Assembly (NCBI GenBank): GCA_019114755.1
Contig: DXEW01000003.1
Coordinates: 17,332 to 81,331 of the forward strand
Direction: 5' to 3'
DNA length: 64,000 nt
From: Candidatus Borkfalkia faecavium
GTDB lineage: Bacteria; Bacillota; Clostridia; Christensenellales; Borkfalkiaceae
Positions 1-64,000 of the stretch are shown in pieces. The position numbers and the translations under genes are program-made. The notes beneath the pieces are model-generated. The model was not told the DNA's origin and searched no databases. It saw nothing but the letters and a program-made list of their open reading frames with translations. How positions within the stretch are numbered: the first letter of the stretch is position 1; each line of letters opens with the position of its first letter.

Positions 1-350
1 GCGTTGATGCCGTCGTACAGCCGCCGCCACACCTCGCCCGATGCGCAGCAGTCGGGGCAGTCGCAAAAGGAGATGCAGTCTACGATCTCCATATTGTCTT
101 CTAAGGCGCGGGCGATGTCTCCCACGGTGACGGACTGGGGCGCACGCGCCAGCTTGTAGCCGCCCGCCACCCCGCGCACGGCGGTGACGATGCCGCTGCC
201 CGCCAGCATGCGCATGATCTTTTCGATATATTTGCCGGAAACGGCGATCTCTTTTTCCAGCGACGAGGCGCTGACGCAGCGCTCGGGATAGTTGAGCGCC
301 AGGATATAACAGGCCTTGAGCCCGTACTGCGATTTGGATGAAAGGCGCAT
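1..350 (-). CDS. Rrf2-family transcriptional regulator, truncated by the window edge
   Basis: My translation from the ATG at 350: MRLSSKSQYGLKACYILALNYPERCVSASSLEKEIAVSGKYIEKIMRMLAGSGIVTAVRGVAGGYKLARAPQSVTVGDIARALEDNMEIVDCISFCDCPDCC. This is an Rrf2-type winged helix with a Cys cluster. The frame is absent from the ORF track because it runs off the edge. Confidence 0.88.
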   Translation of the reverse strand, partial: MRLSSKSQYGLKACYILALNYPERCVSASSLEKEIAVSGKYIEKIMRMLAGSGIVTAVRGVAGGYKLARAPQSVTVGDIARALEDNMEIVDCISFCDCPDCCASGEVWRRLYDGIN

Positions 351-670
351 GGTGCGTATACCTCCGTAATATACAACCGAATAAGTTGCAATTATTATAG
401 CGCGGGGCGGGCGCGCCGTCAACCATTTTTGGGGGGAAAAAACATTTTTGCGCGGCTCTTATTTCTAAAACGCCGCGGCGGTTTTCCTTTTCAAATGAGC
501 CGAAACTTTTTTCTTTTCAAAAAAAATCGAAGATGCCCCTTCCCTTCTGAAAAGGAGAAGCGCCTTCCCCTTCCCGAAAAGCGTTAAACTCCCTTCCCTT
601 CCAAAAAAATCGCGTAAAAAAATTCCGCGCCCTGCCGAAGCAGAACACGGAAAAAAAGAAGGAGTATCTG

Positions 671-1276
671 TCAATTTTGTGAGCGAGTCCAGTCGGAAAA
701 GATACAGCCGCAATAATTTTGGCGGTACAGGCCGTGCTGTTTCGCCAGCTCGACCGAGCGCAAATAGCCGTTTTGCTTTTTGAAGTCGTTGGGCAGCCAG
801 CGCACGCCGTACTCCGCGGCATACCGCTCGCCCAGTTGGTTGAGCCAGGCGGCGTTTTTGTGCGGGCTGACCGATAATGTAGAGCAAAACCAGCCGTATC
901 CGTTTTCCTTTGCCGTGCGGGCAGTTTTTCCGATACGCAAGGCATAACAGCGGTAGCACCTTGCTCCGCCTTCGCGTTCCGCTTCCAGCCCCTGTACCGT
1001 ATCGAAAAATTCTTGCGGAAGGTAGTCGCAGTCTAAAAAGTCTGCCTGCCCTGTTTCGCGCAGCAGGCGCAGCTGCTCTGATTTGCGCTTGGCGTACTCC
1101 GCCCCGTCGGTGATGTTGGGGTTGTAGTACAGCACGGTGACGCGGAAGGTATCCGCGAGCGCTTCTAAGCAGCGCGTGGAACAGGGTCCGCAGCAGCTGT
1201 GCAGCAGCAGGCGCTCGCCTTTGGGCACTTCCTCCAAGATCTGCAGCATCTTTTTGTGGAAATTTTCCCTGTTCAT
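671..1276 (-). CDS. queH: Epoxyqueuosine reductase QueH (DUF208 family)
   Basis: Motifs LLLHSCCGPCSTRC, YYNPNI, RCYRCYALR and NYCGCIFS are typical of QueH. Start taken at MNREN. Confidence 0.88.
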   Translation of the reverse strand: MNRENFHKKMLQILEEVPKGERLLLHSCCGPCSTRCLEALADTFRVTVLYYNPNITDGAEYAKRKSEQLRLLRETGQADFLDCDYLPQEFFDTVQGLEAEREGGARCYRCYALRIGKTARTAKENGYGWFCSTLSVSPHKNAAWLNQLGERYAAEYGVRWLPNDFKKQNGYLRSVELAKQHGLYRQNYCGCIFSDWTRSQN

Positions 1277-1683
1277 AGAGACATTATAACACACTTTGAA
1301 AAAAAAGCAAAGTATTTATGGGCAAAAAAACAAATAGTCCTGCAAATGTTGGAGAAAATTGTCGCATTTGTCACAAATCGAGGCAAAAATTTTTTCCGAC
1401 GCCTTTGCGGAAGGAAGTGGGCGCCCCACCGCGCAACGTTCGCGCCCGCGCGCTTGTGGTGACCTCGCCATAAACCTCCGCGATCATCCGCCGCACCGCA
1501 CAACGTCCGCGCCCGCGCGCCTGCGCAAATGGTAAATGTAAAATGTAGAATGTAAAATTCCGGATACAATAAAAAATAATTCTCGCGCAAGCAAAACCAC
1601 GCTTTTGCGCCAGCGCCCCCAATTTGCCGTTAGGCTCATGCAGGAAAGGTGAAGCCGCGGCATTTTTATTCCAAACTATTCTC

Positions 1684-1901
1684 AAAAAACGGCAAAATCA
1701 CACTTTTGCCGTTTTTCCCTTATGAGCATACGGATGGAGGTGAATGCGCCGCGCGTTTTATCAAGGGTGTGCCCTGCAATGCGCGGCGCAGAGGGGAGAA
1801 ACCGCCGCCAGTATGGCGCGCAAATTTGCGCGCCAACGCACGGCAGGTTTCCCCCTTACTCTCGACAATTTCTTTCGTCAGCTCGAAAGAAATTGTGAGA
1901 A
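1684..1901 (+). repeat. Structured dispersed element, copy 1, abutting the GNAT stop codon; a partial copy precedes it (~1585-1665)
   Basis: aacggcaaaatcacacttttgccgttttt; TATGagCATA; ggaggtgaa; TGCGCCGCGC-gttttatcaagggtgtgccctgcaat-GCGCGGCGCA; gggagAAACC...TGGCGCGCAAATTTGCGCGCCA...GGTTTcccc; CAATTTCTTTCGtcagctCGAAAGAAATTG; tgagaa. Confidence 0.75.
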
Positions 1902-2396
1902 CTAAATTCTGTATTCATAAATATAATCATCCATCACAAAGCCGCTGCCGATGTCGGTGACGGTGTGGTCGGTGCGCGTGAAGCCGAACTTTTCGTAAGC
2001 GCGCACGGCGCGGGCGTTGCCCGTGTTGACGGTGAGGTACACCGCCTTCAGCCCCCTCTCTGCGGCGATCTCTGCCACGGCGGCGAGCGCCTTTTGCCCG
2101 ATGCCGCGGCCGCGCTCTTCTTCCGTAAGGTATAATTTGGAGAGGAACAGCTTCTCTTTTTCGGGGTGCAGGGCGCAGTAGCCGATGCGCCGCCCTTCGC
2201 CTTCGATATAATAATACAGGTACCCCTCTTCGCGCACCTGCCGTTCGATGGCGGCGGCGCTTTGGAAGGTATCCGTCATATACTTGACCTGCGCTTCGCC
2301 CAAAAGGCCGTCGTACGCGGTGTGCCACTGGCGGGCGATGAACTGCGCCAGCGGGGCGTATTCTTCTTTTTGAGCGGGAACAAAACGGATGTCCAT
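1902..2396 (-). CDS. GNAT-family N-acetyltransferase
   Basis: GNAT core ...LYLTEEERGRGIGQKALAAVAEIAAERGLKAVYLTVNTGNARAVRAYEKFGF. Start taken at MDIRFVP. Confidence 0.88.
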   Translation of the reverse strand: MDIRFVPAQKEEYAPLAQFIARQWHTAYDGLLGEAQVKYMTDTFQSAAAIERQVREEGYLYYYIEGEGRRIGYCALHPEKEKLFLSKLYLTEEERGRGIGQKALAAVAEIAAERGLKAVYLTVNTGNARAVRAYEKFGFTRTDHTVTDIGSGFVMDDYIYEYRI

Positions 2397-2669
2397 GCCA
2401 ACTTCTCCTCGGTGATCTTTCCTATCTATTATAGACCTTGCGGGCGGCAAAGTCAAGCGCCGCCCTTAGCGCTTTTCCCTGCGCCCGCGCCATTCCCGTA
2501 CCATTCCCGCGCCTGTCGCTCCCTTCCTTTCTGTAAAAAAAGAAAAAAGCCTTTCGGCAAAGTTCGGCAGCGTTCGGCAAAAGTTTCGCCATTTTTCGCT
2601 CCCGTTTATTGTATACTGAAACACACTGCGGCCGCAGCTGCGGCGCAAAATTTTGCCACGGGGAAGAAG

Positions 2670-3356
2670 ATGGTACATATTTCGGAAACGATCTTACGAT
2701 GGCTGGAAGAGACTGCCGCCGCCTGCGGCGACGGCGTACTGCTGGCGCTGTTGGCGGCCCCGCCGCTGCTGTTTTTGCTCGCCTTTGTGCTGCGGCTGGG
2801 CATCCCCCGCCTGCGCGCCCTGCCGCTGCGCCCGCTGCATGCCGCCGCCGACGTGTGCCTGCTGCTGTATTTGTGCCTGTGCCTGCTGCACCCGCAGCTG
2901 CGCCCCCGCCTGTACGCCGCCGCGGCGCTCATATTGCTGGAAAAGCTGGCGCTGTGCGCCCTGCTTACCCTGCTGCGCCTGCCGGGGCGCAAAAAAAAGC
3001 GCAGTCCGCGCCCTGCCGCGCCCCCTTTACAGGCGGAGCCTGCCGCATCCCCCTTGCAGCCGCCCCCGCCACCCCCGCCGCCCGCCGAGGGCTTGCCCGC
3101 CAAGGTGCTGTGCTGTGAAGAGCGGGAAGAGCGGGAGACGGAAGTGGAAAAAGACGTGCGCTTGGGGCATATATTCGGGGTGTTGGAGCGGCTGAAACAG
3201 CTGCCGCTCAGCCCCGGCGACAGGCTGGAAGCGGAAAAGGCGCAGCAGCTGCTGACGGCCTACCGCGCCAAGCGGACGCTTTGCGCCAAAGAGGCGGAAA
3301 CGCTCAACGACATACTCGCCGCCCTGTTAAAGATGATGGCGAAGTATCAATATTGA
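2670..3356 (+). CDS. Predicted membrane protein of unknown function
   Basis: ATG at 2670 within the longer ORF. Hydrophobic N-terminal segments, a Pro-rich linker (PPPPPPPPAEG) and a charged C-terminal domain. No family recognised. Confidence 0.55.
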   Translation: MVHISETILRWLEETAAACGDGVLLALLAAPPLLFLLAFVLRLGIPRLRALPLRPLHAAADVCLLLYLCLCLLHPQLRPRLYAAAALILLEKLALCALLTLLRLPGRKKKRSPRPAAPPLQAEPAASPLQPPPPPPPPAEGLPAKVLCCEEREERETEVEKDVRLGHIFGVLERLKQLPLSPGDRLEAEKAQQLLTAYRAKRTLCAKEAETLNDILAALLKMMAKYQY

Positions 3357-3484
3357 AAAAGCCGAAGCGGCGGCAAAAAAGAAAAAGATAAAACGATAAA
3401 CGACAAGGGGCGCGTCTTGCATAAGGCGCGCCCCTCTTTTTCCGTTGTTTGCCCTAACGCCGCCCGCACCCGACGGCGGGGCTT

Positions 3485-6400
3485 TCATTTTTCTTCCAAA
3501 ATTTCCTGTCGGGCGGAAGGGGCCTTTTCATTTTCTTCCAAAATCTCCTGCGGGACGGGCAGGGTATAGCATTGCAGGATGTTGACGATGTACGCCCTGA
3601 CTTTGGACGCCCCGCCCCGCCGCGCCGCCGCCGCGTAGATCTTGAGCTGGGGGGCGTAGCGGGCGAGCAGCTCCTGCGGCCCGTGCGAGGAATACTTGTA
3701 GTCGATGACGATGCACTCGCCGCCGCGCGTGGCCAACAAGTCGATGACGCCCTGCACCAGCACCTCGTCTTCGGCATCCGTTTCAAACAGCCGGCGGGCG
3801 GGCAGGAACATGAGGAATTCGCGCTCGCGCCCGAGGGTGTAGCCGGAAAGGGAGGCGAACACGGGCATTTGCAGCACCGCGCGCAGCCGCCCGGCATCGA
3901 GCAGGGCCGCCTGTTGCGGGGGGAGAAGGGCGCAGACGCGGGCGATCTCTTCTTCAACGGGGGCGGAAAAGTCGGCGCGTTCCAAAAAGGCGTGGTATGC
4001 CGTGCCGTGCGCCGCGTCGGCATCGGAGGCGTACTCTTCGCCGCCGACAGCGGGCTCTTCCGCCCGCAGCGCCTGCAAGATGGCGGAAGGCGAGGTCTTG
4101 ACGGGCAGAAGGGTGCTGCTCTGATAGGCGTACGGGAGGGCGTAGCGCGCCAGCACGGCGGCTTTGGCGGCTTCGTCGCAGCCGGAAATGACCCGCTCGC
4201 CCGCAGGGGCGGGCACGGCGCCCGCCACGGGGGCGTAGTTGTCTTTGAGGAGCGAGAGGTCGATGAAGTCGGCAAAGCTCTTTGCCTCGGTGAGGGAAGC
4301 CTCGTCGAAGGGCTGTTCTTTGGAGAACACGAGGTGCAGGCTGCTTTTGGCGCGGGTGAGGGCGACGTATAAAAGGCGCATCTCGTCTTCCGAGCGGCGC
4401 CTGGCGGCGCGGCGGGAAGCTGCGGCGCGCAAAATAGTTTCGGCGGCGGTATGGGAAGAGGGGTCGTACGCCTTCAGGGCGAAACCCCACTCGTCGTCAA
4501 AGAGTACCGGAGACTGGTCGCCCGCAAAGGGCTTGTTCAGCCCCCCGACGATGACGACGGGGAATTCAAGCCCCTTGGAAGCGTGCATGGTCATCACGCG
4601 GACGGCGTTTTCGCCCCCGCTTTCGGCATAGCCGAGCTCGCCGCTTACCCTGACCTGCTCTAAAAACTCGTGCACGGCGGCGCTGCCCGCCGCGGCGATG
4701 AGGCGGGAGAGGCGGCGCACCCGCTCTGCCCCGCAGGGCAGGGCCAGCTGCTGCGCTTCCATGCCGGTATCGGCGAGGATGTACGCCATCAGCTCGGCGG
4801 CGCCGTGCACCTGCATGCGCAGGCGGTAGCGCTCCGCACGGGCGTAAAAGGCGGCAAGTTTTTGGCCCAAGCTCCCGCCTTCTGCCGCCAGCCGCTCGCA
4901 GGCGGCTGCAAAGCCCTCTTCGCCGTTTTCGTCTTTTTTGGCGGAAAGGCGGATGGCGGCGAGGTCTTCGTCCGTCAGCCCGCCCATCGCCGATTTCAAG
5001 GCGGCGGCGAGGGGGATCTCCTGCCCGCCGTTATCCAGAAACTGCAAAATGGCGAGCATGGCGCGCACTTCGGGGTAGCTGCACAGATCGACCTCGGCTG
5101 CGGCGGCGACGGGGATGCCGCGGCCGACGAGCGCGCGGATGACGCGGCGGGTGTGCTCGGTGCCGCTGCGCATGAGCACGACGATATCCTGCAGGCGGTT
5201 GGGCACCTCTTTGCCTTCGGCGGGGTCGTAGCGCATGGACGCCGCCTCTTGCAGCACCAGCTCTGCGATCAGCTCGCCCTCGGCGGAGGCTTCGCCCTCC
5301 CCTTCGCCCAAATGCTCCGCCACCGAATACACGCCGCGCGCGGGCGGGGCCTGCTTTTCGGGCGGGGGCACGAACTCGGCGCACACCTTGCCCAAGGGGC
5401 GGGCGGGGCTGCCCTGCCGCGCCGCATCGCCCGCCGTGATGACGGACGTGGCGGCGTAATCGATGGAACAGCTTTCGCGCGTCATGCAGCGGGTGAAGAG
5501 CTTGTTGACGGCGTCGAGCACGGCAAAGCAGCTGCGGAAGTTGCCGTTGAGGGTGAGCGCCCGCCCCTCGGCGGAAAGTTCTTCAAATTTTTGGGTGAAG
5601 AAGGCGGCGGAACAGCCGCGGAAGCCGTAGATGGACTGCTTCGGATCGCCCACCATGAACACGTTTTTGCCCCCCAGGCGGGTGAGGATGCGGTCCTGCA
5701 CCGGGTTGACGTCTTGATATTCGTCTACGAACACATGCGTGTAGCGGGCGTTGACCTCGGCGCGCACGGCTTCGTTTTCCAACAGGCGCAGGCAGCCGTG
5801 CTCGAGGTCGGCAAAGTCCAGCCCGCCCGCGCGGCGCTTGGCGGCGGCGTAGAAGCCGTCGAAGGCGATGAGCGCCTCGCACAGGCCTTCCGCCGTCTTG
5901 CCCGAAGAGAGGAAGCGCGCCAGCTCTTCTTCCCGCGAAGAAAAGGGGGCGGCGAATTTTGCCAGCTTTTCGATCTGCGGCTTGAGCGTTTTGAGCTTTT
6001 CGTCCAGCGCGGCGGCGGGGCCGCCGCCCTTGCGGGCCTTATCGGCGCGCGGCTTGGACGAGAGCTTTGTTTCCGCCAAAACGGCGGCGGAAGCGAAGAT
6101 ATCGGGCGCGGCGCACAGCCGCTCGGCAAGGGCCTTGCGCTCCTGCAAAAAGGCGATATGCGCCCCGCCGAACAGGCCCTGTTCCAGATAGGGCTGCATC
6201 TCCCCTTCCAGCGCGGCGGCGCTTTTGCCAAGGCGCGCGGCGCGGGCGGAAAGCTCGCCTTGCAGTTCGGCGGCGAGGGCTTCGAAGCCTTCCTCGCCGT
6301 AGCGGGCGGGGAGGGCGCGCAGAAAGGCGAGGTAATCGGGGCGGGAGCGCATCTTTTCGTACCCTTCCAAGACGATCTTGCCCAAGGCGTCGAACCCGCG

Positions 6401-6898
6401 GCTGCCCGCAAAGGCGGCGCCGAGGGCGGAAAAGGCGGCGGACTTTTGTTCCAACAAATATTCGATGGTCTGCTGCAGGGCGCGGCGGCGCAGTTTTTTT
6501 GCCTCGGCGTCGTCGAGGACGCGGAAATTCGCCTCTACATCCGCCTCGTAAAAGCGGCGGCGCAAAAGCCCCGTGCAGAAGGAGTGCAGGGTGCACACGT
6601 CCGCCGTGCCGATCTCGGAGATCTGTTCGCGCAGGCGGGCGCGCACGGCGGCATCGTGCGTGCCGTTGACGGAGCGCACCAGCGCCGCCCGCAGGCGCTC
6701 TTTCATCTCGGCGGCGGCGAGCTTTGTAAAGGTGACGGCGAGCACGGACGACACCTCCGCCTCGCCCGCGAGGATGAGGGAGATCATCTTTTCGATCATC
6801 ACGAAGGTCTTGCCGCTGCCCGCCGAGGCGGACACCAGCACCTGCCCCGGGGCGGCGATGGCCGCCTGCTGTTCCTGTGTGGGTCTGCGTTCGCTCAT
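3485..6898 (-). CDS. addA: ATP-dependent helicase/nuclease subunit A (AddA)
   Basis: UvrD-type helicase motifs (VSASAGSGKTFVMIEKM, HVFVDEYQDVNPVQDRIL, VMTMHASKGLEFPVVIVGG) and a C-terminal nuclease domain (VLVQGVIDLLATRGGECIVIDYKYS). Adjacent to addB. Confidence 0.93.
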   Translation of the reverse strand: MSERRPTQEQQAAIAAPGQVLVSASAGSGKTFVMIEKMISLILAGEAEVSSVLAVTFTKLAAAEMKERLRAALVRSVNGTHDAAVRARLREQISEIGTADVCTLHSFCTGLLRRRFYEADVEANFRVLDDAEAKKLRRRALQQTIEYLLEQKSAAFSALGAAFAGSRGFDALGKIVLEGYEKMRSRPDYLAFLRALPARYGEEGFEALAAELQGELSARAARLGKSAAALEGEMQPYLEQGLFGGAHIAFLQERKALAERLCAAPDIFASAAVLAETKLSSKPRADKARKGGGPAAALDEKLKTLKPQIEKLAKFAAPFSSREEELARFLSSGKTAEGLCEALIAFDGFYAAAKRRAGGLDFADLEHGCLRLLENEAVRAEVNARYTHVFVDEYQDVNPVQDRILTRLGGKNVFMVGDPKQSIYGFRGCSAAFFTQKFEELSAEGRALTLNGNFRSCFAVLDAVNKLFTRCMTRESCSIDYAATSVITAGDAARQGSPARPLGKVCAEFVPPPEKQAPPARGVYSVAEHLGEGEGEASAEGELIAELVLQEAASMRYDPAEGKEVPNRLQDIVVLMRSGTEHTRRVIRALVGRGIPVAAAAEVDLCSYPEVRAMLAILQFLDNGGQEIPLAAALKSAMGGLTDEDLAAIRLSAKKDENGEEGFAAACERLAAEGGSLGQKLAAFYARAERYRLRMQVHGAAELMAYILADTGMEAQQLALPCGAERVRRLSRLIAAAGSAAVHEFLEQVRVSGELGYAESGGENAVRVMTMHASKGLEFPVVIVGGLNKPFAGDQSPVLFDDEWGFALKAYDPSSHTAAETILRAAASRRAARRRSEDEMRLLYVALTRAKSSLHLVFSKEQPFDEASLTEAKSFADFIDLSLLKDNYAPVAGAVPAPAGERVISGCDEAAKAAVLARYALPYAYQSSTLLPVKTSPSAILQALRAEEPAVGGEEYASDADAAHGTAYHAFLERADFSAPVEEEIARVCALLPPQQAALLDAGRLRAVLQMPVFASLSGYTLGREREFLMFLPARRLFETDAEDEVLVQGVIDLLATRGGECIVIDYKYSSHGPQELLARYAPQLKIYAAAARRGGASKVRAYIVNILQCYTLPVPQEILEENEKAPSARQEILEEK

Positions 6899-7040
6899 TG
6901 TACGTTTCTCCTCATGACCGCGGCGGTCTGCCCGCCCCGTGCGTTCCTGCGCCGGCATGTTTCCCTTGTCTGCCCGCCCCGTGCGTTCCTGCGCCGGCTC
7001 ATTGCCCTTTTCCGACTGCTCGTTGCCCTTTTATGACTGT

Positions 7041-10000
7041 TCATTGCCCTTCCCTCTCGCTGCGGACGATGTCTACGATCTCGCTAAGGCTTGCGGTGCG
7101 CTCGCTGCGCTCGGCTTCGGCGGGGTCGCGCCCGCACAGCGCCCCGTAGGGGCAGTAGGCGCACTCGCCCGCGTACGGCGAAGGGGCGATGCAGCCCGCC
7201 GAAAGTTCCTTCAAACAATTTTCGGAAACGCGCACGGCGTATTGCAGAAAGTCTGCCATCTCCTCTTCGCGCAAAGTACCCCTGCCGCCCGTGGCGCATT
7301 TGGCGGCGATGAAGCGGCTCTCTTCCCCCGCCTGCAGGGCGGGTTCGCTGAGGCGGACGATCTCCTCTTCGGCGGCGGTGAAGCCTTCCATGCGGAAGGG
7401 CGCCTTTTCTTCGGGCGGGACGAAGCCGACGCGGGCGGGGAAGTAATACGCCCCCGCGGGCTTGCCCCCCGCCGACGCCGCGGACAAATACAGCTCCAGC
7501 TGCAATTTTCTGCCCGTGTAATAGTCGGTGGGCTTGACCTGCATGCGGCCCGTCTTATAATCGACGACGCGCACGTATTCGCCGCTGCGGTCGATGCGGT
7601 CGATCTTGCCGGCGACGGTGTAGGTGCGGCCGCCCGCCCGCAGCGGGATGCCGCCGATGGGCGAGCCGGGGTAGCCGAACGACTGCTCGGCGGCGGCGAC
7701 GGTGTAGGCGGAGCCTTTGACCTGCTCGAACACCTGCCTGCCGATGACGACCGCCTCCTCCACCAGCGCGCGGGCGGCAAAGCTGCCCGCGCCCGTATCG
7801 GCGAGGTAGCAATAGGGCGGGGCGGAGAGCAGCTCTTCGGCGCGGGCGCGCATGAACGCCTCGCAGGCGGGGATATCGGGCAAGCGGGCGATGGCGGGGG
7901 CGAGCAGGCGCAGCAGCTCGTGCATGTAGTTGCCCGCGTCCAGCGCGCGCACGCTCTTTTCTTCCTGCCGCATCAGGCGCAGGCCGCGCTCGGCAAAGTT
8001 GCGGTAGGGACAGGCAAAATAGCCCTCGATGAGGGTGGGGGCGACCGTCTCCTTGCCGCCGAGCAGAAGCTGCGCCGCGGCGGGCGCGAACGCCTGTTCC
8101 CCCTGTATTTCCATGGCGGGGGCGTCCCCTTTTTCGCGCAGGGCGGAAAGAAGCCCGGTATGGGCGGAAAAATCTTTTCTGCCGCGGCGGTATTCGTCCG
8201 CACGCGAGAGGAGCTCTCGCACGGCGGGCACGCGCTCGCAGGAGATCGCGGCAAGATAGGCGCGGAAGGCGGCGGGGTCGCGCCGTTCATACCCTTCGTA
8301 GGCGGCGCGGTCGAACAGTTTGACGGGCTCTCCCCTTTCATCCGTGAACAGGGCGGCGACCGTCTGGAATACGCTGCTCGGCCGCACTTCCGCCCCCCCT
8401 TGGCCGGCGGGGCGGGAGAGGTACAGCCGCTCGGAAAAGCCGCAGAGGGCAAGGCCTGTGTTTTCGCGGGCGCGGGCGTTGACTTCGCGGATCTTGGGGG
8501 CGATCTCCACTTGCAGCGAGCGGAGGCGGTCGATATCCTTATCGGTGATGATGCCGTTATCCGCCCCGCAGGCGGGCACGGCGTCGGTAAGCCCCGCCGC
8601 GAACACGACCTTTGCCACCCCGCGGCGGCTTTCGGCATAGCTGCCCACGAACACGGCGTCTAAATACTGGGGGATGAGGGCGATCTTCAGCTCTTTCAGC
8701 CCCGCGCCCAGCATGGCGGCGAAGTCGTCCGCCGAAAGGCGCATGTTTCCCGCCAGCTGCTCCGCCTCGGCGAGCACCCGCTCCATGCACTCGGCGCCGC
8801 GGGCGAAATAGGCCGCTTCGGCGCGCAGGCCTTCTTCTTCCAAACGGGAAGAAAGTTCTTCCTGCACGGCGGCGCAGCCGCACAGCTGCATGAGGCGGCG
8901 CACCAGGCGGCAGTACTCCGCCCCGCGCATGGAAGCGGCCGCGCCTTCAAACAGGGAGAGGAGGCGTTCGCGCAGCGCCTCGAACTGCGCCTTGGCTTCC
9001 GCTCCCCCTTCCGCTTCGGCGAGGTCTTTGACGGGGCGTTTGGCGCCGCCGCGGTAGTTGGCATAGCGCAGCAGATAGCCGCGGTACGCTTCCACCCCGC
9101 GGCGGGGGGCGCCGAAAAAGGGATTGGCCAGGAAGGCGTCTGTATCCGCAGGCTCGAACCCGCCCGCAAGCAGCGAGAACCAGCCCAGCACGAAGGACGA
9201 CAGCGGGTGCTCGAAGGCGCTTTTGCGCACGTCGGCATAATACGGGATATGATATTCGGAAAAGGCGCGCGACAGCGGCACGGCATAGGCGGACAGGTCC
9301 GGCAAAAACAGCGACATTTCGCCGTAGCGCACCCCGCGCGCTGCCTCGGCGCGGACGGCGGCGGCGACAAAGCGCATTTCGTCCTCTTCGTCGGCGGCGG
9401 CAAACAGGCGCACGCGGTCTGTGGCCAAAGGCTGCGGGTAGACGGGATCGAACAGGCTGCGGCGCAGCGCCTCCGCCTCGGGGATGAGCCCCGAGGGCAG
9501 GGGGACGACCTGCACCGTGTGCCCCGCCCTGCGGCAGCAGCGCGTAAAGTCGGCGGCGGCTTCGCCTGCGTACAATGCCTCTTCTCCGCCGATGAGAAGG
9601 GCGGAAACGCTGCTCGCCGCAGAGATGGCGGCGCGGATGCCTTCCGCCGCCTGGCGGGTGAAGGAAGAAAAGCCGACGAACCACACCTCCGTGCCCGCGA
9701 GCTGCGCCGAGCGCACGGCATCCGGCAGCAGCGAGAGGACGCCGCTTTCGTCTACATACCCTTCCGCCAAAAAATCGAGATAGGCGCGGTAGACGAGGGC
9801 GATATCGGCGAGCTTTTCGCACAAAAGGGTATCCGCCTCCTGCTGCGCCGCCTCGAGCATTTCGGGCGTGACCAGCGCCGCGCGCAGCTGGGCGATGGTC
9901 TCGTACAGCGCCGCCGCGCAGGAAAGGGTGCCGAAGTAGCGCAGCTGACCCGCAAGGCGGGATAAAATGGCGCCCACCGCCAGCACCGAGCCCTGCTTGG

Positions 10001-10205
10001 ACAGCACCCTGCGTTCGCCGCCGATGAAGCGGGCGAAGGTGGTGACGCGCGTATCGAAGGCCGCCCCGCGGGAAGCGACGGCGCGCTCCGCCTCTAAGGT
10101 GAGCCTGTCTTCACAAAATATCAGCCTCTTTGCGCCCGCAGGCAGCGCGCGCAGAAAGGCGGACAGCGCCGAAACGGTGGGGGCGAGATAGAGTTTTACC
10201 TGCAT
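7041..10205 (-). CDS. addB: ATP-dependent nuclease subunit B (AddB-like)
   Basis: 1054 aa. C-terminal PD-(D/E)XK region (GKIDRIDRSGEYVRVVDYKTG) and Cys motif CAYCPYGALC. Directly upstream of addA. Confidence 0.88.
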   Translation of the reverse strand: MQVKLYLAPTVSALSAFLRALPAGAKRLIFCEDRLTLEAERAVASRGAAFDTRVTTFARFIGGERRVLSKQGSVLAVGAILSRLAGQLRYFGTLSCAAALYETIAQLRAALVTPEMLEAAQQEADTLLCEKLADIALVYRAYLDFLAEGYVDESGVLSLLPDAVRSAQLAGTEVWFVGFSSFTRQAAEGIRAAISAASSVSALLIGGEEALYAGEAAADFTRCCRRAGHTVQVVPLPSGLIPEAEALRRSLFDPVYPQPLATDRVRLFAAADEEDEMRFVAAAVRAEAARGVRYGEMSLFLPDLSAYAVPLSRAFSEYHIPYYADVRKSAFEHPLSSFVLGWFSLLAGGFEPADTDAFLANPFFGAPRRGVEAYRGYLLRYANYRGGAKRPVKDLAEAEGGAEAKAQFEALRERLLSLFEGAAASMRGAEYCRLVRRLMQLCGCAAVQEELSSRLEEEGLRAEAAYFARGAECMERVLAEAEQLAGNMRLSADDFAAMLGAGLKELKIALIPQYLDAVFVGSYAESRRGVAKVVFAAGLTDAVPACGADNGIITDKDIDRLRSLQVEIAPKIREVNARARENTGLALCGFSERLYLSRPAGQGGAEVRPSSVFQTVAALFTDERGEPVKLFDRAAYEGYERRDPAAFRAYLAAISCERVPAVRELLSRADEYRRGRKDFSAHTGLLSALREKGDAPAMEIQGEQAFAPAAAQLLLGGKETVAPTLIEGYFACPYRNFAERGLRLMRQEEKSVRALDAGNYMHELLRLLAPAIARLPDIPACEAFMRARAEELLSAPPYCYLADTGAGSFAARALVEEAVVIGRQVFEQVKGSAYTVAAAEQSFGYPGSPIGGIPLRAGGRTYTVAGKIDRIDRSGEYVRVVDYKTGRMQVKPTDYYTGRKLQLELYLSAASAGGKPAGAYYFPARVGFVPPEEKAPFRMEGFTAAEEEIVRLSEPALQAGEESRFIAAKCATGGRGTLREEEMADFLQYAVRVSENCLKELSAGCIAPSPYAGECAYCPYGALCGRDPAEAERSERTASLSEIVDIVRSEREGQ

Positions 10206-10388
10206 GAGCGTTCTCCTTTGCTCCGCACGGCAGTGCTCCGCGCGGCGGGGTTTTGCTTCTTTCCTCTATTATATCATATGTGACGGGATATTTTCGGTAT
10301 TTTTCACCTGTTTTGTTTTTACAAACGCAAAAAATTATGCTATACTGATATGTGTACCCTGAAAAGCGGTACAAAAATGAGGTTTTCC

Positions 10389-11495
10389 ATGAAAAAGAAG
10401 ATGACATTGGCGGCGCTGTGCGCGGCCGGATTGTTTTTATTTGCCGGGTGCACCGCCCAGGCGGAGACGGAGATCGCGGCGAACTGGCTGCGCACCCCTT
10501 CCGACGTGTTCACGCCCGGGTTTTACGAAAAGCTGACCTACGCCGTGGAGATGGAAAAGACGGAAGACACCTCTGTTTCGGGCATGTCGTTCGAGCTGGA
10601 CGCGGAGAACAGCTCGTACTATGTGGAGACGGAAGCGCCCTCTTCGCCTTTTTCGCACGGGGGCACCACCTACAACGAATATTATAAGCTGCACTCGGTG
10701 GCGGAGATCGCGGGGACGTATACCTATACCGACCCCGAAACGGGCGAAACGAGCGAGATCTGCTCCTTCGGGGGAGAAAACGACACGCCCGCGTCTGACG
10801 CGGACGACGCCATCCGCATCGAGCGGACGGTGTACTTCCGCACCACCCGCGGCGACGACAACTTAGAGCCCATCTACAGCGAGAACGATATCTACTCGTT
10901 CGCGCCCGCGGGGGCGACGGGCGGCGGCGTGGCGCTGTACAGCTATTCGTACACCATCGGCTACAACGCCGGCTGCACCGAGGCTTCCATCGACTATACC
11001 GACAACTTTGCCGACCTTTCCGCCGAGGAATTGCAGGTGAGCGAGGGGCTGCAGAAGGGCAAGGTGCTTTTGAGCGACGTCACCGTAGACGATCTGCAGC
11101 GCAGCTACACCGTGCTCGACAACGCCCAGCTGTACTTTGCCGGGCGAGGCATCGCCCTTTCGGCGGATGCGGGAACTTCGCTGGCGGTGGTCAGCGGCGA
11201 AAACGGCCTGGGCAGCGTGAGCCTGACGGCGAGCGGCGACCCCGCGGCGACTCCCTTCACCTTTACCATGGACGGCGAGCCCTTTGACGGCGACGTGACC
11301 TGCACCACGGTGAGCATTTCGGTGACCAGCAGCGGCGCCAACAGCGGCCTGCCCCACTCCGTGAAGTACGCCTCGACGGCGCAGGGCGAGGACGGCAACA
11401 GCTGCTACGCCATGCCCATGGAGATCGCCGAGCCCTTCGGCTACGGCATCGGGAGCCTGGTGTACACGCTGCGCGAGGCCGTGCACACAAAATAA
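10389..11495 (+). CDS. Putative lipoprotein of unknown function
   Basis: MKKKMTLAALCAAGLFLFAGCTAQAE is a lipoprotein signal peptide with lipobox. Remainder not recognised. Confidence 0.7.
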   Translation: MKKKMTLAALCAAGLFLFAGCTAQAETEIAANWLRTPSDVFTPGFYEKLTYAVEMEKTEDTSVSGMSFELDAENSSYYVETEAPSSPFSHGGTTYNEYYKLHSVAEIAGTYTYTDPETGETSEICSFGGENDTPASDADDAIRIERTVYFRTTRGDDNLEPIYSENDIYSFAPAGATGGGVALYSYSYTIGYNAGCTEASIDYTDNFADLSAEELQVSEGLQKGKVLLSDVTVDDLQRSYTVLDNAQLYFAGRGIALSADAGTSLAVVSGENGLGSVSLTASGDPAATPFTFTMDGEPFDGDVTCTTVSISVTSSGANSGLPHSVKYASTAQGEDGNSCYAMPMEIAEPFGYGIGSLVYTLREAVHTK

Positions 11496-11496
11496 G

Positions 11497-11532
11497 CGCA
11501 TATACTATCGCATATACTATCGCATATATTAT
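11497..11532. repeat. Three tandem copies of a 12-bp repeat (cgcatatactat)
   Basis: cgcatatactat cgcatatactat cgcatatattat starts one base after the stop codon at 11495. Confidence 0.85.
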
Positions 11533-11535
11533 CGC

Positions 11536-11575
11536 GCCCGCGGCGCTCTTTGCAGAGCGCCGCGGGCTTTTTTTG
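11536..11575. terminator. Intrinsic terminator between convergent genes
   Basis: GCCCGCGGCGCTCT-ttgc-AGAGCGCCGCGGGC followed by a T tract. Confidence 0.85.
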
Positions 11576-11615
11576 CCGCTGCCTTCCAGGGCGAGTTCGG
11601 ATCGTTTTGACTTGA

Positions 11616-12797
11616 TCATCCTTCCTTCTCCCCTTCTTCCCGTAAAAGGGGCAGGCACCAGCGGAAGGCGGAGGGAAGGGAGATGTTTTTGCGGATCTCT
11701 GCGGGGGCGTACCATTCCAGCGCCGCGGCGTCGGCATGGGCGGCGGGGGCAAAGGCGGCGTCGAAGGCGGCAGCAGAAAAACCTTGGGGAGCGGCTGCGG
11801 CAAGGGGCCCCTCGGCTGCGGGGGAAAACCCTTGGGGAGCGGCATCCGCAGGAGCGGGCGGCGGAAGCTGCACCGCATAGGCCGCCATATCCCACTCGAT
11901 ATGGGTGAACACATGCCTGTGCGCCTGCGGCGCGCCGAGGGTGAAGTTCGTAAGGCCCGCTTTTTGCAATTTTTGGCGCGCTGCGGCGGGGGAGAGCGCC
12001 TCTTCCACATAAAAAAAGCCGTACATCCCCTGCAATACCCCCGCCGTGCGGCGGAAGAGCGCCGCCTTGCCCGCCTGCATGAACAAAAACAGCGTCATGC
12101 TGACCTGCCTGCGGGCGGGCTTTGCCTTGGGGAGGGGGAGCGCGTCGCTCTTTGTTTGGCAGAGCGCCAACAGCGGACAGGTGAGGCAGAGAGGGGAGGC
12201 GGGCAGGCAGACGGTGGCGCCCAGCTCCATCAGGCTTTGGGTGAAGTCGCCGCAGCGCCCCTGCGGCAGGGCGGGCTGCAGTTCTTTTTGGAAAGAAGTT
12301 TTCAGCGCCTCGGCGGGGCGGGCGTCGCCCAACAGGCGGGAAAGGACGCGGATGACGTTGCCGTCTACGGCGGCGGCGGGTTTTTGGAAGGCGATGGAGA
12401 CGATCGCCCCTGCCGTGTAGTCGCCGATGCCGGGCAGCTTTTTCCAGCCCTCCGCCGTATCGGGGAAGCCTTCCGACGCCACGATGCGCGCCGCCTTTTG
12501 CAAGTTGCGGGCGCGGGAATAATAGCCGAGGCCTTCCCATAATTTTAACAGCCTTTCTTCGGGGCAGGCCGCCAGCGCCTGCACGGTGGGAAGCTCGCGC
12601 AGGAAGCGGATATAGTGCTCCTTTGCCGCCTCTACGCGCGTCTGCTGGAGCATGATCTCCGATACCCATACGCGGTATGGGTCGGTATCTTTCCGCCAAG
12701 GGAGGTCTCGCTTGTTTTTATCGTACCAGGGGAGCAGCAGCCGCGGCAGCTGCCTGAGCACGGCCGCACGCGCCTCTCCCTGCAAAATTTGTTCCAT
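11616..12797 (-). CDS. mutY: A/G-specific adenine glycosylase MutY
   Basis: DLPWRKDTDPYRVWVSEIMLQQTRVEAAKEHY, LPGIGDYTAGAIVSIAF, and Fe-S cysteines in CLPASPLCLTCPLLALC. Confidence 0.92.
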   Translation of the reverse strand: MEQILQGEARAAVLRQLPRLLLPWYDKNKRDLPWRKDTDPYRVWVSEIMLQQTRVEAAKEHYIRFLRELPTVQALAACPEERLLKLWEGLGYYSRARNLQKAARIVASEGFPDTAEGWKKLPGIGDYTAGAIVSIAFQKPAAAVDGNVIRVLSRLLGDARPAEALKTSFQKELQPALPQGRCGDFTQSLMELGATVCLPASPLCLTCPLLALCQTKSDALPLPKAKPARRQVSMTLFLFMQAGKAALFRRTAGVLQGMYGFFYVEEALSPAAARQKLQKAGLTNFTLGAPQAHRHVFTHIEWDMAAYAVQLPPPAPADAAPQGFSPAAEGPLAAAAPQGFSAAAFDAAFAPAAHADAAALEWYAPAEIRKNISLPSAFRWCLPLLREEGEKEG

Positions 12798-12903
12798 ATG
12801 TATTTCATTTTAGCACAAACGGCGCCAAAAACCAACGAGAAATTGACATTTTTTCCGTTTCAATGTATAATGGTAGGCGCATAGAGCGGAAACGGTGCGC
12901 GGT

Positions 12904-13428
12904 TTACCGTTTTACCGCCGCGATGAGCGGCTGTGCGGACGGGAGATCTAAAAATTCGACCTTTTCGCCGTAGGTCTGCATCAGCTGCCTGTCTTCTTCG
13001 GTCGGCTCTTTTTTGCGGCGGAGCAGCTGCATCAGCATCGCCATCATGGCGCGGTGCCCGGCAGACAGGCGGGCGTAGTCCATATTGCCGCGCAGGCAAA
13101 AGACGGGCATGCCCGCGTGCCGGGGGAAGGCTTTGTTCAGCAGCGCCCGCGCCTCGTCTTGCGTCTTTGCCTTGGCGGGGTCGGCGAGCCCGCAGGTAAA
13201 GCAGAGCAGCCGCGCCTGGCCGAAATATTTTTCCAGCTTCGCAGCCTTTTTGGCGCCCGCTATGCTGCCCGCATAGGCTCCGCCGCCGAAAACGATCAGC
13301 TCGCGCCCCTCCACATCGGCACGCGTCACCTCCTTGGCGGACACGGCGGGGCAAGAAAGCTCCTGCGCGATATATTCGGCATACGCCTGCGTTGAACCGT
13401 AACAGGACCCGTAAATGACGACGGCATT
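12904..13428 (-). CDS. Flavodoxin-domain protein
   Basis: MNAVVIYGSCYGSTQAYAEYIAQEL and VFGGGAYAGSIAG. Start taken at MNAVV. Confidence 0.75.
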   Translation of the reverse strand, partial: NAVVIYGSCYGSTQAYAEYIAQELSCPAVSAKEVTRADVEGRELIVFGGGAYAGSIAGAKKAAKLEKYFGQARLLCFTCGLADPAKAKTQDEARALLNKAFPRHAGMPVFCLRGNMDYARLSAGHRAMMAMLMQLLRRKKEPTEEDRQLMQTYGEKVEFLDLPSAQPLIAAVKR

Positions 13429-13556
13429 CATGGTTTGGCCTCCAATTTTTTTATATCTATATTGTACCATGCCCCGCCGCGGCTTGTAAAGGGCATAATT
13501 GTCATAAATTTGTAATAAAAGTTTTGCTTGCCGCCTGCGGCAGCATGAAAGATACC

Positions 13557-14063
13557 ATGAACAACATCATCCTCATCGGCATGCCCGCTTCGGGCAAAAG
13601 TACGGCGGGGGTACTCCTCGCCAAGACGCTCGGCTACGGGTTCATCGACACCGACCTATTGATCCAGAGCGAACAGAAGGCGCTGCTGTGCGACGTGATC
13701 GCCGCAAAGGGCGCGGAAGAGTTCATCGCCATCGAAGAGCGCGTGTGCGCCTCGCTGTGGGCGGAGCGCTGCGTGATCGCCACGGGCGGCTCGGCGGTGT
13801 ACGGCGAGAAGGCGATGCGGCACTTTGCCGAAATGGGCACCATCGTATACTTGAAGCTCGGCGAAAAGAGCATCGAAAAGCGGCTGAAAAACATCGTGCT
13901 GCGCGGCGTGGTGACGCGGCGGCAGGGCGAGACGGTGGCGGAGCTGTACGCCGAGCGCGTGCCGCTGTACGAAAAATATGCAGACGTGACCGTAGACTGC
14001 GAGGGGCTGAGCTTAGAAGAGACGGCAGAGCGCATCATTGCCACCCTGCCCGCCGCAAGATAG
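13557..14063 (+). CDS. aroK: Shikimate kinase
   Basis: NIILIGMPASGKSTAGVLLAKTLGYGFIDTDLLI (Walker A plus DTD motif) and CVIATGGSAVYGEKAM. Confidence 0.85.
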   Translation: MNNIILIGMPASGKSTAGVLLAKTLGYGFIDTDLLIQSEQKALLCDVIAAKGAEEFIAIEERVCASLWAERCVIATGGSAVYGEKAMRHFAEMGTIVYLKLGEKSIEKRLKNIVLRGVVTRRQGETVAELYAERVPLYEKYADVTVDCEGLSLEETAERIIATLPAAR

Positions 14064-14179
14064 CTCTATTTTTCGCTTGAAGCGCCCCTGTTTTTTGTGC
14101 TATACTATACGGGAACAGAGAAAAAAGGCTCGTTCCCGTTCTATCTTCAAATCAAAAAAAATAAGGAACGGAGAACTGT

Positions 14180-15577
14180 ATGAAATTTTACAACACGCTG
14201 ACAAGGCAAGTGGAGGAATTTATCCCCCGGCAAGAGGGCAAGGTGAAGATGTACACCTGCGGCCCCACCGTGTATAACTTTGCACACATCGGCAACCTGC
14301 GCACCTACCTGATGGAAGACGTGCTGGAAAAGACGCTGCGCTATTTGGGCTATGACGTGACGCGGGTGATGAACATCACCGACATCGGGCACCTTTCCGA
14401 CGACGCCGACAGCGGCGAAGACAAGATGCTTTTGGGCGCCAAGCGCGAGCACAAGACGGTGCGCGAGCTGGCTGCCTTTTACACCGACGCATTTTTTGCC
14501 GACTGCGAAAAGCTGAACATCAAGCGGCCGGACGTGGTGCAGCCCGCCACCGGGTGCGTGGACGAGTTCATCCGCGTCATCGAGGCGCTGATGGACAAGG
14601 GCTACGCCTATAAGGCGGGCGGCAACGTGTACTTCGATACCTCGAAGGTGGCGCAGTACCACAAGTTCTTCAACTTTAAGGAAGAAGACCTGGAAGTGGG
14701 CGTGCGCGAGGGGGTAGACGAAGACGAGAACAAGCGCAACAAGAACGACTTCGTGCTGTGGTTCACCAAGTCGAAATTTGAAGACCAGGCCCTGAAATGG
14801 GACAGCCCCTGGGGGGTAGGCTACCCCGGCTGGCACATCGAATGCTCGTGCATCGCCATGAAATATTTGGGCGAATACGTCGATATCCACTGCGGCGGCA
14901 TCGACAACGTGTTCCCCCACCACACCAACGAGATCGCCCAGAGCGAGGCGTACCTCGGCCACGAATGGTGCCGCTACTGGTTCCATGTGCTGCACCTGAA
15001 CACGGCGGGCGGCAAGATGAGCAAGTCTTCGGGCGGCTTTTTGACCCTTCAAAAACTGGAAGAGGAAGGGCATTCCCCCATGGAATACCGCTTCTTCTGC
15101 CTGCTTTCGCACTACCGCAACTCGCTGGTGTATTCGGAAGATACCTTTGCCAACGCCGCCAACGCCTACCGCAAGCTCAAAAGCCGCGCCGTGGCACTGG
15201 GCAGCGAAGGGGAAGCGGGCGGCGAAGCCTATGAGCGCTATAAGGCGCAGTTCCGCGAAGCGCTGGAAAACGACCTGAACACCTCGCTCGCCGTCACCTG
15301 CGTGTACGACGTGCTCAAAGACAAAGAGCTTGCCCCCGCGGCAAAGCGCGCGCTCATCGCCGAGTTCGACAAGGTGCTGTCGCTCGACCTTCTCAAAGAA
15401 GAGGAAGCGCCGAAAGCGGGCGCGCCCGACGCGGCGTACATCGAAGAGCGCATCGCCGCCCGCGCGGCGGCCAAAAAGGCGAAGAACTACGCCGAGGCGG
15501 ACCGCATCCGCAGCGAGCTGGCCGAGCAGGGCGTGACGCTGATCGATACGCCCGCGGGCACCACCTACAAACTGTAA
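14180..15577 (+). CDS. cysS: Cysteinyl-tRNA synthetase
   Basis: KMYTCGPTVYNFAHIGNLRTYL, VGYPGWHIECSCIAMKYLG, and KMSKSSGG (KMSKS motif). Confidence 0.95.
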   Translation: MKFYNTLTRQVEEFIPRQEGKVKMYTCGPTVYNFAHIGNLRTYLMEDVLEKTLRYLGYDVTRVMNITDIGHLSDDADSGEDKMLLGAKREHKTVRELAAFYTDAFFADCEKLNIKRPDVVQPATGCVDEFIRVIEALMDKGYAYKAGGNVYFDTSKVAQYHKFFNFKEEDLEVGVREGVDEDENKRNKNDFVLWFTKSKFEDQALKWDSPWGVGYPGWHIECSCIAMKYLGEYVDIHCGGIDNVFPHHTNEIAQSEAYLGHEWCRYWFHVLHLNTAGGKMSKSSGGFLTLQKLEEEGHSPMEYRFFCLLSHYRNSLVYSEDTFANAANAYRKLKSRAVALGSEGEAGGEAYERYKAQFREALENDLNTSLAVTCVYDVLKDKELAPAAKRALIAEFDKVLSLDLLKEEEAPKAGAPDAAYIEERIAARAAAKKAKNYAEADRIRSELAEQGVTLIDTPAGTTYKL

Positions 15578-15673
15578 AACGCGGCCTGTACGGCCGGGAA
15601 TATTTCAAAAAAACAAAAAGGCGGGCGCGCCGCCGCAAGGCCGTGCGCCTGCCGAAAACCGGGAGGAAGAGAG

Positions 15674-17143
15674 ATGAACAGTTACATCGGCATCGACCTG
15701 GGCACCAGCGGGGCAAAATTCCTGCTGGTGGCGGCGGACGGCACCATTCTGGCGGAGAACACCCAAAGTTACCCCGTGTATTACCCGCAGGCGGGCTGGA
15801 GCGAACAGCGCCCCGAAGACTGGTACGCGGCGGCGCTGGCGGGCATCGCCGCCCTGCTGCACGGGCAGGACAAGGCCGCCGTAAAAGGCATCTCCTTCGG
15901 CGGGCAGATGCACGGGCTGGTGGCGCTGGATAAAGACGACAACGTCATCCGCCCCGCCATCCTCTGGAACGACGGCCGCACCGAAGCGCAGACGGCGTAC
16001 CTGAACGAGACGGTGGGCAAAGACAAGCTGGCGCAGTGGACGGGCAACATCGCCTTTGCCGGCTTCACCGCCCCCAAAATTTTGTGGATGCGCGACAACG
16101 AGCCGGAAAACTTTGCCGGGATCGCCAAGATCATGCTGCCCAAAGACTATCTGGCATACCGCCTTTCGGGCGCCTTCTGCACCGATTTTTCGGATGCTTC
16201 GGGCATGCTGCTGCTGGACGTGAAAAACCGCCGCTGGAGCAGCGAGATGTGCGCCGTGTGCGGCATCCGCGAAGAACAGCTCCCCGCCCTGCACGAAAGC
16301 TACGAGGTGGTGGGCACGCTGAAGGGCGAGATCGCCGAAACGCTGGGCCTCGGCCCGGGCGTGCAGATCGTGGCGGGCGCCGGCGACAACGCCGCGGCTG
16401 CCGTGGGCACGGGCGTCGTGGGCGAGGGCGGATGCAATATCTCCCTCGGCACCAGCGGCACGCTGTTCGTCTCCGCCGCGCAGTATAAAGAGGACAAGGT
16501 GAACGCCCTGCACAGCTTCTGCCATGCCGACGGCGGCTGGCACCTGATGGGCTGCATCCTTTCGGCGGCCAGCTGCAACGCCTGGTGGTCGGATAAGATA
16601 CTCAACACCACCGACTACGCCGCCGAACAGAACGGGCTGGAAGCGCTGCTCGGCAAGAACGACGTGTTCTTCCTCCCCTACCTGATGGGCGAGCGCAGCC
16701 CCCACAACGACGTGTCCGCGCGCGGCGCCTTCATCGGCATGCGCCCCGATACCACCCGCAAAGAGCTGACGCTGGCGGTGCTGGAAGGGGTGACCTTTGC
16801 CCTGCGCGACTGTTTGGAAGCCGCCAAAAAGAACGGCGCGGCCATCCCCCGCACCAAATTGTGCGGCGGCGGCGCCAAGAGCCCGCTGTGGCGGCAGATC
16901 GTGGCGGACGTGATGGATATGCCCGTAGACATCCCCCAGACGGAACAGGGGCCCTCGTTCGGCGGGGCGATGCTGGCGATGGTGGGCTGCGGCGAGTACG
17001 AGAGCGTGCAGCAGGCGGCGGACGCCATCGTGCACGTCAAAGAGACGGTGCTGCCGAACAAAGAGCAGGCCGCCCGCTATGCGCAGAAATACGCGCACTT
17101 TGCCAAACTCTACCCCGCCCTCAAAGGCCTGTTCATCGGCTGA
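15674..17143 (+). CDS. xylB: Xylulokinase
   Basis: YIGIDLGTSGAKFLLVAADG, GISFGGQMHGLVALDKDDNVIRPAILWNDGRTEAQ, LCGGGAKSPLWRQIVADV. Confidence 0.93.
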   Translation: MNSYIGIDLGTSGAKFLLVAADGTILAENTQSYPVYYPQAGWSEQRPEDWYAAALAGIAALLHGQDKAAVKGISFGGQMHGLVALDKDDNVIRPAILWNDGRTEAQTAYLNETVGKDKLAQWTGNIAFAGFTAPKILWMRDNEPENFAGIAKIMLPKDYLAYRLSGAFCTDFSDASGMLLLDVKNRRWSSEMCAVCGIREEQLPALHESYEVVGTLKGEIAETLGLGPGVQIVAGAGDNAAAAVGTGVVGEGGCNISLGTSGTLFVSAAQYKEDKVNALHSFCHADGGWHLMGCILSAASCNAWWSDKILNTTDYAAEQNGLEALLGKNDVFFLPYLMGERSPHNDVSARGAFIGMRPDTTRKELTLAVLEGVTFALRDCLEAAKKNGAAIPRTKLCGGGAKSPLWRQIVADVMDMPVDIPQTEQGPSFGGAMLAMVGCGEYESVQQAADAIVHVKETVLPNKEQAARYAQKYAHFAKLYPALKGLFIG

Positions 17144-17234
17144 AAATTTTGATTTCTGAAAGAGACGCGCACCGCCGCCTTCAAAGAGCCGCGTGCCGCG
17201 CCGTTTTTCGGCTGAAAATTTGATTTGAACGCAC

Positions 17235-17263
17235 AAAAGGGAGCGCACCGCGCTCCCTTTTTT
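17235..17263 (+). terminator. Intrinsic terminator downstream of xylB
   Basis: AAAAGGGAGCG-cacc-GCGCTCCCTTTTTT. Confidence 0.8.
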
Positions 17264-17385
17264 GACGTCTTCCTCAATTTTACATTTTACATTCTACATT
17301 TTACATTGATTTGAGATCCTTCGTCGCCGCGCTCGCTCAGGATGACTGGGAGAAGGGCGCTGCGTGCGCGCCGCGCTCTTTCCCT

Positions 17386-18084
17386 TTATCCCTGCCCGAT
17401 GATCGTCTTCACCACCGCTTCCGCCACCAAAAGCCCTGCGGCGGAGGGCACGAAGGAGACGCTGCCGATGCGCCGCTCCCCTTCCATACCCAAAGGTTTA
17501 AGCGGCTTTTCTTCCGAATAGACGGCGAGGACGCCGGAAACGCCCCTTTGCTTGAGCTCGCGGCGGACGATCTTTGCCAGCGGGCACTCGCGCGTGCGCT
17601 CTATGGGGGCGATGCGGAAGGCGCCACTGCACAGCTTGTTGCCCGCGCCCATCGCCGACACGGCGGGCACGCCCGCCCCCCGCACGGCGGCGAGCAGGCG
17701 GACTTTGGCGGAAACGTCGTCGATGCAGTCGGCGACGCAGGCGGCGCCCGCAAATCCGAACTGTTCCGCCGTGGCTTCGTTATAAAACTCTTCCACCGCC
17801 TCTACGCGGCAGGAAGGGTCGATATCCCGCGCGCGCTCTGCCATGACGCGCGCCTTGTTTTTGCCCAGCGTGGAACGCAGGGCGACGAGCTGGCGGTTCA
17901 GGTTGCTTTCCGCCACGGCGTCGCCGTCTACAAAGGTCAGGCGGCCCACGCCCGCCCGCACCAGCGCTTCCGCCGCGAACGAACCCACGCCGCCGATGCC
18001 GAACACATACACGTGCGCGGCGCGAAGTTTTGCAAAATTTTCTTCTCCGATGAGCGCGATCTCGCGCCGATATGCCTCTATCAT
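17386..18084 (-). CDS. tcdA: tRNA threonylcarbamoyladenosine dehydratase (TcdA/ThiF/MoeB-like)
   Basis: VYVFGIGGVGSFAAEALVRAGVGRLTFVDGDAVAESNLNRQ and CVADCIDDVSAKVRLL. Confidence 0.88.
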   Translation of the reverse strand: MIEAYRREIALIGEENFAKLRAAHVYVFGIGGVGSFAAEALVRAGVGRLTFVDGDAVAESNLNRQLVALRSTLGKNKARVMAERARDIDPSCRVEAVEEFYNEATAEQFGFAGAACVADCIDDVSAKVRLLAAVRGAGVPAVSAMGAGNKLCSGAFRIAPIERTRECPLAKIVRRELKQRGVSGVLAVYSEEKPLKPLGMEGERRIGSVSFVPSAAGLLVAEAVVKTIIGQG

Positions 18085-18179
18085 GCCTGCCTCCGCATTC
18101 TATTATAGCCGCAGGCGGGGCGGCAGGCAAGCAAAATTAAATAAAATTACTTTTTTTGCAAACTTTTTTCAATTTATCC

Positions 18180-18208
18180 TTGAAAATCGGCGAAAATTAT
18201 ATTATAAT
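18180..18208 (+). promoter_or_regulatory. Candidate sigma-A promoter for the EF-G paralogue gene
   Basis: TTGAAA-N17-TATAAT. Confidence 0.65.
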
Positions 18209-18230
18209 AGGGGGGAAGCGGGATTTACTT

Positions 18231-18274
18231 AACCAGGTCGAAGCAAAGAGGGTCCCTTTACCTTTGACTTGGTT
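18231..18274. repeat. Inverted repeat in the EF-G paralogue leader, related to the MITE-like TIR at 32831 and 33113
   Basis: aaccaggtcgaagcaaagagggtccctttacctttgacttggtt, with arms close to AACCAAGTCAAAGnnAAAGGGACCC. Confidence 0.7.
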
Positions 18275-18340
18275 TACCGATAAAATTTCAACCCGCGGGG
18301 AACCAAATTATTTCGACTTGGTCAAGGGAGTACAACGAAC

Positions 18341-20401
18341 ATGAGCATCAACAGCAATAACATCCGCAACATCGCAGTCATCGGCCACAGCGGCGAGGGC
18401 AAGACCTCGGTGGTGGAGGCGATCTTGTTCAACGCGCACGCGACCGACCGCCTGGGCAAAGTGGTGGACGGCAACACCGTGACCGACAGCGACGAACAGG
18501 AGATCGCGCGGAAGATGAGCATCTCGCTCTCGGTGGCGTATGCCATGTGGGAGGGGGTGAAGATCAACCTGCTCGACTCGCCCGGGTTTTACGACTTTGA
18601 GGGCGAAGAGAACGAGGCGCTGCGCGCCGCGGGCGGGGCGCTGATCGTGACGGGCGCTTCGGGCAGCGTTTCGGTGGGGGCGGAAAAGGCGATCGACAAG
18701 TGCCTGAAAAACAAGATCCCCATGGTGCTGTTCATCAACGGCATGGACAAGGAAAACGCCGACTACACGGGCACGGTGGCGGCGCTGAAGGAAAAGTATA
18801 AGGGCAAAATAGCGCCCATCCAGATCCCGCTGATGGAGGGCAACAAGATGGTCGGCTATGTGAACGCCCTCACCGAGCGCGCCTACCGCTTTACGGGCGA
18901 GGGACTCAAAGACATCGACATCCCCGCCGACAGCAAGCATACTCTGGTGAGCATGCAGGAGAGCCTTGCCGAGACCGCCGCCGAAAACGACGAGGCGCTG
19001 ATGGATAAATATTTTGAAGAGGGCACCCTCAGCCGCGAAGACACCATCCGCGGCATCCGCAAGGGCATCCATTCCGTTTCCACCATCCCCGTGATGGCGG
19101 GCTCGGCGACGCAGAACCGCGGCATCATCAACCTCATCGGCGAGATCGTAAAATACATGCCCAGCGCCGAAGAGCGGCGGGAGATGCTGGCGACCTCGCT
19201 GGATACGGACGACCCCGTTTCCATCACCTGTGAAGAAGGGCCCTTCGCCGCGCAGGTGTTCAAAACGGTGGTAGACCCCTTTGTGGGCAAGCTGAACGTG
19301 ATGAAGGTGTTCCGCGGCACGTTGAAGTCGGGCACCACCGTATACAACGCCACCACGGGCAAGACGGAACGCATCAACCAGATCTACCTGCTGCGCGGCA
19401 AAAAGCAGGAGCCGGTATCCGAGCTGAGCGCCGGCGACATCGGCGCGGTCAACAAGCTCGCCGCCACCAACACGGGCGATACCCTGTGCGACGAGAACGT
19501 GAAGGTGAAGTTCGACCCCATCCACTTCCCCCGCCCCGTGCTTTCCATGGCCATCTACGCCGAAAAGAAGGGCGAGGAAGACAAGATCTTCCAGGGTCTG
19601 AACAAGCTGGCGGAAGAAGATTACACCTTCACCGTCACCAAAAATAAAGAGACGGGCGAAATGCTCATCAACGGGCAGGGCGAAACGCATCTGGACGTCA
19701 TCAACCGCAAATTGAAGGCGAAGTTCAACGTGTCCGCCCTGTTGAAGACGCCCAAGATCGCCTACCGCGAGACCATCCGCAAGACGGTGGAGGCGGAAGG
19801 CAAGCACAAGAAGCAGTCGGGCGGGCACGGACAGTACGGCCACTGCAAGGTGCGCTTCGAGCCCTTCGACGGCGAATTTGAATTTGCCGAAGAGGTCGTG
19901 GGCGGCTCGGTGCCCAAGCAGTACATCCCCGCCGTGGAAAAGGGCCTCATCGAGTGCCTGCCGCACGGCGTGCTGGCGGGCTACCCCGTGACGGGCCTGC
20001 GCGCCGTGCTGTACGACGGCAGCTACCACGACGTTGACTCTTCGGAAATGGCGTTCAAGCTGGCGGCGGCGCTCGCCTTTAAGGAAGGGCTGAAAAACGC
20101 CAAGCCCGTGCTGCTGGAACCTGTGATGAAGCTGAAGATCGCCATCCCCGAAAACTTTTTGGGCGACATCATGGGCGACATGAACAAGCGCCGCGGCAGG
20201 ATCCTCGGCATCGACATGATGGAAGGGATGCAGGTGGTCAACGCCGAAGCGCCGCAGGCGGAGATCCAGCGCTATGCGACCGACCTGCGCAGCATGACGC
20301 AGGGGCGCGGCAAGTTCACGGCAGAGCTTGCACGCTACGAAGAGGTGCCCGCGGGCGAAGCGGAGAAGATCGTAAAGGCCCGCCAGGCGGAAAAAGAATA
20401 A
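18341..20401 (+). CDS. Elongation factor G paralogue (EF-G2/FusA2-like)
   Basis: IRNIAVIGHSGEGKTSVVEAILFNA, INLLDSPGFYDF, HKKQSGGHGQYGHCKVRFEP, QAEIQRYATDLRSMTQGRGKF. Confidence 0.88.
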   Translation: MSINSNNIRNIAVIGHSGEGKTSVVEAILFNAHATDRLGKVVDGNTVTDSDEQEIARKMSISLSVAYAMWEGVKINLLDSPGFYDFEGEENEALRAAGGALIVTGASGSVSVGAEKAIDKCLKNKIPMVLFINGMDKENADYTGTVAALKEKYKGKIAPIQIPLMEGNKMVGYVNALTERAYRFTGEGLKDIDIPADSKHTLVSMQESLAETAAENDEALMDKYFEEGTLSREDTIRGIRKGIHSVSTIPVMAGSATQNRGIINLIGEIVKYMPSAEERREMLATSLDTDDPVSITCEEGPFAAQVFKTVVDPFVGKLNVMKVFRGTLKSGTTVYNATTGKTERINQIYLLRGKKQEPVSELSAGDIGAVNKLAATNTGDTLCDENVKVKFDPIHFPRPVLSMAIYAEKKGEEDKIFQGLNKLAEEDYTFTVTKNKETGEMLINGQGETHLDVINRKLKAKFNVSALLKTPKIAYRETIRKTVEAEGKHKKQSGGHGQYGHCKVRFEPFDGEFEFAEEVVGGSVPKQYIPAVEKGLIECLPHGVLAGYPVTGLRAVLYDGSYHDVDSSEMAFKLAAALAFKEGLKNAKPVLLEPVMKLKIAIPENFLGDIMGDMNKRRGRILGIDMMEGMQVVNAEAPQAEIQRYATDLRSMTQGRGKFTAELARYEEVPAGEAEKIVKARQAEKE

Positions 20402-20412
20402 ATTTGACAGGC

Positions 20413-20448
20413 AAAAAGCGCCTTTCCGCGAGGGAAGGCGCTTTTTTT
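20413..20448 (+). terminator. Intrinsic terminator after the EF-G paralogue, with a near-duplicate hairpin just downstream
   Basis: AAAAAGCGCCTTtccgcgagGGAAGGCGCTTTTTTT, then gcctttccgcaagggaaggc. Confidence 0.75.
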
Positions 20449-20590
20449 GTTTTGTGCGGGAAAGCCTTTCCGCAAGGGAAGGCTCTCTTTTGTTTCATCG
20501 CGGATATTTTGCCGCCGAAGCTTTGGTCTTGCTTTTGCCGCCGAACGAGGCGGTCATGCCTTTGCGGCAGAGGCTGCGGCGCTTCCCCTT

Positions 20591-20848
20591 TCAGATGATG
20601 AGGAAGATGACCAGCAGCACGATGACGCCGGGGATGCCGAACAGGCCCGAGATGAGCCCCGTCCACCAGGTGAGGGGGATCGCCACGCCGGGGATGAGGT
20701 TCAATAAAAAGATGACGGCGATGCCGACCACGGCGTTGATGACGAATTTGAGGATGGTCTTGATGCTGCATTTGAGCAGCTTGAGCACCAGGGCGAGCAG
20801 CACCACCGCCACCACGCCGATGAGAATGTACTGTAAAAGTTCGGGCAT
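20591..20848 (-). CDS. BofA-family (pro-sigma-K processing inhibitor-like) membrane protein
   Basis: 85 aa, two hydrophobic stretches: LKFVINAVVGIAVIFLLNLIPGVAIPLTWWTGLISGLFGIPGVIVLLVIFLII. Confidence 0.78.
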   Translation of the reverse strand: MPELLQYILIGVVAVVLLALVLKLLKCSIKTILKFVINAVVGIAVIFLLNLIPGVAIPLTWWTGLISGLFGIPGVIVLLVIFLII

Positions 20849-20999
20849 ACGTTTTCTCCTCCTTTTTTTGCCGCAGACTGCGGCGTTTGTGCTATTATTA
20901 TAACACACTTGCGCCAAAAATGTATGCGAAAACATGTAAAAAATTTGCATATTTTTTGTTTAATGCAAAGCATGTTAAACAATACGCGCCCTCTCCCCT

Positions 21000-21790
21000 T
21001 CCGCCGCTCCGCGAAGCCGCGACCGCGCCCCTGCAACGCCTGTACCCGCGCACTTCGCTCCCCACCTTGTCACCCTGAGCTCGTCGTCACACGCCTATGC
21101 TGTCAGCATTTTGCCTTTTGGCAAAACGCTCGACCTGCAAGGCGGCTCCTCCTCTTTCCCAAAAATCTCGCTGCGCTGCGATTTTCGGGAGCCCTATTAT
21201 CATAGCCCGCCGAGTGGAGTTATCTTGCGCGTTTGCGTATCGGAAGACAAACGCCTTCCCTTCCTTGCCTTCCCCCTTTTTAAGGGGGAAGGTGGCACGA
21301 GCCGCTTTTGCGGCGCGTGACGAATGAGGGTTGTTCCATCCTTATTATTAGCCGCTCCGCCTAAAATAAGGACAGTATCCCCTCATCAGGCGCTCCGCGC
21401 CAGCTTCCCCATCAGGGGGAAGCCATGCATAGAGCCATTTTCTTCTCTGCTTTACCATTCTATACAAGAGCCCTCCGCTCGGTCGCTTTTACAGGGATCC
21501 CAAAAAGTATCGAAAAACTTTTTGGGAAGAGGAGCGGCAGGCGCTGCGGGCGAGGCGGCAAACGCAGTGCGCCGCCTGCCTTGGCGCCTTGCCGCGACGA
21601 GCTCGGGATGACAAGGATGCGTTTTGTTTTCAGAGATCCTTCGTCGCTTCGCTCCTCAGGATGACAGGGGGGGAGGCGCGGCGGGGCGCACGGGCGCGAG
21701 CTTTCCTTCTATGTCACCCTGAGCGGAGCGGCGAACAGAATGTGAGCCGCGCAGTCGAATGGGTCTCTTTTAAATGTAGAATGTAGAATG
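21000..21790. repeat. Modular dispersed-repeat island
   Basis: Includes cccaaaaatctcgctgcgctgcgattttcgggagccctat, tgagggttgttccatccttattattagccgctccgcc, ggcggcaaacgcagtgcgccgcctgcc and gagatccttcgtcgcttcgctcctcaggatgacag, all recurring elsewhere in the window. Confidence 0.85.
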
Positions 21791-21828
21791 TAAAATGTAG
21801 AATTGAGGATACAATAAAAATAATACTC

Positions 21829-22062
21829 GCGCAAGCAAAACCACGCTTTTGCGCCAGCGCACCCCATTTGCCGCATACCTGCGGCTCTTGCAGGAAAGGT
21901 GAAGGCTGCGCGCATTTTATAATAAGTGTGCCCTGAAAAGGCGCGCTGCCGAGGAAAACTCCGAACAGAAAACGCGCTATCTGCCGATAGCGCGTTTTGG
22001 TTGGGGTTTTCCTAAAATCACGGAATTTTGTTTCATCAGCTTGAAACAAAATTTGTGAACCC
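21829..22062 (+). repeat. Structured dispersed element, copy 2; candidate structured RNA abutting the phoU stop codon
   Basis: gcaaaaccacgcttttgc; GCCGCAtaccTGCGGC; caggaaaggtgaa; GGAAAACTCC...AAAACGCGCTATCtgccGATAGCGCGTTTT...GGGGTTTTCC; AAATTTTGTTTCAtcagctTGAAACAAAATTT; gtgaaccc; then the phoU stop. Confidence 0.8.
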
Positions 22063-22725
22063 TTAGTTGAGCTTCTTATGCTCGCCCGTGAGCATGAAGA
22101 TGACCCACTCGGCGATGTTGGAGGCGTGGTCGCCGATCTTTTCCAGATACTTTGCCACCATCAGCAGGTCGAGCGCCTGCTCGCCGTTTTCGTCGTCTTC
22201 GATATTTTTATGGACGATGGAGGTGAGCTTGCGCTTGATGACGTCGAACAGGTCGTCGACGGCGTCGTCTGCACGGCAGACGGCCTTTGCCATCTCGCCG
22301 TCGCGCTCGACGAATGACTTGGTGGCATTGCGCACCATCGCCTGCACCCTGTCTGCCATTTCGGCGATCTCGGTGAGCGACTCGGCATACGGGAGCTTGC
22401 TCATTTTGATCACCAGCTCGGAAATATCCGCCGCCTGGTCGGCGATGCGCTCCATATCCGTGATCATCTTCATGGCGGAGGTGATAAAGAGAAGATCGCT
22501 TGCCACCGGCTGCTGCTTTAAGATGAGCTTTAAGCACAGGCGCTCGATCTCCTGCTCTTTTTCGTCGACCAGCGTTTCTACGGACTTGGTCTTTTGGGCG
22601 AGGGCGACGTCTTGCGTCTCCAAAGCGGTGACGGCGTCGGCAATGGCTTCGGTATTCAGCTGCCCCATCTGGATGAGCAGGTCTTTGAGCTTTGCGATCT
22701 GCTCTTCAAAAATCTTTCTGGTCAT
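22063..22725 (-). CDS. phoU: Phosphate uptake regulator PhoU
   Basis: MTRKIFEEQIAKLKDLLIQMGQLNTEAIADAVTALETQDVALA, ITDMERIADQAADISELV. Downstream of pstB. Confidence 0.93.
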   Translation of the reverse strand: MTRKIFEEQIAKLKDLLIQMGQLNTEAIADAVTALETQDVALAQKTKSVETLVDEKEQEIERLCLKLILKQQPVASDLLFITSAMKMITDMERIADQAADISELVIKMSKLPYAESLTEIAEMADRVQAMVRNATKSFVERDGEMAKAVCRADDAVDDLFDVIKRKLTSIVHKNIEDDENGEQALDLLMVAKYLEKIGDHASNIAEWVIFMLTGEHKKLN

Positions 22726-22729
22726 AATA

Positions 22730-23515
22730 TCAACCAAACCTCCCGGTGATATAATCTTCGGTCCGCTTGTCGCGGGGCCGTTCGAAGATGTCGTCGGTCA
22801 CGCCGAACTCGATGAGGTCGCCCAGCAGGAAGAACGCCGTTTTATCGGAGATGCGCGCCGCCTGCTGCATGTTGTGCGTGACGATGACGATGGTATACTT
22901 TTCTTTGAGTTCCTGGGCAAGGTCCTCGATCTTGGACGTGGAAATGGGGTCGAGCGCGGAAGTCGGTTCGTCCATGAGGATGACTTCGGGCTCGACGGCA
23001 AGGGTGCGGGCGATGCACAGGCGCTGCTGCTGGCCGCCCGAAAGGCCGAGGGCGGACTTCTTCAGACGATCTTTGAGCTCATCCCAGATGGCGGCCTGGC
23101 GCAGGGAGCGCTCGACGATCTCGTCCAGCTGCGACTTTTTGCGGATGCCGTGCGTCTTGGGGCCGTAGGCGATGTTGTCATACACGCTCATGGGGAAGGG
23201 ATTGGGCTTTTGGAACACCATGCCCACGCGCTTGCGGAGCACGTTGATATCCACCTTGCCGTACAGATCGACGCCGTCGATGAGCACTTCGCCCGTGATC
23301 TTGCAGTCGGGGATGAGGTCGTTCATGCGGTTGAGCGTCTTCAAAAAGGTAGATTTGCCGCAGCCGGAAGGGCCGATGAAGGCGGTGATCTCCTTTTCTT
23401 TGATGTCCATGGAGATATTTTTGAGGGCATGGAAGTTGCCGTAGTACAAGTTGAGGTCTTTGACGTTGAACTTATCGAACGCCTGCCCCTGCTGTATGGT
23501 ATTTTGCGTATCCAT
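22730..23515 (-). CDS. pstB: Phosphate ABC transporter ATP-binding protein PstB
   Basis: [72 protein letters not shown]. Confidence 0.96.
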
Positions 23516-23518
23516 CGT

Positions 23519-24445
23519 TTAGTACTCCTTTTTCAGCTTGTTGCCGATATATTCCGCCGCGGCGTTGATGAGGACGGTGAGGATGATGAGGACGAGAGCG
23601 ACCGCCCAGGCGACGCCCGCGTATTCGTTCCCTTCATTGATCAGCGTATACATATACACCGTAAGCGTGCAGCCCTGCGACATGATCCCGGAAGGATAGC
23701 GGAGGTTGAACGCCGAACCTGCCGTAAATACGAGCGCCATGGTCTCGCCGACGACGCGGCCGAGACCCAGGATGATGCCCGAGATGATGCCCGGGACCGC
23801 CGAGGGCAGGATGATGACGAAGATGGTGCGCAGCTTCCCCGCGCCCAGCGCATACGAGCCTTCGCGGAAGGAATCGGGCACGGCGAGCAATGCCTCTTCT
23901 GTGGTGCGCATGATGAGCGGCATGATCATCATCGCCATGGTCAGAGAGCCGCCCAGCAGCGTTGCCCCCCACCCGAAGAAATCGGCAAACAAGATCATGC
24001 CGAAGATACCGAAGACGATGGAAGGGATGCCCGACAGCGTTTCCGCCGCCACGCGCACGATCTTGACGAATATGTTGGTCGACTTGGCGTATTCCACCAT
24101 GAAGATGGCGGCAAAGACGCCGATGACGCCTGCGATCGCCAATGACACAGCCGAAATGACCAAAGTGTTGATGAGCGCGGGCATCATCGACATATTGTCG
24201 AACGACCAGCGCCAGGCAAACAGTTCCGGCTTCAGATTCGGCAGGCCCTGGATGAGGACATAGACGAGGATCCATACGACGACCGCCGCCGTTATCAGCG
24301 TTGCCAGCATGATCAGCAAAAACAGGGCGAACGAAAAGGGCTTTTTCAAATAAGAATGCAGCTTATCGGAAAAACTTTGGCGGTTGATGGAGACGATGCC
24401 GGAGGTATCCACTTCTCCTTCTTTTAACACGAGTGCTTTTGCCAT
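23519..24445 (-). CDS. pstA: Phosphate ABC transporter permease PstA
   Basis: ETLSGIPSIVFGIFGMILF and REGSYALGAGKLRTIFVIILPSAVPGIISG, in a pst operon. Confidence 0.93.
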   Translation of the reverse strand: MAKALVLKEGEVDTSGIVSINRQSFSDKLHSYLKKPFSFALFLLIMLATLITAAVVVWILVYVLIQGLPNLKPELFAWRWSFDNMSMMPALINTLVISAVSLAIAGVIGVFAAIFMVEYAKSTNIFVKIVRVAAETLSGIPSIVFGIFGMILFADFFGWGATLLGGSLTMAMMIMPLIMRTTEEALLAVPDSFREGSYALGAGKLRTIFVIILPSAVPGIISGIILGLGRVVGETMALVFTAGSAFNLRYPSGIMSQGCTLTVYMYTLINEGNEYAGVAWAVALVLIILTVLINAAAEYIGNKLKKEY

Positions 24446-24448
24446 TTT

Positions 24449-25375
24449 TTATTTCTCCTTTCTGCGCAGCAGCATGACCAGCAGCGTGATGATCAGGATG
24501 AAGACAAACAAGACCACGGCGCAGGCGATCAGGGCTTCGCGGTGCAGGCCGGTCGCATACCCCATTTCCAAAGCGATATTGGAAGAGAGGGTGCGGATCG
24601 GATCGAGCAGGCTGTCGGGAATGGCAGGCGAATTGCCGCAGATGAACACGACGGCGGCGGTTTCGCCGAACGCCCTGCCCAGGCCTAAGATGATGGAAGT
24701 GACGGTGCCCGATTTTGCCGCCGGGAAGATGGTGCGGAAGATGGCGCGCTCTTTGGTGGCGCCGAGGGCGATGGTGCCCTCGTAATAGCTCTTGGGCACG
24801 GCGCGCAGCGCGTTTTCGGTGATGCTGATGATGGTGGGCAGGATCATGATGCCGAGCACGATGGCCGTGGTGAGAAGGCAGGTGCCGCTTTTGGCATGGA
24901 ACATGTCTTGGATCAAGGGGACCAGCACCTTCAGGCCGAAATAGCCGTAGACGATGGAAGGGATGCCCGCCAAGATATTGGTGAGCGGCTTCATCACCCG
25001 GTATACCGGCCGCGGGCAGTAAAACGCCATGAACACGGCGACCAGCAGCCCGATGGGCACGCCGATCACCAAGGCGCCCGCCGTGGCGCAGGCGGTGCCG
25101 ACGATCAGTGTGCCGACGCCGTAATACCCTGCACTGGGTACCCATGTGGTGCCGAACAAGAAGTCGACAAAGCCGATCTCTGCGATCGTGGGGATCGCCG
25201 TAGCCAGCAAATAGACGCAGATGACCAGAACCACCAGAATAAAAATGGCGGCGGCAACGGCAAACAAAATGCGCATGGCAAGCTCTCTGCTATAGGCGCT
25301 TCTATTTGCTGCGGGAATGGCGGCGGCTGCCGCCGCTCCTCCTTGGCCCGGTTGTTGCTTTTGAATATCTTTCAT
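24449..25375 (-). CDS. pstC: Phosphate ABC transporter permease PstC
   Basis: LTNILAGIPSIVYGYFGLKVLVP and YYEGTIALGATKERAIFRTIFPAAKSGTVTSIILGLGRAFGETAAV. Confidence 0.93.
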   Translation of the reverse strand: MKDIQKQQPGQGGAAAAAAIPAANRSAYSRELAMRILFAVAAAIFILVVLVICVYLLATAIPTIAEIGFVDFLFGTTWVPSAGYYGVGTLIVGTACATAGALVIGVPIGLLVAVFMAFYCPRPVYRVMKPLTNILAGIPSIVYGYFGLKVLVPLIQDMFHAKSGTCLLTTAIVLGIMILPTIISITENALRAVPKSYYEGTIALGATKERAIFRTIFPAAKSGTVTSIILGLGRAFGETAAVVFICGNSPAIPDSLLDPIRTLSSNIALEMGYATGLHREALIACAVVLFVFILIITLLVMLLRRKEK

Positions 25376-25453
25376 TCCCGTACCTCACATACACAAATGC
25401 GGATCGAAAAATCAACCCGCATTTGTCGTTTTTTTGTTTGCGTTTGCGCTCAA

Positions 25454-26347
25454 TTATGCGTCGGCATTCAACGCGTTGTTCAGAAGCTCGGTGTACGCTT
25501 CGGCAAGTTTACCCATCAGAGGCTGCACCGAAGTGGAGCCCGCGATGTCGAGCTCGCTGGTCGTAGGCAGCGTTTCGGGCACTTTATATTCGGGAGCGGA
25601 AGCAAGGCCGCTTACATAGCCCTCTTCGACGATGATGTCGTGTGCCTGGGCACTCTTGAGGAAGGTGAAGAAATCGGCCAGCAGGTCGTTCGAATCCATC
25701 GTAGCCTGCTGATACATCACGTTGAACGGACGGGCGAGGGTATATTTGCCTTCAAGCACGTTGTCGGTGGTGGCTTCGACGCCGTTGATGTTCACCGCGC
25801 TGACCGTTTCATCCAAAGAGCCGAGCGAGATATAGCCGATAGCCTGCTCGTTGCCGGCGACATATTCCATCAATGCGCTGGTCGAGTTAGAGGTGTTTGC
25901 GGCTTCTACCAGCGTGGTGGCGTCTTCGATCTCGATGAGTTCGAGGAAGGCGTCGCGCGTGCCGGAACCGTCTTCACGCTGGCCGACGGCGATCTCGCCT
26001 TCAGCCGTAGCGCCTTCGATCTCGCTCCAGTCGGTGATCTCGCCCGTATAAATGGCGTTCAGCTGGTCGGTGGTCAGATTATCCAACTCGTTTGCGTTGT
26101 TGACGATGACTGCGATGCCGTCCTGGCAGATGGCATACACTTCGATGCCCTCGGCATCTTCGCCTTCCACTTTGCTGGAAGCCATGCCCATTTCTACCTG
26201 ACCGGACTTAGCCTGCGAAATACCGACGCCCGAACCGCCGCCGGAAACATTGACCAGATATTCGCCTACGCCGCCGCAGCCGACTGCGGCAAAACCGATA
26301 CAGCAAGCGACTGCCGCGCTTGCAACTGCCATGATGATCTTTTTCAT
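25454..26347 (-). CDS. pstS: Phosphate-binding protein PstS
   Basis: Signal peptide/lipobox ACCIGFAAVGCGG; SGGGSGVGISQAKSGQVEMGMASS; REDGSGTRDAFLELI. Confidence 0.93.
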   Translation of the reverse strand: MKKIIMAVASAAVACCIGFAAVGCGGVGEYLVNVSGGGSGVGISQAKSGQVEMGMASSKVEGEDAEGIEVYAICQDGIAVIVNNANELDNLTTDQLNAIYTGEITDWSEIEGATAEGEIAVGQREDGSGTRDAFLELIEIEDATTLVEAANTSNSTSALMEYVAGNEQAIGYISLGSLDETVSAVNINGVEATTDNVLEGKYTLARPFNVMYQQATMDSNDLLADFFTFLKSAQAHDIIVEEGYVSGLASAPEYKVPETLPTTSELDIAGSTSVQPLMGKLAEAYTELLNNALNADA

Positions 26348-26379
26348 TTCTTACTATCTCCTTCGAAATTTGTACCTTC

Positions 26380-26432
26380 ATTATACAGGGCAGTTGTAAA
26401 AAAGTTTTCCAAAAGTTGTAACAAAATTGTAA
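26380..26432 (-). promoter_or_regulatory. pstS promoter region with Pho-box-like TTACAA repeats
   Basis: On the minus strand: TTACAA-N5-TTACAA-N16-TTACAA (26432..26394), then TATAAT (26385..26380), upstream of the pstS ATG at 26347. Confidence 0.55.
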
Positions 26433-26651
26433 TAAAACCGCCCTTTTGCAAACTTTTTTGAAAAGTTTTGCGGGCAAAATCGGTAAATTACCGCCCTTTC
26501 CATTTATTTTGCCCCGCTTTGTGGCCTTTTTTCAAAAAATGTACAAATATACCGCCTTTCTTTTTTTCGGAAAAAGGGCGCAAAAAACCCGCCTGTGCAG
26601 GCGGGCAGAAAAGATAGCGCCGCCTTACGGGCGGGCGGAGAGAACGCCGCC

Positions 26652-27794
26652 TTACGGGCGGGCGCTTTTTTTGGAGAGCAGGCGGGAACAGACGGCGGCG
26701 GCGATGAACAGCAGCACGCCGCTCCACAGGTCTGCGGCAAACGGCGCGCCCTGCGCCCAGCTTTGGTAGACGGCGAACAGTTCGGGGTTGCAGAACATAC
26801 AGGCGATCTGCGACAACGCCAGCCCCGCGATGCAGAAAAAGGCGGGGGCGCGGCGGCGCTCAAACAGGCGAGAAATCCCGCGCGAACAGGCGATGAGCCC
26901 GGCGATAAAGCCGACGCCCAGGCAGGCGTACACGCCGAAGACAGAAGGGTCCTGCCGCCAATAGGTAAGGCTGACGGAAGAGAGCAGCGACTGAAAGCAG
27001 CCCAGCGCCAGAAGCAGCGCCGTTGCCGACAGCCCCGGCACCACCTGCGTGAGCGCCACGGCAAAGCCCAAAAGCAAAAACAGCGGCCACACATACCAGG
27101 CGCGGGCCGTGATATCCGCCTGCGCCCCGCCGAAGATGCCGGCGCAGCCGAGCGCCAGCGGCAGCGCCAGGCCTATAATAAATAATAAGATGCGCGGGGC
27201 GGTGCGCTTTTCCCCCGCGAGGGGGCGCACCTCTGCGGGGTATGCCCCCGCCATCAGCCCCGCGAACAGGGCGGACACGGCGAAGGGGCACAGCTCCAGC
27301 AGGCGGCGCACGGCGAAAAAGCCGACCGCAAACCCCACGGCCGCCCCCGCGGCTATGGGAAGAAGGAACAGCGCGCAGGCCTTGAAGCGGCGGAAGATGT
27401 TGCCCAGCGCATAGAGGAGCTTTTCGTACAGGCCGAAGAGCAGGGCGACCGCCGCCCCGCTGACGCCCGGCACGATGACGGCAAGCCCCAAACAGGCGCC
27501 GAAAAGGATCGCCCGCCACACTTCCCCCGCCCCCGTATAGGAAAGGGAGGGCGCACTCTCGCCTTGCGAAGCGCCTTCGCCCGCGCTCTTCCCTGCTCCT
27601 GCGGTGTACTCTGCGGGCGCAGTTCCGCCTTGCAAAGAAGCGGCCGGGCTTTTTTGGGACGCGGCAGGAGCGCCTTCCGCGTTTTGCGGCGGTGCGGAAG
27701 AGGCGCGCCCTTCCGCAGGGCGGGGCTGCCCGTTATGCAAAGCGCCGCCTTGCTCGGGCGGCGCGCTTTTCTCGCTGCGGTGTTGGTCTTTCAC
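26652..27794 (-). CDS. DUF368-family membrane protein (putative polyprenyl-phosphate transporter)
   Basis: ILFGACLGLAVIVPGVSGAAVALLFGLYEKLLYALGNI and ALTQVVPGLSATALLLALG. Start uncertain; a GTG at 27794 is plausible. Confidence 0.82.
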   Translation of the reverse strand: MKDQHRSEKSAPPEQGGALHNGQPRPAEGRASSAPPQNAEGAPAASQKSPAASLQGGTAPAEYTAGAGKSAGEGASQGESAPSLSYTGAGEVWRAILFGACLGLAVIVPGVSGAAVALLFGLYEKLLYALGNIFRRFKACALFLLPIAAGAAVGFAVGFFAVRRLLELCPFAVSALFAGLMAGAYPAEVRPLAGEKRTAPRILLFIIGLALPLALGCAGIFGGAQADITARAWYVWPLFLLLGFAVALTQVVPGLSATALLLALGCFQSLLSSVSLTYWRQDPSVFGVYACLGVGFIAGLIACSRGISRLFERRRAPAFFCIAGLALSQIACMFCNPELFAVYQSWAQGAPFAADLWSGVLLFIAAAVCSRLLSKKSARP

Positions 27795-27850
27795 GATCTT
27801 ACCCCTATATGATCTGTTCTTTGCCGCGTTCAAAAGAGCGGAAGGGATTT

Positions 27851-27951
27851 TGAATGTAAAATGTAAAGTGTAAAATGTAAAATTAAGGACGAACGGAAAA
27901 ATGTTTTTAATCTTTTCCAAAATTCTACATTCTACATTTACCATTTATAAA
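27851..27951. repeat. AT-rich palindromic repeat with ATGTAAA-type arms
   Basis: tgaatgtaaaatgtaaagtgtaaaatgtaaaatt...aattctacattctacatttacca. Confidence 0.8.
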
Positions 27952-28039
27952 TGAGATCCTTCGTCGCTGCGCTCCTCAGGATGACAGGGGGGAAAACAAG
28001 AGGCAGGCGAGGGCACGTCGCGTAAGGCGCGCCGCCCCC

Positions 28040-29869
28040 CTACTCGCTTTGGGCAAGGGCGCGGATGTGCGCCGCCAGCTCGCGCGAGGTCAGAAGCGCG
28101 TCGTCCGCCTGTTCCTGCGCATTGGCGTGGGCGACGAAGGCGTCGGGCGCGCCGAGGAGCAGCAGCTGCACCGCTTCGCCCTTCTGCGCGTAGTATTCCG
28201 CCACGGCAGAGCCGAAGCCGCCGGCGGCGTACCCTTCTTCAAAGGTGATGATCTTATGCCCCGCGTAGCGGTCTAACACGCCCGTATCCAAGGGCTTAAC
28301 CGTGCGGCAGTTGATGACCTTGACGTTGGTGAGCCCCGATACCCTGCGCGCATCCAAAGCTCTGCCTACGGCGCGCGCGCCCGAGGCGAGCACGATGACG
28401 CCGTCGCCTTCGGTGAGCGTTTCCCACAGCATGGTGTGGTTGATGCGCATGCGGGAGCCTAAATTGGCGGCATAGCCGTTGGGGTAGCGGATGGCGACGG
28501 GGCAGGCGAGGCTGCGGGCATAGTCAAACATATCCACAAATTCAGAACAATCTTTGGGGGCAAAAATTTTCAGGTTGGGAACGGCGCGCAGGGCCGAGAG
28601 GTCGAAAAGCCCCTGGTGCGTTTTGCCGTCCGCCCCCACAAAGCCGGCGCGGTCGATACAGAAGATGACGGGCAGGTTTTGCAGGCATACGTCGTGCACG
28701 ATCTGGTCGTAGGCGCGCTGCAAAAAGGTGGAATACAGGCACACCACGGGCGAAAGCCCGCCCCGCGCCATGCCCGCCGCCATGGTGACGGCGTATTCTT
28801 CGCAGATACCGACGTCGTAAAACCTATTCGGGAACTGCGAGGCGAAGTCGGCAAGCCCCGCGCCCTCGGTCATGGCCGCGGTGACGGCGACGAGGGTGGG
28901 GTCCGTCTGCGCCCGGGCGCACAGCACGCGCCCGAGCGCGACGGCGAAGGAGTTATTGCTGCCCACGAAGTTCTGGCCGACGCCGTGGAAGCGGGCGGGG
29001 TCTTCTTCCGCCGCTTCAAAGCCTTTGCCTTTGACCGTGACCGCGTGGAGCAGGATCGGGACGTCTAATTGTTTGATGTTTTCGAGCATGTAGATGAGCT
29101 CGGGCAGGCTGTGCCCGTCGACGGGGCCGATGTACTTGAAGCCGCAGCGCTCGAAAAATTCGTTTTTATTCAGCCAGCCCTTGATGGAATACTTCATCTT
29201 GCGCAGCTGCCTGCCGAAGGCGTTCGTCTCCTTGAAGGTGCGGCGCATGAAGCTGTTGAAGTCGCGGTAGTTCTTTTTCGCCGAAGTGCGCGCCAGGGCG
29301 CGGGCGAGGGCAGAGTTGTTCTTGTCGATGGCCATGCCGTTGTCGTTGAGCACGACGATGAAGTTTTTCGGCTTCTCTTCGGAAGAGAACACCGCCTCCA
29401 GCGCCAGGCCGTTGCCCATGGAGGCGTCGCCGATGACGGAAATCACCTTATACTGCTCGCCGAAGGTATCGCGGGCGTTGCACATGCCGATGCCCGCGGC
29501 GATGGAATTGCCGCTGTGGCCGGAGATAAAGCTGTCGAATACGCTCTCTTCGGGGTCGGCAAAGCCGGAAGGGCCCCCCTTGCGGCGGATGTGCGAGATG
29601 TCGCGCCCGCTCAAAATTTTATGGGTGTAGCTTTGGTGGCCGACGTCGAAGATGAGTTTATCTTGCGGGAAGTCGAACACCTTATGCAGGGCAAGGGTGA
29701 GCTCGACCGTGCCGAGGTTGGAGGCGAGGTGCCCGCCGTTTTCGCGCACGGCGGAAACGAGCTGCTCGCGCAGATGCCCCGCCAACTCTTCTAACTGCTC
29801 TATGGAATACTGTTTGATCTCTTCCGCCAACACTTGCAGCTCCTCTTTTTCTCTTCTGTCGATAATCAT
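28040..29869 (-). CDS. dxs: 1-deoxy-D-xylulose-5-phosphate synthase
   Basis: HLASNLGTVELTLALHKVFDFPQDKLIFDVGHQSYTHKILSGR, ISVIGDASMGNGLALEA, FEEGYAAGGFGSAVAEYY. Confidence 0.95.
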   Translation of the reverse strand: MIIDRREKEELQVLAEEIKQYSIEQLEELAGHLREQLVSAVRENGGHLASNLGTVELTLALHKVFDFPQDKLIFDVGHQSYTHKILSGRDISHIRRKGGPSGFADPEESVFDSFISGHSGNSIAAGIGMCNARDTFGEQYKVISVIGDASMGNGLALEAVFSSEEKPKNFIVVLNDNGMAIDKNNSALARALARTSAKKNYRDFNSFMRRTFKETNAFGRQLRKMKYSIKGWLNKNEFFERCGFKYIGPVDGHSLPELIYMLENIKQLDVPILLHAVTVKGKGFEAAEEDPARFHGVGQNFVGSNNSFAVALGRVLCARAQTDPTLVAVTAAMTEGAGLADFASQFPNRFYDVGICEEYAVTMAAGMARGGLSPVVCLYSTFLQRAYDQIVHDVCLQNLPVIFCIDRAGFVGADGKTHQGLFDLSALRAVPNLKIFAPKDCSEFVDMFDYARSLACPVAIRYPNGYAANLGSRMRINHTMLWETLTEGDGVIVLASGARAVGRALDARRVSGLTNVKVINCRTVKPLDTGVLDRYAGHKIITFEEGYAAGGFGSAVAEYYAQKGEAVQLLLLGAPDAFVAHANAQEQADDALLTSRELAAHIRALAQSE

Positions 29870-30062
29870 ATTGCGCCAAGGGCGGAAATATGACCGCTTT
29901 TTGCAAATTTGCGGCAGACCCTGCGGCAAATCTAAAGTCTTTTTCAGTATAAATTATAAACGTTTAGCGGCGAATTGTCAAGGTGTTTGCGGCAAGAGAA
30001 GGCAGGCGGTTGCTTTTTTGGTCTTTCTTTGGTATACTGTAATAAAAAAAGGAGAGCGGGCG

Positions 30063-31235
30063 ATGCCGTACAGCGTTTATCTGAAAAAGGGAGAAGAGCG
30101 GCGCATCCTGGCGGGGCACAGCTGGGTATACGCCAACGAGGTCGCCAAAATAGAAGGAAAAGACAAAAACGGGGCTTTGGCAGGCGTGTACGCCGCCGAC
30201 GGCAGGTTTTTGGGGAAGGGGTACATCAACCACCTTTCCAAGATCCTCGTGCGCATCTTTATCCGCGGACAGGAAGAGGACGGGAAGGAGCTGTACGTCC
30301 GGCGCATTGCCGCCGCCAAGGCGCTGCGCGAGGCGGTGATGGGGGAAGATTCCGACTGCTGGCGGGCGGTGTTTGCCGAAGCGGACGACCTGCCCGCCTT
30401 CATCTGCGACAAATACGGCGACTACCTGTGCGTGGAACTCTTATCTTTGGGGGTAGACAGGCGCAAAGATATGATCTGCGAGGCGCTGTGCGAAGTGTTT
30501 GCGCCCAAGGGCATCTATATGCGCGGCGACGTGGCGGTGCGCCAAAAAGAGGGGCTCCCCCTGGAAAGCGGCGTCCTGTACGGCGAAGTGCCCGACTCCG
30601 TGTGCGTGCGGGAAAACGGCCTGCGAATGCTGGTAGATTTGAAAAACGGCCAGAAGACAGGGTATTTTTTGGATCAGAAGGAAAACCGCCGCGCCATCCG
30701 CCGCTACTGCCGCGGGCGGAAGGTGTTAGACTGCTTTTGCAACAGCGGCGGGTTTTCGCTGAATGCGGCCAGCGTTGCGAAGGAAGTGGTCGCCCTCGAT
30801 ATCTCGCGCTTTGCCTTAAACAACGTGGAAGAGAACGCGCGGCTGAACGGCTTTGCCAACATCGCCACCCGCTGCGGAGACGCCTTTGCCCTGCTGCGCG
30901 AGATGCGCGCCGCGGGCGAAAAGTTCGGCTGCGTGGTCCTGGACCCGCCCGCCTTCTGCAAGAGCGCGGCGGAGGTGCAGGACGCCTACCGCGGCTATAA
31001 AGACGTGAATATCTGCGCCATGAAGCTGGTGGAGCCGGGCGGGTTTTTGATGAGCTGCTCGTGCTCGCACTACATGACGGCGCAGCTGTTTGAAAAGATG
31101 CTGCGCGAGAGCGCCCGCGAGGCGGGCAGGCGCGCCAAAATTTTAGAGGTGCGCGTGCAGGCGCCCGACCACCCTGCCCTTCTCAGCGCCGAAGAGACGA
31201 GCTATTTGAAGGCCTTCATCCTGCAGCTGGAATAA
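30063..31235 (+). CDS. Class I SAM-dependent rRNA methyltransferase (RlmI-like)
   Basis: MPYSVYLKKGEERRILAGHSWVYANEV (PUA-like), GQKTGYFLDQKENRRAIRRYCRGRKVLDCFCNSGGFSLNAA, VVLDPPAFCKS. Confidence 0.9.
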   Translation: MPYSVYLKKGEERRILAGHSWVYANEVAKIEGKDKNGALAGVYAADGRFLGKGYINHLSKILVRIFIRGQEEDGKELYVRRIAAAKALREAVMGEDSDCWRAVFAEADDLPAFICDKYGDYLCVELLSLGVDRRKDMICEALCEVFAPKGIYMRGDVAVRQKEGLPLESGVLYGEVPDSVCVRENGLRMLVDLKNGQKTGYFLDQKENRRAIRRYCRGRKVLDCFCNSGGFSLNAASVAKEVVALDISRFALNNVEENARLNGFANIATRCGDAFALLREMRAAGEKFGCVVLDPPAFCKSAAEVQDAYRGYKDVNICAMKLVEPGGFLMSCSCSHYMTAQLFEKMLRESAREAGRRAKILEVRVQAPDHPALLSAEETSYLKAFILQLE

Positions 31236-31445
31236 AGGGAAATAAAGAAGGCGCTTCTTGCCGCCGGAAAAGGCTATTTCCCTTCCGCCGCCGAAAGAAG
31301 GCGGCTCTTTGCGGGAATACGGGGAAAGACTTCCTTTTCCTATTTATAAATATAGAAATATAGAAGAAGTGTGGCCCGGATGCAGGGCGCTTCTTCCAAA
31401 CAAAAATAAAAAAGGGGCGCCGACGCGCCCGAAAGGGAGAATGAT

Positions 31446-32300
31446 ATGATCACATTGCAAAACGAAAGGCTGCGCGTTTGCCTCGCCGAGCGGGGCGCGG
31501 AGATCGTGAGCGTGCAAAACGCCGACGGGTACGAGTTCATCTGGCAGGCGGACCCCGCCTTTTGGGGCAAGCACTGCCCCCTGCTGTTCCCCGTGTGCGG
31601 CAGGCTGCTGCACTTTACGCATGTGTATGAGGGGAAGGCATACAAGATGGGCAACCACGGCTTTGCCCAGCGCAAAATTTTTGCGGCAAAGCAGCTTTCC
31701 GGCACGCAGGCGGAATTTACCCTGCACGAAGACGAAGAGACGCTTTCCGAATACCCCTTCCGCTTTGCGCTGACCGTGCGCTATACCCTGGAGGGCAACG
31801 CCCTGACCATCGAGACGGGCGTGGAAAACACCGACAACAAGCCGCTGTACTGCAACTTCGGCTCGCACGAGGCGTACGCCGCCGGCGGGAACTTTACCGA
31901 CTGGGCGGTGCGGTTTGAAAAGAAGGAAGACTTTGTGCTCACCGAACAGAACGCCGACGGCCAGCTGACGGGCAGGCGCATCCCCTACAAAGACGATACC
32001 GACCTTTTGCCCCTTTCCTGGGAGATGTTCGCCAACGATTCGCTGCTGTTTGACGGCCTGCGCTCGCGCAAGGTATGGCTGGAACATAAGGGAGAACGGG
32101 TGCTGGAAGTGGAATTTGCCGATTTTCCGCACCTCTTACTGTGGACCAAGCCGGGGGCGCCGTATATCGCCATCGAGCCGTGGAACGGCCTGCCCGACAC
32201 CGCCGACGCCGACGGACAGCTGCGGCATAAGCTCGGCATCCTCCGCCTCGACCCCGGCGAAAGAAAGGCGGCGCCGCATACGATAAAATTTTTAAAATAA
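31446..32300 (+). CDS. Aldose 1-epimerase family protein
   Basis: GAEIVSVQNADGYEFIWQADPAFWGKHCPLLFPVCGRL, KMGNHGFAQRK, IAIEPWNGLPD. Confidence 0.88.
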   Translation: MITLQNERLRVCLAERGAEIVSVQNADGYEFIWQADPAFWGKHCPLLFPVCGRLLHFTHVYEGKAYKMGNHGFAQRKIFAAKQLSGTQAEFTLHEDEETLSEYPFRFALTVRYTLEGNALTIETGVENTDNKPLYCNFGSHEAYAAGGNFTDWAVRFEKKEDFVLTEQNADGQLTGRRIPYKDDTDLLPLSWEMFANDSLLFDGLRSRKVWLEHKGERVLEVEFADFPHLLLWTKPGAPYIAIEPWNGLPDTADADGQLRHKLGILRLDPGERKAAPHTIKFLK

Positions 32301-32539
32301 AAAAGTTCACACAATTCTCGCCGCGACGGCGGCTGCGAATTGTCGTGATTTTAGGGAAACCCCGCGGGGCGCCATTCGGCTAGCCGCGGGGTTTCCCTCT
32401 TTGCGCGGCGATTTAAGGGCACGCCTTTATCAAACGCCGCGCAAATTCACCTTTCCCCGTGCAGCTCCTCGCTGTAAGGGGAAAAAGGCAAAAGCGTCGT
32501 TTTGCCTTTTTCTGTTGTTTATGGAGCGATAGAGAGTTT
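32301..32539 (-). repeat. Structured dispersed element, copy 4, starting directly after the aldose-epimerase stop codon
   Basis: Reverse complement: ggcaaaacgacgcttttgcctttttc; CAGCgaggaGCTG; ggaaaggtgaa; TTGCGCGGCG-tttgataaaggcgtgcccttaaat-CGCCGCGCAA; GGGAAACCCCGCGG...CCGCGGGGTTTCCC; CAATTC...GAATTG; tgtgaac. Confidence 0.8.
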
Positions 32540-32574
32540 GTTTCCATCCCGCGCACGAGCGCGCGGGAGCCCGC

Positions 32575-32760
32575 ATTCTCCATCTGTCATCCTGAGCGAG
32601 CGAAGCGAGTCGAAGGATCTCTGAAAATAAAAAAGTCCTTGTCATTTCGACCGAGGGAAGGAGCAGCTGCGACTGACCGAGTGGAGAAATCTTGCGCGGT
32701 GCGTATCGAAAGACAAGCGCCTTTCCTCTATTCTCGGCTTCTACTTGGGGAAAGCTGTCA
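32575..32760. repeat. Dispersed-repeat island (TCATCCTGAGCG / TTTCGACCGAGGGA types)
   Basis: ctgtcatcctgagcgagcgaagcgagtcgaaggatctctg and cttgtcatttcgaccgagggaaggagcagctgcgactgaccgagtggagaaatcttgcgcggtgcgtatcg. Confidence 0.85.
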
Positions 32761-32830
32761 CAAAGTGACGAAAGAGGGAAAAATGGCAACGGCAAAGCCG
32801 CCCGCAGAAAAATCTGCTGACGGCTTTTGA

Positions 32831-33113
32831 AACCAAGTCAAAGCAAAAGGGACCCGCCCTGAAAGGCGTCTTTTGCGCGCCTTGCGGCTCATCCTCATTG
32901 CAATACCTCTGGGGGTATTGCTGCTTCGTCTATCGCCCCAATTCATCGCAAAATGCGCTCTTTCAGGGTGCGAAGCAATCGCAAGCGGGTAGATTGCCGC
33001 AGATGCAAGGCAAAGCCCGCAGGTAATATAGAGACATATTGCCAAGGGCTTTAACGCCGCAGATGTGGTGAGATACCCGCTTCCGATCGGATCCCCTTTA
33101 CTTTGACTTGGTT
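32831..33113. mobile_element. MITE-like element (283 bp) with 26-bp terminal inverted repeats and internal hairpins; no transposase ORF
   Basis: Left AACCAAGTCAAAGCAAAAGGGACCCG; right (reverse complement) AACCAAGTCAAAGTAAAGGGGATCCG (3 mismatches in 26). Internal stems include CAATACC/GGTATTG and AAAGCCC/GGGCTTT. A structured RNA gene is an alternative reading. Confidence 0.6.
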
Positions 33114-33136
33114 AAGATCACAGCGTGTAAACTTAA

Positions 33137-33328
33137 TTACTCTTTTTCTTCCTTTTTATGCAGGTGGCAGCAGCCGCCGCAGTGGGCGCAGTCGCACCCG
33201 CAGCCGCCTTTGCCCTGCTTTTTGCGCACGAAGTGCAGGATGACGACGGCGATGACGGCCCCTGCCGCCAACACGGCGATGGCGACGGAGAGCACCGCCC
33301 CCGCTGCCGAACAGAGGGAATACAGCAT
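33137..33328 (-). CDS. FeoB-associated Cys-rich membrane protein
   Basis: One TM followed by GKGGCGCDCAHCGGCCHLHKKEE. Downstream of feoB. Confidence 0.82.
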   Translation of the reverse strand: MLYSLCSAAGAVLSVAIAVLAAGAVIAVVILHFVRKKQGKGGCGCDCAHCGGCCHLHKKEEKE

Positions 33329-33417
33329 ATCTGCCTCCTTTCCGCCGTGCGGCTATCCTTGCTGCTTGCCGCGCGGCGGTTTCCATTCAAAATTTTACAG
33401 CCGCAAGAGCCTGCGCC

Positions 33418-35724
33418 TTACTGGCGCAGCGCGGCGCCCGTGCCCTTCCTCTTTCCAAATAAATTTATTTTGCCGCGGTTGCGCAGGGCGAAATAGGCGA
33501 TGACGAGCGCCAGCACCGCCGCCACGATGAATGCCGTCCACCACCACGAGAGCACGACATACACGAGCGAGGCGGTGACATACGAGGTCAGCATCCAGAA
33601 GCCGACGGTGTTTTTGAACTTGCCCTTGGGCGTTTCTGCCTTGACGGTGGCTGCCGCCGCGAAGCAGGGGATGGTGAGCATGTTGAACACGGTAAAGGCG
33701 ATCAGCGCCTGCCAGGTGATGCCGGTGGCGTCCATGAGGGCGAGCACGGCGCCGATGCCGCTTTCGCCGTCGTCCCAGGCAGGGATGACCGCGCCGATGG
33801 CGGCGGCGAGGATGTAGAAGGTGGAGACGACGTTTTCTTTGGCGATCAGGCCGGTGACCGCCGCCACCACGAACACCCAGCCGAACCTGCCCAGCTGCAG
33901 GCCGAAGCCCATGGGGGTGCACACCCACTGCACGAAGGAGCCGATGTTGTAGAGGATGCTCTCTTCCATCGGCACCATCTGCCAGCTCCAGGAGAAGTTG
34001 GAGAGGAACCAGATGACCACGCAGGAGGCGAGGATGATGGTGAACGCCTTTTTGATATAGTGCTTGAGTTTATCCCACAGATGCGCCATCAAATTGGAAA
34101 AGCGGGGCAGGTGGTAGGCGGGCAGCTCCATGATGAAGGGAGCCACTTCGCCGCGCATGCTGGTCTGGCGCATGAAGGCGACCATGATGACCGCCATCGC
34201 CATGCCGAACAGATATAACAGGAAGACGATGAGGTCGGCATTGACGCCCGTATAGGCGGAGGCGAGGGCGCCGCAGATGGCGGCGAGGATGGGCGCCTTG
34301 GCGCCGCAGGTGAAGAAGGGTATGACGCGGGTGGTCATGATGCGCTCTTTATCGTCGGAGAGGGTGCGCGTGTTGATGGCGGCGGGCACCGAGCAGCCGA
34401 AGCCCATGACCATGGGGATGAAGGCGCGGCCCGTGAGGCCGAACTTGCGGAAGGCCCTGTCTAAGATAAAGGCGACGCGCGCCATGTAGCCGGTATCTTC
34501 TAAAATGGAGAGGATGAGGAACATGAACAGGATCTGCGGCACGAAGGAGATGACCGAAGACACGCCGCCCCAGATGCCGTCGAACAGCAGGCCCTTCGCC
34601 CACGGGTACACGGCGGCGGCGTCCAGACCCGTTTCGATGAGGGCGCCGATCTGATCGGTGACAAACCCCGTCAGGTTGAACAGGATCGCGCCGGGCGTCG
34701 ATATGCCGGCGCTGCTGAAAAACACCGCCACGAAGGCGTCGAGCACGTCGCTGCCCGTCGCTACGTCAAAGCAGAAGCCTTCGCCGCCGTTGAACCAGCC
34801 GACGATGGTGTTCAGGTAGAACAGGTCTTCGCCGAAGGTGAAGTGGAACATGAAAAAGAGGATGACGATGAAGATGGGGATACCCCAGATCCTGTGGGTG
34901 AGCACGCGATCGGCTTTATCCGAGCGGCTCATCCCCTGCTTTTTGGCGGACCTGTGCAGGGCGGAAGAGAAGTGCGCGGTTATGTACTTGTAGCGGGCGT
35001 CGGCAGCCTTCGCCTCGAAGTCGCCGCCGAACACGTCGTCCTTGTGCTGCGCCTTGAACTCCTGCGCCATCTTCGCCTCGGCGGGGTGGTTTTTGACCTC
35101 GATCTCGTCCCCTTCCACCAACTTAACGGCGTGGAAGAGGGGGTCTTTTACCTCTTTCCCCTTCAAAGCGATGCGGATATCATCGATGACGTGCGCGAGC
35201 GAGCTTTCCGACAGCACGCTCGCCCCTTGGCGCTTTTTGGCGGAGGCGGCGTAGGCGCGCTCCATCAGCTGCGCGATGCCCTCGTTTTTGAGGGCGGAGA
35301 TAGGAACGACGGGCACGCCCAGCGCCTGTTCCAGCTTTTTGGCGTCGATGGTGTCGCCGCTCTTTTTGACGGCGTCGATCATGTTCAGCGCCACCACCAC
35401 GGGCACGTCGATCTCTAACAGCTGCGTGGTGAGGTACAGGTTGCGCTCTAAATTGGTGGCGTCCACCACGTCGATGACGCAGTCGGGCTTTTCATCCAAA
35501 ATGAAATTGCGGGCGATGACCTCTTCGGGCGAATAGGGCGAAAGCGAATAGATACCCGGAAGGTCGACGACGGCGACGGGGCTGTTCAGCTTTTTATACA
35601 CACCCTCGCGCTTATCGACGGTGACGCCCGGCCAGTTGCCCACGTGCGCCGTGCTGCCCGTGAGGGCGTTGAACAGCGTCGTTTTGCCGCTGTTGGGGTT
35701 GCCTGCCAGTGCAAATTGCAGCAT
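33418..35724 (-). CDS. feoB: Ferrous iron transport protein B
   Basis: MLQFALAGNPNSGKTTLFNALTGSTAHVGNWPGVTVDKREG, VVDLPGIYSLSPYSPEE, VIPFFTCGAKAPI. Confidence 0.96.
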   Translation of the reverse strand: MLQFALAGNPNSGKTTLFNALTGSTAHVGNWPGVTVDKREGVYKKLNSPVAVVDLPGIYSLSPYSPEEVIARNFILDEKPDCVIDVVDATNLERNLYLTTQLLEIDVPVVVALNMIDAVKKSGDTIDAKKLEQALGVPVVPISALKNEGIAQLMERAYAASAKKRQGASVLSESSLAHVIDDIRIALKGKEVKDPLFHAVKLVEGDEIEVKNHPAEAKMAQEFKAQHKDDVFGGDFEAKAADARYKYITAHFSSALHRSAKKQGMSRSDKADRVLTHRIWGIPIFIVILFFMFHFTFGEDLFYLNTIVGWFNGGEGFCFDVATGSDVLDAFVAVFFSSAGISTPGAILFNLTGFVTDQIGALIETGLDAAAVYPWAKGLLFDGIWGGVSSVISFVPQILFMFLILSILEDTGYMARVAFILDRAFRKFGLTGRAFIPMVMGFGCSVPAAINTRTLSDDKERIMTTRVIPFFTCGAKAPILAAICGALASAYTGVNADLIVFLLYLFGMAMAVIMVAFMRQTSMRGEVAPFIMELPAYHLPRFSNLMAHLWDKLKHYIKKAFTIILASCVVIWFLSNFSWSWQMVPMEESILYNIGSFVQWVCTPMGFGLQLGRFGWVFVVAAVTGLIAKENVVSTFYILAAAIGAVIPAWDDGESGIGAVLALMDATGITWQALIAFTVFNMLTIPCFAAAATVKAETPKGKFKNTVGFWMLTSYVTASLVYVVLSWWWTAFIVAAVLALVIAYFALRNRGKINLFGKRKGTGAALRQ

Positions 35725-35726
35725 AG

Positions 35727-35954
35727 TTATACCTCCATGACCACACAAGACGCTTCGCTTTTGCGCAGCGTCAGTTCATACCCGCGCAGCGTCACCTCGA
35801 CGGGGTCGCCCAGCGGCGCCAGTTTGCGCAAGGTGATGTCCGCACCCGGGGTGACGCCCATGTCGAACAGCCTGCGGCGGATGTTCCCTTCGCCCGCGAT
35901 GCGCTTTACCACGCCCCGCTGCCCGGGAACAAATTCGTTCAGCTTTTTTTCCAT
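35727..35954 (-). CDS. feoA: FeoA-family protein
   Basis: GVVKRIAGEGNIRRRLFDMGVTPGADITLRKLAPLGDPVEVTLRGYELTLRKSEA. Directly upstream of feoB. Confidence 0.9.
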   Translation of the reverse strand: MEKKLNEFVPGQRGVVKRIAGEGNIRRRLFDMGVTPGADITLRKLAPLGDPVEVTLRGYELTLRKSEASCVVMEV

Positions 35955-36029
35955 ATACTGCTCCTTATAAATTTTTTATGAATGAAGATTTTTGGCGAAA
36001 ATTTTTTTGCTGTCCTTCCCTGCCATCCT

Positions 36030-36320
36030 GTCTCCTTCCTGTCATCCTGTCTCCTTCCTGTCATCCTGAGCGAACGAAGTGAGTCGAAGGATCTTGTACA
36101 GAACGCAAAAGTTGTTCCGAACGCGACAAAAAGAGTTTGTTTCCCGATACGCACCGCGCAAGATTTCTCCACTCGGCGGGCTTTTAGCCCTTCTCGGTCG
36201 AAATGACAAGGTTTATATTGTTTTCAGAGACCCATTCGACTGCGCGGCTCACTTCCCGTTCGCCGCTCCGCTCAGGGTGACAAAAGAAAAAGGCCCGCAC
36301 CCGCGCGCCCCGCCGCGCGG
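36030..36320. repeat. Dispersed-repeat island
   Basis: tgtcatcctgagcgaacgaagtgagtcgaaggatcttgtacagaacgc and gatttctccactcggcgggcttttagcccttctcggtcgaaatgacaagg. Confidence 0.85.
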
Positions 36321-36328
36321 GGCTGTGA

Positions 36329-36571
36329 AAAACTCCCTATCGCTCCATCAATCAAGGAAAAAGGCAAAACCACGCTTTTGCCTTTTTCACCCTACAGCGA
36401 GGAGCTGCATGCAGGAAAGGTGAATGTGCCGCACGTTTATAAAAGGTGTGCCCCTAAATGTGCGGCACAGAGGAAAACTCCGATTGCGCCGCGCTGCAAG
36501 CGCGGACAATGGGGTTTTCCTAAAAATCACGAAATTTTGTTTCATCAGCTTGAAACAAAATTTGTGAACCC
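36329..36571 (+). repeat. Structured dispersed element, copy 3, abutting the stop codon of the second feoA gene
   Basis: ggcaaaaccacgcttttgccttttt; CAGCgaggaGCTG; caggaaaggtgaa; GTGCCGCACG-tttataaaaggtgtgcccctaaa-TGTGCGGCAC; GGAAAACTCC...GGGGTTTTCC; AAATTTTGTTTCAtcagctTGAAACAAAATTT; gtgaacccc; then the stop. Confidence 0.8.
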
Positions 36572-36778
36572 CTACACTATTATCTTCATCGCCACATCCC
36601 TGTTCAGCGCCAGGCGGCCGTCTTTGACGCGCACGATGACGGCGCCTTCCGACGAGAGCAGCTGCAGCTGCGCGCCCACGGCGATGCCCAAACTTTCAAA
36701 ATGGCGGCGCTCGCGTTCGCCCAGCAATATTTTTTTGACGATGAGCTCTTCCCCCACGGGGGCGATGGGCAGCGGCAT
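36572..36778 (-). CDS. FeoA-family protein (second copy)
   Basis: MPLPIAPVGEELIVKKILLGERERRHFESLGIAVGAQLQLLSSEGAVIVRVKDGRLALNRDVAMKIIV. Confidence 0.8.
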   Translation of the reverse strand: MPLPIAPVGEELIVKKILLGERERRHFESLGIAVGAQLQLLSSEGAVIVRVKDGRLALNRDVAMKIIV

Positions 36779-36816
36779 ACGACCTCTCCTTGCGGGCGTT
36801 TGTGCCCTGCATCTTT

Positions 36817-36852
36817 AATTAACTTTGGTTAATTGATTTACCACGGTTAATT
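36817..36852. promoter_or_regulatory. Candidate iron-responsive (DtxR/Fur-type) operator upstream of the feo locus
   Basis: Palindrome AATTAAC-tttg-GTTAATT (36817..36834) followed by a half-site-like ggttaatta. 39 bp upstream of the second feoA. Confidence 0.4.
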
Positions 36853-37053
36853 ATATGCATCTGCTTCCCTTTTGTCAAGCATCCGAAGAAAAAAAATCAA
36901 AAAATTTTTCCGAAAAAGAAAGACGCTATAAGCTTCTCAAAAAACGGGGCGTAAAATATATTCCGCATCAATATAAAAACAAGCGCAAAAACAAGCGATG
37001 GCAATTTGCCGCTTTTGCTGGATATTTGCCCGCGGATATGGTATAATACTGCC

Positions 37054-37740
37054 ATGCAAACGGATATGGAAGGGCTGTGGCGCACCGTGACGGCGGGCGA
37101 GACGGGCGAAAAGTTCGCCGCCTTTTACGCCATGCTGACAAAGGCCAACGCACAATTCAATTTGACGCGCATCACCGGCGAAGAGGAGTGCCGCGTAAAG
37201 CACTTTTTAGACAGTTTGGCGGGGATAGACTACTTTCCGCCAAACGCCGACTGCTGCGAAGTGGGCTCGGGCGCGGGGTTCCCCTCGGTGCCCCTGCTGA
37301 TCGCCCGGGGCGACCTTACGTTCACGCTGATCGAATCTTCTCAGAAAAAGTGCCGCTTTTTGGAAACGGTGATCAAAGAGCTTGGCCTGCGGGCAAGCGT
37401 TGTATGTGCGCGCGCCGAAGAGGCGGCGAAAGGCCCCTTGCGCGAACGGTTCGATATATGCTGCGCCCGCGCCGTGGCGCGGCTGAACACCCTGGCGGAG
37501 TACTGCCTTCCCTTTATCAAAAAGGGCGGGGCATTCATCGCCTATAAGGGCAACGCCGCAGAGGAGATGGAAGAGGCAAAGGGCGCCCTGCGCATTTTGG
37601 GCGGCGCCGTGGAAGAGGCGCGCACCTTTGACCTGCCGCAGGAGGCGGGGCGGCGCACCATCCTGGTATGCAGAAAGATCTCTCACACCCCGCCGCAGTA
37701 CCCGCGCGGGCACGGCAAAGAGCGCACGTCGCCGCTGTAA
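37054..37740 (+). CDS. rsmG: 16S rRNA (guanine527-N7)-methyltransferase RsmG
   Basis: QFNLTRITGEEECRVKHFLDSLAGIDYF, CCEVGSGAGFPSVPLLIARGDLTFTLIESSQKKCRFLETV. Confidence 0.9.
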   Translation: MQTDMEGLWRTVTAGETGEKFAAFYAMLTKANAQFNLTRITGEEECRVKHFLDSLAGIDYFPPNADCCEVGSGAGFPSVPLLIARGDLTFTLIESSQKKCRFLETVIKELGLRASVVCARAEEAAKGPLRERFDICCARAVARLNTLAEYCLPFIKKGGAFIAYKGNAAEEMEEAKGALRILGGAVEEARTFDLPQEAGRRTILVCRKISHTPPQYPRGHGKERTSPL

Positions 37741-37856
37741 AGCGATGCGGCGATAGTTTTTTCATCGGCGGACCGCGCAGCGGATCGGCGGCGGATCGTT
37801 TTTGAAAGCGGCAGATAAGCGGCGCACTTTGCGCCGGCAACAGATAAGGGGATACC

Positions 37857-38351
37857 ATGCCATTCACCTGCGCCCTCAGCGGGCACCGCGTTTTGAGCAG
37901 ACAATTTTCAAAACAGCTGCTGCTGCAGCAGCTGCGCGCCCTTTTGGAAGAGGGGGCAGACACCTTTTTGTGCGGCATGGCGCTGGGCTTTGACCTGATC
38001 TGCGCGGAAACGCTGACGGCTTTGCGCACGCAGTACCGCCTGCGGCTCGTGGCCTGCATCCCTTGCGCCGACCAGGCCTGCCGCTTTACTCCCGCCCAAA
38101 AACAGGCGTACCTGCGCGCCCTTTCCGCCTGCGACGAGAGCGTGGTGCTGCACGAGCGCTACGTGGACGGATGCATGTTCGAGCGCAACCGCTACATGGT
38201 AGACCATGCGGATATGCTGTACGCCTGCCTCGAACGCCCCACGGGCGGCACCCTGTACACGGTGAATTACGCCAAACGCAGGCACAAGCGCATCGTGTTT
38301 TACGGCTCGGAGCAGCTGAGCATGCTGCAAAACCTGTTCCCCGAAGGATAA
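37857..38351 (+). CDS. SLOG/DUF1273 (YpsA-like) family protein
   Basis: CALSGHRVLSRQF, GADTFLCGMALGFDLICAETLTALR, VLHERYVDGCMFERNRYMVDHADMLYACLERPTGGTLYTVNYAKRR. Confidence 0.78.
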   Translation: MPFTCALSGHRVLSRQFSKQLLLQQLRALLEEGADTFLCGMALGFDLICAETLTALRTQYRLRLVACIPCADQACRFTPAQKQAYLRALSACDESVVLHERYVDGCMFERNRYMVDHADMLYACLERPTGGTLYTVNYAKRRHKRIVFYGSEQLSMLQNLFPEG

Positions 38352-38395
38352 AAACCCCCAAATATGAAAAACTACGGCTTTTTTTTGTGGAGCGC

Positions 38396-38710
38396 TGTGG
38401 ATAACTGCCTGTGTGTTTCTGCACAACCCCCTCTTTTTTGCCAAAATGCGCCCGCGCTTTGCCTGCGGCGGGCGGAAAACGGGCGGGCGGGCGGAGAAAG
38501 TTATTCACCCATCCACTTTTTGCCAACAGAGGCGTCCACAAAATTTTCTGCCTTTATCCACAGCCAAAACCGCCCAACAGCTTGCATTTTTGCCCCTTTT
38601 CTACTATAATAATGGTGAAAAAACGGCGTTTACGGGCGGTTGTGCACAATTCTACACCCCCTATTACTAAATACATTACAATAAAAATAAAAAATATATT
38701 TTTATAAATG
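38396..38710. other. Candidate oriC/DnaA-box region upstream of dnaN
   Basis: TGTGGATAA (38396..38404), TTATTCACC (38501..38509), TTATCCACA (38554..38562), then an AT-rich stretch to ~38706. Confidence 0.55.
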
Positions 38711-38756
38711 ATTCGCGCCCTTGAACAACTGCGGCATCTGCGGAGGAGGAAATACT

Positions 38757-39857
38757 ATGAAGATCATTTGCGAAGGCATCGAACTTTCTGACAGCCTGAT
38801 GAAGGTGGTAAAGGCGTGCGCGACCAAGACGACGACGCTGATCTTGGAATGCGTGAAACTTTCCGCCAAGAACGACACGCTGACGCTGCTTGCCACCGAC
38901 GGCGAGATCTCTATCCGCAGGGATATCCGCGCGGAAGTGCTGGAAGAGGGCGCCGTGTGCGTGCCCGGCAAATACTTTGCCGACTTTATCAAGAGACTTG
39001 AAAACGAGCAGATCACCCTGGCCACCGACGGCAGCCAGATGCAGATCACCTACGGCGAGGCGCAGAGCGCCTTGCAGACGCTGAATGCGGACGACTTCCC
39101 CGCCATCGATACGGACATCAGCGAAAAATATGTGAAACTTTCGGCGCGCGACCTGAAGGAACTGATCGCCAAGACCACCTTCTGCTGCGCGCAGGACGAT
39201 TCGCGCCCGGTGCTGCGCGGCTGCCTGATCGCGGCGGAGGGGGGAAGGATCAGCTTTACCGCCCTCGACGGCTACCGCATGGCCATCTGCCGCAAGCTGG
39301 TTTTGGGAGGCACGGGCAATTTGCGCATCGTATGCCCCGGCAGGACGCTCAACGAGATCGGGCGGATGCTGGGTTCGGACGCGGACACCATCAGCCTGTT
39401 CGTGCAAAAGAACATGCTTTTGGTGCGCATCGACGACACGGTGCTCACCTCCCGCCTGTATGAGGGGGAATTTGTGAACGTGGCGGGCATCGTGCCGCAG
39501 GAATTTTTGAGCGAAGTGTATGCCGACAGGGCGCAGCTTGCCGAGAGCGTGGAGCGCGCGGCGGTGCTCGCCCGCACGGATAAAAACAGCGTGATCACCT
39601 TTGACGTGCGCGAAGGGTGCATGGGCATCTCTTCGTATACGACCATCGGCCGGGTAGACGAGAGCGTGCATGTTGCGCTGGAAGGGAAGGACGTGAAGAT
39701 CTCGCTCAACTGCAAATATATCAGCGACTGTTTGAACGCCATCGCCGACGACGGGGTGCACATCGGCTTCAACGGGCCGGTATCTCCGTGCGTGATCACC
39801 CCGCCGGAAGGAGATTCTTACCTGTATTTGATACTTCCCGTGCGTACAACGGGCTAA
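38757..39857 (+). CDS. dnaN: DNA polymerase III beta sliding clamp
   Basis: MKIICEGIELSDSLMKVVKAC, DDSRPVLRGCLIAAEGGRISFTALDGYRMA, C-terminal YLYLILPVRT. Confidence 0.93.
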   Translation: MKIICEGIELSDSLMKVVKACATKTTTLILECVKLSAKNDTLTLLATDGEISIRRDIRAEVLEEGAVCVPGKYFADFIKRLENEQITLATDGSQMQITYGEAQSALQTLNADDFPAIDTDISEKYVKLSARDLKELIAKTTFCCAQDDSRPVLRGCLIAAEGGRISFTALDGYRMAICRKLVLGGTGNLRIVCPGRTLNEIGRMLGSDADTISLFVQKNMLLVRIDDTVLTSRLYEGEFVNVAGIVPQEFLSEVYADRAQLAESVERAAVLARTDKNSVITFDVREGCMGISSYTTIGRVDESVHVALEGKDVKISLNCKYISDCLNAIADDGVHIGFNGPVSPCVITPPEGDSYLYLILPVRTTG

Positions 39858-39863
39858 AAACGG

Positions 39864-39893
39864 TTGACAGGTACGCGATTTTTTATGTATAAT
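39864..39893 (+). promoter_or_regulatory. Candidate sigma-A promoter for rpmH-rnpA-yidD-yidC
   Basis: TTGACA-N18-TATAAT between the dnaN stop and the rpmH start. Confidence 0.75.
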
Positions 39894-39929
39894 GAAAAAT
39901 ATAATTTAGAATAGGAGCAGAATGCAAAA

Positions 39930-40064
39930 ATGAAGAGAACATATCAGCCCAAAAAGAGGCAGAGAAGCAAAGTGCACGGTTTTCGCCAGAGGATGAAGAC
40001 GCAGGGCGGCAGAAAGACGCTCAAGCGCCGCAGAGACAAGGGCAGAAAGAAACTTTCCGCCTGA
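39930..40064 (+). CDS. rpmH: 50S ribosomal protein L34
   Basis: My translation: [44 protein letters not shown] (44 aa). Below the ORF-track length cutoff. Confidence 0.97.
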
Positions 40065-40102
40065 CGCGAACGAGAAAGGAAGAGAGCCGGCCGGGCCAGC
40101 AC

Positions 40103-40423
40103 ATGTTGTATCAAAGATTAAAGAAAAACAATGAGTTTCAAAAATTGTTTACAAGGGGAAAAAAATGTTTTTCCCCTGCTTTAATTATACTGTATATGCC
40201 GGCAAAGCAGACCTCGCTGGGGGTATGCGTGAGCAAAAAGCACGGCAAGAGCGTGCGCCGCAACCGCATCAAACGGCTGCTGCGCGAGGCGTTCCGCCAT
40301 ACCTGCGCGCAGCTGAAAAGGCCGTGCGCGGTGGTGCTGATCCCCAAACCTTGTGAAGAGCATACCCTGCGGGCGTTTGAAAGCAGCCTGCGCGGGGCGC
40401 TCAGGCGGGAGGGACTGCTGTGA
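40103..40423 (+). CDS. rnpA: Ribonuclease P protein component
   Basis: LKKNNEFQKLFTRGKKCF, SKKHGKSVRRNRIKRLLREAFR. Between rpmH and yidD. Confidence 0.92.
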   Translation: MLYQRLKKNNEFQKLFTRGKKCFSPALIILYMPAKQTSLGVCVSKKHGKSVRRNRIKRLLREAFRHTCAQLKRPCAVVLIPKPCEEHTLRAFESSLRGALRREGLL

Positions 40424-40707
40424 AACGCCTGCGCGCGGTATGGAAGAAGCTGCGCCGCAGCGTGTTCCGCCCCTACGCGAAGATGCTGTGCATGCGGCTG
40501 ATCATATTCTATCAGCGGTATTTTTCCAAGGGGACCTGCCTGTACAGGCCGACCTGCTCGCAGTACATGCTGGAGTCCATCAACAATTTAGGCGCTTTGG
40601 CGGGAATTTTGGCGGGGACGTGGCGGATACTGCGCTGCAACCCCTTTTCTAAGGGCGGGTACGACCCCGCGCCCGAAAACCCGCGGAAGGTGCGCTGGCT
40701 CTATTAA
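40420..40707 (+). CDS. yidD: Membrane protein insertion efficiency factor YidD
   Basis: MRLIIFYQRYFSKGTCLYRPTCSQYMLESINNLGALAGILAGTWRILRCNPFSKGGYDPAPE. GTG start overlapping the rnpA stop. Confidence 0.92.
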   Translation: MKRLRAVWKKLRRSVFRPYAKMLCMRLIIFYQRYFSKGTCLYRPTCSQYMLESINNLGALAGILAGTWRILRCNPFSKGGYDPAPENPRKVRWLY

Positions 40708-40713
40708 AAAAGT

Positions 40714-42099
40714 ATGGATATTTTGAATCTGAACGCAACGATCAACCTGTTTTCACCGGACGCGATCGGCGACACGCTGAATTTTTTGGGCGTGGTGGTG
40801 CAATGGATCGTGACCTGGCTGCCCTGGGTGGGCGTGGGCATCATTTTATTTACGCTCATCTTGAAGACCATCACCCTGCCGCTCGACATCTTTTCAAAGG
40901 CTTCGATGCGCAAAAACAGCCTGAAGATGGAAAAGATGCGGCCGCAGCTGGAAAAATTGCAGAAGCAATACCAGAACGACCAGCAGACGTACAACGCCAA
41001 GATGATGGAGCTGTACAAGAAGAACGGCTATTCGATGCTGGGGGCATGCCTGCCTTCCCTCGTCACCATCGTCATCTTCTTCATCGTCATGGGCGCGTTT
41101 TCCGACTATTCGCAGTTTGCAAACCTCGACGTCTACCGCGAGATGACCAGGCAGTATAACGCCGCGGTGCTGCAATATGCGCCCGAGATCGAGAGCGCGA
41201 ACCTTGCGGGCGTGCGCTACGAAGAGGGGCAGAGCTCGGATGCGGGCGTGATCCCCTATACGCGCATCGAGACGTATACCTCGGAAGAGTCGCTCATCGA
41301 GATCGTGGTGAAAAAATCGCTGGAATTGGACAAGGCGGGGCTGACGGCAGAAGAGCTGGACGGCTACGACTGGAGCAATACCGACGCGGAACAAGGCCCC
41401 GTGGTCAAGGCGGAGTCTACCGAATACAACGTGAAGGCGGAAGAGACGCTGGCAAGCGGCGACGCCGCCATGAAAGCCGCCGTAGAGAAGGCGCGCGCGA
41501 ATGCGGGCATCAGCGGAGACGCGAACGTCGCCGCCGAGGCGATGCGCATCATCGGCCGCGCGGCAGCGGCGGAGGCGTATGAAGAGTTCGACGCCGGCTT
41601 TTTGTGGGTGAAGAACATTTGGCTGCCCGATACCTCCTACCAGCACCCGCTGCAGCAGGAAAAGGGCATCGACGCCGACCACTATAACGAGATCACTTAC
41701 GATCTGACGGCGGAAAAAGACGCCGCCAACGGGTATTATATCCTCATCGTCATCTCCATCGGCACCATGTTCCTGTCGCAGTTCATCATCTCTCGCAGCC
41801 AGAAGGCGCAGAACGAATTGCAGACGGCGGACGGCCGCGGCAAGAAGACGCAGAACATGATGATGGTCATCATGCCGCTGATGTTCGGCGTGTTCTCCTT
41901 CTTTTACAGCGCGGCGTTCAGTATTTACATGATCGTGAGCAACCTGTACAGCATCGTCAGCACGCTTCTCATCAATCTGGTGATCGACGCGCGCTTCAAG
42001 AAGAAAGAAGAGCTGGAGATACAGGCAAAATACAACCAAAGGATTCCGCAGTCGGCACGCAAGACAGGCAATGAGCGGAAGGGAGGAAAAACCAAATGA
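40714..42099 (+). CDS. yidC: YidC/Oxa1-family membrane insertase
   Basis: IILFTLILKTITLPLDIFSKASMRKNSLKMEKMRPQLEKLQKQYQND, MLGACLPSLVTIVIFFIVMGAF. In an rnpA-yidD-yidC-jag cluster. Confidence 0.92.
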   Translation: MDILNLNATINLFSPDAIGDTLNFLGVVVQWIVTWLPWVGVGIILFTLILKTITLPLDIFSKASMRKNSLKMEKMRPQLEKLQKQYQNDQQTYNAKMMELYKKNGYSMLGACLPSLVTIVIFFIVMGAFSDYSQFANLDVYREMTRQYNAAVLQYAPEIESANLAGVRYEEGQSSDAGVIPYTRIETYTSEESLIEIVVKKSLELDKAGLTAEELDGYDWSNTDAEQGPVVKAESTEYNVKAEETLASGDAAMKAAVEKARANAGISGDANVAAEAMRIIGRAAAAEAYEEFDAGFLWVKNIWLPDTSYQHPLQQEKGIDADHYNEITYDLTAEKDAANGYYILIVISIGTMFLSQFIISRSQKAQNELQTADGRGKKTQNMMMVIMPLMFGVFSFFYSAAFSIYMIVSNLYSIVSTLLINLVIDARFKKKEELEIQAKYNQRIPQSARKTGNERKGGKTK

Positions 42100-43064
42100 A
42101 AGAGTACGAATTCAGCGGCAAAACGGTAGAAGAGGCCATCGAAGAAGGGCTGCGGACGCTGGGCATCGGGCGCGAAGAGGCGCAGATCACCGTGCTGGAA
42201 GAGGGCAAAAAGGGCGGCTTGTTTACAAAGGCCGTGAAGGCGCGCGTCAGCATGGGCAAAAAGCCCACCGACGGCGAGCGCGCGGCGGAGTTTTTGGACG
42301 GGCTGTTTGAACTGATGCACGTTTCCGCCACCACCGAACTGGACGAAGACGGAGAGCATACGAGGGTCAACGTGATCACCGCCAACACCTACGCTTTGGT
42401 AGGCCACCGCGGCGAGCTGCTGGACGCCTTGCAGGTGCTTGCGGGCGCCGTGGCGAACATCGGCAGAGAGGAATACAAGCGCATCGTGGTGGACTGCGAA
42501 GGCTACCGCGACAAGCGCGAACTGACGCTCAAGCATCTGGCTGAAAAACTGGCGGCCAAGGCGGTGCGGCTGGGCAGGAAGGTATCCATCGAGCCCATGA
42601 CCCCCTACGAGCGGCGCATCATCCACGCCGCCCTTGCCGACAGCACCGAGGTGAAGACGGCGAGCGAGGGCAAAGAGCCCAACCGTTATGTGGTGGTCAT
42701 CCCCAACAACCTGCGCCCGGGCGCAGACAGGCGGGGCGGCAGAGGCCGCTACGACCGCGAGCGCCGCGGCGGATACGACCGCGAGCGGAGCGGCTATGAC
42801 AGGCGCGGCGGGTACGACAGGGACAGGAGCGGCTACGACAACAGGCGCAAGAGCTACGACCGCGACGCCGGCGGCGACGGCGCGCAGAATGAGCGCCGCT
42901 ACGACAGGCGCAGAGACGATCGCCGCGGCGGATACGACAGAGACCGCCGTGAACGGCCGCGCGCCACGGGCCTGCCCCGTTCCAAACGGCAGCCCTACTT
43001 CGGCACCTACCTGGGCAACAGCAACGACATGAAGCAGACGGAAACGCCGAAAGACGAAGAATAA
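42096..43064 (+). CDS. khpB: Jag/KhpB RNA-binding protein (Jag-N, KH, R3H) with an Arg/Gly/Tyr/Asp-rich C-terminal tail
   Basis: EYEFSGKTVEEAIEEGLRTLGIGREEAQITVLEEGKKGGLF; NTYALVGHRGELLDALQVLAGAVAN; MTPYERRIIHAALAD; then RRGGRGRYDRERRGGYDRERSGYDRRGGYDRDRSGYD. Confidence 0.9.
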   Translation: MKEYEFSGKTVEEAIEEGLRTLGIGREEAQITVLEEGKKGGLFTKAVKARVSMGKKPTDGERAAEFLDGLFELMHVSATTELDEDGEHTRVNVITANTYALVGHRGELLDALQVLAGAVANIGREEYKRIVVDCEGYRDKRELTLKHLAEKLAAKAVRLGRKVSIEPMTPYERRIIHAALADSTEVKTASEGKEPNRYVVVIPNNLRPGADRRGGRGRYDRERRGGYDRERSGYDRRGGYDRDRSGYDNRRKSYDRDAGGDGAQNERRYDRRRDDRRGGYDRDRRERPRATGLPRSKRQPYFGTYLGNSNDMKQTETPKDEE

Positions 43065-43086
43065 GCAGAATACAAAGAATACAAAG

Positions 43087-43114
43087 AGGACCTCTCCGCA
43101 GGGAGAGGTCCTCT
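43087..43114 (+). terminator. Hairpin terminator after khpB
   Basis: GAGGACCTCTCcgcaGGGAGAGGTCCTC. Confidence 0.7.
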
Positions 43115-43132
43115 TATCGTTTGCCTTTAGTT

Positions 43133-44410
43133 TCAGCAAGTGAACAATATTTCCAGCACAAAGCGCCTTTCTTTTTTATACACCAGCATTTCGCCCTTAT
43201 ATTTTTGCACCACATAGCGGATACTCTTCATGCCGAAGCCGTGGTAGCCGTTGTTTTGCTTGGTGGAGACGGGCAGGCCGTCTTCAAACTGCAATTCGCG
43301 GGAGCAGAAATTTTCAAGACAGATGCTGACCAGCCTGCCGTGTTTGTTCACCTTGAGGACGATGGTGCGGTTTTCCGGCTTTTCCGCCTGCAAACTTTCA
43401 AAGGCGTTGTCGAGCGCGTTGCCGAAGAGGGTGAAGACGTCGCTGTTTTTCATGAACGAGAGGCAGGCGCCGTCTACGATATACGAAAAGTCGATGGAAA
43501 AGCGGTTGAACAGCAGGCTTTTTTCCATCAGCACCGCGTCTAACGCCTTGTTGCCCGTCTGGATGGAAGAATCGTAGATCTGGATGGAGTTTTTCAGCTC
43601 CTGCAGGTATTCCGCCCTGTCGGCATCGGGAGGGGCGGCGCCGTACAGGTCTAACTGGTGCTTTAAGTCGTGGCACTTACGGTTGATGATCTCGATATTT
43701 TCCTGCGTGAGGCGGTGCTTTTGTTCGGTCATTTTCAGCAGCTGTTCGGTGATCTCGGCGTCGCGCTGCAGGCGGGTGTTGCGGAGCAGGTCTGACAGGC
43801 AGACGAGGAGCAGAAGGTCGGCGATGATGTTGAACAGCCGCGCCGAGGTGACTTCGCGCTCGAACGCCTGCATGTACATGTTGACGAGGTACGCCACGAC
43901 CAGCGTAGCCACGGCGAAGATGAGGATGGGCAGCTTTTTGAAGCCGACGCTGCCGTGGCGGTCCATGTTGCGGACGATGAAAAAGTAGAACAAAATGTAG
44001 CCCGCCGCCATGACGCCGAGGCGGATGAGGGTGGAAGGGAGCATGGGCAGGGAAGATTGCCGCACGAACTCCGCCAAGCTGAAGGTGCCGTTTTGCAGGG
44101 CGTATGCCATGGTGGCGATGAATAAGAGGTCGGTGAACGGGGCCTTGAAGCACAGCCACAGCCCCAGCAGTGACAGCAGGAACAGCAGCAGGTAGCTCAG
44201 GCGTATCCAGCCGCCGACGGTCAGCCAGGGAGTAAAGTATGTGTCGGGGAGAAGTTCCGGCAAAATGCTGAAGGCGGCGCCGAAGAGCACGGCAGACAGC
44301 CAAAAGAACCTGCGCCGCATGCCCTTATAGTTGAACAGCATCTCCGCGAGCCATAGCTGGGGCGCGAACGCCATTGAAAAGCGGAAAAGAAGGATCGTGA
44401 ATTCTTCCAT
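43133..44410 (-). CDS. GHKL-domain sensor histidine kinase (AgrC-like)
   Basis: Multiple N-terminal hydrophobic segments, NRKCHDLKHQLDLYG, FGNALDNAFESLQ, NNGYHGFGMKSIRYVVQKYKGEM. Confidence 0.85.
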   Translation of the reverse strand: MEEFTILLFRFSMAFAPQLWLAEMLFNYKGMRRRFFWLSAVLFGAAFSILPELLPDTYFTPWLTVGGWIRLSYLLLFLLSLLGLWLCFKAPFTDLLFIATMAYALQNGTFSLAEFVRQSSLPMLPSTLIRLGVMAAGYILFYFFIVRNMDRHGSVGFKKLPILIFAVATLVVAYLVNMYMQAFEREVTSARLFNIIADLLLLVCLSDLLRNTRLQRDAEITEQLLKMTEQKHRLTQENIEIINRKCHDLKHQLDLYGAAPPDADRAEYLQELKNSIQIYDSSIQTGNKALDAVLMEKSLLFNRFSIDFSYIVDGACLSFMKNSDVFTLFGNALDNAFESLQAEKPENRTIVLKVNKHGRLVSICLENFCSRELQFEDGLPVSTKQNNGYHGFGMKSIRYVVQKYKGEMLVYKKERRFVLEILFTC

Positions 44411-44489
44411 GGTCTGGTCCCCCTATATAAGCGGAATGAGCTCCTTCGGGCGGCAGGGCGCGGAAAAAATATGTTGTAGAAAAGCGCGT

Positions 44490-45215
44490 TCAGCGCGCCG
44501 CACTGCCACCCTGGCTGTAAAAGAGCATGATAGACTGCATAAAATCTTTTTTATACGAGCGGCTGATCTTGAGTTGATCGCCGCCGACGGTGACGTAGTC
44601 GCCGCGGACCTGCATGACGTGGCGCAGGTTGACCAGGTAGCTGACGTTGCAGCGGGCAAAGCCGAGGGGGGAGAATTCTTCTTCCGCCTTGGCCATGATG
44701 CCCCACACTTCAAAGGCGCCGCGCACCGTGTGATATAAGAGCTTGTGCTGCACGACTTCGATATAATAAATGTCTGAAACGGCGATGCGCGCGTAGCCGC
44801 TTTCCGTTTTGAGCAGCTTTTCCTGCCGGCCGAACCTGCTTGCGGCGGCGATGGCTTTTTCCATTTTGAAGGAAAAGGTCTCGTAGCTGACGGGCTTTAA
44901 GATGAAGTCCATGGCGCTGACTTCGTAGCCCTTGAACACATACTGCGCCATATTGGTGATGAAGATGAGGCAGACGGTATCGTCCAGCTCGCGCAGTTTC
45001 TGCGCCGCCTTGATGCCGTCCATATACGGCATTTCGATGTCCATCAATACGATCTGAAAGTCGGGGCGGTAAGAATCTAAAAAGGAAAGCCCGTCTTGAA
45101 AGCAGTCGATAGAGAATTTGTATTCGCCGGCGCCCGACTGTTCCATGCGGTGCAGGTAACTTTGCAGCGTTTCGCGAAAGGCGGCGTCGTCTTCAATGAT
45201 AGCGATCTTGGTCAT
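44490..45215 (-). CDS. LytTR-family response regulator
   Basis: MTKIAIIEDDAAFRETL, QIVLMDIEMPYMDGIKAAQKLR, DIYYIEVVQHKLLYHTVRGAFEVWG, RCNVSYLVNLRHVMQVRGDYVTVGGDQLKISRSYKKDF. Confidence 0.9.
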   Translation of the reverse strand: MTKIAIIEDDAAFRETLQSYLHRMEQSGAGEYKFSIDCFQDGLSFLDSYRPDFQIVLMDIEMPYMDGIKAAQKLRELDDTVCLIFITNMAQYVFKGYEVSAMDFILKPVSYETFSFKMEKAIAAASRFGRQEKLLKTESGYARIAVSDIYYIEVVQHKLLYHTVRGAFEVWGIMAKAEEEFSPLGFARCNVSYLVNLRHVMQVRGDYVTVGGDQLKISRSYKKDFMQSIMLFYSQGGSAAR

Positions 45216-45721
45216 TGGCATTCCTCGTGTTTTTGGCAAAGCCGAAGCAGCCCCGCTGTTTTTGCCTTGCCTTTGATAATCGTATATCCATTATACAATA
45301 AAAAGCCGCCGTTGTAAAGACGCAATTTGAAAATTATTGCCAGCGTTTTTGACGCTTACATGATACCATACAAACGGCCTTTGTTCCATACGTTTTACAT
45401 AATATACAAAATTTTTTGCGCACAATGCAGGGCGGCTGCATTTGATGTCTGTGCGGCGGCGACGCCTGCGGGCAAAAGAAGGGAAAAATATGCATCTTGT
45501 GCGGCGGGCGGAGGAAAAAAATTGTAAAGTACGCAAAGAAAATGACCAAAAAAGAAAATGTGTTGATAAAATTTTTCTTTTTGGTATAATGGCACTGATT
45601 TTTGCGGGTGCAGCGCAGAGCGCCCGCGGAAGAACAGCAAAGAGGAGGAATGCGCCGGAAAAAATCATTTGCAGGCTTGTAACAAAAACAAAAAAAATTT
45701 GATAAAGGAGAATGTTTTCTG

Positions 45722-48697
45722 ATGACAAGAAAGGTAAAGAGAGCGATATGCTTTCCGATCATCGCGTTTTTGCTGATCGTGCTGATCGCGGCGAATGTGG
45801 CTGCGGGCATCTTTGCGGGCGCCATCACCAACTACTTCAGCGGCGGCGTCAACATCGACTTCAACAGCGACAGCATCCAGCAGACGCTGCAGCAGAGCGA
45901 CGAGCTCGTCCGCACTTTGGCTGAGGACAGCATCGTTTTGCTCAAGAACCAGGAGGATGAAGACGGCAACCCCGCGCTCCCCTTCGATGAAGGCGAGACC
46001 AAGGTCAACCTGTTCGGCTTCAGCGCTTACGACCCTTCCGACGCCGCGTCTTTCGACGGGTTTTTGATGAAGGGCATCGGCAGCGGTTCTTCCACCATTT
46101 CCGAAAGCAAGGCCATCACCTTGCAGGACGCATTGACGGAGAACGGCATCGAGTACAACACCGACCTGGAAGCAATTTACGACGATTTTGAAGTGGGCCG
46201 CGGCAGCGCCGCCGACAACGCCTACTGGCTGGACGAGCCGGACATCACCGACGCGCAGTTCGACGCGGCGCAGGAATATTCGGATATCGCCATCGTCGTG
46301 TTCAGCCGTCTGGGCGGCGAGAACATCGGCGAGCAGCCCCACAGCCAGACGCAGGGCGCCGTCAACGAGAACAAGACCTACCTGCAGATCACCGATCCCG
46401 AGCAGGAGCTTTTGGACAACGTGACCGAGCGCTTCGGCAAGGTCATCGTGCTTTTGAACACCTCGAACGCGATGCACTGCGGATTTTTGGATGACGAAGG
46501 CGTAGACGCCGCCATGTACGTCGGCCTCACCGGCCAGTCGGGCGCCACCGCCATCGGCGAGATCTTGAAGGGCGAAACGCTGAAGGGCAAGCCCATCAGC
46601 CCCTCGGGCAAACTTTCCGACCTGTATTCGTACGACCCTTCCAACGACCCCGCCTATAACAACACCGAAAGCGCCGGCAGCGGCGATTCCGGCACCAACA
46701 TCCAGTATTCCGAAGGGCTCTACTACGGCTACAGATGGTACGAGACCGCCGACGCGGAGGGCTATTTTGAAGCCCAGGGCAGCAGCTACGAAGAGCAGGT
46801 GCAGTTCCCCTTCGGCTTCGGCCTCTCTTATACGGAATTCGAATGGGATCTGTTGAGCGTGGAGATCGGCGAGGAAGAAGTTGCCCTCGGCAGCGCCGGG
46901 AGCCTGACCGATTCCAACAAGAATACCGAGATCACCGTCACCGTATTGGTGACCAACACGGGCGATACGGCGGGCAAAGACGTCGTGCAGCTGTACTATA
47001 CCCCCGAATATATTGAGGGCGAGATCGAGAAGGCGGAAGTCAACCTGCTCGACTTTGACAAGACCGTGGCGCTCGACCCTGGCCAGAGCGAAGAATTGAC
47101 GCTGACCTTTACGGCGTACGACATGGCTTCCTTCGACGCCACCGACGCTAACGACAACGGCCGCGCCACCTACGAGCTGGATGCCGGCACCTATACCATC
47201 AGCCTGCGTACCGATTCGCACACGCTGAAGATGAACGGCGCCGACCAGATGGCAAATGCGACGGTAGACTTTACCATCGACGAAGACATCGTCTTCTCGG
47301 AAGATCCCGTGACGGGCGAGGCGATCGAGACGCGCTTTACGGGCGAGACCGCTTACGCGGGCGTGCCCATCGACGGCAGCACGGCGGGCGTGACGCAGGA
47401 ATATCTCTCCCGCGCAGACTTTGCAGGCACCTTCCCCGACGAACAGGCTCCCCTGCCCACCGAGGCCGCGGAAGCCAACCGCATCGCCGCCGAGTGGTAC
47501 GACCCTTCGTACGACACCGATACGGCGCCTACGCAGGGCGTTGACAACGGCGAAAACGCGCTGATGGTCACCTATACCGACGAGGAAGGCAGCTTGCAGT
47601 ACGATTACGATCTGTTCGCCATCCTTTCCGATTACGATGCAGAAGAGTGGGATACCCTGCTCGACCAGATCGAAGTCAGCGAACTTGTAAATCTGGTGCA
47701 CAACAGCGGCTTCTTCAACCCCGCCATCGAATCGGTCGGCAAGCAGCAGCAGGCGGACTTTGACGGCCCCGCAGGCTTCAACACCAACTCCCTCTCCGGC
47801 GACTGGGGCGGCTCTACCGTCACCGATACCTGGACGGCGTATCCCTGCGAGTGCCTGCTCGGCTGCTCCTGGAATAAAGACCTGATGCTGCAGATGGGCC
47901 TGTCGATGGGCGTGGAAGCGAACGCCACCGGCATCAACGGCTGGTATGCGCCCGGCATCAACCTGCACCGCACCAACTATACCTCCCGTAACTACGAATA
48001 TTATTCGGAAGACCCGATCTTGTCCGGTAACCTGGCGGCAAACGTCATCCACGGCGCCAAGATCAATGGCCTGTACTGCTACATGAAGCACTTTGTGGTC
48101 AGCGAATCCGGCCCCAACGGCCGCGACTGGAACACCTGGCTGCCCGAACAGGTGCTGCGCGAGATCTACCTCAAGCCGTTTGAGCTCTCCGTCAAAGAGG
48201 GCGGCTCGAATGCGGTGATGTCTTCCTTCAACAACCTCGGTTCCATCTGGACGGGCGCCAACCACGCGCTCCTCACCGATATCCTCCGCACCGAATGGGG
48301 CTTCCAGGGTACGGTCGTCACCGACTGGTCGATGGGCGGCGAACCGGGCACGATGAACACCCGCCAGGGTATCCGCGCCGGCAACGACATCTGGCTCAAC
48401 CCGATGGGCTTCACCCTGGGCGGCGGCCTGGATACCTCCGACCCGACGGATATCGTCTGCGCGCGCAGGGCTGCACACAACGTGCTCTACACGCTGGTCG
48501 ATACCATCTACTACAACCACACCTTCGATCATGACAGCCTCGACACCATCTTCAACGCCAACGTCGGCGTGGCAGACAGGGCGGAGTCCTTCGCCTGGTG
48601 GATCATCCTGCTGGTCGTCATCGACGTAGCGGCGGTCGCGGGCCTGGTCGTCTGGACGGTATTCCTCGTCAAACCCAAAAAGGAAAAAGTCCGCTGA
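45722..48697 (+). CDS. Glycoside hydrolase family 3 protein with permuted domain order and hydrophobic segments at both termini
   Basis: N-terminal part resembles the GH3 C-domain (LAEDSIVLLKNQED...KVNLFGFSA), then an FnIII-like domain, then the catalytic region (YMKHFVVSESGPNGRDWNTWLPEQVLREIYLKPFE; GFQGTVVTDWSMGG). C-terminal TM WWIILLVVIDVAAVAGLVVWTVFLV. Confidence 0.87.
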   Translation: MTRKVKRAICFPIIAFLLIVLIAANVAAGIFAGAITNYFSGGVNIDFNSDSIQQTLQQSDELVRTLAEDSIVLLKNQEDEDGNPALPFDEGETKVNLFGFSAYDPSDAASFDGFLMKGIGSGSSTISESKAITLQDALTENGIEYNTDLEAIYDDFEVGRGSAADNAYWLDEPDITDAQFDAAQEYSDIAIVVFSRLGGENIGEQPHSQTQGAVNENKTYLQITDPEQELLDNVTERFGKVIVLLNTSNAMHCGFLDDEGVDAAMYVGLTGQSGATAIGEILKGETLKGKPISPSGKLSDLYSYDPSNDPAYNNTESAGSGDSGTNIQYSEGLYYGYRWYETADAEGYFEAQGSSYEEQVQFPFGFGLSYTEFEWDLLSVEIGEEEVALGSAGSLTDSNKNTEITVTVLVTNTGDTAGKDVVQLYYTPEYIEGEIEKAEVNLLDFDKTVALDPGQSEELTLTFTAYDMASFDATDANDNGRATYELDAGTYTISLRTDSHTLKMNGADQMANATVDFTIDEDIVFSEDPVTGEAIETRFTGETAYAGVPIDGSTAGVTQEYLSRADFAGTFPDEQAPLPTEAAEANRIAAEWYDPSYDTDTAPTQGVDNGENALMVTYTDEEGSLQYDYDLFAILSDYDAEEWDTLLDQIEVSELVNLVHNSGFFNPAIESVGKQQQADFDGPAGFNTNSLSGDWGGSTVTDTWTAYPCECLLGCSWNKDLMLQMGLSMGVEANATGINGWYAPGINLHRTNYTSRNYEYYSEDPILSGNLAANVIHGAKINGLYCYMKHFVVSESGPNGRDWNTWLPEQVLREIYLKPFELSVKEGGSNAVMSSFNNLGSIWTGANHALLTDILRTEWGFQGTVVTDWSMGGEPGTMNTRQGIRAGNDIWLNPMGFTLGGGLDTSDPTDIVCARRAAHNVLYTLVDTIYYNHTFDHDSLDTIFNANVGVADRAESFAWWIILLVVIDVAAVAGLVVWTVFLVKPKKEKVR

Positions 48698-48776
48698 GGC
48701 ACTTGTCCTTTTGCATTGATTGGAAAAGGAAACAGCCCATGCAGGGAATAGTTCTTCCTTGACCGATCTAAAAAGG

Positions 48777-48990
48777 AAATAGCCTATTCAGGTACTTGTT
48801 CTTCCTTATCCTTAAAAGCAGAGCCGCAGGGAAACCTGCGGCTTTGTCATTATTTGAAATAAACTGCCCGTCGTGGCATTTGTACTTCTCGAACGATCCT
48901 AAAAAAGAAATGAGCATCCGCCGAAGTATTTGTGCTTCCTTATCCTTAAAAGCAGAGCCGCAGGGAAACCTGCGGCTCTGTCTTTTTTTC
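48777..48990 (+). repeat. Direct duplication (134-bp offset) of a terminator-containing segment
   Basis: cttccttatccttaaaagcagagccgcagggaaacctgcggct starts at 48801 and again at 48935. Confidence 0.85.
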
Positions 48991-49079
48991 AGCCCCCCGC
49001 ACCTTCTTTTGTATGGATGCGCGGGGGGCGTTTGTTTTGTATCATCCCGCCGTGGCGGAACATCTTACACTTTACATTT

Positions 49080-49510
49080 TACACTTATCTCTGTCATCCC
49101 GACCGAGGGAGCGAGAGAAACGAGCGACCGAGCAGAGGGATCTTGTATAGGACGCAAAAGCAGGGAAGAACACGGCAAAAAGAGTTCGTTTCCCGATACG
49201 CACCGCGCAAGATTTCTCCACTCGGCGGGCTTGCAGCCCTTCTCGGTCGAAATGACAGAAAGAGAGACCCGTTCGACTTCGCGGCTCGGCTTTGCCTTCG
49301 CCGCTCCGCTCAGGGTGACATAGGCGGGCGTTCGCGTTGCTTCCCTCTCTGTCATCCTGAACTCGTCGCGCCAAGGCGCCATGGCAGACGGCGCACTGCG
49401 TTTGCCGCCTTGCCCGCAGCGCCTGCCGCTCCTCTTCCCAAAAAGTTCTTCGATACTTTTTGGGAGCCTTATTTTGAGTCCGTGCGAGTCGAAGGATCTC
49501 TTCTTAAATG
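49080..49510. repeat. Modular dispersed-repeat island
   Basis: tgtcatcccgaccgaggga, gatttctccactcggcgggcttgcagcccttctcggtcgaaatgacag, ggcgccatggcagacggcgcactgcgtttgccgcc, cccaaaaagttcttcgatactttttgggagcc. Confidence 0.85.
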
Positions 49511-49607
49511 TAAAATTTAGAATGTAGAATGGTAAATTTCGGAAAGAAAATAAAATACTTTTTGATCCATCCAAAATTCTACACTTTACATTTTACATTT
49601 TACACTT
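49505..49607. repeat. AT-rich palindromic repeat with ATGTAAA-type arms
   Basis: aaatgtaaaatttagaatgtagaatggtaaattt...aaaattctacactttacattttacattttacac. Confidence 0.8.
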
Positions 49608-49978
49608 ATCTCCGTCATCCCGATCGAGGGAAGCGAGTCGTTCCTTTTTTTCCTTTTTTTTCCTTCCCCTTTCTTTCCTTTTTCCCCTCTTCCTTTTTCC
49701 TTCCATTCCCCTTTCTCGTTTCTTTTTCTTCTTTCCGCTTTTCCTTTTTCCCCTCTTGCGGCCCTTTTTCATGTGCGTTTGAATTGTTCCGCGCGACGTA
49801 TTCGTTTTCAAGTTATCAACAACATGTGGGCAACTGCGCCGCGCAATTTGTACTTTGCGGGCCATAAACCCCCAAAATATCGAAAATTTCGACAAAGTTA
49901 TCAACATTTTATTGTGGAAATCTTGATTTTTGTGGAAAAGTGTGTTACAATAGATGTGTAAAAAGGGGGAAGTTGTGT

Positions 49979-50275
49979 ATGGAAGAAAAGAATACGCCAA
50001 CCGTGGCAGCTGCCGCCGAGAACGCGGCAAAGGCGGACGAAGCGGCCGTCGGCGCTCAAAAAGGCGACGAGCGCACGGCTGCGCGCAACTATCACGTTTC
50101 GCTGCGCAAAGAAGACGGCAAGTGGCAGGTGAAGTTCGCCAAGGGCGTGAAGGCGATCAAATTGTTCGACACGCAGGCCGAGGCCATCGCCTACGCCAAA
50201 AAGCTGGCGGAAAATCAGGACGGCAGCATCACCATCCACAAAAAGGACGGAAAGATGCGCAAACAGCGGTATTAA
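49979..50275 (+). CDS. DUF2188-like small protein
   Basis: RNYHVSLRKEDGKWQVKFAKGVKAIKLFDTQAEAIAYAKKLAENQDGSITIHKKDGKMRKQRY. Confidence 0.75.
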   Translation: MEEKNTPTVAAAAENAAKADEAAVGAQKGDERTAARNYHVSLRKEDGKWQVKFAKGVKAIKLFDTQAEAIAYAKKLAENQDGSITIHKKDGKMRKQRY

Positions 50276-50437
50276 AAATTCTGATAACAGAAAAGGCTTT
50301 TGCCATCATTCCCTGTCACCCTGAGCGGAGCGGCGAGCGGAAACGCGAGTCGCGCAGTCTGACTTGTCTCAAATAAACGGTAAAAATCGCCGCCCGCGGC
50401 ATTGCGTGCGGCTTAGTCAGATGTTTTTTGTAGGTAC

Positions 50438-50665
50438 TTGCATATGAAGAGATGGTTTTTTCAGAGAAAGGTAAAACCAAATTATGACGTCTCTTTAGAA
50501 GAACCCGTGCTCAGCGTCAGCATCTGCACGGGAGAGGCCACAGCAGGCTTTTTAAGCCGCGAAACGGGCGCCTTCCGCGACGTCATGCTCATCCGCGGAG
50601 ACCGCGACTTGGCGTCCTTCCGCAGCTCCTACGGCATCGTTGGCGATATCCGCCGCGTCTATTAA
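50438..50665 (+). CDS. Small conserved-looking protein of unknown function (75 aa)
   Basis: Compact ORF without competing strand signal: MHMKRWFFQRKVKPNYDVSLEEPVLSVSICTGEATAGFLSRETGAFRDVMLIRGDRDLASFRSSYGIVGDIRRVY. Confidence 0.6.
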   Translation: MHMKRWFFQRKVKPNYDVSLEEPVLSVSICTGEATAGFLSRETGAFRDVMLIRGDRDLASFRSSYGIVGDIRRVY

Positions 50666-50670
50666 GTTCC

Positions 50671-50750
50671 TCTGCGATTTTTTCCGCAGTTATGGAAGCC
50701 TCTGCGGTTTTCGCCGCAGTTATGGAAGCCCTCTGCGGTTTTCGCCGCAG
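50671..50750. repeat. Tandem 30-bp hairpin repeats
   Basis: tctgcgattttttccgcagttatggaagcc / tctgcggttttcgccgcagttatggaagcc / ctctgcggttttcgccgcag. Confidence 0.85.
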
Positions 50751-50811
50751 ATCTTGAATTTGCTCATACGACGTATTGTTAACTCCTTTATGTTCCTTTT
50801 GATATGGAATG

Positions 50812-50841
50812 GCGCAGTCTCTGCGCCATTCTTATTTTTTG
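50812..50841. terminator. Intrinsic terminator hairpin
   Basis: AATGGCGCAG-tct-CTGCGCCATT followed by cttatttttt. Confidence 0.75.
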
Positions 50842-50929
50842 CCTTGTAGTGAACTTTTGATCCTTGAAGCAGCGCCGCTGCCGCGCCATTGATTGTGTGT
50901 CGGAAATTCTGCACTTTCTATTCTGCATT

Positions 50930-51511
50930 TTACATCTGTCCGCTTGCCGTGGGGAAGGCGCGCTTTGTTGGCGCCTCCCCTATGGCGCTGAAATGGGCGC
51001 AGCCCTGTACATAGGCGCAAATGCCCGCCGCGATCAGCTGCGCCATGCGGTAGATGCCGCCCAGGCGCGTGAGGTGCAGCAGCGCCGCCTGCATGGGCGA
51101 GCGCTCGGCGGCGATGCCGAGGATACCGACGTCGCCGATCCGCCCCAGCTTCTTCTGCGCGCCCGAGCCGGGGAGGATGCCTTGCTCGCCGATGCGGATG
51201 AGGCCGACCTCGTCCTTTGCCCCTACCGCCGCGTCTACCGCCACGACGGGGCTGTGCGGGTGCGTTTCGGCGATGAATTCGCGCAGGTACACGACTTCTT
51301 TGGCCGTCACCGGGTTTGCCAGCGTTCCGTAGACGAACAGCGCCGCGCATTGCTGCTTGATCATGCTGCCGACGAGCGGGCCCAAGCTGTCGCCGATGGA
51401 AAGATCGCTGCCGACGCAGGCGATGACGGGTATGCGCCCCTGTAAATTGCGGCGCAAGATCTGCGCCATTCCCAGCGGCGCTAAACTGTTATGGGGATGA
51501 AATGTATATTC
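50930..51511 (-). CDS. YyaC/DUF1256 family putative sporulation protein
   Basis: IPVIACVGSDLSIGDSLGPLVGSMI, VYGTLANPVTAKEV, VVAVDAAVGAKDEVGLIRIGEQGILPGSGAQKKLGRIGDVGILGI. Confidence 0.85.
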   Translation of the reverse strand, partial: EYTFHPHNSLAPLGMAQILRRNLQGRIPVIACVGSDLSIGDSLGPLVGSMIKQQCAALFVYGTLANPVTAKEVVYLREFIAETHPHSPVVAVDAAVGAKDEVGLIRIGEQGILPGSGAQKKLGRIGDVGILGIAAERSPMQAALLHLTRLGGIYRMAQLIAAGICAYVQGCAHFSAIGEAPTKRAFPTASGQM

Positions 51512-51622
51512 CATTGCCTGTTCCGTCCGATCTATTATTTGCGGCATATATATTGACTAAAAAGCGTGTTCCTATACATGAAAGATCGCAGCCTTTCCTT
51601 GAAGCTGTTCACATTTCCACAG

Positions 51623-51644
51623 TTATCCACAATTTTTATCCACA
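51623..51644 (+). other. Two perfect DnaA-box consensus sites at 13-bp spacing
   Basis: TTATCCACA at 51623..51631 and 51636..51644. Confidence 0.7.
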
Positions 51645-52031
51645 ATTCCACAATGAAGTATGCGCAGGCAGATCTACGGTGTGTACATGGAAAATTTACC
51701 CGTATGCAAACTGCACTTCCGCCGAAAAGAGCTGTTCTATCGCCGATTTTAGCCGATTCCGATGAATTTTTATGACCTTGAAATCGCATGATTATCTTTG
51801 CTATTTTGGCTGATTTTTGCTCGAAAATCAAGACGCTTTTCCTGTAATTTCGGTAAAACGGTCATATCGGCTGTATTTTGGTCGTTCAAAAAAGCCCGCC
51901 AGACGTTCTGAGACAGAATCATTTTCAAAAATCAAATTTTCGGAGGCCCGTATTGAATAAGCCGTTCGTATGTTTTAAGCAAAATTTCCGCCGATCTATT
52001 TTGTGCAAGTTCGCGTCCATTTGACGACTAT

Positions 52032-52047
52032 TGTTTCATATGAAACA
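52032..52047. promoter_or_regulatory. parS: parS-like site (TGTTTCATATGAAACA)
   Basis: 16-bp perfect palindrome; differs from canonical TGTTTCACGTGAAACA only at the central CG (TA here). Confidence 0.75.
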
Positions 52048-52089
52048 TATCAAAAATTGAATACGCAAAACCTTTTTCGGTACTATGAG

Positions 52090-52105
52090 TGTTTCATATG
52101 AAACA
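52090..52105. promoter_or_regulatory. parS: parS-like site (TGTTTCATATGAAACA)
   Basis: Identical to the site at 52032. Confidence 0.75.
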
Positions 52106-52160
52106 GTCAAAAGGACCGCCTCATATAACCAAAAAACAAGCTCGCATCTCATTTTCGATA

Positions 52161-52176
52161 TGTTTCACGTGAAACA
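52161..52176. promoter_or_regulatory. parS: Canonical parS site (TGTTTCACGTGAAACA)
   Basis: Exact match to the bacterial parS consensus, ~2.7 kb upstream of parA-parB. Confidence 0.93.
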
Positions 52177-52192
52177 CGGCCTTTTCCGAGGA

Positions 52193-52208
52193 TGTTCCAT
52201 ATGAAACA
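52193..52208. promoter_or_regulatory. parS: Degenerate parS-like site (TGTTCCATATGAAACA)
   Basis: One further mismatch relative to the ATAT-centred sites. Confidence 0.65.
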
Positions 52209-52409
52209 TTTTAAGGCCTGCAAAAAGGCAAAAATCGGCCGAATTTTGGCATACGCATAGCTAAAAATATGGTTAAAAAGTGAAAAGCGAATAAAAAAAT
52301 AGCTTTTGCAAAAAAATTTGCAAGGAATTGTTGTAATTTTTTGCAATTTATGGTATGATAGGAACATAGCTGCTGCAAAAGTTTGCCGCTTTGGGCATGA
52401 TAGACAAAA

Positions 52410-52425
52410 TGTGTCACATGAAACA
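52410..52425. promoter_or_regulatory. parS: Degenerate parS-like site (TGTGTCACATGAAACA)
   Basis: Two mismatches to the canonical parS. Confidence 0.5.
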
Positions 52426-52585
52426 TTGCCGCAAACCGTTTACGCCGCCTTGAAAACGGGCATACTACTATAATCGGTGTGTAAATTTCAAACGCGGCAG
52501 GCGTATTGCATGCGGCGAAGCTGCACGACGGCGTGCGGCATAAATTCCAAAAAAAGAAGGAGCGACAAGGAGACGATCGAATTGC

Positions 52586-54628
<2,043 letters not shown>

Positions 54629-54891
54629 CTCGCGCCGCCGTTTTCCATTCAATATAATATAGAAGAAAGAAAAAAGGCGGGCAGGCGATCCGTAAGAACT
54701 AAACAAAATACCCCGCGCGTCGGCGGCACGCTGACGCGCACAAGGCGGGGCCGCGCAGGCATGCGAGCCTGCAGCGCCGCCCGCCGCTTCCCGCATGGGG
54801 AGCGGCGGGCGGCAGGGCCGCCGCGCTGCCGGAACAACTGCCGGCAGAAGCAGGCACAAGCGAAAGAATATCGAAAGAAGGACAAAGCGGC

Positions 54892-55662
54892 ATGGGAAAA
54901 ATCGTTTCGTTTTCCAACCAAAAGGGCGGCGTCGGCAAGACGACCACCTGCGTCAACATGGCGGCGTACATCGCCGAGGCGGGCAAAAAGGTGCTGCTGG
55001 TCGACATCGACCCGCAGGGCAACGCCACCACGGGCATGGGGCTGATAAAGAGCACGCTGAAAAAGTCGATGTACAGCGTCATCATCGACGAAGAAAAGGC
55101 CTCCGAACACATCGTGCATACAGAGGTGCCGGGGCTGGACCTGCTCCCTTCCAATATCGACCTCGCAGGCGCGGAGGTGGAGCTCGTCTATAAAAAGAAC
55201 CGCGAAAAGGTGCTGCAGGCAGCCCTTGCCGAGGTCAAAGACAAGTACGACTATATCCTCATCGACTGCCCGCCCTCGCTGGGGCTTTTGACCATCAACG
55301 CGCTCGCCGCGGCAGATTCGGTCATCATCCCCATCCAGAGCGAATATTACGCCCTGGAAGGGCTGTCGCAGCTGATGAACTCCATCACCCTGGTCAAAAA
55401 GCACCTCAACCCCGTGCTGGATGTAGACGGCGTGGTGCTGACCATGTACGACAGCCGCTCCGTCATCTCCAAACAGATCGCCGACGAGATCAAAAAGTTC
55501 TTCACCAAGCGCCTGTTCGAGATCGTCGTCCCGCGCAACGTGCGGCTGGTGGAGGCGTCTTCGTACGGCAAGCCGATCATGCTGCACGACCCCAAGTGCG
55601 CAGGCGCCCGCGCCTACAAGGCGCTCACGCAGGAATACCTCGCGAGAGAGGCGCGCAAGTAA
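54892..55662 (+). CDS. parA: Chromosome partitioning ATPase ParA/Soj
   Basis: MGKIVSFSNQKGGVGKTTTCVNMAAYIAEAGKKVLLVDIDPQGNATTGMG. Confidence 0.95.
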   Translation: MGKIVSFSNQKGGVGKTTTCVNMAAYIAEAGKKVLLVDIDPQGNATTGMGLIKSTLKKSMYSVIIDEEKASEHIVHTEVPGLDLLPSNIDLAGAEVELVYKKNREKVLQAALAEVKDKYDYILIDCPPSLGLLTINALAAADSVIIPIQSEYYALEGLSQLMNSITLVKKHLNPVLDVDGVVLTMYDSRSVISKQIADEIKKFFTKRLFEIVVPRNVRLVEASSYGKPIMLHDPKCAGARAYKALTQEYLAREARK

Positions 55663-55974
55663 GCCCTTTGGCGGCGGGCTTCGGCTTCGTCCGCGCGGGG
55701 AACGCCTCGCGAGAGAGGCGCGCAAGTAAGCCCCGCCCGCGTATATACGCGGCGTATTCGCTTTCCATATCTATATATAGTATATAGGGGAATGCGGAAC
55801 GGTCAACGAGAAACGGTAAATTCCGGATGCGCCGAAAATCATTCGATACCGGATCCTGAATTTTACATTTTACATTCTGCATTTATCGAAAAGCCGCGCT
55901 GTCCCCGCAGGGGAGGGCAGAAAACATTTGCTGCCCCCGCAGGGGAGGGCAGAGAACATTTCAGGAGGAGAATT

Positions 55975-56904
55975 ATGAAAACACCACCCAGAGGATTGGG
56001 CAGAGGGCTGTCCGCACTGTTTTCGGATACCGAAGAGGCGTACGGGAACGCGGCAAAGGGTGCAGAACTGCCGCAGCCGCTGCCCGAAGACATCAAGGGG
56101 CTGCAAGAAGTAGATATCGACCTCATCCGCCCCAACCCCAACCAGCCGCGCAAACACTTTGACGAAGCCGCCCTCAACGAGCTGGCAGACTCCATCAAAA
56201 AGCACGGCCTCATCATGCCCATCGTCGTCAATCAGATGCCGGACGGCAAATATATGATCATCGCCGGCGAGCGCCGTTACCGTGCTTCCAAGATCGCGGG
56301 CAAGCAGCAGATCCCCGTCGTGGTGCGCGAGTACGACGACCGCCAGATCAAAGAGATCTCCCTCATCGAAAATTTGCAGCGCGAAGACCTCAACCCCATC
56401 GAGGCCGCCACCGCCATGAAGCAGCTGATGGACGAGTATCACCTCACGCAGGAAGAGCTCGCCGAGCGCATCGGCAAATCTCGCCCCGCGGTCACCAACA
56501 CCCTGCGCCTCCTCTCCCTCTCGCCCGAGGTCATCACCCTCGTCTCGTCGGGCAAATTGAGCGCCGGCCACGCCCGCGCCCTCGTCACCCTGCCCGAAGA
56601 CGCGCAGTATAAGCTCGCCGAGACCGCCATCCGAGACGGCCTTTCGGTGCGAGACATCGAGCGCAACGTGCGCGACTACTTCTCCTCCCCCGAAGAGATC
56701 GCCGATAAAAAAGAAAAGAAGAAGCAGCAGGTCTCCATCGAGCTGAAAGACCTCATCGACCGCATGCGCCACACCTTTAAGACCAAGGTATCGCTCATCG
56801 GCAACGACAAAAAGGGCCGCATCTACATCGATTATTATAATACCGACGACCTGAACCGCATCAGCGAGATCGTCGAGATCGTAGACGAAAAGGAACAGCG
56901 CTGA
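55975..56904 (+). CDS. parB: Chromosome partitioning protein ParB/Spo0J
   Basis: RGLGRGLSALFSD, DLIRPNPNQPRKHFDEAALNELADSIKKHGLIMPIVV, IAGERRYRASKIA, LAERIGKSRPAVTNTLRLL. Confidence 0.95.
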   Translation: MKTPPRGLGRGLSALFSDTEEAYGNAAKGAELPQPLPEDIKGLQEVDIDLIRPNPNQPRKHFDEAALNELADSIKKHGLIMPIVVNQMPDGKYMIIAGERRYRASKIAGKQQIPVVVREYDDRQIKEISLIENLQREDLNPIEAATAMKQLMDEYHLTQEELAERIGKSRPAVTNTLRLLSLSPEVITLVSSGKLSAGHARALVTLPEDAQYKLAETAIRDGLSVRDIERNVRDYFSSPEEIADKKEKKKQQVSIELKDLIDRMRHTFKTKVSLIGNDKKGRIYIDYYNTDDLNRISEIVEIVDEKEQR

Positions 56905-57039
56905 ATAAGGTGCCGCCGCAGCGCGGTGCAGCAGTGCGTTTATTGTTTTTTTGAATATGAACAGAAAGGGCTTCCCGCGGGAGGCCCTTTTTTGTCTGCA
57001 TTTCGTATCCCGCGCCGCATGCGCGACGCGCCCACGCCG

Positions 57040-57610
57040 CCCCATGTCATCCTGAGCGAGCGTAGCGAGCCGAAGGATCTCTTTTTGAATGGTAAATGTA
57101 AAATGTAGAATGTAAAGTTTTGGACGATGTATAAAACATTTTTTGAATACATCCTGAATTTTACATTTTACACTCTACATTCTACATTTCTCCCTTGTCA
57201 TCCCGACCGAGCGAAGCGAGTGGAGGGATCTTGTATAGGGCGCAAAAGCTGTTCCGAACACGGTTCTCTACATGGCTTCCCCCTGAGGGTGAAGCTGGCG
57301 CGAAGCGCCTGATGAGGGGATACCATCCTTGTTTTAGGCGGAGCGGTTAATAATGAGGACGGAACAACCCTCATCCTCGTCGCGTCAAGGCGCCATGGCA
57401 GACGGCGCGCTATGCTTGCCGCCTTGCCCGTTGCGCCTGCCGCTCCTCTTCCCAAAAAGTTCTTCGATACTTTTTGGGAGCCCTATATATGCGTGCCACC
57501 TTCCCCCTTAAAAAGGGTGAAGGCATGAATAGGGAAGGCGTTCGTAACCGATACGCACCGCGCAAGATTTCCCCCTTCGGCGGGCAAGGCGGGCGGCGGA
57601 AACGGTGACA
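57040..57610. repeat. Modular dispersed-repeat island, including an ATGTAAA-type palindrome at 57087..57190
   Basis: tgtcatcctgagcgagcgtagcgagccgaaggatctc; tcatcccgaccgagcgaagcgagtggagggatcttgtat; ggcttccccctgagggtgaagctggcgcgaagcgcctgatgagggg; cccaaaaagttcttcgatactttttgggagccctat. Confidence 0.85.
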
Positions 57611-57764
57611 GCCCTGTGACGGCGGGGGAGAACGGGCGAGGGCAGGGGGTCGATAATTTTTATCAAATACGCCGATTTTGTTATAAGTGAACGTTAATTG
57701 GTTTTTTCGACCAAAAAATAGCTTAAAAACAATAAAAATTTCACAAAAAATTTGAATTTAAGTA

Positions 57765-57793
57765 TTGACACGGTGAAAATTGTGTGTTATGAT
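57765..57793 (+). promoter_or_regulatory. Candidate sigma-A promoter for the sugar ABC transporter operon
   Basis: TTGACA-N17-TATGAT. Confidence 0.75.
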
Positions 57794-58064
57794 AAGAATA
57801 CAATAAACGGCGTGCAAAGGGGGGATGGGCACTCGCATTAAACGGACAATGGTTTTGTCGTTCATCGGGGAACGGCTGAAAGTGTTTGTTTTGTGCGGGT
57901 GTTTTCTTTTTTCTCCGCAAAGTTTGCCGCCGTGCACCCAATCCGTTCGGCAGGTCGCTTGAGCAAGGCAGAGGGCCCTCTGCCGCGTTTTCCCATGAAA
58001 ACGCGGCAAATCTCCCTTTTCGCCCTCCGCCGTGCCGCGGATGAAATTTGTAAGGAGGAACATA

Positions 58065-60665
58065 ATGCAGAAAATTGTCAACAAGATCGTCGTGTTTGGG
58101 CTGATCGTTGTGATGGTTGCATTGTTTGTTTTCTCGTATGTATCGGCTTATACAAATTATGACTTTACCGTCTTCGTCTTTGCCGGTGCCGCAGATCAAG
58201 AAACAAACAGGCAGCTGATCGAGCAATGGGCAGATCAATATGCTGAAAAGCATGCAGACGAGATCGGCAAAGACAAGATCAACGTCGGCCTTTCGTTCCA
58301 AAGCGATACAAACCTGTACTTCTCGCAGGTACAGAGAGAGATCGCTTCCGGCAAGGCGGACGACGTCATCTACGTATCCCCGAAATACGTCAAGTCTTTT
58401 GCCTTGAACGATGCAGTCCTTGACCTGACCGATTACGTAAACTGGAACGATTACAACCCGAACGGTATTTGGAGCGACGCGATCGGCGCGTATGCGTTTG
58501 TGGAAGAAGACGGAACCATCGGCGACCCCGTCACCTATGTCGGCGACCCCGGCCCCGATGGCCACGGCGGCAGCTTCCAGACGGCAGACGGCAGGACCGC
58601 CGGCGTCTATGCTCTCCCGAAAGACTTCTCGTCCTTCGGCTTGGCGTACAACCGCAACTTCTTCACCCAGACGATGCGTGACGCCTATACGAACACGGTA
58701 GATACGCACGGCGCCATCTATTATGTGAATGCAGACGGCTCGCGCGGCGACCCTGCGTCCATCATCAACATCGGCCGCACGGTGCGCTACTATCCGTTCA
58801 ACTATTTTAAATATGAAAGCTACGAAGCCGCTCTCGCGGCGCAGGATCCGATCGCGGAAGCTGCCGAATCGGTAGACGGCTACGACGTGACCATCATGGG
58901 CTGGCCGGGCGATACATATTACACGGGCGAAGCGGACGACCCTTCCACCCCGTATGACGATTCCATCGGCTATGTCACCTACACGTTTGCCGAATACGGC
59001 GCCATGGCGTGGGCGGTCGGCTACTATGCCAACTCGTACGACGTGCCTACCCCGTACTCTGCGGACGGCACCCGCAACGTAGGCAAAGCCCGCGGCGCGC
59101 ACCAGCTGATGACCTGGTTGAATTCTGCGGAAGGTGTTTCCACAGATGTAGACTTTGTGTACGGCAACGACCAGTACGAAGGCACCCTGTACCTGACGGC
59201 ATGGCTCTTGGGCAACGACGTCGATATCATCAGCGACGACTATCAGTCGGTCACCGCACCTTCTGACGATGCAGATTACGGCATAAACTCCGATAAGTTC
59301 AAAGAAGCGTACGCGGCATTCCTCGCCTTCGGTTCCGACTGGAACGCCAACTCCTTCTTCTCCGGCTCGGGCGAAAGCACGCTGACCATCGGCGGCTGGG
59401 GCACCTTCAACAGCGGCCGCTGCATCTTCTACGGCATCGGTACCTGGGACTTGGCGACCTTCAACTCCGTCAACCGCAATACCCTCTCCGTCGGTATCAT
59501 GCCCGAACCCGTTTCCGAAAGCTATTCCCCGTATGCGCGCATCAAAGACGCACACTACGAGTCTAAAACCTATGGCGAAGAGCCCGTAACGACGCCCATC
59601 GAGATGGGCTCGGAAGAGTGGATCGCCTACGAACAAGACCGCCAGGATGCCTGGGCTGCCCGTTTGGACACCGTCGGTTACGGCGTAAACGGTGACGTGC
59701 TTGAACGCTATACCGGCGAAGACGCCTGGATCGTCGATGCCTGTGCAGACCTGTGCGCATATCTGACGCTCGATCCTACGATGCAGCGCGCCATGACCTA
59801 TTCCGGCTCGCAGCTGACATCCTTCAAAGATCAGGGTATCTCTTATCTGTATTATCAGGGCGGTGAACCTGCCGGCGTATATGAAGATCAAGAGATCGCC
59901 ATGGAATCTAACTTCGATTACATGATCACCCCCGACGGCAACAATGCCAATTCTTTGCAGGTCACCGTCGATGAGATCACCCGCGCCGGTCTCAAACCGG
60001 AGAATTTGGGTCTCGATGCCAATGCTACAGGCACGGTGACCATCGGCGACGGCTCTACTTACAAGGTGGAAAACGGCGTCATGCCCAGCCAGCTGCGCGA
60101 AACTTCGCCCATCTGGACGCTCGCTACCGCCATCGCCACCAAGATGTATAACGACCACGTCACAGCGAAGGGAACCATCCGCGACTATATCACCACCAAT
60201 TTCCCGTCGTTTGCTCCGTATGTCAACACATATTTCGCTAATGAAGACATGGGAAGCGTTGTTACGGTCGCATATGCGTATAAGTGCCTGAACCTCGTTG
60301 CTCTGAACTTTGAAGATAGGAACTTGCAGATCAGGATGGTCTCCGGCGACAACGGCGCTTTGGATTCGTGCATGTACACCTATAACTCGCGCTGGATCGA
60401 TGAATTCGGCTCCACCAAGGGTTATATGCTGATCGCATACGAATCGGTCAGGGCGCCCGGCACATGGGACCTGTGTTTGACGAGCGGACAGCCGAACGAT
60501 GCGGTTGCGGCAGATAACAGCAATATCATCAACCCGATCGATATCGGCGCGCTGCACGCCCGCTTCTTCACTCCTTCCGCATTCTGCGATTGGATCGTCA
60601 ACCGTTCGCAGGCACTGCTCGATCTCGCCGTGGCGAAAGAAGAATCGATCGCCAACCAGGATTGA
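58065..60665 (+). CDS. Large extracellular solute-binding protein of a carbohydrate ABC transporter (866 aa)
   Basis: AAGGAGG RBS upstream of the ATG; one N-terminal hydrophobic segment; SBP-like DVIYVSPKYVKSFALNDAVLDLTDYVNWN; followed by two MalF/MalG-type permease genes. Confidence 0.8.
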   Translation: MQKIVNKIVVFGLIVVMVALFVFSYVSAYTNYDFTVFVFAGAADQETNRQLIEQWADQYAEKHADEIGKDKINVGLSFQSDTNLYFSQVQREIASGKADDVIYVSPKYVKSFALNDAVLDLTDYVNWNDYNPNGIWSDAIGAYAFVEEDGTIGDPVTYVGDPGPDGHGGSFQTADGRTAGVYALPKDFSSFGLAYNRNFFTQTMRDAYTNTVDTHGAIYYVNADGSRGDPASIINIGRTVRYYPFNYFKYESYEAALAAQDPIAEAAESVDGYDVTIMGWPGDTYYTGEADDPSTPYDDSIGYVTYTFAEYGAMAWAVGYYANSYDVPTPYSADGTRNVGKARGAHQLMTWLNSAEGVSTDVDFVYGNDQYEGTLYLTAWLLGNDVDIISDDYQSVTAPSDDADYGINSDKFKEAYAAFLAFGSDWNANSFFSGSGESTLTIGGWGTFNSGRCIFYGIGTWDLATFNSVNRNTLSVGIMPEPVSESYSPYARIKDAHYESKTYGEEPVTTPIEMGSEEWIAYEQDRQDAWAARLDTVGYGVNGDVLERYTGEDAWIVDACADLCAYLTLDPTMQRAMTYSGSQLTSFKDQGISYLYYQGGEPAGVYEDQEIAMESNFDYMITPDGNNANSLQVTVDEITRAGLKPENLGLDANATGTVTIGDGSTYKVENGVMPSQLRETSPIWTLATAIATKMYNDHVTAKGTIRDYITTNFPSFAPYVNTYFANEDMGSVVTVAYAYKCLNLVALNFEDRNLQIRMVSGDNGALDSCMYTYNSRWIDEFGSTKGYMLIAYESVRAPGTWDLCLTSGQPNDAVAADNSNIINPIDIGALHARFFTPSAFCDWIVNRSQALLDLAVAKEESIANQD

Positions 60666-60732
60666 TGCGTGTAGGGCAGAAGCCGCCCCCAAAGCGGCTT
60701 CCAAGCAAAAAATCTTATAAGGGAGAATACGC

Positions 60733-61764
60733 ATGGAAAATACAACAACTTCCTTTGCAGATGCCGCGTCGGCTGCCCGCATCGCCGAGATGACGGCCCC
60801 CATCCCTAAAAAGAAGGGGTTCAGCCGCGCCAAACTGCAGGAAAACATTTGGGGATGGATCTTTGTTGCAGCCATCCTGATCGGAACGACGATATTCACC
60901 TATATAGCGTTCATCCTTTCCATTTGGATCTCGTTCACCGATTATGACGCATATATCATGACGACGTTCTGGGAAGGATTGGGCAGTATTCATCCGGAAG
61001 GCGCATTTTATTGGTATCAATATATGTTTACGCCTGAAGGGATCTTCGGTGCCTCCGGCGAAATGGAAAACTTCTGGAACACGATGGGCTCTACCGTCTT
61101 TTACCTCATCGGTATCCCCATCGGCATGATCCTTTCGCTGGCAATTTCCGTCATGATGACGCGTGATATCAAGTTCACGGGTACCTACCGCGTCATCTAC
61201 TACATCCCTACGGTCGCCTCTACGGTCTCGATCGCGGTCATGTGGGCAAACCTGTTCGGCTCCGGCGGTTTGATGAGCACTGTATTTGGTATAGACCTGT
61301 TGTCGAACACTTCGAACTATTGGGATAACCGAATTTGTATCATCATCCTCACGGTATGGAAGGGCCTCGGCGGCACGGTTGTCCTGTTCGTGGCAGGCCT
61401 CAACGGCGTCAACGCCAGCTATCACGAAGCAGCCGAGATCGACGGCGCCAACGCCTGGCAGATCTTCTGGCGCATCACTATGCCGCAGCTGTATCCTACC
61501 ATCTTCTACGTGTTGGTCACCTCCGTCATCGGCGGCATGCAGATCTTCGTCGAGCCGAACCTGATCTTCGGTAACTTCCCTGCAACGGGCAACCAGGCGA
61601 CCAGCGGTACCGAATTCAACACCCCGTTCGTCGGATATATCTTTGGCGTGTTTAATAATGGCGAATGGGCGCACGCCAGCGCGCTCGGCATAATTTTGGC
61701 GATCATTATCTTTATTTTGACGCTGATCCAGTTCGCTTTGGATGCGAAAAAGGAGAAAGACTGA
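60733..61764 (+). CDS. Carbohydrate ABC transporter permease (MalF-type)
   Basis: WKGLGGTVVLFVAGLNGVNASYHEAAEIDGANAWQIFWRITMPQLYPTIFYVLV (EAA motif). Confidence 0.92.
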   Translation: MENTTTSFADAASAARIAEMTAPIPKKKGFSRAKLQENIWGWIFVAAILIGTTIFTYIAFILSIWISFTDYDAYIMTTFWEGLGSIHPEGAFYWYQYMFTPEGIFGASGEMENFWNTMGSTVFYLIGIPIGMILSLAISVMMTRDIKFTGTYRVIYYIPTVASTVSIAVMWANLFGSGGLMSTVFGIDLLSNTSNYWDNRICIIILTVWKGLGGTVVLFVAGLNGVNASYHEAAEIDGANAWQIFWRITMPQLYPTIFYVLVTSVIGGMQIFVEPNLIFGNFPATGNQATSGTEFNTPFVGYIFGVFNNGEWAHASALGIILAIIIFILTLIQFALDAKKEKD

Positions 61765-62879
61765 TGAATGAAAACGAAAAGATGAATGTCATCAATGATG
61801 CCGAAGCCGAAAATATCGCGACGGAAGCCGTCGCCGAAGAAGTGATGGCAGAAGGCGCCGAAGGCGCCGAGATCGCTGCCGAAGAAGGCGACGCCACCGT
61901 CGTCATCCAGCAGCAGAAGCAGAAGGTCGGCCTCGCTTCCAGCAAAAAGTTCAAAAAGATCTTGTTTGACGTGATTTGTTATGTATTGCTTACCCTCGGC
62001 GGCATCACCATGCTGTATCCCTTCTGGTGGATGTTTGCAGCATCCCTGGCGGGGCCGCAGTACGGCGCAGACGGAGCAACTGTCAATTCGGCGCTCAACG
62101 TCATGATCACCACGATCTTTTGGCCGGCGGCAACATATGCTGGTACGGACTTTGGTTTGTTCCATAACTATAGCAATGCTGTCAAGTTGCTCAATGATGC
62201 TTGGCAGACCGTCACCATCGGCGGCGTGCAGTACGCGTTCTGGCGCTCGATCATCAACACGCTGATCTATTCGCTGGTGCCCGTCACCGTCGGCGTCATC
62301 ACCTCCACCATGGCGGCGTTCGCCTTTGCAAAGCTCGATTTCAAGGGCAAGAACTTCGTGTTCTTCTACTGCCTGGCGGCGGTCATGGTCCCCTTCCCCT
62401 CTATCATGATCGCGCAGTTCTGCGTGTACTCCACTTTGGGTTGGACGGATAACGGCCTCGCCATGATCATCCCCGGCTGCTTCGGCGCCATCATGACGGC
62501 GTTCTTTATCCGCCAGTTCCTCTACGGCATGCCTACCGCCATCCTCGAAGCCGCCCGTATCGACGGCGCCGGCTACTGGAGGCAGTTCACTTCCTTCGTC
62601 ATGCCGCTGGCTAAGCCCGCTATCATGGCGCAGTTCATCCTCAGCTTCATGGGCTGCTGGAACAACTACCTCGCTTCGAGCGTGTTCATCACCGAAGATA
62701 TGTGGAAGCCGCTCGTCTTGGCAGTTTCGCAGCTGGATACATCCTACGGCACCGAAGTTACCAACGCCCCCGCCGTTATGGCTGCATCCGTGTTGGCATT
62801 AGTCCCCATCCTCGTCCTCTTCGCAGTGTTCCAGAAGACGATCATCGGCTCCATCATGCTGACAGGTTCCAAAGAGTAA
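61764..62879 (+). CDS. Carbohydrate ABC transporter permease (MalG-type) with an acidic N-terminal extension
   Basis: MPTAILEAARIDGAGYWRQFTSFVMPLAKPAIMAQFILSFMGCWNNYLA (EAA motif). Start overlaps the upstream stop (tgATG). Confidence 0.92.
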   Translation: MNENEKMNVINDAEAENIATEAVAEEVMAEGAEGAEIAAEEGDATVVIQQQKQKVGLASSKKFKKILFDVICYVLLTLGGITMLYPFWWMFAASLAGPQYGADGATVNSALNVMITTIFWPAATYAGTDFGLFHNYSNAVKLLNDAWQTVTIGGVQYAFWRSIINTLIYSLVPVTVGVITSTMAAFAFAKLDFKGKNFVFFYCLAAVMVPFPSIMIAQFCVYSTLGWTDNGLAMIIPGCFGAIMTAFFIRQFLYGMPTAILEAARIDGAGYWRQFTSFVMPLAKPAIMAQFILSFMGCWNNYLASSVFITEDMWKPLVLAVSQLDTSYGTEVTNAPAVMAASVLALVPILVLFAVFQKTIIGSIMLTGSKE

Positions 62880-62969
62880 ACGTCTCCTGCACTGTTTTGC
62901 GAGCAGTTGTACTCTGATTGGGCGCCCCGCGCATTCGCGCGGGGCGCTTTTTGTATAAATTCTCAAAAT

Positions 62970-64000
62970 TATTCTATAGAGCTTCTTCGGCTCCGCTCAG
63001 AATGGCAAGGGCGGGGCGGAGAGCACGGCATACCCCTCTCGTCATCCTGCGTTCGTCGCGGCAAGGCGCCAAGGCAGGCGGCGCGCTGCGTTTGCCGCCT
63101 TGCAAGCCGAGCTTTTTGTCATTCGGCAAAAGGTTGGCGGCATAGGCGAGTGACGACGAGCAGAGGGTGACCGGGCAGGGGGGGCTTCGCCCGCGCGGGG
63201 CGTCTGCCCAAAAGAATTTTCGTGAACTTAAAAATTTTCCCTGAATAATAAAAAATATTGTATTTTCCCCGCGCAAACGGTTGCTTTCTGTTTTCGTTTG
63301 TGATACTATACCGCGCGATGAGGGTTTCGCCCTCATTTTTTTATACGGAACGGGGCGGCGCTCCCGCTTGCCGCCTTGCCCGCAGCGCCTGCCGCTCCTC
63401 TTCCCAAAAAGTTCTTCGATACTTTTTGGGAGCCCTATAAGAGCGACCGAGCGGAGGGATCTTGCATAGAACAGTTGCCTGTTCCGAACACGGCACTACA
63501 CATGGCTTCCCCCTAAGGGACCTGGCGCGGAGCGCCTGATGAGGGGATACTGTCCTTGTAATAGGCAGAGAAGATGAAATAAGGATAGGTCAACCCTCAT
63601 TCGTCACGCGCAGCAAGCAGCGCGTGCCACCTTCCCCCTTAAAAAGGGTGAAGGCATGCAGGTAGGCGTTTGTTACCGATGCGCTTGCGCGCAAGATTTC
63701 TCCACTCGGTCAGTCGCGGCTGCTCCTTCCCTCGGTCGAAATGACAAGGACGGTATTATTTTAAGAGACCCGTTCGACTGCGCAGAAAAACAGGGCTCCC
63801 GAAAATCGCAGCGAAGCGAGATTTTTGGGAAAGAGGAGCGGCAGGTGCAGCGGGCGAGGCGGCAAGCACAGCGCACCGCCTGCCATGGCGCCTTGACGCG
63901 ACGAGATGAGAGGATACCGTCCTTGTTATAGGCAAAGTAGACAAAATAAGGATGAGTCAACCCTCATTCGTCACGCGCAGCAAGCAGCGCGTGCCACCTT
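62970..64000. repeat. Large modular dispersed-repeat island, continuing past the window edge
   Basis: Repeated caaccctcattcgtcacgcgcagcaagcagcgcgtgccacctt (63592-63634 and 63958-64000), cccaaaaagttcttcgatactttttgggagccctat, gatttctccactcggtcagtcgcggctgctccttccctcggtcgaaatgacaagg. Confidence 0.85.

Follow-up and report, generated by a model that had tools for sequence, protein, structure and literature searches.

The closest described systems include other folded repeats. The BOX elements of pneumococci, assembled from boxA, boxB and boxC, are short, modular, folded interspersed repeats that are often adjacent to genes; 36 copies supply a gene's stop codon, and the elements have terminal inverted repeats and target duplications (PMC3049150). 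REP and BIME palindromes, which are accompanied by RAYT transposases, occur in many extragenic copies and in mosaic arrays in which pairing is preserved (PMC2817692). Structured-RNA surveys have added the MRSC class, many-copy structured motifs with an inconsistent orientation to genes, whose structure may act as DNA; one of them, MRSC-65-2, is a UYCCGG repeat found in a wide range of phyla (PMC11109978).

The element considered here is about 230 nt long, contains several hairpins and is found, in dozens of copies per genome, among a group of uncultured Clostridia from the gut. Compared by organization, it resembles BOX in being short, folded, variable in module content and near genes; unlike in BOX, no terminal inverted repeats or target duplications were found, one of its ends almost always faces a gene, and its stems covary strongly. 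It shares with REP and BIME the many extragenic palindromes per genome, the mosaic arrays and the retained pairing, but it has four hairpins where REP has one short palindrome headed by GT(A/G)G; its own genome contains no Y1 transposase, and across the genus its numbers are not correlated with one. Like the MRSC motifs it is structured, abundant and inconsistently oriented to genes, although it differs from MRSC-65-2 in having a GTGNGCCC loop and in being found here in one order. Integron attC sites, at which recombination acts on a folded strand, immediately follow a stop codon and conserve structure over sequence. The element likewise has a conserved fold and a site just past the stop codon, but its ends (GTTCAC or GTTCTC in the sense of the gene) do not fit the GTTRRRY core, and its copies are dispersed over the chromosome and not gathered in one cassette array. 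Our search of open-licence articles found the BOX, REP and MRSC kinds and no description of this family. Judged against those papers, the modular folded interspersed repeat is a known kind of element; the family itself, its polarity toward the edges of open reading frames (ORFs) and its Watson-Crick-only covariation look new.

Copies, distribution and neighboring repeats

The window (the whole stretch of 64,000 nt that was analyzed) holds four near-complete copies and no others (Table 1). The original prediction had placed four copies there, with the same order of parts in each and with tails at stop codons, and all of this is confirmed: each of the four P4 ends has a stop no more than 5 nt away, and in copy 1 position 1902 serves both as the C of GAGAAC and, on the other strand, as the G of the TAG. 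Read in the orientation of that prediction, the element consists of P1, a linker ending in GGAAAGGTGAA or GGAGGTGAA, P2, P3 with a nested hairpin, and AAATCACG-P4-GTGAAC; the P2 loop is TATAA...GTGTGCCC. The truncated older copy directly precedes copy 1, and an equivalent arrangement is found at two other loci (L026 and L036).

Table 1. Positions of the element and of other repeats; positions are those of the window unless a locus is named, and distances from P4 tail to facing stop follow gene calls made here
Feature	Positions	Strand	Parts	Facing stop (gene)	Distance (nt)
Truncated older copy	1582..1670 (about)	+	P1 (GCGCAAGC type), linker, P2 5' arm only		
Copy 1	1684..1902	+	P1 1684-1716; core (linker, P2, P3, P4) 1734-1902	TAG (GNAT gene, 1902-2396, - strand); last base in common	-1
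Copy 2	21829..22060	+	P1 (GCGCAAGC type) from 21829; core 21893-22060	TAA (phoU, 22063-22725, - strand)	2
Copy 4 (reverse)	32305..32539	-	core 32305-32456; P1 32480-32512	TAA (aldose-epimerase-like gene, 31446-32300, + strand)	4
Copy 3	36329..36569	+	P1 36356-36388; linker GGAAAGGTGAA 36414-36424; P2 arms 36425-36434/36460-36469; P3 36470-36521; P4 36527-36567; tail to 36569	TAG (feoA-like gene, 36572-36778, - strand)	2
Repeat of ~120 nt inside P2	L006, L009, L016, L103:702-993				
Related ~120-nt repeats	21495-21613, 49350-49468, 57376-57493				
Further repeat families	1535, 17268, 21773, 27853, 32585, 36059, 49060, 49507, 57045 and others				

A BLAST search with copy 3 returned 67 matches in the source genome. 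The covariance-model and Rfam searches that the original prediction had proposed were both run. Model R1, built from 36 copies of the source genome, has 89 matches at E <= 0.01 in that genome (1.73 Mb) and matches in 35 of 37 genomes of a genus sample, often at least 48 per genome; the two other genomes (G001 and G004) have none. Among 297 genomes of the order, six from a second genus of the same family have matches, in copies with the hairpins ordered P1-P2-P3-P4 and with the conserved loop in P2, and two other families of the order give weak ones. No Rfam family matched the window at the gathering threshold, a relaxed search gave only sub-threshold, chance-level matches, and an exact pattern search of viral contigs found nothing. 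The named records that carry the element are metagenome-assembled genomes of uncultured Clostridia or Firmicutes, one of them from chicken. In one genome from another family of the order (G068; L166, L173), a related, weaker element has the same hairpin order and tandem copies; its P2 is without the conserved loop, and the end of one copy is some 8-9 nt away from a called stop.

Other repeats share these intergenic regions. Three copies of the source genome, and the element in another species, contain a second repeat (GGGCTCCCGAAAATCGCAG...GCGACGAG; about 120 nt) at one and the same position within P2. This repeat is also found alone, and its presence in P2 reflects either nested insertion into a fixed target or the retention of an ancestral long form. 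The intergenic regions of the window are crowded with further families that do not lie flush with genes, among them ATGTAAAATGTAGA strings in inverted pairs and GTCATCCTGAGCGA...GAAGGATCT. In the region upstream of the tmRNA gene (L012:620-1650), the element stands in tandem units of about 281 nt, in which the 5' end of the tmRNA and its promoter also survive as a remnant.

Covariation, modules and turnover

The stems had been predicted to vary in sequence while staying paired, and a larger alignment bears this out. In alignment A3, which comprises 146 copies from about 30 other genomes and was fitted to the model, a procedure that favors the structure, standard pairs make up 97.4% of the 4744 pair cells (68.2 on average after shuffling, sd 0.5; 39-54% with slid partners), double changes occur in 32 of 34 pairs, and the covariation score is 0.715 as against 0.220 for shuffled and at most 0.161 for slid partners. 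Double changes are already present in 27 of the 34 pairs in A2, a plain MAFFT alignment. The covariation is strong and far beyond chance.

The hairpins behave as modules. There are two main P1 types, 14 P2 alleles and 12 P4 alleles in the 36 copies of the source genome, and the P2, P3 and P4 alleles form 31 combinations among them, a free combining of modules like that of BOX; head-to-tail arrays with AT-rich junctions and chimeric P4 hairpins are also found. At the 3' end of phoU, the sister species G012 and G017 have the element in the same place with different P4, P3 and P2, and in the clade of G009, G019 and G022 P3 is common to all and P4 differs in G009. Since elements at one site carry different alleles in sister species, a pattern repeated at a second gene end, modules appear to be swapped in place.

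The sites themselves turn over. Among 29 species with readable phoU 3' ends, 11 have the element, and in a simple scan about half of the element-free phoU genes have an ordinary terminator-like hairpin instead; the phoU tree, which is the tree of one gene, forces at least three changes of element state. Of 73 genes with flush copies in relatives, only seven are also flush in the source genome, so that about 90% of flush sites are unshared and positions are mostly not inherited as gene-specific regulators. A vertically inherited, gene-specific regulator is thereby ruled out as the general rule, although a small number of sites, those at asnS, obgE, ychF-like and rplJ, are found again in other species. 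No clean pair of insertion and empty site with intact flanks was obtained among the species compared. At one phoU locus (L137, G020) a lone P4-like hairpin, with no P1 to P3, lies between the stop and an ordinary terminator.

Polarity toward coding sequence

The original prediction held that the element always abuts a stop codon, and this fails genome-wide: only 34 of 69 tails in the source genome lie within 40 nt of a stop. Enrichment directly after stops is nonetheless evident, with 28 of those 69 tails within 8 nt and, in the 146 copies of relatives, 54 within 10 nt and seven more within 40 nt; in the other repeat families of the source genome, 3 of 57, 1 of 10 and 0 of 19 copies end within 10 nt of a stop. 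Of the 69 copies, 49 have a stop on the P4 side and 13 a start; in the remainder the contig runs off or there is no called gene on that side. Six of the 69 lie just upstream of a Shine-Dalgarno sequence or start, including those at fabF, yhbY and rplJ, and others form tandem arrays or are farther from genes. Tails within 40 nt of a start number 25 of 146 in relatives, where the terminal GAGG of P4 is sometimes part of the Shine-Dalgarno sequence. These start-side copies (about 9% in the source genome, 17% in relatives) have the opposite sense relative to the gene from those at stops. In two intergenic regions of the source genome (obgE-yhbY and one before a rarA-like gene) P4 faces both genes. 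The ftsY-like gene of G008 (L084) has a flush P4 end at either side, separated by 2 nt from the stop and by 20 nt from the start.

Taken together, the copies facing stops, starts and both genes suggest a better rule, namely that P4 usually faces, and often touches, coding sequence. In the source genome, 40 of 69 copies have the P4 end no more than 40 nt from a gene edge, and in relatives 86 of 146 do; the core starts within 125 nt of the gene on the P1 side (a distance of about 40 nt after some 85 nt are set aside for P1) in two and about nine copies, respectively. It is P4, and rarely P1, that touches coding sequence, and this polarity is the rule.

How the family may spread

The structure, polarity, modularity and turnover described above are observed features of the element. 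The account of them that we prefer, on which our confidence is evenly balanced, is a lineage-specific family of modular hairpin repeats of the BOX or BIME kind, which spreads and turns over as DNA with P4 facing genes. New copies, moved by a presumed enzyme, would land, or be tolerated, chiefly at the borders of coding sequences, in most cases in the short interval behind a stop and in fewer cases a little ahead of a Shine-Dalgarno sequence; on the P1 side, the space between genes would then fill with tandem copies and other repeats. Exchange of stem modules between copies, by recombination or conversion, would keep pairing intact while the sequence changes. At 3' ends the element may replace a terminator as the transcription border, P1 resembling a two-way terminator. 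The polarity may come from selection rather than from insertion, and the conserved linkers and P2 loop could equally serve an RNA.

The original prediction offered both an RNA-level element and a mobile element targeting stop codons. The second fits better, although no mobilizing enzyme was found in the genomes searched, nor a target-site duplication (the longest shared flank word is 4.17, as against 4.08 in shuffled pairs, for 36 copies whose left boundary is placed only approximately), nor terminal inverted repeats, the left end (CTCGCGCAAGC or CTCGAAAAAG) being unrelated to the right (GTGAAC). It is conceivable, but in our estimate unlikely, that the family belongs to a new class of elements that recognize ORF edges, in which a folded single strand, either DNA or the element's own P1-to-P4 RNA, would be inserted P4-first by an enzyme at stops and ribosome-binding sites, leaving no target duplication.

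We also think it improbable that the element works in mRNA, as a structured 3'-UTR (or 5'-UTR) whose function would be termination or transcript protection and which would be selected at gene ends, its spread being secondary. The strong ORF polarity and nearness to stops would suit such a role, as would the A-run/stem/T-run form of P1, readable both ways, the terminator-like hairpins that several element-free phoU genes have in its place, and the sites that recur at asnS, obgE and rplJ. The pairing argues otherwise. RNA helices normally tolerate G-U on one strand. P2 and P4 in the 146 copies of relatives are about 98% Watson-Crick, with 23 G.T and 17 A.C in 3603 cells and no strand bias, and the P4 stems of stop-flush copies (988 cells) have 985 Watson-Crick pairs, 2 G.T and no A.C, so that the G-U tolerance in the mRNA strand expected of a 3'-UTR or attenuator is not seen there. 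Because both mismatches are equally rare, P2 and P4 point to DNA palindromy or to arms replaced as units. In P3 the wobble bias tracks the element's own strand and not the gene's (37 G.T as against 2 A.C in stop-flush copies), and these G.T pairs would become A.C mismatches in the mRNA of stop-flush genes. The opposite senses at starts and stops, the unshared flush sites and a scan of copy 3 in which no terminator was found also weigh against a role in mRNA. Of the RNA-level element first proposed, then, the dispersal, the structure and the lack of an Rfam match stand; the RNA level itself (3'-UTR, attenuator) is disfavored, since Watson-Crick-only pairing holds on both strands of P2 and P4 and the P3 wobbles lie on the strand antisense to the gene at stops.

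A free-standing RNA running from P1 to P4, transcribed from an internal promoter (for example, around the TATAA of the P2 loop) and ending near P4, seems to us quite unlikely. Sequence conservation of the P2 loop (TATAA...GNGNGCCC) and the linkers extends to another genus, and the P3 wobbles favor the P1-to-P4 strand in every context (68 G.T as against 2 A.C), a bias that comes from few columns and alleles; P2 and P4 show no such bias, copy 3 has no consistent promoter, and there is no Rfam relative. Movement as a classical MITE or REP, driven by a resident insertion sequence (IS200/IS605, RAYT, TnpB-type or other), would account for the element's size and copy number, its hairpins, its place between genes and the occurrence of nested or tandem copies, but it is very unlikely, given that the source genome has no Y1 transposase despite its 89 matches, that Y1 genes are present in the copy-free G001 and G004, that among 40 genomes of the genus a single one has TnpB (PF07282) above cut-off, that the presence of Y1_Tnp, RVT_1 and TnpB across the genus does not follow copy number, and that the element has no target duplication and unrelated ends in P1 and P4.

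The borders of bacterial genes are shaped by dispersed hairpin repeats, for which the reason for their placement is rarely testable. With a single polarity rule and covariation that is nearly Watson-Crick-only, in tens of copies per genome and in dozens of species, this family is a tractable system, one that lets us ask whether such repeats target the edges of ORFs or are selected there, and which enzyme moves them.
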